Positions 1-64,000 of a DNA stretch of 64,000 nt are shown here, one piece after another. The notes beneath the pieces are model-generated. The model saw only the letters and a program-made list of their open reading frames with translations. It had not been told where the DNA came from and did no database searches. The stretch is taken from NCBI GenBank assembly GCA_947630785.1, contig CANRIW010000003.1, forward strand, positions 1 to 64,000, given 5' to 3'. This DNA is from an uncultured Oscillospiraceae bacterium. GTDB taxonomy: Bacteria > Bacillota > Clostridia > Oscillospirales > Oscillospiraceae. A program made the translations under genes and the position numbers. Each line of letters begins with the position of its first letter. The stretch's first letter is position 1.

Positions 1-1
1 C

Positions 2-43
2 ATCAACATCTACTACAATTTCGTAGGCTTTGTGGAACTGTAA
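2..43 (+). pseudogene. C-terminal end of a serine recombinase (INIYYNFVGFVEL*), gene continues left of window
   Basis: Frame from base 2 reads INIYYNFVGFVEL-stop, resembling the C-terminal tail of large serine recombinases; compare IYYRFVGYIEW in the next ORF. Confidence 0.5.
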
Positions 44-59
44 ACCCGTCATGCTTTAT

Positions 60-1367
60 GCAAGGTTGACTAACGAGATGTACGCACGGGATATTTCCAA
101 GAAGGTGCGGTCCTCCCACCGTCTGCGAGGCAATGCGGGCGAGCCCCTGTCCCAGCCGCCCTACGGGTACAGAAAGGACCCGCAGGACAAGAAGAAGTGG
201 ATCATCGACCCGGAGGCGGCGGAGGTGGTCAAGAGCATCTTCAGGATGTGCCTGGATGGAAAGGGCAACGAAGCCATTGCAAAAGCCCTTCAGGAACAGC
301 AAGTATTAGTCCCTATGGCGTACTGGCAGAGCAAAGGGCTGCCGCGGGGCGGTAAAACGCAGCCAAATCCGTATCGGTGGAGCAATACCAGCATCCAGCA
401 GATACTGTCTCAACAGGAGTATTGCGGGGACGTCATCAACTTCAAGACTTACTCCAAGTCCTTCAAGAACAAGCGGAGGCTGAGAAATGACCCGGAGAAC
501 TGGGTGATATTCAAGGACGTCCATGAGCCGATCATCGACCGGGACACTTTTGATCGGGTGCAGGACCTCGTGGCAAAAACAAAACGCCGTGCGCCTAAGA
601 AGGCAAACGGCCCCAAGAGTATCTTCTTCGACCTTCTGTACTGCGGGGACTGCCACAAAAAGATGCACTACCACACGAACACCAAAAATAAGGACATCCA
701 CTACTTTGCCTGTTCCGATAACACCGTGGATCACCGTGGGGCTTGTCCTGGCCGCCACTATATCCGGGCGGACGCCATTGAGCAGGTGGTGACGCTGGAA
801 CTTCGGCGGATGGTCGAGATGCTGCGGAACGACGAGGCCGCCTTTGCCGAGATGCTGGCCCAAAAGACCGATCAGGAACTCCAAAAGGAGCGGAAGCGGG
901 ACGAGGAGGAACTTCAAAAGTCTATCGTCCGCAACGACACCGTCTCCAGGCTCTATGAAAAGCTCTACGAAGATAACGCCACGGGCAAGGTGAGCGACGA
1001 GTGGTTCATGCAGCTCAGCCACAAATACGAGGTGGAGCGGATGGAGCTGAAATCCAAAATATCCTCCCTCCGCAAAAAGCTGGCGGAATCGGGACAGCAC
1101 CAGCGGGAGCGGGACAGCTTCATCAAGGCTGTACGGCAATTCATGCGGATGGACCGCCTGACCTCCCCGCTGTTGCGGGAGCTCATCGACCACATCGACG
1201 TCTACGAGACCGAGGGCACAGGCAGGAACCGCACCCAGCGGGTCGTGATCTATTACCGCTTCGTGGGGTATATCGAGTGGCCGGGACGGGCAGGCGGTCA
1301 GAACTACAAGGCCGACACCCGCAAGGGCGTGGCGGTGGAATACCTCACCGATCCCATCCCGGCATAA
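60..1367 (+). pseudogene. Large serine recombinase (recombinase + zinc ribbon domains) lacking the N-terminal catalytic resolvase domain
   Basis: ORF 30..1367 begins mid-protein at about NEMYARDISKKVRSSHRLRGNAGEPLSQPPYGYRKDP; contains CGDCHKKMHY...ACPGRHY zinc ribbon and coiled coil; no catalytic Ser domain upstream. Confidence 0.8.
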
Positions 1368-1405
1368 GAAATGAGCAGGCACCACGCCTGCTCTAAACAG
1401 AAAAA

Positions 1406-1446
1406 ATCGAGTGTTCATAAGGTGAAATCCCTTATGAACACTCGAT
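1406..1446. terminator. 17-bp perfect inverted repeat between recombinase remnant and tRNA-Ser
   Basis: atcgagtgttcataagg (1406-1422) / ccttatgaacactcgat (1430-1446), 7-nt loop. Confidence 0.6.
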
Positions 1447-1447
1447 G

Positions 1448-1538
1448 TGGCGCGGAAGGAGGGATTTGAACCCTCGCGCGCTTTTAAACGCCTACTCCCT
1501 TAGCAGGGGAGCCCCTTCGGCCACTTGGGTACTTCCGC
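1448..1538 (-). tRNA. tRNA-Ser(GCT)
   Basis: Reverse complement gcggaagtacccaagtggccgaaggggctcccctGCTaaggg...ggttcaaatcc...ccttccgcgcca; class II tRNA with encoded CCA. Confidence 0.93.
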
Positions 1539-1571
1539 AAGCCGAACATCAGAGAACTGATGGAATTTTCA

Positions 1572-1658
1572 TGGCGGAGAGAGTGGGATTCGAACCCACG
1601 GCCCTTTCGGGTCACCGGTTTTCAAGACCGGCTCCTTAAACCACTCGGACATCTCTCC
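1572..1658 (-). tRNA. tRNA-Ser(TGA)
   Basis: Reverse complement ggagagatgtccgagtggtttaaggagccggtctTGAaaaccgg...gggttcgaatcccactctctccgcca. Confidence 0.95.
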
Positions 1659-1736
1659 CAATCGGATGGGCCAGACGCGTGAATTATAGTACCATATTTG
1701 TTCCCGGATGTCAACGGGAAAATTCCGCCGCGGGGC

Positions 1737-1765
1737 TTGACAAGCGGGGTTTTCTTCGCTAAAAT
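1737..1765 (+). promoter_or_regulatory. Sigma-A-type promoter for T-box/leuA
   Basis: TTGACA (1737-1742) - 17 nt - TAAAAT (1760-1765). Confidence 0.7.
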
Positions 1766-1784
1766 AAGCGTACTGAAAAGGCGC

Positions 1785-2042
1785 AGATGGGAAGAAGACG
1801 CGGTCATCCCTCCCACAGAGAGCCGGCGGATGGTGCGAGCCGGCGGATGGACCCGCGTGGATACTGGCCCCGGAGCCGCCGCCCCCAACCGGTCACGCAG
1901 TAGGGACGGACGGGAGACCCCGTTACAGGTCATGGCCTTGTTGGAGGCCGAGAGCGCGCATCGGGTGACCGTGCGCGGAAGTAGGGTGGTACCGCGTGAT
2001 CTCTCACGCCCCTGACGAATTCTGTCCGGGGCGTTTTGTTTT
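1785..2042 (+). ncRNA. T-box leader upstream of leuA
   Basis: AGGGTGGTACCGCG T-box motif near 1983-1998 followed by terminator hairpin gcccctgac...gtccggggcgttttgtttt. Confidence 0.88.
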
Positions 2043-2070
2043 GCCCCAAATTCCAAAGGAGGAATTTCTT

Positions 2071-3765
2071 ATGAACCTGAAACCCGGATTTGAGAAGTAC
2101 ATCCCCTTCCAGCCCCAGCCCATTGAGAACCGCACCTGGCCGGACAAGGTCATCACCAAGGCGCCCATCTGGTGCTCCGTGGACCTGCGGGACGGCAATC
2201 AGGCCCTCATCGACCCCATGAACCTCCAGGAAAAGCTGGAGTACTTCCACACCCTGGTGGACATCGGCGTGAAGGAGATCGAGATCGGCTTCCCCTCCGC
2301 CAGCGAGACCGAGTATGAGATCTGCCGGGAGCTGATCGAGGGGAGCCATATCCCCGACGGCGTGACCATCCAGGTGCTGGTCCAGGCCCGGGAGCACCTC
2401 ATCAAAAAGACCTTTGAGGCCATCAAAGGCGCCAAGCACGTCATCTTCCACTTCTACAACTCCACCTCCACCCTCCAGCGGAAGGTGGTGTTCCACACCG
2501 ATGTGGAGGGTGTGAAGAAGATCGCCGTGGACGCCGCCGACCTGATCTACGAGATGGCCCAGCCGGTGATCGCAGAGGGGATGGACCTCCGGTTCCAGTA
2601 CTCCCCCGAGTCCTTCATGGGCACCGAGATGGACGCCGCGGTGGAGATCTGCGCGGCGGTGCTGGATCACCTCCACGCCACGGCGGACAACAGGACCATC
2701 CTCAACCTGCCCACCACCGTGGAGAACTGCATGCCCAATCAGCTGGCCGACATGCTGGAGTACTTCATCCGCAAGCTGCCGGGGCGGGAGCGGGCCATCA
2801 TCTCCCTCCACCCCCACAACGACCGGGGCACCGGCGTGGCCACCACCGAGATGGGCCTGCTGGCCGGGGCGGAGCGGGTGGAGGCCACCCTGTTCGGCAA
2901 CGGCGAGCGCACCGGCAACGTGGACATGGTGACCCTGGCCATGAACATGTACACCCAGGGGGTGGACCCCAAACTGGACCTGTCCCACATCAACAGGATC
3001 CGGGATATGTACGAGCGCTGCACCAAGATGAAGGTGCCCGAGCGGCAGCCCTATGTGGGCGAGCTGGTGTTCACCGCCTTCTCCGGCTCCCACCAGGACG
3101 CCATCAACAAGGGCTTCGACTACACCGAGAAGTCCGGCACCGGCATGTGGGAGGTCCCCTACCTGCCCATCGACCCCACCGACCTGGGCCGGGAGTACGA
3201 GCCGGTGCGGATCAACTCCCAGTCCGGCAAGGGCGGCGCCGCCTTCATCATGCACCACAAGTTCGGCTACGACATGCCAAAGGCCATGCACGCCGACTTC
3301 GGCGCCGTGGTCCAGAAGGAGTCCGACCGGGTGGGCAAGGAACTGAAGGCCGAGCAGATCTTCGAACTGTTCGACAAGGAATACCTCTCCGCCCCCAAGA
3401 CCTATCAGCTGGAGCGCCACTCCTTCCAGGAGGACGCCCGCCACGGCCAGGCCAGCCGGGTCACCTTCAACGGCGAGGTGGGCTACAAGGGCCATGTGAT
3501 GGCCGCCCGGGGCGAGGGCACCGGCCCCATCGACGCCTTCTTCAACGCCCTCCACGACCTGCCCGAGGGGGCCATCAGCGGCTATCAGTTCGTGGACTAC
3601 AAGGAGCACGCCATGTCCTCCGGCTCCGACACCCAGGCCGTCTGCTATATCCAGCTGAAGGACCCCAGGGGCCGGGACGTGTTCGGCGTGGGCAAGAGCC
3701 ACAACATCAACCGGGCCTCTCTGCGGGCCATCCTCAACGCCATCAACCGCTCCCTGCTGAGCTGA
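2071..3765 (+). CDS. leuA: 2-isopropylmalate synthase
   Basis: MNLKPGFEKYIPFQPQPIENRTWPDKVITKAPIWCSVDLRDGNQALIDPMN; SD aggagg upstream of ATG 2071. Confidence 0.95.
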   Translation: MNLKPGFEKYIPFQPQPIENRTWPDKVITKAPIWCSVDLRDGNQALIDPMNLQEKLEYFHTLVDIGVKEIEIGFPSASETEYEICRELIEGSHIPDGVTIQVLVQAREHLIKKTFEAIKGAKHVIFHFYNSTSTLQRKVVFHTDVEGVKKIAVDAADLIYEMAQPVIAEGMDLRFQYSPESFMGTEMDAAVEICAAVLDHLHATADNRTILNLPTTVENCMPNQLADMLEYFIRKLPGRERAIISLHPHNDRGTGVATTEMGLLAGAERVEATLFGNGERTGNVDMVTLAMNMYTQGVDPKLDLSHINRIRDMYERCTKMKVPERQPYVGELVFTAFSGSHQDAINKGFDYTEKSGTGMWEVPYLPIDPTDLGREYEPVRINSQSGKGGAAFIMHHKFGYDMPKAMHADFGAVVQKESDRVGKELKAEQIFELFDKEYLSAPKTYQLERHSFQEDARHGQASRVTFNGEVGYKGHVMAARGEGTGPIDAFFNALHDLPEGAISGYQFVDYKEHAMSSGSDTQAVCYIQLKDPRGRDVFGVGKSHNINRASLRAILNAINRSLLS

Positions 3766-3786
3766 AAAGGAAAGTGGGTGTTCCAC

Positions 3787-4608
3787 ATGAAAAAGGCCGC
3801 ATTCATCGGCACGGGCAATATGGGCGGGGCGCTGGCCCGGGCCGCCGTCCGGGCCCTTGGGCCGGAGCAGGTGATCCTCTCCAACCGCACCGCCGCGAAG
3901 GCGGAGGCCCTGGCCGCTGAGCTGGGCTGCGCCGCGGCGGACAACGGCCGCGCCGTCCGGGAGGCGGAGTACATCTTCCTGGGGGTGAAGCCCCACCTGA
4001 TGGCCGCCCTGCTGGAGGAGCTGGCCCCGGCGCTGGCGGACTGCCATGCCGCCGGGGAGGACAAGGTCCTCGTCTCCATGGCCGCCGGGAAGCGGATCGC
4101 CGATCTGCGGCCCTTTCTGGCGGGGGTGGGGTACGACGTGCCCCTGCTCCGCATCATGCCCAACACCTGCGCGGCCATCGGCAAAGGGATGACCGCCCTG
4201 TGCGCCGCCCCCGGCACCGATGAGGCCCATCTGGCGGCGGTACGGGAAATCCTGTCCGCCTCCGGCCGTGTGGAGGTCATCGACGAGGGGCAGATGGACG
4301 CCTTCTCCGCCGTGGCGGGCTGCGGCCCCGCCTTCGTGTACCCCTATATCGAGGCTCTGGCCGACGGCGGGGTGATGGCCGGCCTGCCCCGTCAGAAAGC
4401 CCTGGAGTACGCCGCCCAGACGGCGCTGGGCGCGGCGGCCATGGTGCTGGAGACCGGCGAGCACCCCGGCGCGCTGAAGGACGCGGTGTGCTCCCCCGGC
4501 GGCTCCACCATCGCGGGGGTGGCCGCCCTGGAGCGGGCCGGCCTCCGCGCCGCCGCCATCGACGCGGTGCTCGCCGCCTGGAGGCGCAATCAGGAGCTGG
4601 GAAAGTGA
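3787..4608 (+). CDS. proC: Pyrroline-5-carboxylate reductase
   Basis: MKKAAFIGTGNMGGALARAAV Rossmann motif; C-terminal VCSPGGSTIAGVAALE. Confidence 0.93.
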   Translation: MKKAAFIGTGNMGGALARAAVRALGPEQVILSNRTAAKAEALAAELGCAAADNGRAVREAEYIFLGVKPHLMAALLEELAPALADCHAAGEDKVLVSMAAGKRIADLRPFLAGVGYDVPLLRIMPNTCAAIGKGMTALCAAPGTDEAHLAAVREILSASGRVEVIDEGQMDAFSAVAGCGPAFVYPYIEALADGGVMAGLPRQKALEYAAQTALGAAAMVLETGEHPGALKDAVCSPGGSTIAGVAALERAGLRAAAIDAVLAAWRRNQELGK

Positions 4609-6806
4609 ACGCCGGCAGCGAGCGCCCCGGAGCGGAGCGCCTGTACCGCAAATGGTGCGGCCCGCTGTTCGGCCTGCTGGCGCTGGCCCTTATCCTGTGG
4701 ACGCTGTTCGCCGGAGACGGGATCGGCCTGTCCAACAACGGGGACTTCGGCCGGGTAATGCGGGCGGCATCCCTCTCCTTCGGACCGCGGACCCCCTCCC
4801 ACACCTATGTGGATACCTATGTCATCGACCTGAGCCACGGCTCCGCCCTGGCCAATGTGGCCTCTATCCTTTTCGGCGCCACCGGGCTGGGCTCCTATCC
4901 CTCCGTCCAGGTGGCGCTGGTCCGGCTGTCGGTGGTGGCCAATCTGGTGGTCAACAAACTCCTGGGATGGGAGATGTCCACCTATCACATCCAGGTGCTG
5001 GGAGCCATGCAGGCGGTGATGTACGCGGCGGGGATTGGCCTGCTGGCCTCCCAGATCAGGCTGCGCTGGATCTGGCAGGACGCGGCGGTGAAGCTGGCCG
5101 CCCTCCTCGTGCTGTGCGACATCGGCTATGTGGCCTATTTTAACTCCTTCTACGGGGAGGGCCTGGAGCACATCGGGCTGGTCTGGTGCGCCGCCATGCT
5201 GGTCCGGGTGCTGCGGCCGGACCGGGTCCCCACCGGCTGGGACGGGCTCTGGTGCGTCCTCTGCGCCGCCGTCTACGGCTGGGCCAAGTTCTTCAACATC
5301 CCCCTGGCCATCCTGGCGCTCATCGTGCTGGAGGGGATCGTGCTGGTCCGCTCTGGAAAACGGAGGGCGCTGGCCCTCGGCGGCGGGGCGGCCGCCCTCC
5401 TGCTGGCGGTGTGGATCGCCGTCCCCGGCTGGATGGACATCGAAACCAATTACAACGCCGTGTTTTACGGCGTTGTGCGCGGCGTGGACCGGGCCACGGC
5501 GGAGCGGTATCTGGCCGACCTCGGTCTGCCGGAGGAGCTGGCAGACTACCGGGACACCAACTACTATCTGGCCGGCGTGGTGGACTCTCTGGAGGAGCGC
5601 GGCCTGCTGGACGAGGCGGAGTCGGTGGGCAAGGCCGACTTGGTGAAATTCTACCTGACCCATCCGGGGCGGCTGTGGGAGCAGGCGGAGCTCACCGCTC
5701 TCCACTGCGGCATGGTGCGGCCCTACTATCTGGCCAACTATGGCGCGGGCCACCCGCTGATGACCTGTTCCGCCCGGATGTCCCTGTGGAGCGCGGTCCG
5801 GGACTGGCTGGCCCTGGACTCGCTGGGGGGCTGCGCCGCCGTGACGGCGGCCGCCCTGGCCATGGCGGTCTGGCTGGGGCGGAGGCGGATGAGGCCGCTC
5901 TGGCTGGCCCTTCTGCTGCTGGCCCTGCTGGGCGCTCTGTGCTATTCCTTCCTGCTGCCGGTGATCTGCAACGGCGAGGGGGATTTCGCCAAGCATATGT
6001 TCCCCTATGTCGAACTGACGGACCTTCTGCTGCTGGCCTGTCTGGCCCTGGCGCTGGACCGGGCGGAGCGCTCCCGGACGGGAGCGGTGTGCCCCCTGCT
6101 GGGCGGAGCGCTGGCCCTGGCCCTGATCCTGCCTCCCGCGTGGAGCGCCGCCGCCGGCCTCTGGCGGGACAGTCAAAGCCATCCGGCGCCTGAGGCCGGG
6201 GCCTACGTGGTCCTGGGCAGTTATGAGGGCCAGCCGCTGACCTGGCTGATCACCGGCGAGACGGAGGCGGGCTTTACCCTGCTCTGCGCGGACGAGTCCA
6301 TCTCCCTTCCCTTTGACACGGCCGACGGCAACGACTGGGCCTCCAGCACCGCCCGGGAATGGCTCAACGGAGACTTCCTGGCCGGCTTCCGAGAGGATGA
6401 GCTGGCGCTGATCCGGGAGACGGACCACCCGGTCATCCTGCCGGACGCCCTGCGGGACACGGCGGAGCGGGGCGATCTGGATTTCGCGTGCAGCCACATC
6501 GCCGTGCTGTCCGACCGGCTGTGGGAACGGGCCTGGCAGGTCTCCGCCTCCGACCGGGTGCGGCTGCCGGACATCCATCTGGCGGCCTCCCTGGCCCGGG
6601 AGGGCTATGACATCGCCGGCCGGCCCTGGTGGCTGGATACCCCCTACTGCCCCTCCGGCGTGCTGACCCGCTATGTGGGGGCGGACGGCCACGTCTACTT
6701 CGGCGAGGCCAACGTCCCCCGGGTGCTCCGCCCGGTGGTGGATATCGGAAAGACGCCCGCCCTGTCCGGCTCGGGCAGCCGGGGCGACCCCTTCATATTG
6801 GCATAG
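4605..6806 (+). CDS. Multi-TM membrane protein with C-terminal DUF6273-like domain
   Basis: Many hydrophobic segments followed by AREWLNGDFLAGFREDELALIRETDHPV...GGDPFIL-type domain; GTG start overlaps proC stop. Confidence 0.7.
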   Translation: MNAGSERPGAERLYRKWCGPLFGLLALALILWTLFAGDGIGLSNNGDFGRVMRAASLSFGPRTPSHTYVDTYVIDLSHGSALANVASILFGATGLGSYPSVQVALVRLSVVANLVVNKLLGWEMSTYHIQVLGAMQAVMYAAGIGLLASQIRLRWIWQDAAVKLAALLVLCDIGYVAYFNSFYGEGLEHIGLVWCAAMLVRVLRPDRVPTGWDGLWCVLCAAVYGWAKFFNIPLAILALIVLEGIVLVRSGKRRALALGGGAAALLLAVWIAVPGWMDIETNYNAVFYGVVRGVDRATAERYLADLGLPEELADYRDTNYYLAGVVDSLEERGLLDEAESVGKADLVKFYLTHPGRLWEQAELTALHCGMVRPYYLANYGAGHPLMTCSARMSLWSAVRDWLALDSLGGCAAVTAAALAMAVWLGRRRMRPLWLALLLLALLGALCYSFLLPVICNGEGDFAKHMFPYVELTDLLLLACLALALDRAERSRTGAVCPLLGGALALALILPPAWSAAAGLWRDSQSHPAPEAGAYVVLGSYEGQPLTWLITGETEAGFTLLCADESISLPFDTADGNDWASSTAREWLNGDFLAGFREDELALIRETDHPVILPDALRDTAERGDLDFACSHIAVLSDRLWERAWQVSASDRVRLPDIHLAASLAREGYDIAGRPWWLDTPYCPSGVLTRYVGADGHVYFGEANVPRVLRPVVDIGKTPALSGSGSRGDPFILA

Positions 6807-6812
6807 AAAGCG

Positions 6813-6834
6813 GCCCCTCCCGCGCGGGAGGGGC
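6813..6834 (+). terminator. Hairpin downstream of membrane protein gene
   Basis: gcccctcccgcgcgggaggggc palindrome. Confidence 0.6.
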
Positions 6835-6859
6835 TTATGTAGGAAGTCCCGCAAAATTG

Positions 6860-7051
6860 TTACTTAGTTTTTGTGTTTGTAGGTTGCTTCGGATTGCGGC
6901 CAAAGTAAAAAGCTATGATAACGCAGAAAGTGTCTTTAAAGAAATCCGTATCAATGTTACCGGTGATTGCCAAATAAGCAAACACCACCGCCAGCATGAT
7001 GGTTACGATGGACTCGACTGTAAATAACCTGTTGAATACCTTTTCTCTCAC
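6860..7051 (-). CDS. Small membrane protein, phage holin-like
   Basis: 63 aa MREKVFNRLFTVESIVTIMLAVVFAYLAITGNIDTDFFKDTFCVIIAFYFGRNP; GTG start with SD gaggagg. Confidence 0.6.
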   Translation of the reverse strand: MREKVFNRLFTVESIVTIMLAVVFAYLAITGNIDTDFFKDTFCVIIAFYFGRNPKQPTNTKTK

Positions 7052-7233
7052 TGAAAATTCCTCCTCACAATAAACTTGTCATACTCATCCGAAACAGCCT
7101 CTGACCTTAGAGAGTCCGCGTAGAGTCACACGATGTGTTTGCCGTTGAACTTGTCAGGGACAACCTTGAAAGGCTCAGAGCCACGCTCAGTCAACAGGTT
7201 GTTCCTGCAAACATAAGTTTGGGATTTTTTCAT
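7048..7233 (-). pseudogene. Small phage-type protein interrupted by an in-frame TGA
   Basis: MKKSQTYVCRNNLLTERGSEPFKVVPDKFNGKHIV-TGA-LYADSLRSEAVSDEYDKFIVRRNFQ-stop; SD caggag upstream; terminal TGA overlaps downstream GTG as GTGA. Confidence 0.6.
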
Positions 7234-7626
7234 TTGTTATCATCTCCTGTAGAATATTTTTGCCCCCGGCCTTTGCCAGGAAGCTGAAAGATATGGTTTT
7301 CTTTCATTTTTAGAAATCCTGCATCCACCCCGATTCGTCAGTCAATAGACGGATGAACTGGGTGCTTTGATTTCAAACATTTGGAGAAACGAACCTGTTT
7401 GCACACTACTTCCATCCATATATACACCGGCTGTGCGTGTGTGAGTTGGCAGGGAAATCCGGGCGCTAACAAGGCACGTCTAAATCAAAAATTTTGAAAA
7501 CGTGATATTTGTATTCACTATATTTGTGCCTCAAGTGAGCCTGTAAGCCTTGAGCCTCAATGCCTACGGACCATTTCTAAATCCAAACTCAAACAATTTT
7601 AAATCCAATAATTTCTAGAACGAGTG

Positions 7627-7660
7627 CAAAAAAAAGAGGGAGCCGAAGCTCCCCCTTAGA
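7627..7660 (-). terminator. Rho-independent terminator of zinc-ribbon gene
   Basis: Minus strand gggggagcttcggctccctcttttttttg. Confidence 0.75.
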
Positions 7661-7668
7661 GGTTTGGT

Positions 7669-8268
7669 TTACCACATATGCCCACAATTTTCGCATTTAT
7701 ACTGCTTGCCGATTTTAGACGAGGCCAACCCCCATGCGGTGACAGAAGCGGCCCGATTGAGTGTGCTGATGCGCTTTACATGAAGTTTGGAACCACATAT
7801 AGGGCAGGCAGGGAGTTTGGACAGTTCCTGCTCTTCCTCCTCACGCTTTTTCTGTTCAATTGCCTCCCATAGTTTGGCCTCTTTTTTGCTCTGTTTCTGA
7901 TAGGCTTCAAAGTCAGTATAAAAGAGTTTGCGCTTGCTATATTCATGCACAATACCAGCTGTTGCGATGAATCCAAAGAATGTTGCCGGGATTGCAAAAA
8001 TGACAGGGGCAAGCCACCCATTTCCGGGATAAATTATAATTGCCAAAATAAATGCGACGAGAGCTGCAACTACATCAAAAACGACAAGAGCTACCAACCA
8101 AAGTTCCGGTTTAGAAGGCGGAGTAATTTCGCTCTCAAAAGCGACTTCAACCTCTGGGAACTTCTCTACAAAATAATTTCTCGTTTCAAATCCGCACTCT
8201 GGACACTTTTCTTCTGTGCTTGGGATTCCCTCCTTACCACAATTCGGGCACCTGATATTGACTACCAT
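7669..8268 (-). CDS. Zinc-ribbon membrane protein
   Basis: N-terminal CPNCGKEGIPSTEEKCPECGF, two TM segments, C-terminal CPICGSKLH...CENCG. Confidence 0.75.
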   Translation of the reverse strand: MVVNIRCPNCGKEGIPSTEEKCPECGFETRNYFVEKFPEVEVAFESEITPPSKPELWLVALVVFDVVAALVAFILAIIIYPGNGWLAPVIFAIPATFFGFIATAGIVHEYSKRKLFYTDFEAYQKQSKKEAKLWEAIEQKKREEEEQELSKLPACPICGSKLHVKRISTLNRAASVTAWGLASSKIGKQYKCENCGHMW

Positions 8269-8377
8269 GACTGTCCCACCTTCTCGTAGGTTCGTCTTGC
8301 AACCTCGCTGTGTCCTCTCGGTGTATCATCGGATTTCGCACTCTACCAAGGAATTCTTGATTGTTTCTTCCAGAATC

Positions 8378-9103
8378 TCAGTTATCCCAGTTATGCCACA
8401 CGTTCTGCACGTCGTCGTTGTCCTCCAGCATGTCGATGAGCTTCTCCATGTTGGAGATATCCTTCTCGTCGGTGAGGGTAACGTAGTTCTGGGGCACCAT
8501 CTCCACCTTGGCGGAGAGGAAGGCGTAGCCCTTGTCCTCCATGGCGGACAGGACGGCGGGGAAGTCGTCGGGGGTGGTGTAGACAGTGAAGACCTCGTCC
8601 TCGGGCTCGAAGTCGGCGGCGCCGCACTCCAGGGCGTCCATCATGACGGTGTCCTCGTCCAGGTCCTCCTTCTCGATGACCAGCACGCCCTTCTGGTCAA
8701 AGGACCAGGACACGCAGCCGGTGGCGCCCAGGTTGCCGCCGAACTTGTCGAAGTAGTGGCGCACGTCGGAGGCGGTGCGGTTGCGGTTGTCGGTCAGCGC
8801 CTCCACGATGACGGCCACGCCGGAGGGGCCGTAGCCCTCGTAGTTGATGGCCTCGTAGCTGTCCGCGTTGCCGGAGCCCACGGCCTTGTCGATGGTGCGC
8901 TTGATGTTGTCGTTGGGCATATTGGCGGCCCTGGCCTTGGCGATGACGGTGGCCAGGCGGGAGTTATTGGCGGGGTCGCCGCTGCCGCCGGTCTTGACGG
9001 CCACGATGATCTCCCGGGCGATCTTGGTAAAGGCGGCGGAGCGCTTGGCGTCGGCCGCGCCCTTGGTCTTCTGGATGTTATGCCACTTGGAATGTCCGGA
9101 CAT
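8378..9103 (-). CDS. yebC: YebC/PmpR-family protein
   Basis: [50 protein letters not shown]. Confidence 0.95.
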
Positions 9104-9200
9104 ATTAAATCTTCCCTTCATTTGGATACTGGCGTACGCTTTTGTTATGATATCACAATCGCGGCCCGTTTGCAAGTGGTGCGGGAAAGTTATGCCTGCC

Positions 9201-9230
9201 TTGACAGAGATGGGGTGGACATAGTATACT
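9201..9230 (+). promoter_or_regulatory. Promoter for lipoprotein gene
   Basis: TTGACA (9201-9206) - 18 nt - TATACT (9225-9230). Confidence 0.6.
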
Positions 9231-9275
9231 AAAAATAGCAAAAAGTAATAAAAATATGGGGAGGAGGTGAACGCT

Positions 9276-9626
9276 ATGAAACGGGCGATGGCATTCCTTT
9301 TGGCGGCGTGCTTGCTGCTGACCCTGGCGGGCTGCATGGCGCAGTGGGTGGATCGGCCCAGCCTCATGATATCGGGCAACTGCTATATCGACCCTTATAT
9401 GCCGGTGAAGGAACTGCCGGAGGGCTACGTATACGCGGGAGAGCTGACCGCGCGGGAGGCACATGACACGGGTCTGAAGGGCTGCACGTATTATACCAGC
9501 GACAGCGACTCCAGCATCTATGTTTACCAGGAGTGCGGCACGCCCATCAGCGCCGACACGGTGGATAACACCCATCGCCAATGGGCTTATAAGCAGTGGA
9601 TCTGCGAGGGCGCTGTTGACCGTTAA
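9276..9626 (+). CDS. Putative lipoprotein
   Basis: [24 protein letters not shown] lipobox; SD gaggaggtg. Confidence 0.7.
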
Positions 9627-9645
9627 AAAAGCGGAATATAACCGT

Positions 9646-9681
9646 CAGGCGTCCATCCCGGAGGATGGACGCCTGTTTTTT
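9646..9681 (+). terminator. Rho-independent terminator
   Basis: caggcgtccatcc-cgga-ggatggacgcctg then T-run, 13-bp arms. Confidence 0.85.
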
Positions 9682-9695
9682 GCGTCTTTTTTTGC

Positions 9696-10958
9696 TCAGG
9701 GCCGGCCCAGCAGGGCGAACATGTTCTTCTTATAGGCCTCCACGCCGGGCTGGTTGAAGGGGTTGACCCCCAGCATATGGCCGCTGACGCCGCAGGACAG
9801 CTCGAAGAAATAGAACAGTTCTCCCAGCGCCCGGGGGCTCATCTTGTCCATGCGGATGACGATGGAGGGGGCTCCGCCGTCCTTGTGGGCGGCCAGAGTG
9901 CCCCGGAAGGCCATCTCCCGGACGAAGCTCAGGGGCTTGCCGGCCAGGTAGTTCAGGTTGTCGCCGTTGTCGTCGCTGTAGGGAATGGCCACGTCACAGC
10001 CGGTATCGTCCACGTAGATGACCGTTTCGAACAGGTGGCGTTCGCCGTCCTGGATGTACTGGCCCAGAGAGTGGAGGTCGGTGGTGAACTGGGCGGAGGC
10101 GGGGAAGATGCCCTTGCCGTCCTTGCCCTCGGACTCGCCGAAGAGCTGCTTCAGCCACTCGCCCACGAAGGAATAGGAGGGCTCGTAGGTGCAGAACAGC
10201 TCGATCTTCTTGCCCTGGCGGTAGAGCAGGTTCCGGGCGGCGGCGTACTGCCACACCGGGTTGCTCATGTCCCGCTTGTCGAAGACGGTCATGGCGTCGT
10301 GGGCGCCGCCCATGAGTTCAGTGATGTCGATGCCGGCGGCGGCGATGGGCAGCAGGCCCACCGCGGACAGCACGGAGTAGCGGCCGCCCACGTCGTCGGG
10401 CACCACGAAGGTCTCCCAGCCGTTGGCGTCGGCCACGCCCTTCAGGGCGCCTTTGGCCTTGTCGGTGGTGGCGTAGATGCGGCCGTTGGCCTCGGCGCCG
10501 TACTGCTTCACCAGGGCGTCCCGGAACACCCGGAAGGCCACAGCGGGCTCGGTGGTGCCGCCGGACTTGGAGATCACGTTGATGGACCAGTTTTTGCCCT
10601 TTACCTTGTCCATCACCTTTTGCAGCTCGTTGGGGCTGAGGGAGCAGCCGGCGAAGCAGATCTCGATGCCCTTGGGCGGAAAAACCTCCAGCACCGCCCG
10701 GGCCCCCAGATAGGAGCCGCCGATGCCGATGACCACCAGCACGTCGGAGTCGGAGCGGATCTTGGCCGCCGCCTTCTGGATGCGGGCAAACTCCTCTTTA
10801 TCGTAATTCTCGGGCAGGCGCACCCAGCCCACGTAGTCGGAGCCGGGGGCGGCGGGGTCGTACAGCTTGTCGTGGGCGGCGGCCACCTCGGCCGTCATGG
10901 CGGCCAGCTGCTCCTGGGACACCGCGCCCTCCAGGTTGGAAAGATCGAGTTTCAGCAT
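9696..10958 (-). CDS. pgi: Glucose-6-phosphate isomerase
   Basis: VIGIGGSYLGARAVLE, VISKSGGTTEPAVAFR. Confidence 0.95.
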   Translation of the reverse strand: MLKLDLSNLEGAVSQEQLAAMTAEVAAAHDKLYDPAAPGSDYVGWVRLPENYDKEEFARIQKAAAKIRSDSDVLVVIGIGGSYLGARAVLEVFPPKGIEICFAGCSLSPNELQKVMDKVKGKNWSINVISKSGGTTEPAVAFRVFRDALVKQYGAEANGRIYATTDKAKGALKGVADANGWETFVVPDDVGGRYSVLSAVGLLPIAAAGIDITELMGGAHDAMTVFDKRDMSNPVWQYAAARNLLYRQGKKIELFCTYEPSYSFVGEWLKQLFGESEGKDGKGIFPASAQFTTDLHSLGQYIQDGERHLFETVIYVDDTGCDVAIPYSDDNGDNLNYLAGKPLSFVREMAFRGTLAAHKDGGAPSIVIRMDKMSPRALGELFYFFELSCGVSGHMLGVNPFNQPGVEAYKKNMFALLGRP

Positions 10959-11014
10959 GACAAAACATCTCCTTATCAGGCCGGGCCGGCGGAGACGCCG
11001 GCCCGTTGTATGTA

Positions 11015-11920
11015 TTATTCGCAGAAGAACAAGGCCGCGCCGCCGAAGATGCCGGCGTCGTTGCCCAGCATGGCCCGGGCAATGCGGATATGGGAGCTGG
11101 GGCCGAAGGCCTCCTTGCGGAAGACCTCCTCGATGGGGTCCATCAGGGGCCGGCCCGCAGCGGACACGCCGCCGCCGATGAGGATGATCTCCGGGTTGAT
11201 CACACAGGCCAGGATGGCGGCGCAATGGCCCACCGCGTGGCCGGCGTCGGTGATCACCTGCCGGGCGTTCTCGTCGCCGTCCCTGGCGGCGTCGAACACG
11301 TCCTTGGCGGTGACCCGTTTCATCTCATTGAAGGGGGCGAACTGCCGGGCGGCCCGGATGATGCCGCTGGCGGAGGCGGTGGCCTCCAGGCAGCCGTACT
11401 TGCCGCAGCCGCACTGCCAGTCCGGGTGGAAGGAGGAGGGGATGTGGCCCACCTCGCCGCCGCCGCCGTTGAAGCCGGTGATCATGCGGCCGCCGCTGAT
11501 CAGGCCGCCGCCCAGACCGGTGCCCACGGTGAGCAGGACCAGATCCCTGCAGCCCCGGCCGGCGCCCTGCCACATCTCGCCCATGGCGGCCAGATTGGCG
11601 TCATTGGCGGCCCTGACGGGCAGGCCGGTGCGGCCCAGCTCGGCGGCCACGTCCACCTCACCCCAGCCCAGGTTGGCGCAGCCCCGTACCAGGCGCTGGT
11701 CCACCACGGGGCCGGGCACGCCGATGCCCGCGCCCACGCACTGGCAGTCCGGGAAGTGGCTCATGACCTCGCTCATATGCACGGCGATATTGTCGAACAT
11801 CTCCTCCACATCGTGGGCGGAGACGAATTCCTGCTTTTCCAGCAGCTCCCCGTCCTGGGCCACCAGGCCCATTTTGACGGTGGTGCCGCCCACGTCGATG
11901 CCAAAGCACACTTGACGCAT
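11015..11920 (-). CDS. ROK-family glucokinase
   Basis: FGIDVGGTTVKMGL; GEVGHIPSSFHPDWQCGCGKYGCLEATAS ROK signature. Confidence 0.93.
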   Translation of the reverse strand: MRQVCFGIDVGGTTVKMGLVAQDGELLEKQEFVSAHDVEEMFDNIAVHMSEVMSHFPDCQCVGAGIGVPGPVVDQRLVRGCANLGWGEVDVAAELGRTGLPVRAANDANLAAMGEMWQGAGRGCRDLVLLTVGTGLGGGLISGGRMITGFNGGGGEVGHIPSSFHPDWQCGCGKYGCLEATASASGIIRAARQFAPFNEMKRVTAKDVFDAARDGDENARQVITDAGHAVGHCAAILACVINPEIILIGGGVSAAGRPLMDPIEEVFRKEAFGPSSHIRIARAMLGNDAGIFGGAALFFCE

Positions 11921-11958
11921 AGCAGTTCCTCCTTGACGTATGATTGCAGCCTTTCGCT

Positions 11959-14373
11959 TCAGCGGCTGACCTTGGTATGCCAGATATTCTTCATATACTC
12001 CTCCACGGCCCGGTCGGCGGAGAAGAAGCCCGCCTTGGCGGTGTTCACCAGGGACATATTGGTGAACTTCCGCTGGTCGGCGTAGACCTTGGACACCTCA
12101 CGCTGGGCGCGGACGTAGTCGTGGAAGTCGGCCAGACACATATAGGGGTCGGCGGTGCCCTTGCTGTTGGTGGTCAGGGAGCGGACGATATCGTCGAAGT
12201 GCATGCCGCCGATGCCGCCCATGAGCACGTCCATAACGGCCTTCAGCTCCGGGTCGCTGCGCACGTAGTCCAGGGGATGGTAGCCCTTCTGCCACAGCTC
12301 GTTGACCTCGTTGGTCTTCAGGCCGAAGAGGAAGATATTGTCGTCCCCCACCTGCTCGTGGATCTCCACGTTGGCGCCGTCCAGGGTGCCCAGGGTCACC
12401 GCGCCGTTGATCATCAGCTTCATGTTGCCGGTGCCGCTGGCCTCCTTGCCGGCGATGGAGATCTGCTCGGAGATCTCGGCGGCGGGGCAGATGACCTCGG
12501 CCAGGGAGACGTTGTAGTCCTCCATGAAGACCACCTTCAGCTTGTCGCGGGTGTCGGGGTCGTTGTTGGTCATCTTGGACAGGGACACGATGAGCTGGAT
12601 GATCTGCTTGGCCATGATATAGCCGGCGGAAGCCTTGGCCGCGAAGATGAAGGCCCGGGGCTGGAAGGGGGCGTTGGGGTTGGCCTTGATCTCCAGATAC
12701 ATATGGAGGATCTGGAGCACGTTGAGCAGCTGGCGCTTATACTCGTGGAGGCGCTTGATCTGCACGTCGAACAGGGAGTTGGGGTCCACGTACAGGCCGT
12801 TGCGCTTGAGGATCAGGTTGGACAGGCGCACCTTGTTGGCCAGCTTGATCTCCCGCAGCCGCTGGAGGACGGCGGGATCGTCGTGGTACTTCATCAGCTT
12901 TTCCAGCTGGGTGCTGTCGGTGGTGTAGCCGGGGCCGATGAGCTCGTTGAGCAGGTCCCGCAGCTCCGGGTTGGACTGGCACAGCCAGCGGCGGTAGGCG
13001 ATGCCGTTGGTCACGTTGGTGAACTTGTCGGGCTCCATCACATAGTAGTCGTGGAAGATGCTGTCCTTCAGGATCTCGGAGTGGAGCTTGGACACGCCGT
13101 TGACCTTGTGGCAGCAGGCCAGGCACAGGTTGGCCATGCGGATCTCGCCCTTGGCGACCACGGCCATGTAGTCCAGCTTGGCCCAGTCATTTCCGTAGAA
13201 CGCCTGCAGATCGATATACAGCCGGCGGTTGATCTCGCACACGATCTGATAGATGCGGGGCAGCTGCTCGGAGAACAGATCCTCGCTCCAGCGCTCCAGG
13301 GCCTCGCTCATGACGGTGTGGTTGGTGTAGGACAGGGTGCGGCAGGTGATGTCCCACGCCTTGTCCCAGGAGTAGTCGTACTCGTCGATGAGCAGGCGCA
13401 TCAGCTCGGGCACGCACAGGGCGGGATGGGTGTCGTTGATGTGGATGGACACCTTGTCGGGCAGGTTGTCCAGGGACTTGTACTCCCGCAGATGCTTCTT
13501 CAGGATGGTCTGCACCGAGGCGGACACCAGCAGATACTGCTGGCGCAGGCGCAGCCGCTTGCCGGCGATGTGGTCGTCGGCGGGATAGAGCACCTTGGAG
13601 ATGACCTCTGCCATGGTGTCGCCCTCCAGGGCCTTGGCGTAGTCGCCCCGGGAGAAGGCGGACATATCGAAGCTGTTGGGGGACTTGGCGCTCCACAGCA
13701 CCAGGGGGTTCACCGCGTTGCTCTGGTAGCCGGTGATGAACATTTCGTTGGGCACCGCCATGACGGACTGGTAGTTCAGGTGGGCCACCCGGAACTTGCC
13801 GTTGTCGTCCCAGGAGTGGATCTGCCCGCCGAATTTGACCTCGATGGCCTCGCTCTCGTGGGGCACCAGCCACACGTCACCCATGGACAGCCAGTCGTCG
13901 GGGAACTCCATCTGCCAGCCGTCGATGATCTTCTGCTTGAAGATGCCGAACTCATAGCGGATGGAGTACCCGGTCATGGGCAGCCCCAGGCTGGCCGCGG
14001 AATCCATATAGCAGGAGGCCAGACGGCCCAGGCCGCCGTTGCCCAGGCCCGCGTCTGGCTCCAGCTCGTACAGGTCCTGGATGTCGATGCCGAATTTGGC
14101 CAGGGCCTTGGTGAACACGTCCTGGAGCCCCAGGTTATAAAGGTTGTTCCGCAGGGAGGTGCCCACCAGGAACTCCATGGACATATAGTAGACCTTTTTA
14201 TTGTGCTCTGCCTCCTGCTTGCGGTAGTAGGCGGCGCTCTGGGTGGCCAGCATCCGGTTCACATTGTAGCACAGGGCACGGTAAATCTGCTGGGGGGAGG
14301 CGTTTTCCATCTGGCAGCCATAGCGCACCAGCAGCGTATTGTTCAAATTGGAAATGATCTGTTTCTGATCCAT
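11959..14373 (-). CDS. glgP: Glycogen/starch/alpha-glucan phosphorylase
   Basis: EAGTGNMKLMINGA-type PLP site (EASGTGNMKLMINGAVTLGTLDGANVEI). Confidence 0.97.
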   Translation of the reverse strand: MDQKQIISNLNNTLLVRYGCQMENASPQQIYRALCYNVNRMLATQSAAYYRKQEAEHNKKVYYMSMEFLVGTSLRNNLYNLGLQDVFTKALAKFGIDIQDLYELEPDAGLGNGGLGRLASCYMDSAASLGLPMTGYSIRYEFGIFKQKIIDGWQMEFPDDWLSMGDVWLVPHESEAIEVKFGGQIHSWDDNGKFRVAHLNYQSVMAVPNEMFITGYQSNAVNPLVLWSAKSPNSFDMSAFSRGDYAKALEGDTMAEVISKVLYPADDHIAGKRLRLRQQYLLVSASVQTILKKHLREYKSLDNLPDKVSIHINDTHPALCVPELMRLLIDEYDYSWDKAWDITCRTLSYTNHTVMSEALERWSEDLFSEQLPRIYQIVCEINRRLYIDLQAFYGNDWAKLDYMAVVAKGEIRMANLCLACCHKVNGVSKLHSEILKDSIFHDYYVMEPDKFTNVTNGIAYRRWLCQSNPELRDLLNELIGPGYTTDSTQLEKLMKYHDDPAVLQRLREIKLANKVRLSNLILKRNGLYVDPNSLFDVQIKRLHEYKRQLLNVLQILHMYLEIKANPNAPFQPRAFIFAAKASAGYIMAKQIIQLIVSLSKMTNNDPDTRDKLKVVFMEDYNVSLAEVICPAAEISEQISIAGKEASGTGNMKLMINGAVTLGTLDGANVEIHEQVGDDNIFLFGLKTNEVNELWQKGYHPLDYVRSDPELKAVMDVLMGGIGGMHFDDIVRSLTTNSKGTADPYMCLADFHDYVRAQREVSKVYADQRKFTNMSLVNTAKAGFFSADRAVEEYMKNIWHTKVSR

Positions 14374-14538
14374 GCGCGAAACTCCTTACCGCCGGCGGCT
14401 GCCGGCATTTCTCGACGGGCTTGAGGACCTTTTCCGGGGCTGCCGCCCCATTGAAACGCCATCGGCGCTCACAGCCCGGCAAACCGGGCTGTGAGCGCGG
14501 CTATTATATCACACTATATCTGATTTGCAAGGTTTTTT

Positions 14539-15969
14539 TCAGAAGGAACGGTAGAGCTCCCAGTAATCCTCCACAGAGGCTTTCCAGGAGCTGTCCACCC
14601 GCATGTCGTTCTTCTGCAGGGCGGCCCAGGCATCCTTGTCATGGAACAGGGCGCAGCCCCGGCGGATGGCATCCAGCATATCGTGGGCGTTGTAGGTTTT
14701 GAAGGTGAAGCCCCTGCCCTCGCCGGTCTCGGGGTCGTAGGCGGGCACCGTGTCGAACAGGCCGCCGGTCTCCCGGACGATGGGCACCGTGCCGTACCGC
14801 ATGGCGATGAGCTGGGTCAGGCCGCAGGGCTCCTGCTTGGAGGGCATGAGCACCAGATCGCCGCCGGCGTAGGTCTGGTGGGCCAGGGTGTTGTCGAACA
14901 CGATGTTGGCCGACATCTTGTGGGGGAAGGCGTAGGCGTAGCCCCGGAACATATCCTCATACTGCGCCTCGCCGGTGCCGATGACCACCAGCTGTATCTC
15001 GTCCCACATCAAATCGTCCATGACGGCCTGGATCAGGTCCACGCCCTTGTGCCCCGCCAGGCGGGTGATCATGATGACCAGGGGCACGTCGTCCCGGACG
15101 GCAAGGCCCAGCCGCTCCTGTAGGAAGCGCTTGTTCTCCGCCTTTTTCTCCAGGGTGTCGGGGGTGTAGTTGGCGTAGATCAGCGGGTCGGAGGCGGCGT
15201 TCCACTCCTCGGTGTCGATGCCGTTGACCACGCCGGTGAGTTTCCCGCTGTTCTCCCGGAGGACGGCGTCCAGCCCGTGGGCGAAGTAGCTGTTCTGGAT
15301 CTCAAACGCGTAGGTGCGGGACACGGTGGTGATCCGGTCGGCGGCGACGATGGCGGCCTTCATGAAGTTGACGGCGCCGCTCATATCCACCACGCCGCGC
15401 CAGTCCTCGCCCAGGCCCATGACCTCGCCCAGGAAATCGTGCCCGGCCCAGCCCTGGTACTCGATGTTGTGGATGGTGTACACCGTGTGGATGCCCCGGT
15501 ACTCCTCGATGCCCTGGTACGCGGCCTTGAGGAATACGGGGATCAGGGCGGTCTGCCAGTCATTGCAGTGGATCACGTCGGGGTACCAGTTCAGATACCG
15601 CAGGGACTCCAGGATGGCCTTGGAGAAGAAGGCGAAGCGCTCCCCGTCGTCCATGTGACCGTAGATGGAGCCGTCCCGGTAGAAATAGTATTCGTTGTCG
15701 ATGAAATAATACTGGAGCTTTTTCTTCCTGCTCACCAGGCGGAACACACCGGCGTACACATTGCGCCAGGACAGGGGGACGGTGAACTCCGCCACCCGCT
15801 CCACCTGGAGCTCCGGATCGTCCTTCAGGGATTTATAATAGGGGATGAACACCGCGATCTCAGAGCCCGGCGCCTCGCTGAGCGCCTTGGGCAGTGCCGC
15901 GGCCACGTCGCCCAGTCCGCCCGTCTTGATAAAGGGGGCGCACTCGCCGGAGGCGAACAGGATCCTCAT
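14539..15969 (-). CDS. glgA: Glycogen synthase
   Basis: MRILFASGECAPFIKTGGLGDVAAALP KXGGL motif; VLMPSKQEPCGLTQLIAMRYG. Confidence 0.96.
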   Translation of the reverse strand: MRILFASGECAPFIKTGGLGDVAAALPKALSEAPGSEIAVFIPYYKSLKDDPELQVERVAEFTVPLSWRNVYAGVFRLVSRKKKLQYYFIDNEYYFYRDGSIYGHMDDGERFAFFSKAILESLRYLNWYPDVIHCNDWQTALIPVFLKAAYQGIEEYRGIHTVYTIHNIEYQGWAGHDFLGEVMGLGEDWRGVVDMSGAVNFMKAAIVAADRITTVSRTYAFEIQNSYFAHGLDAVLRENSGKLTGVVNGIDTEEWNAASDPLIYANYTPDTLEKKAENKRFLQERLGLAVRDDVPLVIMITRLAGHKGVDLIQAVMDDLMWDEIQLVVIGTGEAQYEDMFRGYAYAFPHKMSANIVFDNTLAHQTYAGGDLVLMPSKQEPCGLTQLIAMRYGTVPIVRETGGLFDTVPAYDPETGEGRGFTFKTYNAHDMLDAIRRGCALFHDKDAWAALQKNDMRVDSSWKASVEDYWELYRSF

Positions 15970-17081
15970 ACGGTGGCTCCTTTCCGGATGATCACCGGGT
16001 TGGTGGTCAGGCCCTTCAGCTCCGCGCCGGCGGTGATATTGGCCCACTTGTCCACGATGACGTTCTCCAGCTCCACGTTCTCGCCGACCACGCTGCCCTC
16101 CATGATGACGCAGTTCTTCACCTTGGCGCCCTTGCAGATGCGCACGCCGCGGGAGAACACGCAGTTGTCGGCCTCGCCCTCGATGGAGCAGCCGTCGGCG
16201 ATGACGCAGGCGGACACGGAGCACTCGGGGCCGTAATAGGTGGGGACCTCGTCGGTGACGCGGGTGTAGATGGGCCGGTCGCCCCGGAACAGGGGCCCGC
16301 CGACCTCCTCATGGATGATGGCCAGGCTGTTGTTGAAGTATTCGTCCACGTCCCGGATGCGCAGGCACACGCCCTTGAACTCATACAGGTTCAGGGACAG
16401 CTGGCCCCGGTTGAACTGGTGCTGGATGAAGTCCCGCTCCAGGTGATAGATGCCCCGGGCAGTGTATTCCCGGATGGCGCTGGTGAGCAGCTGGCGGGAG
16501 ATGATGAGGCAGCCCATGCCGGCGAAATCGCCGGGGCGGGCGGTGCAGTTCAGGGCGTAGGAGGTCACCCGGCCGCTGCGGCCCGCCTGGAACACGGAGG
16601 GGAACTCGGCAGGGCTGTCCTCCACCCGGGTGGCGGCGATGGTCACGTCGGCGCCGCTGTCGATGTGGGCCTGGAGCATGGGCCGGTAATCCATGTTGTA
16701 GACCACATAGGCGTCCGCCAGCAGCACATAGGGGGTGGTGGCGTTCTCCAGATAGTTCAGGGCGTTGCGCAGCTCATCCAGCTTGCCCCGGTTGTTGTGG
16801 TTCACCGCCTCGGAGGCGAAGGGGGGCAGCAGCAGCAGGCCGCCGTTCTTCCGGTTCAGGTCCCACTCCTGGTTGTTGGCCAGGTGGTCCATCAGGGAGT
16901 GGTAGTTCTGCTTGGCCAGCACGCCCACGTTATTGATGCCGGAGTTGACCATGTTGGACAGCACGAAGTCCACCAGGCGGTACCGGCCGCCGAAGGGAAT
17001 GGCCGCCAGGTTGCGGTCATGGGTGAAGACGCTCAGGTCCTCGCCGTACATCTCGGAGAAAATGATACCAGTCATATTCAT
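15966..17081 (-). CDS. glgD: GlgD subunit of glucose-1-phosphate adenylyltransferase
   Basis: MNMTGIIFSEMYGEDLSVFTHDRNLAAIPFGGRYRLVDFVLSNMVNSGI; overlaps glgA start. Confidence 0.93.
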   Translation of the reverse strand: MNMTGIIFSEMYGEDLSVFTHDRNLAAIPFGGRYRLVDFVLSNMVNSGINNVGVLAKQNYHSLMDHLANNQEWDLNRKNGGLLLLPPFASEAVNHNNRGKLDELRNALNYLENATTPYVLLADAYVVYNMDYRPMLQAHIDSGADVTIAATRVEDSPAEFPSVFQAGRSGRVTSYALNCTARPGDFAGMGCLIISRQLLTSAIREYTARGIYHLERDFIQHQFNRGQLSLNLYEFKGVCLRIRDVDEYFNNSLAIIHEEVGGPLFRGDRPIYTRVTDEVPTYYGPECSVSACVIADGCSIEGEADNCVFSRGVRICKGAKVKNCVIMEGSVVGENVELENVIVDKWANITAGAELKGLTTNPVIIRKGATV

Positions 17082-17095
17082 AGTGCCGCACCCCC

Positions 17096-18289
17096 TCAAA
17101 TGATTTCCTTGGCTTTGACCACCGTACCGGAGGCGATGGTCTTTCTGTGGCCGACCACGGCGATGCCGTTGTGGGCGAAGGGATCGTCGCTCTCGGGCTT
17201 CTCGCCCACGGTGGCGTTCTCCTCGATGACGCACTGCTCGCCGATGATGGCGTAGTTCACGTCGGCGCCCTTCTTGATGACGGTGTTGGGCATGATTACG
17301 CCGCCGGTGACGCAGGCGCCCTCCTCCACCACGCAGCCGGTGTACAGCACGGAGTGGACCACCTTGCCGCGGATGATGCAGCCCTCTGCCACCAGGGAGT
17401 TGGCCACGGTGGCGCCGGGGTCGATGCGGGTGGACGGGCTGGCGTAGTTCCGGGCGTAGATCTTCCAGTTGGGGTCGTGGATGTTCAGGGGATCGTTGGG
17501 GTCCAGCAGATCCATATTGCCCTGCCACAGGCTGTCCAGGGTCCCCACGTCCTTCCAGTAGCCCTGGAAGGGATAGGCGTACATGGCCCGGCCGTCCTTC
17601 AGCATGGCGGGGATGATGTTCTTGCCGAAGTCGTTCTCGGAGTTGGGGTCCTCCTCGTCGGCGATGAGGTACTGGCGCAACACGTCCCAGGTGAACACGT
17701 ACACGCCCATGGAGGCGTGGTTGCTCTTGGGGTGCTTGGGCTTCTCCTCGAAGTCGGTGATGGCCATGTTATCGTCGGTGGACATGATGCCCATGCGGGT
17801 GGCCTCGGCGTCGCTCACGTCGATGACGGCGATGGTGCACTCGGAGCCCTTCTCCTTGTGGAACTCCAGCATCTTGTGGTAGTCCATCTTATAGATGTGG
17901 TCGCCGGACAGCAGCACCACATACTTGGGATTGTACCGGTCCACAAAGGCGATGTTCTGGTAGATGGCGCTGGCGGTGCCCTTGTACCAGTCGCTGTGCT
18001 TGGCCCGGGTGTAGGGCGGCAGCACGTGGGCGCCGCCGAAGTTCCGGTTCAGGTCCCAGGGCTGGCCGTTGCCGATGTAGTCGTTCAGCTCCAGCGGCTG
18101 ATACTGGGTCAGGATGCCCACGGTGTCGATGCCGGAGTTGACGCAGTTGGACAGGGAAAAGTCGATGATGCGGTACTTGCCCCCAAAGGGCACGGCAGGC
18201 TTGGCGGTGTCCTCCGTCAGCACGTACAGCCGGCTGCCCTGGCCGCCGGCCAGCAGCATGGCGATGCACTCTTTTTTACGCTCGATCAC
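17096..18289 (-). CDS. glgC: Glucose-1-phosphate adenylyltransferase
   Basis: [45 protein letters not shown]. Confidence 0.96.
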
Positions 18290-18308
18290 GGTTATCGTCC
18301 CCCTCTGA

Positions 18309-20432
18309 TTATTTTGTGGCTTTGGATTTCGCGGGTCTGGCTTTCGCGGCGGTCTTGCGGGTGCTGGGTTTTTTCTCTGCTTTCACGGCCTCGGCCCTGG
18401 GGGCCTCCGCCTTTTTCGCCCTGGATGCGGTCTTTTTCGCCTTGACAGGCTTTTCCCCGGCGGGAGCGGCCTCCGCCTTGGGCTTGCGGCCCCGTCTGGC
18501 GGGCTCGGCCTTGGAGGTTTCCGCCTTATCCTCTGCCTTTTCATGCCGGATGACCTTCCGCTCATAGAACACGGCGGACATGGCGGGCAGGGTCAGCTCG
18601 ATGGACCAGGGCAGCCCGTGCTGCGGGACCTTTTTGGCGGAGACGGGCGCGAGCTTCGTGCCGCGGCCGCCGTACTTGGCGTCGTCGCTGGACAGCACCG
18701 GCACATAGGTGCCCGCCTTGGGGGCGCCGATGACGTAGCCGTCACGCTGGACGGGGCAGAAGTTGCACACCACGATGACCTCTTTGCCCTTGGGGTCGAT
18801 GCGGCGGAAGGAGATGACGCTCTGGTCTGCGTCGTCGCAGGCGATCCACTGGAACCCCTGCCAGTCGGTGTCGTTGGCCCACAGGGCGGGGTGGTCCAGA
18901 TAGAACCGGTTCAGGTCCTTCACATACTCCTGGAGCTGGCGGTGCTTGTCATAGTCCAGCAGGAACCAGTCCAGGGGCCGCTTTTCGTCCCACTCGATGA
19001 ACTGGCCGAACTCGCCGCCCATGAACAGCAGCTTCTTGCCGGGGTGGGTCATCATATAGCCGTAGAAGGTGCGCAGGTTCTGGAACTTGTCGTCGTACTC
19101 GCCGGGCATCTTGTTGATGAGGGAACACTTGCCGTGGACCACCTCGTCGTGGGACAGGGGCAGGATGAAGTTCTCCGAAAACGCGTAGGTCAGGGAGAAG
19201 GTGATGTTGTTGTGGCGGCCCTTGCGGAACAGGGGGTCGGTGGACATGTAGTCCACCATGTCGTGCATCCAGCCCATGTTCCACTTGAAGTTGAAGCCCA
19301 GGCCCCCGTCATACCCCGGCTTGGTGACCATGGGGAAAGCGGTGGACTCCTCGGCGATCATCAGCACGTTGGGGTCGCGGCTGAGGGCGGCGGCGTTCAC
19401 GTCCCGCAGGAATTGGACGGCGTCCAGGTTGATGTTGCCGCCGTCCCTGTTGGGGTGCCACTCCCGGTCCCGCCGGCCGTAGTCCAGGTAGAGCATGGAG
19501 GCCACCGCGTCCACCCGGATGCCGTCGATGTGGTACTCCTCCAGCCAGTACATGGCGTTGGACATCAGGAAGGAACGGACCTCGTACCGGCTGTAGTCGA
19601 ATACCCGGGTGCCCCAGTCGGGATGGTCCCGCATGACGGGGTCGGCGGGCTCGTAGCAGCAGTCGCCGTCGTACTCGAACAGGCCCTGCTCGTCCCGGGG
19701 GAAGTGGGCGGGCACCCAGTCGATGATGACGCCGATGCCGGCGTTGTGGAGGATGTCCACGAACTTCATGAAGTCCTTGGGGGTGCCGTACCGGGAGGTG
19801 GGGGCGTAGTATCCTGTCACCTGATAGCCCCAGGAGGGGTCGTAGGGGTACTCGCTCACCGGCAGCAGCTCCACATGGGTGTAGCCCATCCCGGTGACAT
19901 AGTCCGCCACCTGGTATGCCAGATCCACGTAGTTATAGGGGTTGCCGTCGTCGTGGGTCCGCCAGGAGCCCAGGTGCATCTCATAGATGTTCACCGGGCT
20001 GTTCAGCAGCTTCTTTTTGGCCCTGGCCTTCAGATAGGCCCCGTCGGTCCAGGGAAAGCCCTGCAGATCGTATACCTTGCTGGAGTTGCCCGGCCGGGTG
20101 GCCCAGTGGCAGGCGTAGGGGTCGCCCCGGAAGACGAAGGAGCCGTCGGGCCGCTCGATGTAGTACTTATAGTCATCGAAGTCGCGCAGACCGGGCACGA
20201 AGCCCTCCCACACGCCGCCGTCCAGCGGCTCCATCGCGGGGCCGTCGGTGGCCCAGCCGTTGAAGGAACCGGCCACCCGGACGCTCCTGGCGTGGGGGGC
20301 CCACACCCGGAACGCGAAGCCCTCCTGCCCGTCTCTGATCTCCTTGTGAGAGCCCATGATCTTGTAGGCGTCGGTGCTCGTCCCCTGGCTGAACCGGCTC
20401 AGCGCCTCATTGAACTCATCGCTCTTATTCAT
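18309..20432 (-). CDS. glgB: 1,4-alpha-glucan branching enzyme with Lys/Ala-rich C-terminal tail
   Basis: GH13 core ([30 protein letters not shown]) plus ~76 aa basic tail; start MNKSDEF with SD aggaggt. Confidence 0.95.
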
Positions 20433-20601
20433 ACGTACCTCCTGTCCCTCCCATGCGGGAGGCATACTTGCGTAACCATATTATACCGTGACGGATGGGC
20501 AAAGTCAAGGCGGAGAGCGGGCAAAAGAAACTAAATTCGAACCTTTTCAGGCTGTTGGGGATCCGCCGCGGCGGGCCGCGGTTTTTCCGAAAGCGCCGGT
20601 C

Positions 20602-20648
20602 TTGTCAATTCGAAAAAAGGGGCGTATAATACTTCGAAAAAGGGGGCG
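20602..20648 (+). promoter_or_regulatory. Promoter with tandem 16-bp repeats upstream of patatin gene
   Basis: TTGTCA-N17-TATAAT; repeats ttcgaaaaaaggggcg (20609-20624) and ttcgaaaaagggggcg (20633-20648). Confidence 0.7.
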
Positions 20649-20653
20649 CGAGT

Positions 20654-21502
20654 ATGAAAACGGGACTGGTCCTGGAGGGCGGCGCGCTGCGCACCATCTA
20701 TTCCAGCGGTGTGCAGGACGGCTTCCTGGAGGCCGGGCTGGACTTCGACTATGTGGTGGGCGTCTCCGCCGGCATCGCCTACGGGATGAGCTTTCTCTCC
20801 CGTCAATACGGCCGCAATCTGGAGATCCTCACCCGCTTCGCGGGCGACAAGCGGTACATGGGCAAGCGCAATCTCATCGACCCCCGCAACCGCAGCTACT
20901 TCGGACTGGAGTTCTCCTTCGAGCGCATCCCCGCGGAGCTGGTGCCCTACGACTTCGCCGCCCTGGCCCGCTGGCACGGGGAGGCGGAGGCGGGTGTCAC
21001 CGACATCGAGGCGGGGGTCCCCCGCTACTTCCCCGCCACCGAGGCCGATCCCAGGTTCACCCTGATGAAGGCCACCTGCGCCATGCCGGTGCTGTTCCCC
21101 GTCATCGAGTACGGCGGGGTCAAGTGCCTGGACGGCGGCGCGTCCGACGGCATCCCCTGGAAGCGGGCGCTGGAGAAGGGCTGCGACCGGGTGGTGGTGG
21201 TCCTCACCCGGGAGCGGAGCTACGTGCGCAGGCCGGACAGCCTGCTCCCTTTCATAAAGGTGTATTACCGCAAATACCCCCGGTTCGTCGACGTGATGAA
21301 GCGCCGGGCGGAGGACTACAACCGCAGCCGGGAGGAGCTGTTCTCCGTCGAGAAGCGGGGCGACATCCTCCTGTTCTGCCCGGACAGCACCAAGGGCTTC
21401 TCCCGGGTGGAGACGGACACGGACAAGATCCGGGCCCTGTGGCAGCAGGGGCTGGACCACGCCCGCGCCCGCACTGATGAGGTGCTGGCTTATCTGAAAT
21501 AA
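20654..21502 (+). CDS. Patatin-like phospholipase family protein
   Basis: LVLEGGALRTIYSSGVQDGFLEAGLDFDYVVGVSAGIAYG; DGGASDGIP. Confidence 0.9.
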   Translation: MKTGLVLEGGALRTIYSSGVQDGFLEAGLDFDYVVGVSAGIAYGMSFLSRQYGRNLEILTRFAGDKRYMGKRNLIDPRNRSYFGLEFSFERIPAELVPYDFAALARWHGEAEAGVTDIEAGVPRYFPATEADPRFTLMKATCAMPVLFPVIEYGGVKCLDGGASDGIPWKRALEKGCDRVVVVLTRERSYVRRPDSLLPFIKVYYRKYPRFVDVMKRRAEDYNRSREELFSVEKRGDILLFCPDSTKGFSRVETDTDKIRALWQQGLDHARARTDEVLAYLK

Positions 21503-21554
21503 CTGAAAGGCCCCGCCTCCCGGCGGCCGGCCGCTCGAGAGAAGGTCTTCCCTG

Positions 21555-22898
21555 ATGTTCACCCGCCGCCAGATCGTGAATCTGCTGATCCCCCTGGTAC
21601 TGGAGCAGATCCTGTCCGGGCTGATGGGCATCGCGGACACCATGATGGTCACCAGCGTGGGGGACGCGGCCATCTCCGCCGTGTCCAATGTGGACGCCAT
21701 CAACACCCTGGTGCTCAACCTGCTGGCGGCGCTGGCCGCCGGCGGGGTCATCGTCTGCGCCCAGCACCTGGGCCGGGACCAGCGGGCCGAGGCCAACCAG
21801 GCCGCCCGCCAGCTGCTGCTGACGGCGGTGGTCATCTCCTCCGGCATCGCGGCGCTGTGCCTGATCTTCCGGCGGCCTCTGCTGGCGCTGATCTTCGGCT
21901 CGGTGGACGCCGACGTGATGAGGCAGGCCCTGCAGTACTTTTTTATCACCGCCCTGTCCTACCCCTTCCTGGCCGCCCAACAGACGGCGGCAGCGGTGTT
22001 CCGGGCCTCCGGCCGCTCCGCCCCGCCCATGGCGGTGGCCGCCGTGGCCAACTGCGTCAATATCGCCGGCAACGCGGTGCTGATCTTCGTGTTCCATCAG
22101 GGCGTGGTGGGCGCCGCCGTCGCCACCACCCTGTCCCGGGTCCTCAGCGCGGCGCTGCTGCTGGCCCTCCTCCGCAGCCCGAAGCTGACCATCTCCATCC
22201 GGGACTACCGCCGCATCCGGCCCGATTGGACCGTCATCGGCACGGTGCTGCGGGTGGGGGTGCCCACCGGCGTGGAGAACTCCATGTTCCAGCTGGGCAA
22301 GCTGGTGGTGCAGTCCACCGTGTCCACCATGGGCCGTCCCGTCATGGCCGCCCAGGCCATGATCCAGACCCTGGACATGGTCCAGTGTATGCCGGGCCAG
22401 GCCATCGGCCTGGGGCTGCTCACCGTGGCCGGCCAGTGCATGGGCGCCGGCCGGGTGGACGAGGCCAAAAAGTACACCTGGCGGTTCTGCCTGATTTCCG
22501 AGCTGACCACTGCCGTGATGTGCGGCGCCGTGTGGGCCGCGGCCCCCTTCGTCACCCGGGTCTCCGGCATGTCGTCCGAGAGCGCCGCGCTGACCCTCCG
22601 CATCATGGCCATCATCAGCGTGATGAAGTGCATCCTGTGGGTCATCGCCTTCACTCTGCCCAACGGCATGCGGGCGGCGGGGGACGTGCGCTACTCCGCC
22701 ACCGTGTCCGCCCTTTCCATGTGGATCTTCCGCACGGGCGGCTGCCTCCTGCTGTGCCGGGTGTTCCATGTGGGCCTCATCGGCGTGTGGATCGCCTGGT
22801 TCACCGACTGGGGCGTCCGGGCCATCATCTATCTCTGCCGCTGGTTCAGTGGGAAGTGGGCCGACAAGCAGGTGTTGCGCGCCCCGCAAAAAGATTGA
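21555..22898 (+). CDS. MATE-family efflux transporter
   Basis: Twelve-TM-type sequence; LVLEQILSGLMGIADTMMVTSVGDAAISAVSNVD. Confidence 0.9.
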   Translation: MFTRRQIVNLLIPLVLEQILSGLMGIADTMMVTSVGDAAISAVSNVDAINTLVLNLLAALAAGGVIVCAQHLGRDQRAEANQAARQLLLTAVVISSGIAALCLIFRRPLLALIFGSVDADVMRQALQYFFITALSYPFLAAQQTAAAVFRASGRSAPPMAVAAVANCVNIAGNAVLIFVFHQGVVGAAVATTLSRVLSAALLLALLRSPKLTISIRDYRRIRPDWTVIGTVLRVGVPTGVENSMFQLGKLVVQSTVSTMGRPVMAAQAMIQTLDMVQCMPGQAIGLGLLTVAGQCMGAGRVDEAKKYTWRFCLISELTTAVMCGAVWAAAPFVTRVSGMSSESAALTLRIMAIISVMKCILWVIAFTLPNGMRAAGDVRYSATVSALSMWIFRTGGCLLLCRVFHVGLIGVWIAWFTDWGVRAIIYLCRWFSGKWADKQVLRAPQKD

Positions 22899-22956
22899 CA
22901 TTCACGGCGAAATGGGGTATCCTAATGGAGCCCCATCGGGGCAAAAAGCCAAATAC

Positions 22957-22997
22957 GCAGCGGTATCGAAGTGGTTATAACGGCCCTGACTCGAAAT
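22957..22997 (+). pseudogene. 5' half of tRNA-Ser(CGA) split at the anticodon loop (left boundary, attL-like)
   Basis: gcagcggtatcgaagtggttataacggccctgactcgaaat ends at core ctcgaaat; anticodon stem cctga pairs with tcagg at 37845-37849. Confidence 0.8.
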
Positions 22998-23123
22998 GTA
23001 AGAATTTGGAGGCTGTCCTGTCCCCGGGCATTTTCCGGCATGCGGGGCAAATTGTCCCGAATGAGCGCCATCCCGCAGTTCTGCCCTGTTGTTCTGCCCA
23101 AATGAAAAAGCAAGCTAAAACAC

Positions 23124-23163
23124 GGAGATGTACCCAAGTGGTTGAAGGGTCCGCACTCGAAAT
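23124..23163 (+). repeat. Truncated second copy of tRNA-Ser(CGA) 5' half, 40-bp exact repeat of 23295-23334
   Basis: ggagatgtacccaagtggttgaagggtccgcactcgaaat identical in both; period 171 bp. Confidence 0.9.
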
Positions 23164-23250
23164 CATGCCACGACAGTGTCCCCCAAAACGCCGCAAACCC
23201 GCATAAACAGGGCGTTTGTGGGCTGTTCGGGAGGGTGCGTTTTCAGGCCG

Positions 23251-23270
23251 TGCTAACAAAATGCTAACAG
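23251..23270 (+). repeat. Tandem TGCTAACA repeat, putative integrase arm sites
   Basis: tgctaacaaaatgctaacag; counterpart at 37666-37686. Confidence 0.55.
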
Positions 23271-23294
23271 AAATTCCAGCGACAATTCTATCAT

Positions 23295-23386
23295 GGAGAT
23301 GTACCCAAGTGGTTGAAGGGTCCGCACTCGAAATGCGGTAGGCGTCTAAAAAACGCGCGAGAGTTCGAATCTCTCCATCTCCGCCA
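23295..23386 (+). tRNA. tRNA-Ser(CGA), intact
   Basis: Acceptor ggagatg/catctcc, anticodon arm ccgca-ctCGAaa-tgcgg, T-arm gagag-ttcgaat-ctctc, encoded CCA. Confidence 0.95.
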
Positions 23387-23430
23387 TAGCGCAAATGCCG
23401 GCCTGAGGGCCGGCATTTGCGCTATTTTTT
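23387..23430 (+). terminator. Terminator of tRNA-Ser(CGA)
   Basis: tagcgcaaatgccggcc-tgag-ggccggcatttgcgcta-tttttt, 17-bp arms. Confidence 0.9.
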
Positions 23431-23439
23431 CTAAATGGC

Positions 23440-23754
23440 CTACATCTCATCCTTGCGGATATGATGCGACAAATTGGCAGCGTGATCCCTCCCCGCCCTG
23501 CTTGCCGCCTCCCGCCGTTGTTCGCTGTAAGGGGCGGTCAGCCGGAAGGAAAACCGCCCTTTTTCAATGTCAAATTCCAAACATCCCGTCTCCGGGTCTT
23601 CATCGGTCTGGCGGCATACTCCGGGGTTTCGCCGCGCATAGGCGGCAAGCCGCTTTTTCAAATCGGTGTTGTGGGTGCGGATGTGGATCCTGGGGTCTTT
23701 CTCATCGAACCAGATCTCCGTGGTCTTTTCCCGCTTTGTCAGCCCGGTGATCAT
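23440..23754 (-). CDS. Conserved hypothetical protein of mobile elements
   Basis: MITGLTKREKTTEIWFDEKDPRIHIRTHNTDLKKRLAAYARRNPG...RFSFRLTAPYSEQRREAASR, recognised as ICE/phage-associated type. Confidence 0.65.
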   Translation of the reverse strand: MITGLTKREKTTEIWFDEKDPRIHIRTHNTDLKKRLAAYARRNPGVCRQTDEDPETGCLEFDIEKGRFSFRLTAPYSEQRREAASRAGRDHAANLSHHIRKDEM

Positions 23755-23927
23755 AAAAACTCCTTTCCACGCCTCTGTCACTCGACAGGGACGTTTTTCA
23801 GATATTTCTCCCGGCTCTTGACCGGCAGAAAACAGCAAATGTCCGACAGGACTCCTCCGAGCGACGCACTCCCCGCTCCGAACAGCCCTGTCAGCGAATG
23901 TACGGTTTTTATCGGCTCTTGACGGTG

Positions 23928-24488
23928 CTATATAAAACGAATGGAATCATCAATTTGTCTGGGCACCCATGGCTCCTGCCTGAGAGCGCCGCCCCGTCTG
24001 ATAGCCATCCACCCAGCCAGCCCCTCCTTCGACACCAGATAGGCGCCGCGGTAAGCCACGCTTGCCACGGCACCTATCCGCGCCCACCGGTGCATCGTGT
24101 TCTCCGAGCACCCGCACAGCTCCGCCGCCTGCCGCACCGTCAGTGCGTCCGGCCAGCTTTCCCACGCGGCCAGGAGGGATGCCCGCAGTTTCTCTCGTTC
24201 CGAAGCGGTAAGAGGAACCCGTCCCGGTTTGCGGACGTGGGCCCCACTGGAGAACGCTCCCTTGGGCGCAGCCACCGCAGGATCTCCGGCGTCCCGACGT
24301 TCCAGGAAAGCAATCACATCCGCCAGCCGGATCTTGAATCGCCGGGTCTTTTTCCCTGAGTCCCGGCAGGGCACCACCCCGTGCTCCAGCAGCCACCGGG
24401 CCTTGCGTTTGCTGATATGGCAGATACGGTAGAACTGATCCATGGTGATGACGGCGGGATACTGCTCCCGCAGCTTTTGGTAGTTCAC
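23928..24488 (-). CDS. Protein with two HTH/excisionase-like domains
   Basis: ITMDQFYRICHISKRKARWLLEHGVVPC and ALTVRQAAELCGCSENTMHRWARIGAVASVAYRGAYLVSKEGLAGW. Confidence 0.65.
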   Translation of the reverse strand: MNYQKLREQYPAVITMDQFYRICHISKRKARWLLEHGVVPCRDSGKKTRRFKIRLADVIAFLERRDAGDPAVAAPKGAFSSGAHVRKPGRVPLTASEREKLRASLLAAWESWPDALTVRQAAELCGCSENTMHRWARIGAVASVAYRGAYLVSKEGLAGWMAIRRGGALRQEPWVPRQIDDSIRFI

Positions 24489-24489
24489 C

Positions 24490-25740
24490 TCACACCCCCA
24501 TGGTCATGCTGAAGCCGGGGGCCTCGTTCTGCTCCTCTACTTCCCCCAACTGTTCTTCTGCCTGTTCGGGCTCCGGCGGGGCGAAGGCCGCGGCGATGGC
24601 AGCGGCGGACTCCTGCTTGGAGCTGAAATCCAGGTGGGAATAGATGTCGGCAGTGGTGGAGAAGGTGGAGTGACCCAGCCAATCCTGTATTTGCTTCATG
24701 GGGACGTTCTGGCTGAGCAACAGGGTGGCGCAGCTGTGTCTGAGATCGTGGAATCGAATGTGCCTCAGCCCGTGCTGTTCCAGCAGGACCCGGAAATGGT
24801 TGGTGACGTAGTTTGGCTGGAACAGCTGCCCCAACTCGTCGGTGCAGACGTAGTCTATGTACTCCCGGCAATAGGATTTGCCAAACATGGCCCGGTACTG
24901 CGCCTGCTTCTCCCTCTGTTCTTCCAGCAGCTTTCGGGTGGCCGGGAACAGGGGCAGGGTGCGGAAGCTGGACTTGGTTTTGAGCTTGTCCTCGGTGTAA
25001 AGCCGGTGTTCGCCATTCTCGGTGAGTTCGGTGACCTTGTGGTTGATGGACACGGTCCCCCGCTGGAAATCCACGGCGCTCCAGCGGATGCCCAGCACCT
25101 CGCTCCGGCGCAGGCCGTAATAGGCCGCCAACTGGATGACCACTGCCATAGAGTCGTCCTTGGTGGCCTCGAACAGCGCCGCCAATTCGTCCTTGGTATA
25201 GTAGCTGGCCAGATACTTGCCCTTGCGGGGCCGGGCCACCCGGTCCGCGGGATTGCTGGGGATCATGTCGTTCTCCACGGCGTACTGAAGCGCCTTTCGA
25301 ACCAGGGCGTGGTAGTGGATGACGGTATTGGCGTTGCAGCCGTCGTCCAGGATGGATTGGTGCAGCTCCCGGATGTGCTTAGGCTCTACATCGCACAGCT
25401 TCAGCTTCCGGGAACGAAAAAACGGGTCCAGCCGAGCTTTGAACAGTTGCTCATAACTCTGCTTTGTGGTCCGCTCGATGGTGGTGGAGGCAATCTTCAG
25501 CCAATCCTTCAGATAGTCCGCGAACAGCGGAGACTCCTCCTTGGGCTTGGCGGGCTCTCTGAGGATGAACTCCCGCTTCAATTCCTCCAGCCTGGCCATC
25601 GCCTTACGCTTTCCACCCTTCACCGGGATGCCCAGCGCCACGGACTTCTGCCGCCGCTTGCCGTCCTCGTCGTAGTAGCTTAGGATGGCGGTAAATTTGC
25701 CCCGGCGCTCAAACAAGCTGCCGGTGACCTCCCCTTTCAT
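24490..25740 (-). CDS. Tyrosine site-specific integrase
   Basis: AAYYGLRRSEVLGIRW, FHDLRHSCATLLLSQNVPMKQIQDWLGHSTFSTTADIYSHLD (R, HxxR, H, Y). Confidence 0.95.
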   Translation of the reverse strand: MKGEVTGSLFERRGKFTAILSYYDEDGKRRQKSVALGIPVKGGKRKAMARLEELKREFILREPAKPKEESPLFADYLKDWLKIASTTIERTTKQSYEQLFKARLDPFFRSRKLKLCDVEPKHIRELHQSILDDGCNANTVIHYHALVRKALQYAVENDMIPSNPADRVARPRKGKYLASYYTKDELAALFEATKDDSMAVVIQLAAYYGLRRSEVLGIRWSAVDFQRGTVSINHKVTELTENGEHRLYTEDKLKTKSSFRTLPLFPATRKLLEEQREKQAQYRAMFGKSYCREYIDYVCTDELGQLFQPNYVTNHFRVLLEQHGLRHIRFHDLRHSCATLLLSQNVPMKQIQDWLGHSTFSTTADIYSHLDFSSKQESAAAIAAAFAPPEPEQAEEQLGEVEEQNEAPGFSMTMGV

Positions 25741-25804
25741 AACAGATACCTCCCTTCCGCGCCGCTCTAAGGTCTTGTGATGTTACCTTGGAACGGCGCG
25801 TTTT

Positions 25805-26035
25805 TCAAGTCTTTTCTGCGTTTTCCCCGGCGCAAAGATAGTCGATGACCGCCGTCTTGGGAATCCGGTAGATCCGGCCCATCCGCACGCTGGGAATGGC
25901 CCCCGTCCGCAGCAGCCGGTAGGCCGTCCGCTGGCCCACACCCAGCATCTGCCGGACCTGCTCCGGGGTCAGAGCGTCCGGGTAGCCCCGGAACATGGCC
26001 CGGTATCGGGTCAGATTTTTATCCTCTCTGCCCAT
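25805..26035 (-). CDS. Excisionase-like HTH protein
   Basis: ALTPEQVRQMLGVGQRTAYRLLRTGAIPSVRMGRIYRIPKTAVIDYL. Confidence 0.8.
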   Translation of the reverse strand: MGREDKNLTRYRAMFRGYPDALTPEQVRQMLGVGQRTAYRLLRTGAIPSVRMGRIYRIPKTAVIDYLCAGENAEKT

Positions 26036-26064
26036 GATTTGCAGCCCTCCCTCTTGACAATCGA

Positions 26065-26091
26065 GTTGTAATTGATTACTATAATTACAAC
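26065..26091. promoter_or_regulatory. Putative operator between divergent excisionase-like and sigma-like genes
   Basis: gttgtaatt-gattactat-aattacaac, 9-bp arms. Confidence 0.5.
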
Positions 26092-26139
26092 AATTACTCC
26101 GTCTATAAGATAGACGGTTCGGAGGGTGAAAACGGTACC

Positions 26140-26649
26140 ATGGCAGAAAAGAATTTTAAGTGGGGGAATGAGGCCGACAAGCGGGAGGCGGAACTGGATC
26201 ATAGGCTCCGAGAACTGGCCGGCGCCGGCAACTGGGACGGCGTCCTGGCCGAGTTGGACCGCTACGACGGGAACAACGAGCGGAGACACGAAGAACACCG
26301 GGCGGACCTGGACCCCACGGTGATGGAGCGGGAGCCCAAGCCGGAAGAACTGAGAGTCCAGAGGCCGGGAGACTGGCGGAAACTGTGCCGCTGGGAGGAA
26401 TGGGATGACGTGATCTTCTCCCAACCCCCGGAGGACATCCACCAACTGGTCGCTGAGTATCCCACCAGCGCGGCGCTGAAAGAGCTGAGCGACCTCCAGC
26501 GGCTGGTGCTCTGGGAGAACGTCGTATCCCAGGTCTCCACCAAAGAGATCGCGGAGGAACTGGGATGCTCGGTCCGAAACGTGACCAAACTCCGAAAGAG
26601 GGCAATCGAGAAGGTCCGGCTGTTGGTGACCGGGTGCAAAGACCTCTAA
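26140..26649 (+). CDS. Sigma-70 region 4-like HTH protein
   Basis: ELSDLQRLVLWENVVSQVSTKEIAEELGCSVRNVTKLRKRAIEKVR. Confidence 0.7.
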   Translation: MAEKNFKWGNEADKREAELDHRLRELAGAGNWDGVLAELDRYDGNNERRHEEHRADLDPTVMEREPKPEELRVQRPGDWRKLCRWEEWDDVIFSQPPEDIHQLVAEYPTSAALKELSDLQRLVLWENVVSQVSTKEIAEELGCSVRNVTKLRKRAIEKVRLLVTGCKDL

Positions 26650-26734
26650 AAATGCAAAAATAGCCAGAACCGCTCTTGCGGCTCCGGCTGAAAGATGATA
26701 TAGTGATTACAGCGATTACACAGGAGGAACTGTG

Positions 26735-27439
26735 ATGGAATTGAATGATGTCTTAGCAGGCCAGCGCATCATGTGGCCTCTGTGGCAGGGCTATACAATT
26801 AAAAAACATAGAGGCGTGCAATATCTGGTTCCGGATCTGGACGCCTCTGAGCAGCCCAGGTTGATTTGGTATAACTGCGCAGAGATGCCTGGAGAGCTGG
26901 TTGCAAATGCGTTGGAACTGGGACGCCTGATCACCATAGACGACCCGTCAAAAGACTACGCCTGTACCGATTTTGCGGCCCGTTACGGCCTCCTGGGGCT
27001 TGGGGCGGATAAGGACACCGCCCCTGTCCAGCACCCCGATTTGAGGCCGTCAAGCCGCTTGGTAAACAGCAAAGGCTATGGCGAGGAATTGGAGCGCTTT
27101 CGCAACGTGTTCAAAAGCCTGTATCAGCGGTTCAGCATTATCGGCAGACCGGAGGTTCTCCCGCTTCCAAAAGGCTCCGATCTCCTGGCTTTGTCCGGAT
27201 CGATTGGCTTTCACATGACAGGAGCGACGCGCCCGCAGTTTTCCTGGGAGTTTTCCTCGCTGGAGGCGTTTCTCCATTTCGCGTACAGCGCATTGGTCAG
27301 CAGCCCGCGAAAGACACTGAAAATCTGCAAAAACTGTGAGCAAATATATTACAATATCAATCCCAAAAGCGAGTTTTGTAGTACACGGTGCAGGAATTAC
27401 TATAACGTGAAGGTGTTTAGGGAGAAAGAGAAAATCTAA
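26735..27439 (+). CDS. C-terminal zinc-finger protein (CGNR-like)
   Basis: CKNCEQIYYNINPKSEFCSTRCRNYYNVKVFREKEK. Confidence 0.6.
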   Translation: MELNDVLAGQRIMWPLWQGYTIKKHRGVQYLVPDLDASEQPRLIWYNCAEMPGELVANALELGRLITIDDPSKDYACTDFAARYGLLGLGADKDTAPVQHPDLRPSSRLVNSKGYGEELERFRNVFKSLYQRFSIIGRPEVLPLPKGSDLLALSGSIGFHMTGATRPQFSWEFSSLEAFLHFAYSALVSSPRKTLKICKNCEQIYYNINPKSEFCSTRCRNYYNVKVFREKEKI

Positions 27440-27477
27440 AGCGAAATCGCTATTATTCACAGTTGGGGGAGCAAAAG

Positions 27478-30357
27478 ATGTTCCATCAAATGATTACCAA
27501 CGCAAGAAACCAGTGGCTGGCATCTCCTGATTGCACAGTCAGGGATCTGCTCCGTTATATTGAGCGAACCGGCCAGATGCGCGACGCGCAGATCGAGGCC
27601 ATAAAAACCTATCTGTTTTTGAAGATCTGCTGTGGGTGCAGGCCCCTCTCTGCCCTGTTTGCAGAGGGCGCGTTCAACACTGCGGACATCGGAGAACTGT
27701 CCCTCCCTGACCGGGTAAAAGGGTATCTTCGGGCTGACCCCGCAGCGGCAGCGCTCCTGGAGTACGCTAACCTGAAAAACGACGAGGGTGAGCAGGTCTC
27801 CAAACGGTTGGCGGAACAGATCGCATCAGAGCCGGACAGCATCGACTATCAGAAGTTTTTTAAGGACGTTTTCTACGGCGTCTCCTATACCGACTACCTG
27901 TTCAGCCTGCCCATGGGCGCGGGAAAGACTTACCTCATGGCGGCGTTTATCTATCTTGATCTGTATTTCGCGCTGAATGAGCCGCAAAACCCTGCCTTCG
28001 CCCACAATTTCATTATCTTTGCGCCCTCTGGATTGAAGTCCTCCGTGGTTCCCAGTCTGAAGACCATCCAGAAGTTCGATCCAGCTTGGGTCATTCCGGA
28101 GCCCGCTGCGTCCCGCGTTAAGCGCATGATTTCCTTCGAGGTGCTGGATCAGGCCAAGACCGCCAATAAGTCCAACAAGACAAAGAATCCCAATGTGCAA
28201 AAAATCGCCAACCACCAGCCGCTGGACGAGCTGTTCGGTTTGGTGGCCGTGACCAACGCGGAAAAGGTCATTCTGGACCGCATCCAGGAGCGAAGCGGAC
28301 AGATCACCTTCTACGAGGAGAGTGACGACGAAAAGGACCGGCAAGCCAACGAGCTGCGCAACCTGATCGGCAAGCTGCCTGCCCTGTCCGTTTTCATCGA
28401 CGAGGTCCACCATGCGGTCAGCGACGAGATCAAACTGCGGGCCGTGGTGAATCAGTGGACGGCGAACCGCACAGTCAACTCTGTGGTGGGCTTTTCTGGC
28501 ACGCCGTACCTGGAGCGGGCGGAAAAAATCGCCGTGACGGACAGGCTGTCCGTGGCCACGGCGGAGATCACCAATATCGTCTACTACTATCCCCTTATCA
28601 GCGGCGTGGGGAACTTCCTGAAACGCCCGGTGGTGAAGATCGCAGACATAGCGGAGAGCACGCGCATCATCGAGAACGGTGTCAGGGCGTTCCTGGACAC
28701 CTATTTGGATACCGTTTATCAGGACGACACCACCGCCAAACTGGGCATCTACTGCGGCACCATTGAGAAACTGGAGGAGACGGTCTATCCCCTGGTCTCC
28801 AGGATCGCCGGGGAATACGGCCTCCCAGGGGACGCCATTCTCCGCTTCCACAAGGGCAACAAACAACACCCCCAGCCGGCGGACAGCCAAATGCAGTTCG
28901 ACAGCCTGGACAAGCCTTTTTCCAGAGTCCGCATCGTCCTGTTAGTGCAGATCGGCAAGGAGGGCTGGGACTGCCGCAGCCTCACCGGGATCATTCTCTC
29001 CCAGGAGGGGGACTGCCCCAAGAACATGGTGCTCCAAACCTCCTGCCGCTGCCTGCGTCAAGTGGACAAGGGGCAGCCGGAGACGGCGCTCATCTACCTG
29101 AACCGGGCCAACGGAGAGAAACTGGACGCCCAGCTCCAGCAGCAGCACCACATCTCCCTCAAAGAGTTCGGGGACGCCGACAATGGCAAAATCACGCTCA
29201 ACCGCTATGATCGGACGGGCTATCTCAAGCTGCCCAGGGTGGAGTTCTACCAGTTGAAGGTCAGCTATGCCACTACCATCACCAGCGAGGCGGACCCGGC
29301 GGCGGACATCCCCCAGGCCTGCGTCGGTGCAGAGGCCGCGCTGGAGAGTACGACCACCACTGATCTGACTATGAAAGCCCTGGCGACGGAGGTTCACGAC
29401 GAGGAGCAGGGCGCCGTCCCCGCCACCTTCGACGCTTGGCTGTATGGGATCGCCCGGAGCAGCATTGATACGCTGAAGCTGGAAGAACTGAATCAGCACC
29501 GTGAGGCGCTTCGGCGGGTGTTCGAGCAGATCACCTATGAGCGGGATGGCAGCCGGTATTTCAGTTCCCGGTATGACCGGGCCGCAGTGGAGGCCAACAT
29601 CCGCAAGGCGTTCTGTATCAAGCGGACCTACACCACCAAAGAGGAGCTTGTCCCGGAGGAGGCCAGTCTGCTGAACATTGCCAACTTCCAGCCGGTGATC
29701 CATGCCGATTCCGCTGACGCCTACTATCCCAAGCAGGATACGGTGGAAAACATCATCTTGGACGACCAGGGCAAGCTGAAAATGAAGCCCGATATCCAAG
29801 CGGCGATTCTGGTACTGGAGGCGGACGACAGCCCGGCCAACCGTGCGATTGCCGAAACGCTCCGTAAGCAAAATTCCTCCCACCCACAGAAGGACAAGTC
29901 TTTCCACTACCTGCCCTATCGCACGGACAGCGGGTTCGAGCGGAAGTTCATGGATGGGATGCTGCCCTTCCTGGACGATCCCGCTGTCAAGGCCATGGGG
30001 CTGGAGCTCTACTACAACGGGGACAAGGCCCTGACAGAGTTTCAGATCCGTTGCTACAAGTCCGCCGGGGGCCGGTATCGGTATATCGGGATGTACACCC
30101 CGGACTTCCTCATCCTCCAGCGCCGAGCGGGAAAGATCTACAAGGCCATCATCGTGGAGACCAAGGGCGAGCTCTACGCCAACGACCCGAAGTTCAAGGA
30201 CAAGCGGGCGTTCACAGAGTCGGAGTTCGTCCGGCAGAACAACGCGAAGTTCGGGTATGAGCGGTTCGAATACCTGTATCTGGAGGACACCATGCCGGAG
30301 GCGGAGAGATTATGGATTGTGAAAGAGAAAATTAAGAAATTCTTTGATGGAAATTAG
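27478..30357 (+). CDS. Type III restriction enzyme Res-like subunit (DEAD/DEAH helicase + PD-(D/E)XK nuclease)
   Basis: LPMGAGKTYLMAAF (Walker A), VFIDEVHHAV, GFSGTPY, C-terminal PDFLIL...KAIIVETKG. Confidence 0.88.
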   Translation: MFHQMITNARNQWLASPDCTVRDLLRYIERTGQMRDAQIEAIKTYLFLKICCGCRPLSALFAEGAFNTADIGELSLPDRVKGYLRADPAAAALLEYANLKNDEGEQVSKRLAEQIASEPDSIDYQKFFKDVFYGVSYTDYLFSLPMGAGKTYLMAAFIYLDLYFALNEPQNPAFAHNFIIFAPSGLKSSVVPSLKTIQKFDPAWVIPEPAASRVKRMISFEVLDQAKTANKSNKTKNPNVQKIANHQPLDELFGLVAVTNAEKVILDRIQERSGQITFYEESDDEKDRQANELRNLIGKLPALSVFIDEVHHAVSDEIKLRAVVNQWTANRTVNSVVGFSGTPYLERAEKIAVTDRLSVATAEITNIVYYYPLISGVGNFLKRPVVKIADIAESTRIIENGVRAFLDTYLDTVYQDDTTAKLGIYCGTIEKLEETVYPLVSRIAGEYGLPGDAILRFHKGNKQHPQPADSQMQFDSLDKPFSRVRIVLLVQIGKEGWDCRSLTGIILSQEGDCPKNMVLQTSCRCLRQVDKGQPETALIYLNRANGEKLDAQLQQQHHISLKEFGDADNGKITLNRYDRTGYLKLPRVEFYQLKVSYATTITSEADPAADIPQACVGAEAALESTTTTDLTMKALATEVHDEEQGAVPATFDAWLYGIARSSIDTLKLEELNQHREALRRVFEQITYERDGSRYFSSRYDRAAVEANIRKAFCIKRTYTTKEELVPEEASLLNIANFQPVIHADSADAYYPKQDTVENIILDDQGKLKMKPDIQAAILVLEADDSPANRAIAETLRKQNSSHPQKDKSFHYLPYRTDSGFERKFMDGMLPFLDDPAVKAMGLELYYNGDKALTEFQIRCYKSAGGRYRYIGMYTPDFLILQRRAGKIYKAIIVETKGELYANDPKFKDKRAFTESEFVRQNNAKFGYERFEYLYLEDTMPEAERLWIVKEKIKKFFDGN

Positions 30358-30412
30358 ATTTTAAACAATGGATAGGGAAGAGTGTGTTTTTCCAATCATA
30401 GGGGGTCAGATA

Positions 30413-31045
30413 ATGAGATTGCAAAGGAAAACACTATTTTGGTCTAGCTTTGTTTCGATTATTGCATTGACTATATCGTATGTAACGTATATTGCCGAGT
30501 ACGAATACATAAGCAATATCTGCGTAGGACTATTTTCAAGCGGAATCTTAATCTGTATTACTTCGGCTGTGGCTTATTATCATGAGCGAAATGCTACGAT
30601 TTTATTGCTATACAGAGGTTGCTATAAATTCATGGAATCACTTACAAATAATTTGAGGTTAGATAACATGATCGATATCTATGAATTGCGCGAAGACCTC
30701 GATATGATAATTCATGTGTATAATGAGGATGTATACTATTACATTTGTGAGTTAAAGCAAATAAATCGGCACTCTAGCATTCGTAAAATTACTGATGATA
30801 TATGGGAAAATATACGACATGTCTATTTATTTGCCGCTGATGACAGAAAGACCGTTATGAAGTGCTTGCTTGGAGACTTGGATGTAACGGAAATTAAAAA
30901 CTATCCCTGGAAGCATGTTGGCGATGAGGCCGCGGCATATTTGGAAAAGCTTCAAAAAGCATTAGACAAACTTGCCTATCAGATGAATTATTTCAATAGA
31001 AGAAAAGAAAAAAGTAGCCAGGAGGTGCCCACTGATGCCGATTAA
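30413..31045 (+). CDS. Two-TM membrane protein of unknown function located between res and mod
   Basis: MRLQRKTLFWSSFVSIIALTISYVTYIAEYEYISNICVGLFSSGILICITSAVAYYHERN...; AT-rich; 3' end overlaps mod start. Confidence 0.75.
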   Translation: MRLQRKTLFWSSFVSIIALTISYVTYIAEYEYISNICVGLFSSGILICITSAVAYYHERNATILLLYRGCYKFMESLTNNLRLDNMIDIYELREDLDMIIHVYNEDVYYYICELKQINRHSSIRKITDDIWENIRHVYLFAADDRKTVMKCLLGDLDVTEIKNYPWKHVGDEAAAYLEKLQKALDKLAYQMNYFNRRKEKSSQEVPTDAD

Positions 31046-33047
31046 ATACGTCCCTTTCATCCCTGAGCCCATCGAGGGCCAGGCGGTGCTGGCCAATTTC
31101 AACCGCATACTGAAATACAAGGGCGCAAACGATGTGTCCATGGTGCTCCAGCGGGGGATGCCGCTGTATGAGATGGAGAAACAGGAGACGGTGGGCGAGA
31201 ACCCGGACGGCAACATGGTCATCCGGGGCGAGTGCGTGTCGGCCTGCGCCTATCTGAAGGAGCAGGGCATCCAGGTGGATCTGGTCTACATCGACCCGCC
31301 CTTCGCCAGCGGCGCGGACTACGCCAAGAAGGTCTACATCCGCCGCAACCCCAAGGTGGCCGAGGCCATGGCCCAGGCGGAGCAGGAATTAGAAACCACT
31401 GAGGATTTCCGTAAGTTTGAAGAGAAAATGTACGGCGACGTGTGGGACAAAGAGAAATACCTGAACTGGATGTATGAGAACCTCATGGCCATCAAGAGTG
31501 TCATGAGCGAGAAGGCATCAATTTTTGTACATTTAGACTACCATATTGGGGCATATGTAAAAATCCTTATGGATGAAGTCTTTGGTGAAAGTAATTGTAT
31601 CAATGAAATTGTTTGGCGCAGAAAAGGGGGAACAGCCTTGGGATCGATGAATTCTCTTTCTGTGGCGTATGATACGATTTTTTGGTATTCCAAATCCTCC
31701 GACTATGTTATGAATCCTGTATTTTCGAAAGCCTCGAAAGAATATATCGAGCAGCAATTCAAATATAAAGATGCCGACGGCAGACGATACATGATTACAG
31801 TCATGCGGAGCCCTAACCCTCGTCCGAACTTAATGTACGATTACAAGGGATATCAAACACCGCCCAATGGGTGGGCAGTGACCCGCCATAAAATGGAGGA
31901 ACTTGATCGTTTGGGCTACTTGCATTTCCCTGATTCCAAAGATAAACAGGTTTATAGAAAGATTTATCTTGATGAGTATCAAGGTCAAGCAATCAATAAT
32001 TTATGGACAGACATTTCAACATTAAAAGGCAATAATAGTGAACTTACAGATTATGCGACCCAAAAACCTGAGGAACTTTTGGAAAGGATAGTATGCCTGG
32101 CATCAAATACATCCATGCTTGTGGCCGATTTTTTCGGCGGCAGCGGTGTCACCGCAGCGGTGGCCGCCAAGCTGGGCCGGCGCTTCATCCACTGTGACAT
32201 CGGCCTCAACTCCATCCAGACTACCCGCGACCGCCTGAAAGCGGACGGCGCGGAGTTTGACGTGCTGGAGATCAAGGACGGCGTCCAGCTCTACCGCAAC
32301 CCGGTGCAGACCATGGACAAAATCAAGTCGCTGATCCCCGGCCTGAAAAACGAGGACTTCCTGGACTCCTTCTGGGAGGGGGCCATATCCGACAGTAAGC
32401 TGGGCACCGTGCCCGTCTATGTGCCCAACCTGATGGACAGCTCCTCCAAGCTGCTGGACGAGGTAATGATGAACCGCATCCTCCACCAGGCCATCCCCGA
32501 CCTGGACAGCAGCGTGAAGAAGGTCATCGTCTACTACATCGACATCACCAGCGAGGAAGAGATCAAAAAGTTCATCAGGGACGATGACAGCACCGTGGTG
32601 GAGATCGAGCTACGGGATCTGAAGACCATCCTGGACGATGTGGTGGTGGGAGACTATGCCGAATTCCATGTGGAGGAGAGCAGGGCCGATCTGTTCGGCG
32701 GCTGGCGTGTGGTCGTGGACAAGTTCCTCAGCGACCGGGTCATGCAGAAGATCGACGAGTTCAACCAGAAGGCCCGGATGAACGCCACGGAGAAGCGGCC
32801 CTTCAAGCCCATTGAGATCAGCAAGACCGGGCTGGAGCTCATCGAGTATCTGAGCGTGGACTGCACTGCGGTGGAGGGCGAGTGGCACTCCGACAGCGAG
32901 ATCAAGATCGACAAGAACGGGTTCGTCATCCGGGACGGGGCGAAGACCAAGGAGTTCTGGGACGGGACGATCTGCTGTGACAAGCGGCCCCTGCGGGTGA
33001 AGGTGAGGAACATCTGCGGGGATGAAACGGTGTGGAACATGAAGTGA
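31035..33047 (+). CDS. Type III (beta-class) DNA methyltransferase Mod
   Basis: VDLVYIDPPFASGADYAKK (motif IV), VADFFGGSGVTAAVAAKLGRRFIHCDIG (motif I). Confidence 0.9.
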   Translation: MPIKYVPFIPEPIEGQAVLANFNRILKYKGANDVSMVLQRGMPLYEMEKQETVGENPDGNMVIRGECVSACAYLKEQGIQVDLVYIDPPFASGADYAKKVYIRRNPKVAEAMAQAEQELETTEDFRKFEEKMYGDVWDKEKYLNWMYENLMAIKSVMSEKASIFVHLDYHIGAYVKILMDEVFGESNCINEIVWRRKGGTALGSMNSLSVAYDTIFWYSKSSDYVMNPVFSKASKEYIEQQFKYKDADGRRYMITVMRSPNPRPNLMYDYKGYQTPPNGWAVTRHKMEELDRLGYLHFPDSKDKQVYRKIYLDEYQGQAINNLWTDISTLKGNNSELTDYATQKPEELLERIVCLASNTSMLVADFFGGSGVTAAVAAKLGRRFIHCDIGLNSIQTTRDRLKADGAEFDVLEIKDGVQLYRNPVQTMDKIKSLIPGLKNEDFLDSFWEGAISDSKLGTVPVYVPNLMDSSSKLLDEVMMNRILHQAIPDLDSSVKKVIVYYIDITSEEEIKKFIRDDDSTVVEIELRDLKTILDDVVVGDYAEFHVEESRADLFGGWRVVVDKFLSDRVMQKIDEFNQKARMNATEKRPFKPIEISKTGLELIEYLSVDCTAVEGEWHSDSEIKIDKNGFVIRDGAKTKEFWDGTICCDKRPLRVKVRNICGDETVWNMK

Positions 33048-33099
33048 ATTGTTTGCTCACCTATACATTCATAAACTATGGACGGGATTTGAAAAGTCG

Positions 33100-34098
33100 A
33101 TGATACACGCAGACATTTTTGAGGCTATTCGTGCCATTGAGCCATCCTCTCCGGTGTTAAATCTGAAAGATAAGAATGGACAGGGGCTTCTGCGGCGACA
33201 TCTCGCATACGACATGATGACAGGCCCAAATGGGAAAACCGTGATGATCCCCCGCACAGGGATGAATATGATACTCTATCGGGGGCAGCGAAACAAAGAT
33301 TGGATTTGCGATCCCGTTATATATAGGAACGCGACAGAACAATCACTTCTGATAGATCGGCTAAAAGTAATAGATTTTTCCTTGATTGCCGAACAATTTC
33401 CTCCGGTCTATTACGCAAGGCAATGGAACGTAGATGTAGATATGCTTGCCCTTGCCCAGCACTACGAAATAAAAACAGATATGCTGGATTTGACGTCGGA
33501 TATTTCTGTGGCTGCTTTTTTTGCGGTGACAAAGTATAACGACCTAAAAGGGCGGTATGAACCGATGCACAGCGGAGTTGGGTCTATCAGCACCTTCTTC
33601 TCCTTGATGGGGATGGAAACTGATGATCTAGATTTCAGAATAGTTGGACTACAGCCCTTTGCGCGACCAGGTCAACAATGTGCTTTTGGTATAAGGCTGC
33701 CCCAGGGCGCTACGCTGGAATCTCTAAATCGCGGCAATAAAATATACTTCCAACATAACCCGAAATACAACCAGCAAATAATGGATATTTTTGGAGCAGA
33801 GAAAAATAATACGCTGTTTCCGAAAGAGCGTATTGCAGATGCTGCAAAAATCGTTCGGGATAGCACAGTAGTAACGGAACGGGCAATTGACCTGTATTGT
33901 GCTGCTCATGGGGTTGAGAAGACTGATATCAAAAACAAGCTAAAAGATTGTCATATTGACATTTCACCGAAACCGATCTTCCGACTAACGAAAAAAGAAA
34001 ACGAGGCATTGAGGCGGCAGTTCCGTAGTAATCCTTTTGGCAATGTTGAAATACCAATATTTCAAAGATTGATGTATACTCCCAGCACAAAACAGTAG
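33100..34098 (+). CDS. FRG-domain protein
   Basis: ILYRGQRNKDW...LALAQHYEIKTDMLDLTSDISVAAFFAVTKY. Confidence 0.75.
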   Translation: MIHADIFEAIRAIEPSSPVLNLKDKNGQGLLRRHLAYDMMTGPNGKTVMIPRTGMNMILYRGQRNKDWICDPVIYRNATEQSLLIDRLKVIDFSLIAEQFPPVYYARQWNVDVDMLALAQHYEIKTDMLDLTSDISVAAFFAVTKYNDLKGRYEPMHSGVGSISTFFSLMGMETDDLDFRIVGLQPFARPGQQCAFGIRLPQGATLESLNRGNKIYFQHNPKYNQQIMDIFGAEKNNTLFPKERIADAAKIVRDSTVVTERAIDLYCAAHGVEKTDIKNKLKDCHIDISPKPIFRLTKKENEALRRQFRSNPFGNVEIPIFQRLMYTPSTKQ

Positions 34099-34149
34099 CT
34101 ATTGCGCTCAGATTGTGCTATTGTGTCTTGCTAACAGGAGGCGAGACAT

Positions 34150-34455
34150 ATGAACGAAACCCTCAAAGCCTTATACGACAGTTTCTACATCCGCCCCGAA
34201 GTCCCCGCAGCCGAAGCGGAGGCCGAGACTGCCCGTCAGGCACTCGGTGAACTGCTGGACAAGCAGGGCCGCCGATTGGTACTACGGATCATTGACGCCA
34301 AGGATGAGATCGCGGATGCCCGCTCTCTGGACAGCTTCATTAGTGGGTTCCGGCTGGCGTGGCGGCTGGCCATTGAACTGAATCGATACGACAGTGAGCG
34401 CCCGGAGTTTCTTCCGGGCGCTCACCGCGTCTATCAGGACATGGATAGTGAGTGA
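34150..34455 (+). CDS. Hypothetical mobile-element protein (DUF6809-like)
   Basis: MNETLKALYDSFYIRP...RRLVLRIIDAKDEIADARSLDSFISGFRLAWRLAIEL. Confidence 0.55.
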   Translation: MNETLKALYDSFYIRPEVPAAEAEAETARQALGELLDKQGRRLVLRIIDAKDEIADARSLDSFISGFRLAWRLAIELNRYDSERPEFLPGAHRVYQDMDSE

Positions 34456-34812
34456 TCACTCCGCCCGCTCCGCCGTCCGCCAGGAGAGGTACCCGTTTGC
34501 CTTTCTGCGGTAAGTACACCTCCACCGGCTCCCGTCAAAGACCTCGTCGGCAAAGTTGATGAGCGTCTCCTTGGGCGAGTAGTTCACGCCCCAACTCTGC
34601 CACCAAGCTTGGAGCATGACCTTCCGCCCATCATCCGCGTCGAAGCAGCACAGCAGCATGGGTTTATTTCTGTGCCAGCAGCGAAAGGCCAGGGTGCCGG
34701 TGAACTCTCCATCCTCGGTGGGAATACGGTACTCGCTCAGCGGCGCGGCCTCCCGATCCGCCTTGGTGCGGATGATCTGCGCCCGACAGGGATACTGTTC
34801 CTCGTAAGTCAT
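34456..34812 (-). CDS. Hypothetical protein
   Basis: MTYEEQYPCRAQIIRTKADREAAPLSEYRIPTEDGEF; SD-like aggaggaat upstream. Confidence 0.5.
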   Translation of the reverse strand: MTYEEQYPCRAQIIRTKADREAAPLSEYRIPTEDGEFTGTLAFRCWHRNKPMLLCCFDADDGRKVMLQAWWQSWGVNYSPKETLINFADEVFDGSRWRCTYRRKANGYLSWRTAERAE

Positions 34813-34825
34813 TTTCGATTCCTCC

Positions 34826-35800
34826 TCATTTGTGATCAAAGTACTGGTTCTGCTGCTGGCCCAGCTCATACCGGCGCCGCAGCTCCTCGTAGATCTCCGG
34901 CGGGATGGAGTCGATGAAACTCTGGTACTCCCGAAGCTCGTAGATCAGGTTCAGCCCCTCCTGGTGCTCCTGATCCCGCTCCCACTTGGCCTGCTCCGCC
35001 TCGCCTCGCAGCGCAAGTTCCTCCTTCCGCATGACCTCGATCTGCTGGCCGTAGGGTTTCAGCTTCGCCTCAAAGGCGTTGACCTTCGGGTACCACTGGG
35101 AGAGCAGCGCCAACAATTTCTCCCTCTGTTTTGATGCGTTCAGCACTCCGATGTCCTTGACCTCCCTCCGGATCTGCTTCATCTCCTGGCTCAGCCGGTG
35201 GGATTGCTTGTACAGCCAGGTGGGGATGTGCTTCCGCTTGGTGACCGCCGCCGCCTGCCCCCGCTCCAGCTCCGGGAACTCCTCGGCCATGTAGTCGTGG
35301 AATCGGTCCTGCCACTCCACCAGCCGCGCCCGGTCCCCCATCACCTCCTTGGCGGACAACCGGTTGTCTTTGGTAAGCGGCACGAAGCACAGGTGCATGT
35401 GAGGGTTGCGCTCGTCCATGTGGACCACGGCGGAAAAGATGTTCTCCGCGCCCACCTCGCTCTGCATGAACTCCAGCGCCCGCTCGAAGTAGCGGCGGGT
35501 CTTTTTCTCGGAGAGACTCGCTAAAAATTTCGGTGTGGCGGTGATGATGGTGTCGATGAACTTCACGCTGTCCTTCCTCACCCGGCACCGGGGGTTGGCC
35601 CTCTGGGCCCGCTCGATGCGGGATTGGATCTCCGCGTAATATTTCATCTGCGGCTGGACCAGATGGTAGTTCTGAGCGGAGCGTGAGGTGTCCACGTCGG
35701 GGTTGCTGGCGTACTGTTCCTTCTTCCGCTCGTGATGTTTTTCCAGGGCGCTGGCCGGGCCGCCCTTCCGTTTCTCAAATCGCAAGATGGCAAATGGCAT
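34826..35800 (-). CDS. mobV: MobV-family relaxase
   Basis: MPFAILRFEKRKGGPASALEKHHERKKEQYASNPDVDTSRSAQNYHLV; VVHMDERNPHMHLCFVPLTKDNRLSAKEVMG. Confidence 0.9.
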   Translation of the reverse strand: MPFAILRFEKRKGGPASALEKHHERKKEQYASNPDVDTSRSAQNYHLVQPQMKYYAEIQSRIERAQRANPRCRVRKDSVKFIDTIITATPKFLASLSEKKTRRYFERALEFMQSEVGAENIFSAVVHMDERNPHMHLCFVPLTKDNRLSAKEVMGDRARLVEWQDRFHDYMAEEFPELERGQAAAVTKRKHIPTWLYKQSHRLSQEMKQIRREVKDIGVLNASKQREKLLALLSQWYPKVNAFEAKLKPYGQQIEVMRKEELALRGEAEQAKWERDQEHQEGLNLIYELREYQSFIDSIPPEIYEELRRRYELGQQQNQYFDHK

Positions 35801-35975
35801 GGTGGAAGACTCCTTTCAAAAAACAATTGTGCGGTGGACGGAGGTTTTTCACATCCCGCCCCGGCCCGCCGCCGAGAGGTCTGTGGCGAATACGGCGGTG
35901 GCGCGGCGGGCACTCCGCCTATAAAAAGTGCCCGGCTCCCAGAACGAGAGTCGGGCGCTGTGTGGCAGTGCAGCG

Positions 35976-36021
35976 GGGCGGTATAACGCACTATACCTTT
36001 CCGCCCGGTCGGGCGGAAAGG
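35976..36021 (-). other. Putative oriT of MobV/pMV158 type
   Basis: Minus strand GTATAGTGCGTTATAC, one base different from pMV158 nick-region core GTATAGTGTGTTATAC; adjacent 12-bp IR cctttccgcccg-gt-cgggcggaaagg; lies upstream of mobV. Confidence 0.78.
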
Positions 36022-36239
36022 CGTGCGGCCGGGGACACCCCGGCACCCCGTTTTGCGGCTTCGCTCCGCCCCGGAGGGGACGGGCTTCGCCGCGCTGCCG
36101 ACGGTGGGAATGGTACGTTGACAGCGCCGGCAGCCGCCTGCGGGCGGACGAAGGACGAAAGACGGGGGACGTGGGGATCAGGGCGGCAGGGCATAAAAAC
36201 AGCGCCCGCGCTCTCGCGCGGACGCCGAAGCGGACGTGT

Positions 36240-37556
36240 TCAGTTGTCCAGCAAAAAATCTGTCAGGCGGATGATCTTGATGCCGTCCTGCGTGACGGGG
36301 TTATCGCAGCTCCCCGCAACGACGATCTTCTCGTAGTTGTCCCGGATCATGCGCAGCGGTGTCAGCTCCCGTTCGCGGGTAGCGGGATCGTTCATAGACT
36401 CGGTGACCTGGATGTATCGCTTCTCCGTCGCCGTGGCGGCGATAAAGTCTACCTCCCGATTGCCCACCTTTCCGATGGCCACATCATATCCACGGCGGAG
36501 CAGTTCAAAGTACACCACGTTCTCGATCATGTGTCCCGTGTCCATATCCCGGAACCCCAGCAGGTAGTTGCGCAGGCCGACATCCACAATGTAGTACTTT
36601 CCCAGCGTCCGCAGATATTCTTTCCCCTTGACATCAAACCGCTTGATCTCGTAGAATACAAAGGACTCCAGCAGGGCCGCCACATAGGCCTGGACGGTCT
36701 GGGCTGCCGGCTTCTTGCGGTCGCCGTCTAGCAGACGCTCGTTCATCAGCGTGTTCCCGATGGTGGAGATAGAGGTGCTGTTGCCGATGTTGTCCGCCAA
36801 AAACATGATGATTTTCCGCAGCAGTTCCGGGTCGGTGAGCTGCCGCTGGCCCCGCCGCCGCTCCCGCTCTAGGATATCCCGCACCACCACGGTGGAGTAC
36901 ACCCCATCCAGCAGGGCCAGCGCCTTGTCGGTGTCCAGCCCCACGTCTGCGATGCCCGGCATCCCGCCGAATTTCAGGTATGCCTCCAGCAGTTCCTGGG
37001 GCTCATAGCTCTCGCCGTCTCCGTCATAGACGCGCCGGCGGAGCGCCCCGGCGGGGCCCCTGCTTTCCCGCACCTCATAGCCGTGGAAGTCCAAAAACTC
37101 CTTGAAGGACAACGGCAGCATCTTGATCTCCACGCTCCGCCCGGCCAGGTATGTGGCGTACTCGGAGGACAGCAGATAGGCATTGGAGCCGGTCACGTAG
37201 ATGTCGCAGTCGAAGTCCACCCGGAAGGAGTTCACGGCATCCTGCCACTGGTCCACCCGCTGGATCTCGTCCAGGAACAGGTAGGCCCGCCCAGTCTCCG
37301 GTAGCCGCTCCTTCACATGGCGGTACAGCCCCTCGGCGGTCATCCCTCGGAACTCCATGGACTCAAAATTCATCTCTATGATCTGTTCCGCCTTTACGCC
37401 GGTCTCCCGCAGATGCCGGGCCATCAGGCGGAGCAGGCTGGACTTGCCACACCGGCGGATGCCTGTGATGACCTTGACGGGCTCCGTGTCCTGGAACGCG
37501 ATCAGGCGGTTCAGGTACAGGTCCCGATTTTTCAGTTCGGACGGCTGTTTCCGCAT
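36240..37556 (-). CDS. AAA ATPase with DUF4143-type C-terminal domain
   Basis: VKVITGIRRCGKSSLLRLMARHL, YLFLDEIQRVDQW, IYVTGSNAYLLSSEYATYLAGRSVEIKMLPLSFKEFL. Confidence 0.85.
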   Translation of the reverse strand: MRKQPSELKNRDLYLNRLIAFQDTEPVKVITGIRRCGKSSLLRLMARHLRETGVKAEQIIEMNFESMEFRGMTAEGLYRHVKERLPETGRAYLFLDEIQRVDQWQDAVNSFRVDFDCDIYVTGSNAYLLSSEYATYLAGRSVEIKMLPLSFKEFLDFHGYEVRESRGPAGALRRRVYDGDGESYEPQELLEAYLKFGGMPGIADVGLDTDKALALLDGVYSTVVVRDILERERRRGQRQLTDPELLRKIIMFLADNIGNSTSISTIGNTLMNERLLDGDRKKPAAQTVQAYVAALLESFVFYEIKRFDVKGKEYLRTLGKYYIVDVGLRNYLLGFRDMDTGHMIENVVYFELLRRGYDVAIGKVGNREVDFIAATATEKRYIQVTESMNDPATRERELTPLRMIRDNYEKIVVAGSCDNPVTQDGIKIIRLTDFLLDN

Positions 37557-37665
37557 GGCGATCACCTCTGCTGACAGGATACCACACGATGAACAAAAAA
37601 TCAAGTTTTTAGAATCAAAGTTTATAAACTTTCAAAATCCAAAAGTTTTTTACATGGCTCGACAT

Positions 37666-37797
37666 TGCTAACAGAATGCTAACAAACTACCGCAAAACCC
37701 GCTTTTTCACCCTCTGTCTGAATCCGTTGAAATTGCCCGGAAAGTTCGCAAAACGCTTAGAAGTACAAGGGTTTCCGCCGTTTTCAGGTGCTAACAG
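37666..37797 (+). repeat. TGCTAACA repeats near right end, putative integrase arm sites
   Basis: tgctaacagaatgctaacaaa (37666-37686) and gttttcagg-tgctaacag (37780-37797); similar words at 23239-23270. Confidence 0.55.
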
Positions 37798-37837
37798 AGG
37801 ACGGACGAGGACGCCGGAGGACGCCCGGTTTTAAGGG

Positions 37838-37895
37838 CTCGAAATCAGGTGTACCAGCAATGATACCGTGGGTTCGAATCCCACCCGCTTCGCCA
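37838..37895 (+). pseudogene. 3' half of tRNA-Ser(CGA) split at the anticodon loop (right boundary, attR-like)
   Basis: ctcgaaatcaggtgtaccagcaatgataccgtgggttcgaatcccacccgcttcgcca. Confidence 0.85.
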
Positions 37896-38049
37896 CGCCG
37901 GGAACGTCCTGAGGATGGCGGAAAAACGCAAGCATTTCCCCTGCCGTCCTCAGGACGCCTCCTCTCTCCCCATACAAAACCAAAGAGGCGCAAAAATACT
38001 TATTTTTGCTATTGACAATCCGAAATTTTTCTGCTATTCTACTTGAGCA

Positions 38050-38185
38050 AAACAAAGCAGGTGCAGCGCCGCTGTCCTCACCTCCCGCCGCGGGCGAAGG
38101 GGTCAACATGGTGGAACGACACGCGTGAGGCGTGCTGTTTCGTTGTGGACGTGGGCGCTCTCCGCTCACGTTTGTTTTTGTCCTA
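38050..38185 (+). ncRNA. Putative L20-type leader/attenuator upstream of infC-rpmI-rplT
   Basis: Structured ~140-nt leader ending in hairpin acgtgggcg-ctctc-cgctcacgt then tttgttttt. Confidence 0.55.
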
Positions 38186-38201
38186 CAGGAGGTGTTTGAC
38201 C

Positions 38202-38723
38202 ATAGCTAACACGGCTCATCAGATCAACGAAGAGATCCGGGACCGGGAGGTGCGGCTCATCGGAGCCGACGGCGCTCAGCTGGGCGTCATGTCCGCCGCC
38301 GAGGCGCAGCATCACGCCGACGAGGCCGGACTGGACCTGGTGAAGATCTCTCCCACCGCCGTCCCCCCCGTGTGCAAGCTCATGGACTACGGCAAGTACC
38401 GGTTCGAGCAGTCCAAGCGGGAAAAAGAGGCCCGCAAGAACCAGCACGTGGTGGAGGTGAAGGAGATCCGCATGTCTCCCGGCATCGACAGCGGCGACTT
38501 CAACACCAAGCTGCGCAACGCCCAGAAGTTTTTGAGCGAGGGCAACCGGGTGAAGGTCACCGTGCGCTTCCGGGGCCGTGAGATGGCCCACACCGACATC
38601 GGCAAGAACCTTCTGCTGGAGTTTGCCGGACAGTGCGGCGAGGTGGCCAATCTGGACAAGGAGCCCAAGCTGGAGGGCCGGCACATGTCCATCTTCCTGT
38701 CCGCCAGGTCCGCCAAAAAGTAA
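38202..38723 (+). CDS. infC: Translation initiation factor IF-3, probable AUA start
   Basis: [35 protein letters not shown]...[14 protein letters not shown] aggagg at 38187-38192, 9 nt before ATA. Confidence 0.88.
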
Positions 38724-38770
38724 ACCCCGCGGCCCAAAGCCGCCATCACATGACAAAGGAGAATACCGCC

Positions 38771-38974
38771 ATGCCCAAAGTCAAGACCCACAGCGGCGCC
38801 AAGAAGCGCTTCAAGCTGACCAAGAACGGCCTCGTCAAGCGCGCTCACGCCTACAAGAGCCACCTGCTGAACGGCCACGGCAAGACCCGCAAGCTCAAGA
38901 GAGGCCTCCGCAAGGGCGCCTACGCCGACGTGACCAATCAGGCCACCGTCAAGCGCATGATCCCCTATAAATAA
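38771..38974 (+). CDS. rpmI: 50S ribosomal protein L35
   Basis: [33 protein letters not shown]. Confidence 0.97.
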
Positions 38975-39014
38975 GGTTTCAACTCATTTACTCATAACAG
39001 GAGGCTGAACGACA

Positions 39015-39371
39015 ATGGCAAGAGTCAAGGGCGCGATGATGACGCGCAAGAGAAGGAATAAGATCCTCAAGCTGGCCAAGGGCTACTGGGGCGCCAAGAG
39101 CAAGCACTTCAAGATGGCCAACGAGCAGGTGATGAAGTCCCTGCAGTACGCCTACACCGGCCGCCGGCTGAAGAAGCGCGACTTCCGTCAGCTGTGGATC
39201 GCCCGGATCAGCGCCGGGTGCAAGATGAACGGCATGAACTACTCCACCTTCATGCACGGCCTGAAGCTGGCCGGCGTGGAGATCAACCGCAAGATGCTGG
39301 CTGAGATGGCCGTCAACGACAAGGCCGCCTTCGCCCAGCTCACCGGCGTGGTCAAGGAGAAGCTGGCCTGA
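39015..39371 (+). CDS. rplT: 50S ribosomal protein L20
   Basis: [47 protein letters not shown]. Confidence 0.97.
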
Positions 39372-39389
39372 ACCGCATAAAGGCATGAA

Positions 39390-39423
39390 AACTCCCGGTT
39401 CCAAAAAGGACCGGGAGTTTTTG
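39390..39423 (+). terminator. Terminator of infC-rpmI-rplT
   Basis: actcccggttcc-aaaaa-ggaccgggagttttt. Confidence 0.8.
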
Positions 39424-39620
39424 CGTAGATCGCCGTCCGACAGATGGGCGGCGGGGCCTCGACGGCGGCGCGGACCTCCCGGTCTGAAAAAAGGGATTGC
39501 AATTCTCTCCCCATGCTGATACAATAGTCGCGCCGGAGGAACTGACCCGGACGGGCAGCCACCCCGGCGGGACAACTGAATACGATACAGTTGCGAGAAA
39601 TGCAGAAAGGAAGAAGCAAA

Positions 39621-41246
39621 ATGCCCAAGCTCTTGAAACGGGCCCTTTTGCTGCTCGTCGTCGCGGCCATGCTCGCGGCCTCACTGTGCGCCTGCACAGG
39701 AGGCACGCAGTCCGGCACCGGCCCCTCGGCGCCTGCACAATCGGGCGAGTTACCCCCCGAGTCCGCCACTCCCACTGAGGAGTCGGAAGGGAAGAACTCA
39801 GTCACGGTAGGTATCGCGCAGGACCTGGACACCCTCGATCCCCACATGGCGGTGAACGCCGGGACCAGCGAGGTGCTGTTCAACCTCTTCGAAGGACTGG
39901 TGAAGGCCAGTCCCGACGGCGGAGTGATCCCCGCTGTCGCCAGTGGCTGGGATGTGTCCCCCGACGGGCTCACCTACACCTTCACCCTGCGGGAAGGCGT
40001 CACCTTCCACAACGGGGCCCCCGTCACCGTCGAAGACGTCCTGTACTCACTGAGACGCTGCAACGGCGGGGAGAATGATGGGGTGCCCATCGTCTCCTCT
40101 TTTATTTTGGACCCCGCCACCGGGGAGAGCCTCATCAAGTCCATCGAGCCCGGTGAGGGGGACCAGGTGGTCGTCACCCTGGCGGAGCCCCGCCTGGAGT
40201 TCCCCTACTTCCTCACCGCCGCCCACATCATCCCCGCGGACTCCGGCTCCACCATCGGCTCGAACCCCATCGGCACCGGCCCCTTCTCTTTCGTCTCCTT
40301 CACCCCCCAGGAGAGCCTGACGGTGAAGCGGTACGACGGCTACTGGGGCGACCCCGCCTCCCTGGACGAGGTCACCTTCCGCATCTACACCGGGGCCTCC
40401 GCCGTCAGCTCCATGGTGATGGCCCTCCAGGCCGGCTCCCTGGACCTGGTGATCCACCTGCCCAGCACCTACGCCGACCAGGTGGGGGACTGCGCCGTCC
40501 TCCAGAGCACCATGAAGCTGGTCCAGGCCCTCTACATCAACAACGCCGTCGAGCCCTTTGACGACGTGCGGGTGCGCCAGGCCATGTACTACGCCATCGA
40601 CGTGCCCGAGATCATCGACATGGTGTGCGACGGGGCGGGGGTGCCCACCGGCACCAGCATGTATCCCGCCCAGCAGCGGTACTTCCTGCCCGAGCTGGCC
40701 GAGACCTACACCCAGGACATCGAAAAGGCGAAGCAGCTCCTGGCCGACGCCGGCTATCCCGACGGCTTCGACATGACCATCACCGTCCCCTCCAACTACG
40801 CCCAGCACGTGGACACCGGTGTGATCATCTCTGAACAGCTGGAGGCCGTGGGCATCAACGCCGAGGTGGTCTCCGTGCAGTGGGAGACCTGGGTCAGCGA
40901 CGTATACAAGGGCCGGAACTTTGAGACCACCGTGTCCGGCATCTCCGCCAGCGACATGACCGCCCGGGAGATGCTGGTGCGCTACGCCTCCGACCACAGC
41001 AAGAACTTCATCAACTTCTCCGACGCGGAGTATGACGAGGTCACCGCCAAGGCCCAGACCACCCTGGATGAGAGCGAGCAGATGGCCCTCTACAAGCGGG
41101 CGGAGCAGATCCTGAACGAGCAGGCCGCCTCCCTGTGGCTCCAGGACCTGTGCGAGCTGGTGGCCATCTCCCCGGAGCTGGACCCCGACAGCTTCACGTT
41201 CTACTGCACCTATGTGCTGGATATGTCCAGCGTCAGATTCAAATAA
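39621..41246 (+). CDS. ABC transporter substrate-binding protein (oligopeptide/nickel type)
   Basis: Lipobox ASLCACTGG; VTVGIAQDLDTLDPHMAVNAGTSEVLFNLFEGLVK. Confidence 0.93.
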   Translation: MPKLLKRALLLLVVAAMLAASLCACTGGTQSGTGPSAPAQSGELPPESATPTEESEGKNSVTVGIAQDLDTLDPHMAVNAGTSEVLFNLFEGLVKASPDGGVIPAVASGWDVSPDGLTYTFTLREGVTFHNGAPVTVEDVLYSLRRCNGGENDGVPIVSSFILDPATGESLIKSIEPGEGDQVVVTLAEPRLEFPYFLTAAHIIPADSGSTIGSNPIGTGPFSFVSFTPQESLTVKRYDGYWGDPASLDEVTFRIYTGASAVSSMVMALQAGSLDLVIHLPSTYADQVGDCAVLQSTMKLVQALYINNAVEPFDDVRVRQAMYYAIDVPEIIDMVCDGAGVPTGTSMYPAQQRYFLPELAETYTQDIEKAKQLLADAGYPDGFDMTITVPSNYAQHVDTGVIISEQLEAVGINAEVVSVQWETWVSDVYKGRNFETTVSGISASDMTAREMLVRYASDHSKNFINFSDAEYDEVTAKAQTTLDESEQMALYKRAEQILNEQAASLWLQDLCELVAISPELDPDSFTFYCTYVLDMSSVRFK

Positions 41247-41252
41247 CGGCAA

Positions 41253-41287
41253 AACACCCCCACGGGAGTTCTTTTCCCGTGGGGGTA
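41253..41287 (+). terminator. Hairpin between substrate-binding protein and permease genes
   Basis: acccccacggga-gttctt-ttcccgtgggggt. Confidence 0.7.
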
Positions 41288-41351
41288 AGCCCCTTTCCGG
41301 CTTTATGGAAGGAAATGGGCCGCATTTTCTGATTGAAAGGGGGCCGTCCCC

Positions 41352-42293
41352 TTGGCAAAAGCGATCATAAAACGGGTGCTGCTGCTCATCGGCACCCTGC
41401 TGCTGGTGACGCTGCTGGCCTTTTTCGCCTTCTCCGTCATCCCCGGCGACCCCACCGAGGCCGTCCTGGGCATGGACGCCACCGACGCCCAGATCGCCGC
41501 CTTCCGGGAGCGGATGGGCCTGGACCTGCCCCTGTGGCAGCGGTACCTGAAATGGCTGGGGGAGTTCGTCACCGGCGACTTTGGGGACTCCTTCAACTTT
41601 CACATGCCGGTGGCCCAGCTGCTGCTGCCCAAGGTGGGGGCCACCCTGACCCTGGCGGCCCTGGCCTTCGTCCTCATCGTGGTCCTCTCCATCCCCCTGG
41701 GGCTGCTGTGCGCCCGGTTCGCCGGCAGCTGGCCCGACAAGGTCCTCACCGTGCTGGACCAGCTGGCCATGTCGGTGCCCGGCTTCGTGCTGGGCATCGG
41801 CATCATGTACCTGTTCGCCCTGGTGCTCCGCTGGTTCCGGCCGGAGTACGTCCCCCTGTCGGCGGGGCTGCTGCCCCACCTGTGGTATATGCTCTTCCCC
41901 GCCCTGGCGGTGGCCATCCCCAAAAGCGCCATGACGGTGCGGCTGCTCCGGGGCTCGGTGCTGGGGGAGCTGGGCCAGGACTACGTCCGCACGGCGTACA
42001 GCAAGGGCCGGTCCCGGTCCTCGGTGCTGTGGGGCCATGTGCTGCGCAACGCCATGATCCCGGTGGTCACCTTCCTGGCCATGACCATCGCCGAGATATT
42101 GACCGGCTCCATCGTGGTGGAGCAGGTGTTCGGCGTGGCGGGGGTGGGCCGCATCCTGGTCACCTCCATCGGCAACCGGGACTATCCGGTGGTCCAGGCC
42201 ATCGTGGCCCTGGTGGCCATCGTGGTGGTGTGCTGCAATTTCCTGGCCGACATCCTCTACCGGGTGATGGACCCCCGGATCGACGGGAGGTGA
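41352..42293 (+). CDS. Oligopeptide-type ABC permease 1
   Basis: KRVLLLIGTLLLVTLLAFFAFSVIPGDP; EILTGSIVVEQVFGVAGVGRILVTSI; TTG start. Confidence 0.92.
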   Translation: MAKAIIKRVLLLIGTLLLVTLLAFFAFSVIPGDPTEAVLGMDATDAQIAAFRERMGLDLPLWQRYLKWLGEFVTGDFGDSFNFHMPVAQLLLPKVGATLTLAALAFVLIVVLSIPLGLLCARFAGSWPDKVLTVLDQLAMSVPGFVLGIGIMYLFALVLRWFRPEYVPLSAGLLPHLWYMLFPALAVAIPKSAMTVRLLRGSVLGELGQDYVRTAYSKGRSRSSVLWGHVLRNAMIPVVTFLAMTIAEILTGSIVVEQVFGVAGVGRILVTSIGNRDYPVVQAIVALVAIVVVCCNFLADILYRVMDPRIDGR

Positions 42294-42297
42294 GGGC

Positions 42298-43104
42298 GTG
42301 AAGCGGAAGAACTGGTATCTGGCCGCGGGGACCGCCCTCACGGTCATCATGACAGCCTGGACCGTCCTGGGCTTTTTCTGGACCCCCTACGACCCCTCCG
42401 CCCGCAGCTCGGCGGACAAGTACGCCCTGCCCTCCCTGGCTCACCCCTTCGGGTGCGACTATATGGGCCGGGACATCTTCTCCCGCGCCCTGGAGGGGGC
42501 GGGCACCACGCTCACCATCGCGGCGGCGGTGCTGGTCATCGGCTTCGTGTTCGGGCTGCTCATCGGGGCCCTCTGCGGGTACTACGGCGGCGCGGCCGAC
42601 GCCCTCATCATGCGCCTGTGCGACGCGGTCTCCGCCTTCCCCAGCATCCTGCTGGCCCTGGTGGCCATCGCCCTGCTGGGCCGGGGCAAGTACAATATCA
42701 TCGCCGCCCTGGGGGTGCTGTTCGTCCCCAGCTTCGCCCGGCTGGTGCGGGGGGAATTCCTCAAGCAGCGGGACCGGGACTATGTGAAGTCCGCCAAGCT
42801 GATGGGGGTGTCCGACCTCCGCATCATCTTCGTCCACATCCTGCCCAACACCTGGCCGGTGCTGCTGTCGGGGCTCACCATCGGCTTCAACAACGCCGTC
42901 CTGGCCGAGGCGTCCATGAGCTACCTGGGCGTGGGCGTCAGCCCCACCGAGCCCAGCCTGGGCTATATGCTCAGCGAGTCCCAGGCCTATCTGCTGAAGG
43001 CCCCCTGGTTCACCGCCTTCCCCGCCCTGGTCATCATCCTGCTGATTTTGGGCGTGGGCCTGGTGGGCGAGGGCGTCCGCGGGGAACTGGGGGTGGAACC
43101 ATGA
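42298..43104 (+). CDS. Oligopeptide-type ABC permease 2
   Basis: HPFGCDYMGRDIFSRALEGAGTTLTIAAAVLVIG; GTG start. Confidence 0.92.
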   Translation: MKRKNWYLAAGTALTVIMTAWTVLGFFWTPYDPSARSSADKYALPSLAHPFGCDYMGRDIFSRALEGAGTTLTIAAAVLVIGFVFGLLIGALCGYYGGAADALIMRLCDAVSAFPSILLALVAIALLGRGKYNIIAALGVLFVPSFARLVRGEFLKQRDRDYVKSAKLMGVSDLRIIFVHILPNTWPVLLSGLTIGFNNAVLAEASMSYLGVGVSPTEPSLGYMLSESQAYLLKAPWFTAFPALVIILLILGVGLVGEGVRGELGVEP

Positions 43105-43910
43105 TGCTGGATATCCGGGACCTGTCCGTGGTCTTTCACGACGGGCCCCAGCCCTTCACCGCCGTGGACCGCTTCAACCTCCAGATGGACGCGGGGGAGG
43201 TGGTGGGCATCGTGGGCGAGTCCGGCTCCGGCAAGTCCATGACCGCCCACGCCCTCATGGGCATCATCCAAAGCCCCTATGCCGAAGTCACCGGCAAGGC
43301 CCTGTTCGACGGGACCGACCTGCTCTCCCTCTCCCCCCGGCAGCTCCGGGAGTACCAGGGGGACGAGCTGTCCATCATCTTCCAGGAGCCCATGACCAGC
43401 CTGGACCCCACCATGCGGGTGGGCAGACAGGTGGAGGAGGCCCTGCGGGTCCACGGCAAGCTGCCCCCGGCGGAGCGGAAGGCCCGCTCCCTGGCGGCCA
43501 TGCGCCTGGCCGGCCTGCCCGACCCGGAAAACCTTTGGGACGCCTGGCCCCACGAGCTGTCCGGCGGCATGCGCCAGCGGGTGATGATCGCCGCCGCCCT
43601 GGTGCTGCGGCCCAAGCTGCTCATCGCCGACGAGCCCACCACCGCCCTGGACGTGACCATCCAGGCCCAGATCCTGGAGACCTTGAAGGACATCAACCGC
43701 ACCGAAGGGGTGGCCATCCTGTTCATCTCCCACGACCTGGCGGTGGTCCGGGCCCTTTGCCCCCGTGTCCTGGTGATGAAGGAGGGCAGGATCGTGGAGT
43801 CCGGCCCCACCGAGGACATCTTCCGAACCCCCAGGGAGGACTACACCAGGCTGCTCATCTCCTCCCGGCCCACCCGGACCAAGCTGAAAGGGGGCGGCGT
43901 CCATGGCTGA
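43101..43910 (+). CDS. Oligopeptide-type ABC ATP-binding protein 1
   Basis: [47 protein letters not shown]. Confidence 0.94.
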
Positions 43911-44631
43911 GCCCATCTTCACCGTCTCCCACTTAAACAGCTTCTACGGCCGTGGGAAGGAACGCAAACAGGTCCTCCGGGACGTGTCGCTCACACTCTC
44001 CCCCGGCGAGGCCCTGGGCGTGGTGGGCGAGTCCGGCTCCGGCAAGTCCACCCTGGCCAAATCCCTGCTGGGCCTGGTCACCGACATCCAGGGGGAACTG
44101 GTGGTGAACAGCCCCCGGCCCCAGATGGTGTTTCAGGACCCCTACGGCTCCCTGAACCCCGCCAAAACGGTGGGCTGGATCCTGGAGGAGCCCCTCCGGG
44201 CCGCCGGGGTGAAGGATAAGGCGGAGCGCCGCCGCCGGGTGGAGGAGATGATCGCCCTGGTGGGCCTCTCCCCCGAACATCTGGCCCGCCGGCCCGCCAG
44301 ACTGTCCGGCGGCCAGCGCCAGCGGGTGGCCATCGCCGCCGCCCTGATCCAGGGCAGCCGCTTCCTGGTGCTGGACGAGCCCGTCTCCGCCCTGGACGTG
44401 ACCCTGCAGGCCCAGATCATGCGCCTGCTGGCCGACCTGAAGGAGCGGCTGGGGCTGTCTTACCTGTTTATCTCCCATGATCTGGCAGTGGTCTATCAGC
44501 TGTGCGACCGGGTGGCCGTCATGACCGGCGGTGAGATCGTGGAGCAGGGGGACGTGGACTACATCTATGACCACCCCCAGCACGAGTACACCAAAAAACT
44601 GCTGGCCGCCTCCCTGGCTCTGGACGGCTGA
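43903..44631 (+). CDS. Oligopeptide-type ABC ATP-binding protein 2
   Basis: [36 protein letters not shown]. Confidence 0.94.
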
Positions 44632-44679
44632 TTTACCAGAAAATCCCTGGAAATTCCGGCCCCGCGTGCAACACAGTGA

Positions 44680-44722
44680 CGCAAAAAGAGTGGTTTTCTC
44701 TCCGAAAACCACTCTTTTTGCG
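44680..44722. terminator. Bidirectional terminator between ABC operon and gltX
   Basis: cgcaaaaagagtggttttc-tctcc-gaaaaccactctttttgcg, 19-bp arms. Confidence 0.88.
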
Positions 44723-44758
44723 CTTAAAACGCCCTTTGTGACAGGGCCAAAAACGGCC

Positions 44759-46255
44759 TCAGGCCAGTTTTTCCAGTCCCAGCCGCAGCCGGCGGAGGGT
44801 CTCCTCTTTGCCCAGGATGCGGCAGATCTCCACCGCGCCGCCGGGGGTGACCGCCTTGCCGGCGGCGGCGATGCGCACCGGCCACATGAGGGTGGCGTTC
44901 TTCACCCCCAGGGACTCGGCCAGGGCGATCAGCCCGTCGTGGATGTCGTCCTGAGCCCAGTTTTGCAGCCCCTCCAGCATGGGGATGGCGGCCTCCAGCA
45001 TGGCCCTGGACACCTGGGCGTCGGTCTTGGACTTCTTGTTGGTGAACAATTCCGTGTCATACTCCGGCAGCGCGTCAAAGAAGTCCACCTTGTCCGGGAT
45101 ATCGGACAGCTTCTCGCACCGGGCCTGGAGCAGGGCGGCGATGTCCGCCGCGTCGTAGGCGGGGTTCTTCACGCTCTGCCGGATCCAGGGCTCGGCGGCG
45201 GCGGCGAAGTCCTCCGGGGCCATGGCCCGCAGATAAGAGGCGTTGAAGTAGGTGAGCTTGGCCATGTCGAAGGCGGCGGGGGACTTGGAAACCCCCTCGA
45301 TGTCGAACACGGCGGCCAGCTCGTCCAGGGTGAAGAACTCCCGCTCGGCCAGCTCCCCCCGGGGGGCCCAGCCCAGCAGGGCCACGTAGTTCACCACCGC
45401 CTCGTTGAGGTACCCCTGGGCCATCAGGTCCTCGTAGGAGGGGTCCCCGTGGCGCTTGGACATCTTGCGGACGGCTCCCGTCTCGGGGTCGTTGATCATG
45501 ATGGAGGAGCAGTGGACGTAGGTGGGGATCTCCCAGCCGAAGGCCTTGTAGAGCAGGTCATACTTGGGCGCCGAGGACAAGTACTCCGCGCCCCGCACCA
45601 CATGGGTGATGCCCATGAGATGGTCGTCCACCACGTTGGCGAAGTTGTAGGTGGGCAGGCCGTCCCGCTTCAGCAGGATCTGGTCGTCCAGTTCCCCGTT
45701 CTCCACGGTGATGTCGCCGTAGACCGCGTCGTGGAAGGTGGTGCTGCCCTCGTGGGGGATGCGCTGGCGGATGACGTAAGGCTCGCCGGCCTCCACCCGG
45801 GCCTTGGCCTCGGCGGGGTCCAGGTCCCGGCAGGGGTCGTCGGAGCGCTCAAACTGGCCGCTGTCCTCCTTGGATTCGGCCTTTTCGCAGAAGCAGTAGT
45901 AGGCCGCCCCCTTCTCCACCAGCAGCTCCGCGTACTTTTTATAGAGGGGCCGCCGCTCAGTCTGGATGTAGGGGCCCACCGGGCCGCCCAGGTCGGGGCC
46001 CTCGTCCCAGGTAAGGCCGCAGCGGCGCATGGTGGCGTAGATCACGTCCACCGCGCCCTCCACCAGCCGGCCCTGGTCGGTGTCCTCGATGCGGAGGAGG
46101 AACCTGCCTCCCGCGTGCCGGGCGATGAGCCAGGTATACAGCGCCGTGCGCAGGTTCCCCACGTGCATATACCCCGTGGGGGAGGGGGCGAACCGGGTGC
46201 GCACCTCCCCGTGGGGGATGCGGGCCTCCATGTCGTCGAACCACTGCTTGTCCAT
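44759..46255 (-). CDS. gltX: Glutamyl-tRNA synthetase
   Basis: RFAPSPTGYMHVGNLRTALYTWLIAR; KMSKRHGD. Confidence 0.96.
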   Translation of the reverse strand: MDKQWFDDMEARIPHGEVRTRFAPSPTGYMHVGNLRTALYTWLIARHAGGRFLLRIEDTDQGRLVEGAVDVIYATMRRCGLTWDEGPDLGGPVGPYIQTERRPLYKKYAELLVEKGAAYYCFCEKAESKEDSGQFERSDDPCRDLDPAEAKARVEAGEPYVIRQRIPHEGSTTFHDAVYGDITVENGELDDQILLKRDGLPTYNFANVVDDHLMGITHVVRGAEYLSSAPKYDLLYKAFGWEIPTYVHCSSIMINDPETGAVRKMSKRHGDPSYEDLMAQGYLNEAVVNYVALLGWAPRGELAEREFFTLDELAAVFDIEGVSKSPAAFDMAKLTYFNASYLRAMAPEDFAAAAEPWIRQSVKNPAYDAADIAALLQARCEKLSDIPDKVDFFDALPEYDTELFTNKKSKTDAQVSRAMLEAAIPMLEGLQNWAQDDIHDGLIALAESLGVKNATLMWPVRIAAAGKAVTPGGAVEICRILGKEETLRRLRLGLEKLA

Positions 46256-46327
46256 TGAAACGACCTCCATGTCGCGTTTTTTCGGGAATTATTGTACCAA
46301 ACCCCGCTCCGTTTGTAAAGCAAAAAC

Positions 46328-46349
46328 AAAACCGCCTTCCGGCGGTTTT
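46328..46349 (-). terminator. Terminator of the 46369-46863 gene
   Basis: aaaaccgcc-ttcc-ggcggtttt. Confidence 0.75.
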
Positions 46350-46368
46350 GCCCTTTGCGGGGATGGGG

Positions 46369-46863
46369 TCACTTCACCGTGTAGGGCCCCCGCACCAGCA
46401 GCTTGACGGTGCCGGCGGTGGCGGTGACGGTGCGGGGTTCGATGGTGACCATGTACAGGTGGTTGGTGACCAGCTCGCCGCCGCTGTTAAGGGTGGAGCC
46501 GTCGGTGGTGTCGATGAGAGCGGGGCTGCCGCCCGACGCCGTGGCGGTGCCGATGCGGAGCATGACCTCGCAGCCCACCTTGCCGGTGATGGTCTGGCCT
46601 CTGCTCAGAGTGACCACCGCAAAGGTGGAGGTCCCGGCGCGCTCATCGACGGCGTCGTTCAGGGCGCCCTGGAGCTCGTCCTTGTGGGCGCTGACAGCGT
46701 CCTCCGCCATCTTCTCCACCTGGGGCTTAAAGATGCTTTCCAGGTAGCTGAGGGTGACCAGGGGGTCCCCCTGACTGCCCGCGGCGGCGGTGGCGGCGTA
46801 GGCCGCGGTGGCGCCCAGCAACAGCGCGGCCAGCACGGCGCAGACGATCTTCCACTTTTTCAT
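46369..46863 (-). CDS. Secreted hypothetical protein
   Basis: Signal peptide MKKWKIVCAVLAALLLGATAAYAATAAAG; conserved-looking C-terminal domain. Confidence 0.65.
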   Translation of the reverse strand: MKKWKIVCAVLAALLLGATAAYAATAAAGSQGDPLVTLSYLESIFKPQVEKMAEDAVSAHKDELQGALNDAVDERAGTSTFAVVTLSRGQTITGKVGCEVMLRIGTATASGGSPALIDTTDGSTLNSGGELVTNHLYMVTIEPRTVTATAGTVKLLVRGPYTVK

Positions 46864-46928
46864 ATGTATCCCTCCGTTGCGGGGGGAGCGCCGGCCGCTG
46901 ACCGGCGCTCCGTCTCTCTTGGGCAAAT

Positions 46929-47294
46929 TCAGACCAATCGCTCGGGGCTGAGGCCGAAGCTGACGGCGATGGCGCTGTCCACCCGCCGCATGACCTGGTC
47001 GTCCACCCGGCCCATGTGCTCCCGCAGCCGCTTTTTGTCCAGGGTCCTGATCTGCTCCAGCAGGACCACCGAGTCCTTGGGCAGGCCGGAGCTGTGGGCG
47101 GCCAGGGTAATATGGGTGGGCAGACGGGCCTTCCCCATCTGAGAGGTGATGGCCGCGGCGATCACCGTGGGGCTGTGCTTGTTGCCGGTGTCGTTCTGCA
47201 CGATGAGCACCGGGCGGACGCCGCCCTGCTCGCTGCCCACCACCGGGCTCAGGTCCGCGTAAAAGATGTCGCCTCGCTTGACGCTGTTGTCCAC
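46929..47294 (-). CDS. mazF: MazF/PemK-family endoribonuclease toxin
   Basis: [49 protein letters not shown] start. Confidence 0.92.
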
Positions 47295-47467
47295 AGGAAC
47301 TTCACACTCCGCCGGATATAGTGCCCGGCTACGCCTATGTAGACCGGGTACTATCATTCTCCCACGGGGCGGAGGTTTTTATACCGCAAAGGGAAAACCT
47401 CCGCGGCTCGCCGTTGGGCGGTTCCAACGGGCTCCCCTGTTCATCCTATGCGGCGGGGCGAAAAAGG

Positions 47468-48604
47468 TCAATCCAGATAGAGGCGGGGCACACGGGGGGC
47501 CACCGCGCACAGCAGCTCGTAGGAGATGGTGCCGGCGATGCCGGCGTTCACCTCGATGGACAGGTGCTCGCCGAAGATCTCGGCCACGTCGCCGGGTCTC
47601 ACATTGGCGGCGTCCAGGCCGATCATGCACATATCCATACACACCCGGCCCATGATGGGGCGGGGCTGTCCGCCCAGCCACACGGAGCCGGCGTTGGACA
47701 GGGCCCGGTGGAGGCCGTCGGCGTAGCCGATGGGCAGCACCGCCGTCCGCCCGCCTCCGCAGCCGAACCGGGCGGTGCGGCCGTAGCTCACCGGGGTGTC
47801 CTCCGGGAAGTCCCGGACGGCGGCCACCCGGCTTTTCAGCGTCATCACGGGCCGCAGGCCGGGGCCGTCCAGCCCCTGACAGCAGGGGTCGGGGTAGCAG
47901 CCGTAGAGGGCGATGCCCGGGCGGACCATGTCCAGATGGGTACAGGGATATTGTAGCACAGCGCCGCTGTTGGCGCAATGGCGGATTTTGAATTCCAGGC
48001 CGTGGTCCGACCGGCACCGGTCCAGGGTATCCAGAAACCGGGTGAACTGGAGCATGGTGTACCCCTCGCTGTCCTCCCCCGGCTCGTCGGACACGGCGAA
48101 GTGGGTGAACACCCCCTCCACATCCAGGTGGGGCCAGGCGGCCAGAGCGGCCAGCTCACCGGCGGCGCGGATGGGGTCCCGACAGAGGACCCCCAGGCGG
48201 CTCATGCCGGTGTCGCATTTCAGGTGGACCTTGGCGGTCTTGCCCCGCGCCCCGGCGGCCTCGGACAGGGCCCTGGCCAGCTCCGGGGTGGATACGCTCT
48301 GGGTGATGTCCAGGTCCACCAGCTCCCCGGCCAGCTCCGGGGGGGTCGTCCCCAAAATCAGGATGGGGGCGGAGATCTCCGCCGCCCGCAGCTCTCTCGC
48401 CTCGCTGAGGCAGGCCACCGCCAGGTAGTCCGCCCCCAGCGCCTCCAGCTTCCTCGCCACAGGGACCGCCCCGTGGCCGTAGGCGTTGGCCTTCACCGTG
48501 CCCAGGAACTTGCTGTCCGGGGCGCAGGCCCGCAGGGCGCGGTAGTTGTGCTCCAAATTTGAAAGACTGATCTCAGCCCAGGTCCGGGCCGTCTCCTGTG
48601 TCAT
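47468..48604 (-). CDS. alr: Alanine racemase
   Basis: FLGTVKANAYGHGAVPVARKLEALGADYLAVA. Confidence 0.95.
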   Translation of the reverse strand: MTQETARTWAEISLSNLEHNYRALRACAPDSKFLGTVKANAYGHGAVPVARKLEALGADYLAVACLSEARELRAAEISAPILILGTTPPELAGELVDLDITQSVSTPELARALSEAAGARGKTAKVHLKCDTGMSRLGVLCRDPIRAAGELAALAAWPHLDVEGVFTHFAVSDEPGEDSEGYTMLQFTRFLDTLDRCRSDHGLEFKIRHCANSGAVLQYPCTHLDMVRPGIALYGCYPDPCCQGLDGPGLRPVMTLKSRVAAVRDFPEDTPVSYGRTARFGCGGGRTAVLPIGYADGLHRALSNAGSVWLGGQPRPIMGRVCMDMCMIGLDAANVRPGDVAEIFGEHLSIEVNAGIAGTISYELLCAVAPRVPRLYLD

Positions 48605-49196
48605 CGTCGGTCATCTCCAAAAAGGTAAAATCGCTGAACTGGGCGGTGAGCACCCGCGTCCCGTCCCGGCTCACCTCCGTCCGGACGGGGGAAAAGGTCT
48701 CCCGGTCAAAGAGGATCAGAAATTCCGTCCCGGTGCCCTCCTCGGCCTCCGGATCCCGGCAGAGGGCCTGCAACTGGGTCTGCCCCTCGTCCGCCCAGGC
48801 GCACCGGGCCATCCAGCCCATGGCCGCCTGCCGGAACAGCTCGGGGACGGCGGACACGGGGGTGAGCCCCTCCCCGTCCAGGTCCCCCAGGGAGAGGGCG
48901 GCCCCGTCGTACTCCAGCACGGTCTCCCCCTCGGCCAGCCGGGCGGTGATGCCGGCGATGAGCTCCGGGGCGGTGACGGTGAGGACCGACTCGCCGTCCC
49001 GCCGGCAGAGGGCGTCCACCGTGAAGTCGTAGACTTTGTTTCCGTACTCCGCCGTCAGGTCCACCGTGGCGGAAAAGCCCGCCATGCCGCGGTAATGCTC
49101 CTGCAAGTGAAAGGCGGCGTCCTCCGGGGTCTCTCCCGCCGGGGCGCAGGCCGCCAGCAGGGTCATCATCAGTACACAGGCGAACAGTCTGCGCAC
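48573..49196 (-). CDS. Lipoprotein in the nnr-alr operon
   Basis: MRRLFACVLMMTLLAACAPAGET lipobox. Confidence 0.75.
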   Translation of the reverse strand: MRRLFACVLMMTLLAACAPAGETPEDAAFHLQEHYRGMAGFSATVDLTAEYGNKVYDFTVDALCRRDGESVLTVTAPELIAGITARLAEGETVLEYDGAALSLGDLDGEGLTPVSAVPELFRQAAMGWMARCAWADEGQTQLQALCRDPEAEEGTGTEFLILFDRETFSPVRTEVSRDGTRVLTAQFSDFTFLEMTDDDTGDGPDLG

Positions 49197-49217
49197 TTAT
49201 TCTCGTTCCTCCGTTTT

Positions 49218-50951
49218 TCAGATGATCCGGTCCCGCTCCGTGTGATCCCGCAGCACCCCCGGCAGCTCGGTGAGCAGGTCGGACGGGGTCATGCCGTACT
49301 CCCCCAGCTTTTCCGCCGCCCGGTCCCCGGCCTCGCCGTGGTAACACACCCCGGCGGCGGCCAGATCCGCCGCGCCGGCCCCGGGGCCGTTCAGGGGCTT
49401 CTGGGCCAGCAGGGCGGCCAGAATCCCCGCCAGCACGTCCCCGGAGCCCCCTTTCGCCATACCGGGGTTGCCGGTGGTGTTGATGCGGCAGAGGCCGTCG
49501 GGGGCGGCAGTCACCGTCCCGTGCCCCTTGAGGACCAGCACGCAGTTGTGGGCCTTTGCAAAGCTCTGGGCGGCGGCGACGCGGTCAGCGATGGGCAGGG
49601 CGGCCCCCGTCAGCCGGGAGAACTCCCCGTCGTGGGGGGTGAGCACCGTGGGGGCGGAGCGTTTGTCCAACACATCTATATGCCCGGACACTGCGTTTAT
49701 GCCGTCGGCGTCCAGCACCACGGGGATGGACAGGTCGGCCAGCAGACGGAGGACCAGCTGTTCCGTCTCAGGGGCGCGGCCCAGGCCGGGGCCGATGAGG
49801 GCCACGTCGCAGGAGTGGGCCTTCTCCAGGAGGTCGGCGTAGTCAACCGGCAGGGGGAAGGGCATGGCCTCGGTACATTTCACGGCCACGATGGGGTAGA
49901 TGTCCTTCGGTACGCCCAGATACACCAGTCCGGCCCCCGCCCGGACGGCGGCATTGGCCGCCAGCACCGGGGCGCCGGTGTAGCCCACGCTGCCCGCCAG
50001 AACGAACACCTTGCCGAAGTCCCCCTTGTGGGCGGCCCGGGGGCGGCAGGGGAGCCGGAACTCGCCCGCCTGGACGGCCTCCACCCGCTGGGGTGCCCGG
50101 TGGATGAGGCGGAACTCCAAATCGTGGGGGATGCCGATGTCCACCACCCGCACCTCTCCCGCGTGGGCGGCCCCCTCGCCCAGATAGAGCCCCGGCTTGC
50201 CGCAGGTAAAGGTGACGGTGACGGCGGCGTTCACCGCCTCCCCCAGCACCTCCCCGGTGTCGGTGTGGACGCCGGATGGGATGTCGCAGGCCACCACGGG
50301 GAACCGGGGGCCCATGCGGTTCAGGTACTGGATGGCGGAGCGGAAGGTCCCCTCCACCGGCCGGGACAGGCCAACGCCGAACAGGGCGTCCACCGCGCAG
50401 TCGCAGGTGGACAGCCACGCCAGCTGGAGCTGGGTCTCATTGTCCAGGGCCTCCGGGTGGTCCAGGTCCAGGCGGAAGGGCTCGATCTTTGAATCGCCGC
50501 CGCAGCACTCCAGCCGCTGGGCGTTGACGTTGGCGTCGCGGGTCATTTTGGCCCGGTCGCCGAGGAAGTAGGTGTGGACCTGATAGCCCTCCCGGAGCAG
50601 CAGCCGGGCGGCGGCGAAGCCGTCCCCGCCGTTGTTGCCGGGGCCGCAGAACACGGCGATCCGGGGGGTGGGGTCGGTGTTTTTGGACTCCACGATGGCC
50701 CGGATGGCCTCCGCCTGCCGTTTGTCCGCGTCAGAGGGCTCCCCCTCCCCGGTGGCGAAGGCCACGGTGGTGAAGCGGCTGGGGTTGGGGCCGTCACTCC
50801 CCGCCCGGGCGGGCAGGGGGACCAGGTCCATCACCGCCCCGGCCACGGCCCGGGCGGCGCGCTCCATCAGGTCCAGGGAGGGGACGCCTCTCTCCTGGAT
50901 GGCGGCGCGGTCCAGCTCTCTCATCTGGGCGGCTGTGGCGACGGGCTGCAT
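49218..50951 (-). CDS. nnr: Bifunctional NAD(P)HX epimerase / ADP-dependent dehydratase
   Basis: CGPGNNGGDGFAAARLL; GNPGMAKGGSGDVLAGILAALLAQ. Confidence 0.95.
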   Translation of the reverse strand: MQPVATAAQMRELDRAAIQERGVPSLDLMERAARAVAGAVMDLVPLPARAGSDGPNPSRFTTVAFATGEGEPSDADKRQAEAIRAIVESKNTDPTPRIAVFCGPGNNGGDGFAAARLLLREGYQVHTYFLGDRAKMTRDANVNAQRLECCGGDSKIEPFRLDLDHPEALDNETQLQLAWLSTCDCAVDALFGVGLSRPVEGTFRSAIQYLNRMGPRFPVVACDIPSGVHTDTGEVLGEAVNAAVTVTFTCGKPGLYLGEGAAHAGEVRVVDIGIPHDLEFRLIHRAPQRVEAVQAGEFRLPCRPRAAHKGDFGKVFVLAGSVGYTGAPVLAANAAVRAGAGLVYLGVPKDIYPIVAVKCTEAMPFPLPVDYADLLEKAHSCDVALIGPGLGRAPETEQLVLRLLADLSIPVVLDADGINAVSGHIDVLDKRSAPTVLTPHDGEFSRLTGAALPIADRVAAAQSFAKAHNCVLVLKGHGTVTAAPDGLCRINTTGNPGMAKGGSGDVLAGILAALLAQKPLNGPGAGAADLAAAGVCYHGEAGDRAAEKLGEYGMTPSDLLTELPGVLRDHTERDRII

Positions 50952-50980
50952 AGGCGGGACCTCCTTTCAATATCCCTCTC

Positions 50981-51027
50981 ATTATAATGAAATCCCCCTT
51001 GCATTTCAACTCCTTTTGTGATATAAA
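50981..51027. promoter_or_regulatory. Divergent overlapping promoters of nnr operon (-) and pheST T-box operon (+)
   Basis: (+) TTGCAT-N17-TATAAA; (-) TTGAAA-N17-TATAAT; the -35 boxes overlap near 51004. Confidence 0.65.
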
Positions 51028-51044
51028 GGTTGGGTGCAAATGTG

Positions 51045-51270
51045 AGGAACGGGAAAATAGCGAGTTTGCCTTGCGCAGAGAGGGCGGGTCACCGGCTGAA
51101 AGCCTGCCTGTGGGGTGTCGCTTGGTTCGCCCGGGAGCGGCCCGCGAGAGCGGGACGGCGGCCCGCCGTTACGGGGCTTTGAGCGCGCGCCTTGGGGCGC
51201 GAACGCGGGTGGTACCGCGGAAGGGTTGCCTTTCGTCCCGGTTGTCCGGGGGGAAGGGCGTTTTTTATTG
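51045..51270 (+). ncRNA. T-box leader upstream of the pheS-pheT operon
   Basis: gcgggtggtaccgcgg motif near 51207-51221, followed by hairpin and gcgttttttatt. Confidence 0.87.
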
Positions 51271-51288
51271 CCGAGGGGAGTGAGTTCG

Positions 51289-51606
51289 ATGCCCGGCTGG
51301 GCCGTCATCCTGATCATGTTCGCCCTGGTGGTGATCGCCCTGGGGGCGGTGCGGCTGCTGGGCCGGTCCGGGGAGAAAACGGAGACCGCCTCCGCCCGGG
51401 TGGTCTCCAAGCGGTCCGGCACCGAGCCGCGCAGCCGCATCTACCGGACCCCGGCCACGGTGTACTTCGCCGTCTTCCGGCTGGACGACGGCCGGGAGCT
51501 GGAACTGTCCCTGGAGGGGGCCGACTTTGCCGCGCTGAGAGAGGGCGCACGGGGGACGCTCACCTGGCGGGGAAAGGAGTTCCTCCGGTTCAAGCCGGAG
51601 GACTAA
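51289..51606 (+). CDS. Small membrane protein (DUF2500-like)
   Basis: MPGWAVILIMFALVVIALGAVRLLGR...ATVYFAVFRLDDGRELELSLEGADFAALREGARGTLTWRGKEFLRF. Confidence 0.65.
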   Translation: MPGWAVILIMFALVVIALGAVRLLGRSGEKTETASARVVSKRSGTEPRSRIYRTPATVYFAVFRLDDGRELELSLEGADFAALREGARGTLTWRGKEFLRFKPED

Positions 51607-51636
51607 AGCAAAAATCGCGTTTTTGGAGGGAAACCG

Positions 51637-52107
51637 ATGAGACGAAAGGACCGGGAAGTGACCGATTTCGACGGCATCGTGGCCATCATGGAGCGGTGCG
51701 ACGTGTGCCGGCTGGCCCTGAACGGCGACGGATACCCCTATATCCTGCCGCTGAACTTTGGTATGCGCGTGGAGGACGGACAGGTCACGCTGTACTTCCA
51801 CGGCGCCACGGAGGGCACCAAATATACCCTGATGGAGCGGGACAGCCGGGCCAGCTTCGAGATGGACTGCGCCCACGAGCTGATCCTGGACGACGAACAT
51901 GGGAGCTGCACCATGGCGTATCAAAGCGTCGTGGGCCAGGGGCACATCGAGCCGGTACCCGACGGGGAAAAGGAGGACGCCCTGCGCCTGATCGTGGCCC
52001 ACTACCGCCGGGAGGACTTCCCCTATGGCCGGGCGGTCGTGCCCCGCACCAGAGTGTTCAAGCTGGCGGTGGAGTCCATGACCGGCAAGATCAGGCCGAA
52101 AAAGTGA
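51637..52107 (+). CDS. Pyridoxamine 5'-phosphate oxidase family protein
   Basis: MRRKDREVTDFDGIVAIMERCDVCRLALNGDGYPYILPLNFG. Confidence 0.88.
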   Translation: MRRKDREVTDFDGIVAIMERCDVCRLALNGDGYPYILPLNFGMRVEDGQVTLYFHGATEGTKYTLMERDSRASFEMDCAHELILDDEHGSCTMAYQSVVGQGHIEPVPDGEKEDALRLIVAHYRREDFPYGRAVVPRTRVFKLAVESMTGKIRPKK

Positions 52108-52140
52108 AAAATCCACTCAACAAAAAAGGAGTTTTTGTGT

Positions 52141-53166
52141 ATGAAAGAACAACTGGCAAACATCCGCGCGGCGGCCCTGTCCGCCTTTGAGGGGGCCAAG
52201 TCCAAGGTGGACCTGGACGCCCTGCGGGTCCAGTACCTGGGCAAAAAGGGCGAGCTGACGGCGGTGCTCAAGCAGATGGGCGGGCTGTCCGCCGAGGAGC
52301 GCCCCGCCATGGGCCAGCTGGCCAATGAGGTCCGCTCTGCCCTGGAAAACGCCCTGGACACCGCCTCCAAAAAGCTGGAGGCGGCCGCCCTGGAGCATAA
52401 GCTGAAGGCCGAGACGGTGGATGTGACCATCCCCGGCAAGGCGGTCACCATGGGCCACCGGCACCCCATGTATATCGCCCTGGACGAGATGAAGGAGATC
52501 TTCATCGGCATGGGCTTCACCGTGCTGGACGGGCCGGAGATCGAGCTGGGCGAGCTGAACTTCGACCGGCTCAACGCCGAGCCGGGCCACCCCTCCCGGG
52601 ACTGGTCGGACACCTTCTACTTCGACACAGACGAGAAGGTGATGCTCCGCTCCCAGACCTCCCCCATGCAGGTGCGGGCCATGGACTCCATGCCCCTGCC
52701 CATCCGCATCATCGCCCCCGGCCGGGTGTACCGCAAGGACGAGGTGGACGCCACCCACTCCCCCATGTTCCACCAGGTAGAGGGCATGGTCATCGACAAG
52801 GGCGTCACCATGGCGGACCTGAAGGGCACCCTCAACGCCGTCATCAAAAAGCTGTACGGGGAGAACACCCAGACCCGCTTCCGCCCCCACCACTTCCCCT
52901 TCACCGAGCCCTCCTGCGAGGTGGACGTCCAGTGCCACAAGTGCGGCGGCGTTGGCTGCCCCACCTGCAAGGGCGAGGGCTGGATCGAGCTGCTGGGCGC
53001 CGGGATGATCCACCCCCATGTGCTGGAGATGGCGGGCATCGACCCGGAGGTGTACTCCGGCTGGGCCTTCGGCTTCGGTCTGGAGCGCACCGCCATGCGC
53101 CGGTTCAAGATCGACGATCTGCGGCTGATCTTCGAGAACGACGTGCGGTTCCTGGAGCAGTTCTGA
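52141..53166 (+). CDS. pheS: Phenylalanyl-tRNA synthetase alpha subunit
   Basis: GHRHPMYIALDEMKEIFIGMGFTVLDGPEIE; GFGLERTAMRRFKIDDLR. Confidence 0.97.
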   Translation: MKEQLANIRAAALSAFEGAKSKVDLDALRVQYLGKKGELTAVLKQMGGLSAEERPAMGQLANEVRSALENALDTASKKLEAAALEHKLKAETVDVTIPGKAVTMGHRHPMYIALDEMKEIFIGMGFTVLDGPEIELGELNFDRLNAEPGHPSRDWSDTFYFDTDEKVMLRSQTSPMQVRAMDSMPLPIRIIAPGRVYRKDEVDATHSPMFHQVEGMVIDKGVTMADLKGTLNAVIKKLYGENTQTRFRPHHFPFTEPSCEVDVQCHKCGGVGCPTCKGEGWIELLGAGMIHPHVLEMAGIDPEVYSGWAFGFGLERTAMRRFKIDDLRLIFENDVRFLEQF

Positions 53167-53182
53167 GAGGGAGGAAAACACC

Positions 53183-55903
53183 ATGAATTTGAGCAGAAAA
53201 TGGTTGAATGAATTCGCCCGGGTGGACGTCCCCGACCGGGAGTTTGCCGAGGCCATGACCCTCTCCGGCTCCAAGGTGGAGGGCACCACCGACCTGGGCG
53301 CTGAGATCTCCAACGTAGTCGTCGGCAAAATTTTGTCCATGGAGCGGCACCCCAACTCCGACCACATGTGGGTGTGCCAGGTGGACGTGGGGGCCGGCGA
53401 ACCGGTGCAGATCGTCACCGGGGCCTGGAACATCCACGAGGGAGACCTGGTCCCCGTGGCCAAGGACAACTCGTATCTCCCCGGCGGGGTCCACATCACA
53501 AGGGGCAACCTGCGGGGGGTCAAGTCCAAGGGGATGCTGTGCTCCCTCAAGGAGCTGAACCTGGACGAGCGGGACTTCCCCTACGGGGTCATCACCGCCG
53601 CCGCCCTGCTGAACGACTACCACCCCATCGACCCGGACAAGCCCTCCATCCCCGCCGACGTGCAGCCGGGCCATAAGATCTACGGCCCCGTGGTGGCCGC
53701 CTCCGTGGAGGGGGTCAAGCCCGCCGGGAACGGTCTCTGGACCTGCGTGCTCACTTACTCCGACAAGGACGGCCCCACCGGCGCCATCGTCACCACCCCC
53801 TGCCAGAACATCCACGCCGGCGACATGGTGGCCTTCAACACCTCCACCGCCGCCATCTGCACCTTAGTGGACCTCCACGCGGAGCAGCGGGAGTTCCCCC
53901 ACTGCATCCCCGACGGCATCTTCGTCCTCCAGGAGGACGGCATCGCCCCCGGCGACGACATCAAACCCGTCATCAACGCCGACGACCGCGTTGTCGAGTT
54001 CGAGATCACCCCCAACCGGCCCGACTGCCTGTCCGTCATCGGTCTGGCCAGAGAGGCGGCCGCCACCTTCGACAAGCCCCTGCGGCTCCATGAGCCCGTC
54101 GTCCAGGGCGGGGCCCAGGGCTCCCTGGTGGAGCTGCTGGACGTGGAGACCCCCGACGCGGACCTGGTGCCCCGGTACACCGCCCGGATGGTGCGGAACG
54201 TGAAGATCGCCCCGTCCCCCAAGTGGATGCGGGAGCGGCTGCGGGCCATGGGAGTGCGGCCCATCAATAACATCGTGGACATCACCAACTACGTGATGCT
54301 GGAGTACGGCCAGCCCATGCACGCCTTTGATTACCGGTACGTCAACGGCGGGAAGATCATCGTCCGCCGGGCCGCCGAGGGGGAGGAGCTGACCACTCTG
54401 GACGGGCAGGTCCACACCCTCAACCACAACCACCTGGTCATCGCCGACGAGGGCCGGGCCGTGGGCCTGGCGGGCATCATGGGCGGCCTGAACTCGGAGA
54501 TCGTGGCCGACACCGCCGATGTGGTGTTCGAGTCCGCCTGCTTCGACGGCGCCTGCATCCGCAAGGGCGCTCTGGCTCTGGGCATGCGCACCGAGGCCAG
54601 CGCCAAGTTCGAGAAGGGCCTGGACCCGCTGAACACCCTCCCCGCCGTCAACCGGGCCTGCGAGCTCGTTGAAATGCTGGGGGCCGGCGAGGTCGTCGAT
54701 GGGGTCATCGACATCCTGAACAACGTGCCCCAGCCCACCGTGCTCAAGCTGGAACCGGACAAGATCAACGCCCTGCTGGGCACCGATGTGCCCGAGGACG
54801 AGATGGTCCGCATCCTGGAGAAGCTGGACTTCCAGGTGGACGGCGACCGGGTCACCGTACCCTCCTGGCGGGGGGACGTGCGCCGGATGGCCGATCTGGC
54901 GGAGGAGGTGGCCCGGTTCCACGGGTACAACAACATTCCCGTCACCCTCATGCGGGGCCAGACCACCCAGGGGGGCTACTCCGACGCCCAGAAGCTGGAG
55001 AACAAGCTGGGCGAGCTGTGCCGCGCCTGCGGGTACGACGAGATCATCACCTACTCCTTCATCTCCCCCACGGCCTATGACAAGATCGGCTGGTCGAAGA
55101 ACTTCCCCCAGCGCCGCTCCTTCAAGATTTTGAATCCCCTGGGGGAGGACACCTCCATCATGCGGACCACCACCCTGCCCTCCATGCTGGAAATTTTGGC
55201 CCGGAACTGGAGCTACCGCAACAAAAACGTGAAGCTCTATGAGCTGGGCCGCATCTACCTCCCCGGCCGGGAGGACGGCCTGGCGAGCGAGGGCAAGATG
55301 CTCACCCTGGGGGCCTACGGGGAGGACATGGACTTCTTCGCCTTCAAGGGGACGGTGGAGGCCGTGCTGCGGGGCATCCGGGCGGTGGACGTGAGCTTTG
55401 AGGCCGCCGATCCCCACATCTGGGGGGACAGCGTGGCCCCGTACCACCCGGGCCGGGTGGCGGCGGTGCTGAGCGACAGCGACTGTCTGGGCTTCATCGG
55501 CCAGATCCACCCCAACGTGGCCAAGAACTACGGCGTGGACGGCGAGCTCTACTGCGCGGAGCTGTCCTTCGACGAGCTGGCCCTGGCCCAGGGGCCTGAC
55601 GCGGAGTATACGTCCCTGCCCAAGTACCCCAGCGTGGACCGGGACATCGCCGTGGTGTGCGACGAGGCTGTCACCGTGGGCCGGCTGGAGGAGACCATCA
55701 AAAAGGGCGCCAAGGGGCTTTTGAAGCACGTGGAGCTGTTCGATATCTACCGGGGCCCCGGCATCGCCCCCGGCAAGAAGTCGGTGGCCTTCAGTCTGAC
55801 CCTCCGCTCCGACGACCGGTCGCTGACCGGCGAGGAGGCCGACCAGGATGTGAAGTCCATCCTGGAGGCGCTGGAGAAGGACTGCGGCGCCGTTCTGCGG
55901 TGA
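53183..55903 (+). CDS. pheT: Phenylalanyl-tRNA synthetase beta subunit, with ~105-aa extra segment
   Basis: MNLSRKWLNEFARVDVPDREFAEAMTLSGSKVEG; VEFEITPNRPDCLSVIGLAREAAATF; C-terminal FDX-ACB domain. Confidence 0.96.
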   Translation: MNLSRKWLNEFARVDVPDREFAEAMTLSGSKVEGTTDLGAEISNVVVGKILSMERHPNSDHMWVCQVDVGAGEPVQIVTGAWNIHEGDLVPVAKDNSYLPGGVHITRGNLRGVKSKGMLCSLKELNLDERDFPYGVITAAALLNDYHPIDPDKPSIPADVQPGHKIYGPVVAASVEGVKPAGNGLWTCVLTYSDKDGPTGAIVTTPCQNIHAGDMVAFNTSTAAICTLVDLHAEQREFPHCIPDGIFVLQEDGIAPGDDIKPVINADDRVVEFEITPNRPDCLSVIGLAREAAATFDKPLRLHEPVVQGGAQGSLVELLDVETPDADLVPRYTARMVRNVKIAPSPKWMRERLRAMGVRPINNIVDITNYVMLEYGQPMHAFDYRYVNGGKIIVRRAAEGEELTTLDGQVHTLNHNHLVIADEGRAVGLAGIMGGLNSEIVADTADVVFESACFDGACIRKGALALGMRTEASAKFEKGLDPLNTLPAVNRACELVEMLGAGEVVDGVIDILNNVPQPTVLKLEPDKINALLGTDVPEDEMVRILEKLDFQVDGDRVTVPSWRGDVRRMADLAEEVARFHGYNNIPVTLMRGQTTQGGYSDAQKLENKLGELCRACGYDEIITYSFISPTAYDKIGWSKNFPQRRSFKILNPLGEDTSIMRTTTLPSMLEILARNWSYRNKNVKLYELGRIYLPGREDGLASEGKMLTLGAYGEDMDFFAFKGTVEAVLRGIRAVDVSFEAADPHIWGDSVAPYHPGRVAAVLSDSDCLGFIGQIHPNVAKNYGVDGELYCAELSFDELALAQGPDAEYTSLPKYPSVDRDIAVVCDEAVTVGRLEETIKKGAKGLLKHVELFDIYRGPGIAPGKKSVAFSLTLRSDDRSLTGEEADQDVKSILEALEKDCGAVLR

Positions 55904-55918
55904 TAGGAGGGACCGATC

Positions 55919-56284
55919 ATGACCAACAAGGAGATCGTGCTGAAGTTTTACGAAGAGGTCTTCAACGGCTGGGACGTGTCCAACCTGGACGCCTATATGA
56001 GGGACGACTATATCCAGCACAACCCCGGCTGTGAGACGGGGAAGGCCGGCTTTCTGAAATTCGCCCAGGGCTTTCTGGCCATGAAGCCCCACATGGACAT
56101 CGTGAAGATCGGCGCGGACGGGGACATGGTATACGTCTTCTTCAAGTGTACGATGGCGGACGGCTCCGTCAACAAGGTGTGCGACATCTACCGCCTGGAG
56201 GGCGGCAAGCTGGCGGAGCACTGGGACGTGGTGGACCACAACGTGGAGAAGATCACCCCCGTAAACGCCAACGGTCTGTTTTAA
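55919..56284 (+). CDS. SnoaL/NTF2-like protein
   Basis: MTNKEIVLKFYEEVFNGWDVSNLDAYMRDDYIQHNPG...KLAEHWDVV. Confidence 0.8.
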   Translation: MTNKEIVLKFYEEVFNGWDVSNLDAYMRDDYIQHNPGCETGKAGFLKFAQGFLAMKPHMDIVKIGADGDMVYVFFKCTMADGSVNKVCDIYRLEGGKLAEHWDVVDHNVEKITPVNANGLF

Positions 56285-56388
56285 CAAAAACCGGCGGCAG
56301 ATCCCCCCTCTGTCTGGACAGACGCCGGCCGAATAATCCCCCTCCCCCCGCGGCATACTAAGGGCAGAAACGACGGGAGGGGACGGCT

Positions 56389-56754
56389 GTGCGGGAAAGC
56401 AGGTCCAGGACCGGGTGGTTTGCCCTGGCGGGGGCCGCCGCCGGACTGGTGAACGGATTTTTCGGCGGGGGCGGCGGCATGGCGCTGGTGCCCATGCTGG
56501 CGGGCAAGTGCGGCCTGGATCAGAGAAAGGCATTTGCCACGTCGGTGGCGGTCATCGCGCCGCTGTGCGCCCTGTCGGCCGGCATCTACTGGTACCGGGG
56601 GAACATGGACGTCCAGCTGGCGCTGCCCTATCTGGCGGGAGGGCTCATCGGCGGTCTTGTCGGCGGAAAAGTCTACCGGCAGATGTCCATGAAGCTGCTC
56701 CGCCGGGCCTTCGCCCTGCTGATTCTCTACGGCGGAGTGAGGGCGCTGCTGTGA
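56389..56754 (+). CDS. TauE/SafE-like half-size permease A
   Basis: LAGAAAGLVNGFFGGGGGMALVPMLAGKCGLDQRKAFATSVAVIAPLCALSA. Confidence 0.8.
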   Translation: MRESRSRTGWFALAGAAAGLVNGFFGGGGGMALVPMLAGKCGLDQRKAFATSVAVIAPLCALSAGIYWYRGNMDVQLALPYLAGGLIGGLVGGKVYRQMSMKLLRRAFALLILYGGVRALL

Positions 56755-57107
56755 CGGACTGGCTCATCCCCCTGCTGGCCGGGGCGGTCACCGGGGTGCT
56801 GTCCGGGTTCGGCGTCGGGGGCGGGTCCCTGCTGCTGATCTATATGACCGGCTTCGCCGGGGTGCCCCAGAACCTGGCCCAGGGGGTCAATCTGCTGTAC
56901 TTCCTGCCCGCCGCCGCCACCGCCCTGCCCGCCCATGTCAAAAACGGGTATATCGAGAAAAAGGCGCTGGTTCCCGCCATTCTGGCCGGGCTCGCCGGGA
57001 CCGCCCTGGCGGCCTGGCTGGCCACCGGGCTGGACGTGGGTATCCTGCGGAAGTGCTTTGGGGTATTCCTGCTGGCGGTGGGGACCCGGGAGCTGTTTTG
57101 CAAATAG
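56751..57107 (+). CDS. TauE/SafE-like half-size permease B
   Basis: LLAGAVTGVLSGFGVGGGSLLLIYMTGFAGVPQNLAQGVNLLYFLPAA; GTG start overlaps upstream TGA. Confidence 0.8.
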   Translation: MTDWLIPLLAGAVTGVLSGFGVGGGSLLLIYMTGFAGVPQNLAQGVNLLYFLPAAATALPAHVKNGYIEKKALVPAILAGLAGTALAAWLATGLDVGILRKCFGVFLLAVGTRELFCK

Positions 57108-57110
57108 CAA

Positions 57111-57146
57111 AAAAAGTTCCGGCGGAATGATCCGCCGGAACTTTTT
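57111..57146. terminator. Bidirectional terminator between permease pair and eno
   Basis: aaaaagttccggcgga-atga-tccgccggaacttttt. Confidence 0.9.
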
Positions 57147-57161
57147 GCGTCTGTCGGGAGC

Positions 57162-58481
<1,320 letters not shown>

Positions 58482-58505
58482 TCAAATAAATGATTTGATG
58501 TTATC

Positions 58506-60029
58506 TCAGTGTACGATCAGGGACTTACCCGTCATCTCGGCGGGCTGTTCCAGACCCATCAGGTCCAGCATGGTGGGGCACAGGTCGGCCAGGCGGCCGT
58601 CCCGCAGCTTCACCTGGCCGGCGCCCACCACACAGCAGGGCACCAGGTTGGTGGTGTGGGCGGTGAAGGGGGAGCCGTCGGCGTCCACCATGTGCTCGGC
58701 GTTGCCGTGGTCGGCGGTGATGATGACCTTGCCACCCAGCTTCAGGGTGGCGGCCACCACCTGGGACACGCCGTCATCCACCGCCTCGGCGGCCTTGACA
58801 GCGGCCTCGAACACGCCGGTGTGGCCCACCATGTCGCAGTTGGCGAAGTTCAGGATGACCACGTCGTACTTCCCGCTCTCGATGCGGCGTACGCACTCCT
58901 CCGTGACCAGGGGCTCGGACATCTCCGGCTGGAGGTCGTAGGTGGCCACCTTGGGGGAGGGGATCAGGCACCGGTCCTCGCCGGGGAAGACCTGCTCTAC
59001 GCCGCCGTTGAAGAAGAAGGTGACGTGGGCGTACTTCTCGGTCTCGGCGATGCGCAGCTGGGTCATGCCCAGCCTGGAGATATACTCCCCGAAGATGTTG
59101 TGCAGCGTCTCCTTGGGGTAGGCGATGACCACATTGGGCATGGTGGCGTCGTAAGAGGTGGTGCAGACGTAGTGGAGGGGGAAGAAGCCCTTTTTCCGCT
59201 CAAACCCCTTGAAGTCGGGGTCCACCAGGGAACGGGTGATCTCCCGGGCCCGGTCGGGCCGGAAGTTCATGAACAGGATGGCGTCCCCGGCGCCGATCTC
59301 GGCGTTTTTGCAGGTGACCACGGGGACCATGAACTCGTCGGTGACGCCGGCGTCATAGGACTTCTGCACCGCATCCACCGGGTCGGCGTTGAACTCTACG
59401 CTCTCGCCGTAGGCCATGGCGGCGTATGCCTTCTCCACCCGGTCCCAGTTGGTGTCACGGTCCATGGCGTAGTACCGGCCCTCCACGGTGGCGATCTTCG
59501 CGCCGTATTTGTCGCAGGTCTCCTTCATCCGGGCCACGAAGCCCTTGCCGGAGGTGGGGGGCACGTCCCGGCCGTCCAGGAAGCAGTGGACGAAGATCCT
59601 CTCCGCCCCCAGGTCGTGGGCCAGCTTGACGGCGGCCTCGATATGGGTGATGTGGGAGTGGACCCCGCCGTCGGACATTAGGCCGTAGATGTGGACGGCC
59701 CGGCCGGCGGCCTTGGCGGCGTTGATGGCGTCCACGTAGGCTTTGTTCTGGAAGAAGGTGCCCTCGTCGATGGCCTTGGAGATCTTGGGCAGGTCCTGGA
59801 ACACCACCCGGCCGGCGCCGATGTTGGTGTGGCCCACCTCGCTGTTGCCCATCTGGCCGTCGGGCAGCCCCACGTCCAGCCCGGAGGCGGACAGGCGGCA
59901 TACGGGATTTTCGGCGAACAGTTTATCCAGATTGGGGGTCTTCGCGGCGGCGATGGCGTTGTCCCCCCGCAGGGTGGAGTGGGAGATGCCGAAGCCGTCC
60001 ATGATAATGAGGGTAGTAGGTGTTTTCAT
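58506..60029 (-). CDS. gpmI: 2,3-bisphosphoglycerate-independent phosphoglycerate mutase
   Basis: TTLIIMDGFGISHS; MGNSEVGHTNIGAGRVVFQDLPKI; ITADHGNAE. Confidence 0.97.
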   Translation of the reverse strand: MKTPTTLIIMDGFGISHSTLRGDNAIAAAKTPNLDKLFAENPVCRLSASGLDVGLPDGQMGNSEVGHTNIGAGRVVFQDLPKISKAIDEGTFFQNKAYVDAINAAKAAGRAVHIYGLMSDGGVHSHITHIEAAVKLAHDLGAERIFVHCFLDGRDVPPTSGKGFVARMKETCDKYGAKIATVEGRYYAMDRDTNWDRVEKAYAAMAYGESVEFNADPVDAVQKSYDAGVTDEFMVPVVTCKNAEIGAGDAILFMNFRPDRAREITRSLVDPDFKGFERKKGFFPLHYVCTTSYDATMPNVVIAYPKETLHNIFGEYISRLGMTQLRIAETEKYAHVTFFFNGGVEQVFPGEDRCLIPSPKVATYDLQPEMSEPLVTEECVRRIESGKYDVVILNFANCDMVGHTGVFEAAVKAAEAVDDGVSQVVAATLKLGGKVIITADHGNAEHMVDADGSPFTAHTTNLVPCCVVGAGQVKLRDGRLADLCPTMLDLMGLEQPAEMTGKSLIVH

Positions 60030-60047
60030 AGAAACCCCTTCGCACTT

Positions 60048-60818
60048 TTACTGGTTGGCCGCGTTGATGATGGCCACGAAATCGTCGGGCTTCAGGGAGG
60101 CGCCGCCGATGAGGCCGCCGTCGATGTCGGGCTGGGCCAGCAGCTCGGCGGCGTTCTTGGCGTTCATGGAGCCGCCGTACTGGATGGTGACGGCCCGGGC
60201 CACCCGGGCGCCGAACTGCTTGCGGATGATGGAGCGGATGTGGGTGCAGACCTCGCCGGCCTGCTGGGCGGTGGCGGTCTTGCCGGTGCCGATGGCCCAG
60301 ATGGGCTCATAGGCGATGACCACGCGGCGCACCTGGTTCTCGTTCAGGCCGGACAGGGCGGTCTTCACCTGGTAGGAGATCAGCTCCTCGGTGACGCCCA
60401 GCTCCCGCTGCTCCAGGCTCTCGCCCACGCAGATGATGGGCTTCAGGCCCGCCGCCAGGGCGGCCTTGGCCTTCTTGTTGACGGTGAAGTCGGTCTCGTT
60501 GTAGTACTGGCGGCGCTCGGAGTGGCCGATGATGACATACTTGGCGCCCACGTCCTTGAGCATCTCGGCGGTGACCTCGCCGGTAAAGGCGCCGGAGGCC
60601 TCGTAGTGGCAGGTCTCGCCGCCGATGGCGACCCGGGTGTCCTTGAACGCCTTGACGGCGCCGGGGATGTTGACGCCGGGCACGCACAGCACCACCTCGC
60701 ACCACTTGTGGCGGCCCAGGTTGGGCTTGATGGCCTCGGCGAAGGCCTTGGTCTCGGTGAGGGTCTTGTTCATCTTCCAGTTGCCGGCGATGATAGTCTT
60801 GCGGTATTTCAGATTCAT
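60048..60818 (-). CDS. tpiA: Triosephosphate isomerase
   Basis: [34 protein letters not shown]. Confidence 0.97.
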
Positions 60819-60860
60819 GAGTAGTCGAGCTCCTTTGTTCGTATATGATTAAATTTCAGA

Positions 60861-62141
60861 TCAGGCGTCAAGCAGGCACGCCACGCCGGGCAGCTCCTTG
60901 CCCTCCATGAACTCCAGGGAGGCGCCGCCGCCGGTGGAGATGTGGGTCATCTTGTCGGCGTAGCCCAGCTGCTGCACTGCGGCCGCGCTGTCGCCGCCGC
61001 CGATGATGGTGATGGCGCTGGTCTTGGAGAGGGCCTCGGCCACGGCCTTGGTGCCCGCCGCGAACTTCTCGAACTCGAACACGCCCATGGGGCCGTTCCA
61101 GATGACGGTGCCCGCGTCGGCCACCGCCTTGCAGTACAGCTCCACGGTGGCGGGGCCGATATCCAGGCCCTGCCAGCCCGCGGGGATCTCGCCGGCTTTG
61201 ACCACCTGGGAATTGGCGTCGGCGGAGAAGGCGTCAGCCGCCACGGTGTCCACGGGCAGGAGGAGCTTCACGCCCTTCTCGGCGGCCTTCTTCACCATGT
61301 CGTTGGCGTAGTCCTCCCAGTCGGCCTCCAGCAGGGAGTCGCCCACCTGGCCGCCCTGGGCGGCGGAGAAGGTGTAGGCCATGCCGCCGCCGATGATGAC
61401 GGTGTCGGCGATCTCCAGCAGGTTGTTGATAACGCCGATCTTGGAGCTCACCTTGGAGCCGCCCAGGATGGCGACGAGGGGACGCTTGGGGTTGGCCAGG
61501 GCGCCGCCGATGACCTCCAGCTCCTTCTGGATCAGGAAACCGGAGACGGCGGGCAGATAGTCGGCCACGCCGGCGGTGGAGGCGTGGGCGCGGTGGACGG
61601 CGCCGAAGGCGTCGGACACGTACACGCCGTTCTCCCCGGCCAGAGCGGCCATGGCCTTGGCGGTGGCGGGGTCGTTCTTGGTCTCGCCCTTCTCAAAGCG
61701 GGTGTTCTGGAGCAGCATGATCTCCCCGCCCTTGAGGGCGGCGGCCTTGGCCTGGGCGTCGGGTCCGATCACGTCGTCCGCCAGGATGACCGGCTTGCCC
61801 AGCAGCTCGCTGAGGCGGGCGGCCACGGGCTCCATGCGCAGGGCGTTCAGGGACTTCTTCCACTTCTCCTCGGTGAGGGTGGCGGGGTCCTTGCCCTTCT
61901 CGGTCTGCTTCTTCACCCACTTCTCGAAGCTGGCCTCGGGCTTGCCCAGGTGGGAGCAGGCGATGACCGCCGCGCCCTGGTCCAGCAGATACTGGATGGT
62001 GGGCAGAGCGGCCCGGATGCGCTTGTCGTCGGTGATGGCGCCGCTGCCGTCCTTGGCCTGGGGCACGTTGAAATCGCACCGCAGCAGGACCTTCCTGCCG
62101 GCGACGTCGATGTCTTTGACGGTCTTCTTGTTGTAATTCAT
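60861..62141 (-). CDS. pgk: Phosphoglycerate kinase
   Basis: [46 protein letters not shown]. Confidence 0.97.
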
Positions 62142-62204
62142 GTTCAAGCTCCTTTCGTCAAGTCAAAGTGATAGGGGCAGATCCTGCCGGATCGGGGAAA
62201 CAGA

Positions 62205-62696
62205 TCACAGACCGGCCATCTCGCCCTCGCCGGACAGGCCGGGGAAGCCCTGCTGTTTCAGCGCCTCGTAGGCGAGTACGGCGACCGAGTTGGCCAGGTT
62301 GAGGCTCCGGGCGTCCGGCCGCATGGGGATGCGGACGCACCGGTCGTAGTGGGCCATGCGGAACCACTCGGGCAGACCGGCGGTCTCCTTGCCGAAGAAC
62401 AGCCAGCAGCCGTCCCGAAACCGCGCCCGGGAGTAGTCCCGGGGGGCCTTGGTGGTGGCCAGCCACAGGTCGTCCGCCGCCTCGGGGTGCCGCGCAAACA
62501 GCTCCTCCAGGCCGGGGTAGACGTGCAGATCCACCATGGGCCAGTAGTCCAGGCCCGCCCGCTTCACCGCCTTGTCGCTGATGTCGAAGCCCAGAGGCTC
62601 CACCAGGTGGAGGCGGCTGCGGGTGGCGGCGCAGGTCCGGGCGATGTTGCCGGTGTTCATGGGGATCTCCGGCTCCACTAACACGATATTGACCAT
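62205..62696 (-). CDS. trmL: tRNA (cytidine(34)-2'-O)-methyltransferase
   Basis: MVNIVLVEPEIPMNTGNIARTCAATRSRLHLVEPLGF; SLNLANSVAVLAYEAL. Confidence 0.94.
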   Translation of the reverse strand: MVNIVLVEPEIPMNTGNIARTCAATRSRLHLVEPLGFDISDKAVKRAGLDYWPMVDLHVYPGLEELFARHPEAADDLWLATTKAPRDYSRARFRDGCWLFFGKETAGLPEWFRMAHYDRCVRIPMRPDARSLNLANSVAVLAYEALKQQGFPGLSGEGEMAGL

Positions 62697-62850
62697 GATA
62701 TCCTCCCTCAGCCACGGAACATTATATCGGCTCTACCCGCAAATGGCAAGAGAAAAAGTGGCGAAACTGTCCAAATATTCACCTTTTTTGCTGTCACTTT
62801 GCCGAAGTTGGGCCCACATGACAGTTTTTTCCCTTTTTCTCCGGGGGAGG

Positions 62851-62879
62851 TTGTCTTTTCCGCGCCGGTGTGGTACACT
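62851..62879 (+). promoter_or_regulatory. Promoter for lipoprotein genes
   Basis: TTGTCT-N17-TACACT. Confidence 0.55.
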
Positions 62880-62996
62880 GTTCCGGCGGGGCGGAAAAAG
62901 TTTTCCCTGATCATGGGAACCTTTTCCCCTCTCCCCCGTCTAAGCGTTCGACGGCGGAGACCGCCGTCCAATCCCCAATGATAAGGAGAATACGAA

Positions 62997-63536
62997 ATGA
63001 AAAAGGTCATTGCTCTTGCGCTCGCCCTGATGATGGTATTTGCCCTGTGCGCCTGCGGGGACACCGTGACCGGTCCCGGCCCCGCTCAGGAGCCCTCCGA
63101 CGCCCCTGAGCAGCCCTCTGAGCCCGCCGGGCCCGCCGAGGGCGGCAGCCTGACCGTCTTCTACGACGACACCGTCGGCAAGTACGAGTTCCCCGCCATG
63201 GTGCTGGCCGAGGGCGATATGCTGGAGATGTTCTATCCCGGCCTGTCCGCTCTGGAGGGCGTGGAGGAGTTCCAGGTCTATACCCCCATGATGACCGGCG
63301 CCGCCGCTGAGCTGACCCTGGTGAAGCTGGCCGACGGGGGCGACCCCGCCGCCGTCAAGGCCATCTTTGACGCCCGGGTGGCCGCCTGCACCAAGGACGG
63401 CGAGAACTACCCCGAGACCATCGACGCCTGGGTGAACAATTGCCGCCAGGTCACCGCCGGCAGCTATATGATGCTGGTGGTCCACACCGACTGCGACGCC
63501 ATCGAGGCCGACTTCAACGCGGCCTTCGGAGGCTGA
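62997..63536 (+). CDS. DUF4358-like lipoprotein
   Basis: MKKVIALALALMMVFALCACGDT lipobox; globular C-terminal region. Confidence 0.7.
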   Translation: MKKVIALALALMMVFALCACGDTVTGPGPAQEPSDAPEQPSEPAGPAEGGSLTVFYDDTVGKYEFPAMVLAEGDMLEMFYPGLSALEGVEEFQVYTPMMTGAAAELTLVKLADGGDPAAVKAIFDARVAACTKDGENYPETIDAWVNNCRQVTAGSYMMLVVHTDCDAIEADFNAAFGG

Positions 63537-63538
63537 CC

Positions 63539-64000
63539 ATGAGACGGACGCTCGTTTTGTTTCTGGCTCTGGCGCTGGCGCTGAGCCTGTGCGCCTGCGC
63601 CCGTCCCGCGGCGGAAACCACTCAGCCGCCCGATAGCGAGGCCCCCTCGGAAGCACCTTCCGCGCCGCCCAGCGAAACTCCCTCGGAGGAGCCCGGCGCG
63701 GCGCCCACCGAAGGGCCCACGGCGCCTCCCACCGAGGAGCCCTCAGAGGAGCCCACAACAGAGCCCACCGAGTCCCCCACGGAGGCTCCAAAGCCCACGG
63801 CGACCCCGAAGCCCACCGAGAAGCCCAAGCCCGCGGAGACCCCGAAACCCACCGAGCCCGAACCGGCGGAAACCCCAATGCCGGCCGAGACGCCCGCGCC
63901 CACCGAGGAACCCAGGCCCTCCGCCCCGCCGATCCACCCCGGCGGTATCGGCGGCAATACCCAGCCCCCCGAGACCCAGCCCCCGGAGAGCGAGGCGCCC
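63539..64000 (+). CDS. Lipoprotein with Pro/Thr/Glu-rich linker, truncated by window end
   Basis: MRRTLVLFLALALALSLCACARPAAETTQPPDSEAPSEAP...PTEEPSEEPTTEPTESPTEAPKPTATPKPTEKPKPAETPKP; no stop before 64000. Confidence 0.75.
   Translation, partial: MRRTLVLFLALALALSLCACARPAAETTQPPDSEAPSEAPSAPPSETPSEEPGAAPTEGPTAPPTEEPSEEPTTEPTESPTEAPKPTATPKPTEKPKPAETPKPTEPEPAETPMPAETPAPTEEPRPSAPPIHPGGIGGNTQPPETQPPESEAP

Follow-up and report, generated by a model that had tools for sequence, protein, structure and literature searches.

What does an operon encode in which a type III-like restriction-modification pair, Res and Mod, is interrupted by a gene for a small membrane protein: one dedicated defence system, or a two-gene core into which further genes have been placed? 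The operon lies in a 64,000-nucleotide stretch of DNA from an uncultured Oscillospiraceae bacterium (contig CANRIW010000003.1), here called the window. It consists of five co-directional open reading frames at 26,732-34,098 on the plus strand, without frameshifts. A reading made from the sequence only had described a zinc-finger protein, Res, a protein with two transmembrane segments (two-TM), Mod and an FRG-domain protein in this order, with the two-TM stop overlapping the start of mod. The five genes are present as described and the overlap is 11 nt long. The operon has the following features.

26732-27439, plus strand: Zn-finger-like protein, first gene of the operon (open reading frame; its one relative is in locus L027, there too 5' of Res)
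27463-30357, plus strand: Res, constant core (PF04851 ResIII, 9e-7), a predicted SF2 helicase with a C-terminal PD-(D/E)XK-type nuclease motif
30358-31045, plus strand: slot between res and mod, an exchangeable cassette according to the locus comparison
30413-31045, plus strand: two-TM slot gene, 210 aa from the ATG at 30413 (homologue alignment, AF2 model)
31035-31045, plus strand: ATGCCGATTAA, the start of mod, which includes a stop codon for the frame of the preceding gene (11-nt overlap; AGGAGG upstream)
31035-33047, plus strand: Mod, predicted N6/N4 DNA methyltransferase, constant core (PF01555, 1.3e-40; motifs DPPF ... FFGGSGV)
31605-32024, plus strand: target-recognition region (TRD) of Mod, residues about 190-330 (low pairwise identity; exchanged independently of the slot)
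33049-34098, plus strand: FRG-domain protein in the variable position after mod (PF08867, 8.6e-16; PDC-S15, 4.9e-15)

The alignment of Res showed a Walker A motif MGAGKT, a DEVH box and a C-terminal TPDF...ETKG nuclease motif, and the N-terminal segment weakly matched a TnsA-like nuclease domain. The AF2 model of Res had a low confidence (pLDDT 71) and its fold matches were general SF2 helicases only; a solved Res was not found by sequence. The best solved relative of Mod was the EcoP15I Mod (1.6e-16). Mod fits the EcoP15I Mod-type N6-adenine methyltransferases (PADLOC MTase_III, 4.8e-41), with a better score for the MTase_II model (1.1e-59), and its type III membership is supported by these matches. 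Like the type III enzyme EcoP15I, the pair combines a beta-class methyltransferase that has a central target-recognition region with a predicted SF2 Res that has a C-terminal nuclease motif. Unlike EcoP15I, the order is res then mod, and Res, a candidate type III endonuclease, gave no match to the PADLOC type III endonuclease models.

The start of the two-TM protein is most likely the ATG at 30413 rather than 30368, because the homologues begin there (MRLQK...) and AGGGGG is found upstream. Two transmembrane helices were predicted from the hydropathy of the homologues and from the all-helical AF2 model (pLDDT 84), whereas in the window copy just one segment exceeded a simple hydropathy cut-off. 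The protein matched no family over the curated cut-off and no Pfam domain, and a Foldseek search of its model against the PDB gave no match below E 0.001. For the FRG protein, the domain score was above the curated cut-off (59.1 bits versus 25 for PF08867). The first protein owes its name to a C-x2-C...C-x3-C motif that was recognised by eye; it had no match to Pfam, NCBIfam or PADLOC models.

A pattern scan of GTDB found 406 Res relatives. The loci studied were the best 80 of these (roughly 53-88% identical) and 4 viral contigs, and gene families were counted over the homologous loci with a Res at least 46% identical. Most loci come from metagenome bins, the genes were called by a simple ORF rule and gut Clostridia are over-represented among the taxa. 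Within the order, Res was found in 8 of 295 genomes, with 2 of the 8 matches short or weak. Among the best 80 of the 406 relatives, the two genes were on one strand, with res 5' of mod, in each locus for which both could be read. More distant Res relatives (about 25%) were observed on plasmids of Enterococcus, Yoonia, Spirosoma and Vibrio (L010-L013), with mod before res, without an insert and after a UvrD-type helicase gene; L010 has a separate PD-(D/E)XK gene.

If the Zn-finger, Res, two-TM, Mod and FRG proteins acted together as a dedicated five-gene system, as the sequence-only reading had proposed, their contiguity and common direction would be explained. No other locus holds the set: among the best 80 of the 406 relatives, phmmer found the two-TM family in 8 loci, the Zn-finger-like protein in 2 and the FRG protein in the window only, which makes a dedicated system extremely improbable. 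The two-TM and FRG genes are each rare at homologous loci, which speaks against these particular genes as fixed parts and leaves the principle of added effectors standing. The linkage that recurs is that of the slot itself.

The slot counts as resolved in the 72 loci in which both its ends, the stop of Res and the start of Mod, were located. It was occupied by one to three genes in 46 of them and empty or reduced to a short remnant in 26; in 7 more loci it was occupied and the Mod start was truncated or unrecognised. The core does not need the slot gene X, since about a third of the resolved loci are without one. A two-gene operon, res directly followed by mod, is thus sufficient as in type III restriction-modification, which agrees with the earlier statement that such systems need only mod and res. 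The order res-X-mod occurs in dozens of independent loci, which is beyond chance. Misassembly as the source of the slot diversity was rejected because isolate genomes (L026, L044, L055, L069 and L074) carry occupied slots with differing contents.

Clustering with phmmer divided the slot contents of the best 80 of the 406 relatives into at least 15 mutually unrelated families. These were PDC-S32 (10 loci), DUF2513 (9), the two-TM family of the window (8), a 68-aa protein (7, one decayed), a coiled-coil TM protein (5), PD-T7-3 (4), Abi_alpha (3), DUF5677 (2), AbiJ_NTD4 with DUF7014 (2), HEPN (1) and several singletons. The PADLOC and Pfam matches included PD-T7-3 (7.5e-124), PDC-S47/Abi_alpha (3.8e-48) and PDC-S32 (1.1e-30), as well as DUF5677 and AbiJ; the HEPN protein is that of L057 (PF05168). 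The slot families with known relatives, PD-T7-3, Abi_alpha, AbiJ, HEPN and PDC-S32, are by homology abortive-infection or defence families, and the X genes are drawn largely from these. No known defence activity was found for the 68-aa protein, DUF2513, the L069/L076 type and the proteins of L024, L051 and L089. An open reading frame in the L030 slot looked PIN-like by eye and obtained no support from Pfam or PDB searches. Slot genes also occur in series, three in L069 and L073 and two in L083 and L086, so that cassettes can accumulate.

Could the slot genes be regulators or accessory subunits of the restriction-modification enzymes, adjusting the Mod/Res ratio or the access to targets, rather than effectors? 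The small 68-aa and DUF2513 proteins could be regulators and the position between res and mod would suit a control of stoichiometry. Nevertheless, slot proteins match single-gene defence families, whether validated or candidate, which argues against this explanation, and a membrane protein or a HEPN domain would be an unlikely regulator of restriction-modification. We regard it as quite improbable.

To what extent the slot is exchanged was analysed on a tree of 86 Res proteins (FastTree, local supports only). The two-TM label changed 7 times for 7 rows (shuffled mean 6.8), PDC-S32 9 times for 10 rows and DUF2513 8 times for 9 rows, and the label 'empty' was clustered with 9 changes versus 19.7 when shuffled. 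By these counts, occupancy is a lineage trait and the slot content turns over freely. In blastn comparisons of close pairs (85-95% identical DNA), the homology stopped at the end of res and resumed at the ribosome-binding site or ATG of mod, and the genes between the breakpoints were unrelated. In L051 and L080, Res is 95% identical to 6 nt before the stop and the homology is back 18 nt before mod, with different two-TM proteins between. L014 and L074 (89% and 88%) have a two-TM and a DUF2513 gene in the slot, respectively, and have Mod including the TRD and the downstream gene in common. Likewise, L022 and L025 (90% and 91%) differ in PDC-S32 versus DUF5677 and have the same TRD and TIR gene, and L028 and L036 share the TRD with a two-TM gene versus PDC-S32 plus the 68-aa gene. 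The window itself pairs with L020 (Res 90.5%, Mod ends 89% and 94%), the slots holding two-TM and PDC-S32, respectively, and the TRDs being different. The reverse was observed in L015/L038, L031/L039 and L035/L046, where the slot gene was kept and the TRD changed.

Among 63 Mods, the median pairwise identity was 0.20 for the TRD versus 0.83 for the N-terminal part. A TRD was common (>55%) to 50 pairs of Mods, and in 6 of these 50 the slot family was also common. Because each is exchanged without the other and so few TRD-sharing pairs share the slot family, slot and DNA specificity are independent modules.

The start of mod reads ATGCCnATTAA and contains a stop in another frame, at which the preceding gene ends. 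In the window, ATGCCGATTAA is used twice, as the mod start (M-P-I-K) and in the other frame as the end of the two-TM protein (...D-A-D-stop), so that its TAA lies inside mod. The stop was present at positions 9-11 of the other frame in 53 of 72 mod genes, and it is by this built-in stop that half of the slot genes have the same 11-nt overlap (23 of 46 occupied slots); 7 more slots end in a 1-nt overlap. GGAGG was found within 20 nt 5' of mod in 45 of 72 loci. In the empty-slot loci L058, L067, L081 and L091, Res itself ends in the overlap with the mod start. The PDC-S32 copies that touch mod mostly end in ...AD (L020, L022, L055 and L062), an ending that is absent from the copies separated from mod by one gene or located elsewhere in the genome. 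The tail thus belongs to the junction and not to the slot protein.

A junction between res and mod that simply tolerates insertion would accommodate diverse contents and a slot that is often empty. The slot genes would then be hitchhikers of defence islands, which generally contain the same gene pool (TIR, OLD, HEPN and Hachiman), and would have no link to Res/Mod in function or expression. Such a passive site would hardly explain that the junctions lie within a few nucleotides, with a stop/start overlap and a Shine-Dalgarno sequence inside the upstream gene, across unrelated families, nor that every slot gene whose junction was resolved points in the direction of res and mod. We consider a passive site improbable.

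The two-TM family also occurs outside the Res/Mod loci. In 290 genomes of the order it gave 8 matches, of which 2 are in a res-mod slot. In 3 others, the N-terminal two-TM domain is common and the gene is directly 5' of a methyltransferase of another class: MmeI-like in L117 (gap of 14 nt) and L118 (47 nt), and Eco57I-type in L119 (14 nt). In L115, the two-TM relative is followed by a DUF4379 protein, which weakly matches a restriction nuclease; on plasmids, no member of the family was found. A linkage to Res alone was rejected, as relatives adjoin other methyltransferases, and, from its positions directly 5' of other methyltransferase classes, the family is tied to DNA-modification genes generally. 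A gene for a Fic-type protein (HPFQDGNGR) was observed 5' of the two-TM-MmeI pair (L117:6770-7663) and is 75% identical to the gene upstream of Res in L044; such a gene is also upstream of Res in L094. Given this identity between L117 and L044, restriction-modification systems of several types take accessory genes from a common pool.

These neighbourhoods bear on an explanation in which Res and/or Mod would hold the slot protein inactive and free it when a phage inhibits or evades restriction. A direct precedent is PrrC, which is embedded in EcoprrI, sequestered by the restriction-modification enzyme and freed by T4 Stp (PMC3874165, PMC3506569, PMC12707154). The two-TM family adjoins DNA methyltransferases of three unrelated types and one PDC-S32 relative is near a canonical mod-res pair, as a guarded toxin would have it; another PDC-S32 relative has no adjoining restriction-modification gene. 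With at least 15 unrelated slot families on one near-constant Res/Mod pair, a common docking would be demanding, and the slots have been swapped between Res/Mod DNA that is 85-95% identical. A toxin guarded by the enzymes is a serious but unlikely explanation.

In 34 of 59 loci, mod is followed within 100 nt by the start of another gene on its strand, 100 codons or longer. Ten such proteins from 9 loci were searched and matched TIR/SpbK, Ymh-type HEPN, HamA and HamB (Hachiman), an AriA/OLD-like ATPase, AbiD/Abi_2, AbiH, PDC-S60 and a GmrSD-type protein; the L026 protein had no match in the family search. DUF7014 was found in L083. A second variable position thus lies after mod, with the FRG gene of the window as one occupant. 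The FRG protein had no relative in any other locus retrieved (phmmer; best 80 of 406) and none was found in the viral contigs; order-wide there were just two partial matches, elsewhere. In L009 (PV036460.1 28603-47461; the record is annotated as a complete phage genome) and L100, Res-Mod with an empty slot is directly followed by HamA and HamB. In L020:5253-8045, an AbiH gene is apparently fused to glycosyl-hydrolase-3 sequence, probably by misassembly of the bin. On the other side of the operon, a small HTH protein of the XRE-like kind, with about 70 aa, is often found 5' of Res (L029, L032, L047, L059, L077, L084 and L138) and is possibly a controller protein; the window has the Zn-finger-like gene in its place.

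The surroundings of the window operon contain the following features.

23295-23386, plus strand: tRNA-Ser(CGA), probable integration site and left element end (ARAGORN)
23928-24488, minus strand: excisionase-type gene (TIGR01764)
24490-25740, minus strand: tyrosine integrase (PF00589, 1.7e-24)
34826-35800, minus strand: MobV relaxase (NF041497, 8e-50)
37838-37845, plus strand: CTCGAAAT, probable right attachment core, also in the tRNA-Ser and followed by a tRNA-like 3' fragment to 37895

The operon is carried on a small mobilisable element. Its limits are likely at about 23.3 and 37.85 kb, because the core CTCGAAAT is common to tRNA-Ser(CGA) and 37838-37845 and because in two genus-mates a sequence like 37600-37845 directly abuts the 3' part of tRNA-Ser. 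A perfect 18-nt inverted repeat with a T-run directly after the tRNA gene (23386-23425) forms a terminator at the element edge. The 5' half of tRNA-Ser has a second copy at 23121-23163, 98% identical over 43 nt and 171 nt upstream of the intact gene, a relic of some previous integration or tandem event. An AAA_14/DUF4143 ATPase gene (36240-37604, minus strand) is near the right element end.

Taken together, we observe a recurrent res-X-mod order with unrelated X genes at one precise position, near-isogenic exchanges and independence of the TRD. The comparisons suggest that Res/Mod is a widespread pair and that unrelated anti-virus genes, often of the self-sacrifice type, have been repeatedly swapped into the slot. 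The explanation that we favour as reasonably probable is a mobile type-III-like Res/Mod core with an exchangeable slot cassette and a second variable gene, in which the X genes are Abi-type effectors translationally coupled to mod. Res/Mod would be the first line of defence, methylating self and cutting unmodified DNA, and X would be made in step with Mod by the overlapping stop and start. X would act as a second-line effector that mostly senses infection by itself, a view taken for parsimony since 15 unrelated proteins would hardly all bind to one near-constant Res/Mod pair. In the window, the two-TM protein may act on the membrane when restriction is evaded and the FRG protein may be a further effector. 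The sequence-only reading had seen the membrane and FRG proteins as added effectors or regulators, and the view of the added genes as effectors gained ground: both variable positions repeatedly hold Abi or defence families, and two-TM relatives are found 5' of unrelated methyltransferases.

How much of this architecture was known? Like EcoprrI with PrrC, the operon has an embedded effector gene and a proposed second line when restriction fails (PMC3874165 and PMC3506569). In contrast, EcoprrI is type IC with one effector family, whereas the pair here is type-III-like and has one exact junction for 15 or more exchangeable families, of which many are membrane proteins. The ABC ATPase and the HEPN anticodon nuclease of PrrC are absent from the slot protein of the window, which is two-TM, helical and without a Pfam domain over the cut-off. 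In the surveys of Makarova et al. 2012 and Anantharaman et al. 2013, type I and III loci include toxin-like genes, toxins displace one another and a coupling of immunity and suicide is proposed (PMC3506569, PMC3710099); the parts considered do not describe a fixed res/mod slot, a stop/start junction, near-isogenic swaps or TRD independence. The BREX locus, a modification-based defence, contains diverse auxiliary or backup effectors (HEPN, PIN, OLD and GmrSD; PMC12839542, 2026), but its core is multi-gene, and a single-cassette slot with start overlap is not described in the corresponding sections. In open-access papers we found the general coupling of restriction-modification and toxins, but none that described an exactly placed, exchangeable slot in a type-III-like pair. 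Toxin-like genes in restriction-modification loci are thus known already, and the exact exchangeable res-mod slot was not found described.

Tentatively, the arrangement might be a plug-in immunity platform. A toxic effector between res and mod would be made conditionally active by the stop/start junction, that is by co-translation with Mod, and perhaps by Mod or the methylation status, and new backup defences would be acquired by recombination of a single cassette, without a new sensor or antitoxin. This wider idea is possible but doubtful. The proposal that immunity and suicide are coupled dates back more than 10 years and draws mainly on gene neighbourhoods and on PrrC. In the natural near-isogenic swaps, unrelated effectors stand in a nearly identical Res/Mod pair, and one effector family is combined with several DNA specificities, so that the control of an embedded toxin by restriction-modification is directly testable if cassettes are exchanged. 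The slot further lends itself to prospecting, by which the 68-aa protein, DUF2513 and several two-TM families become candidate new defence effectors.
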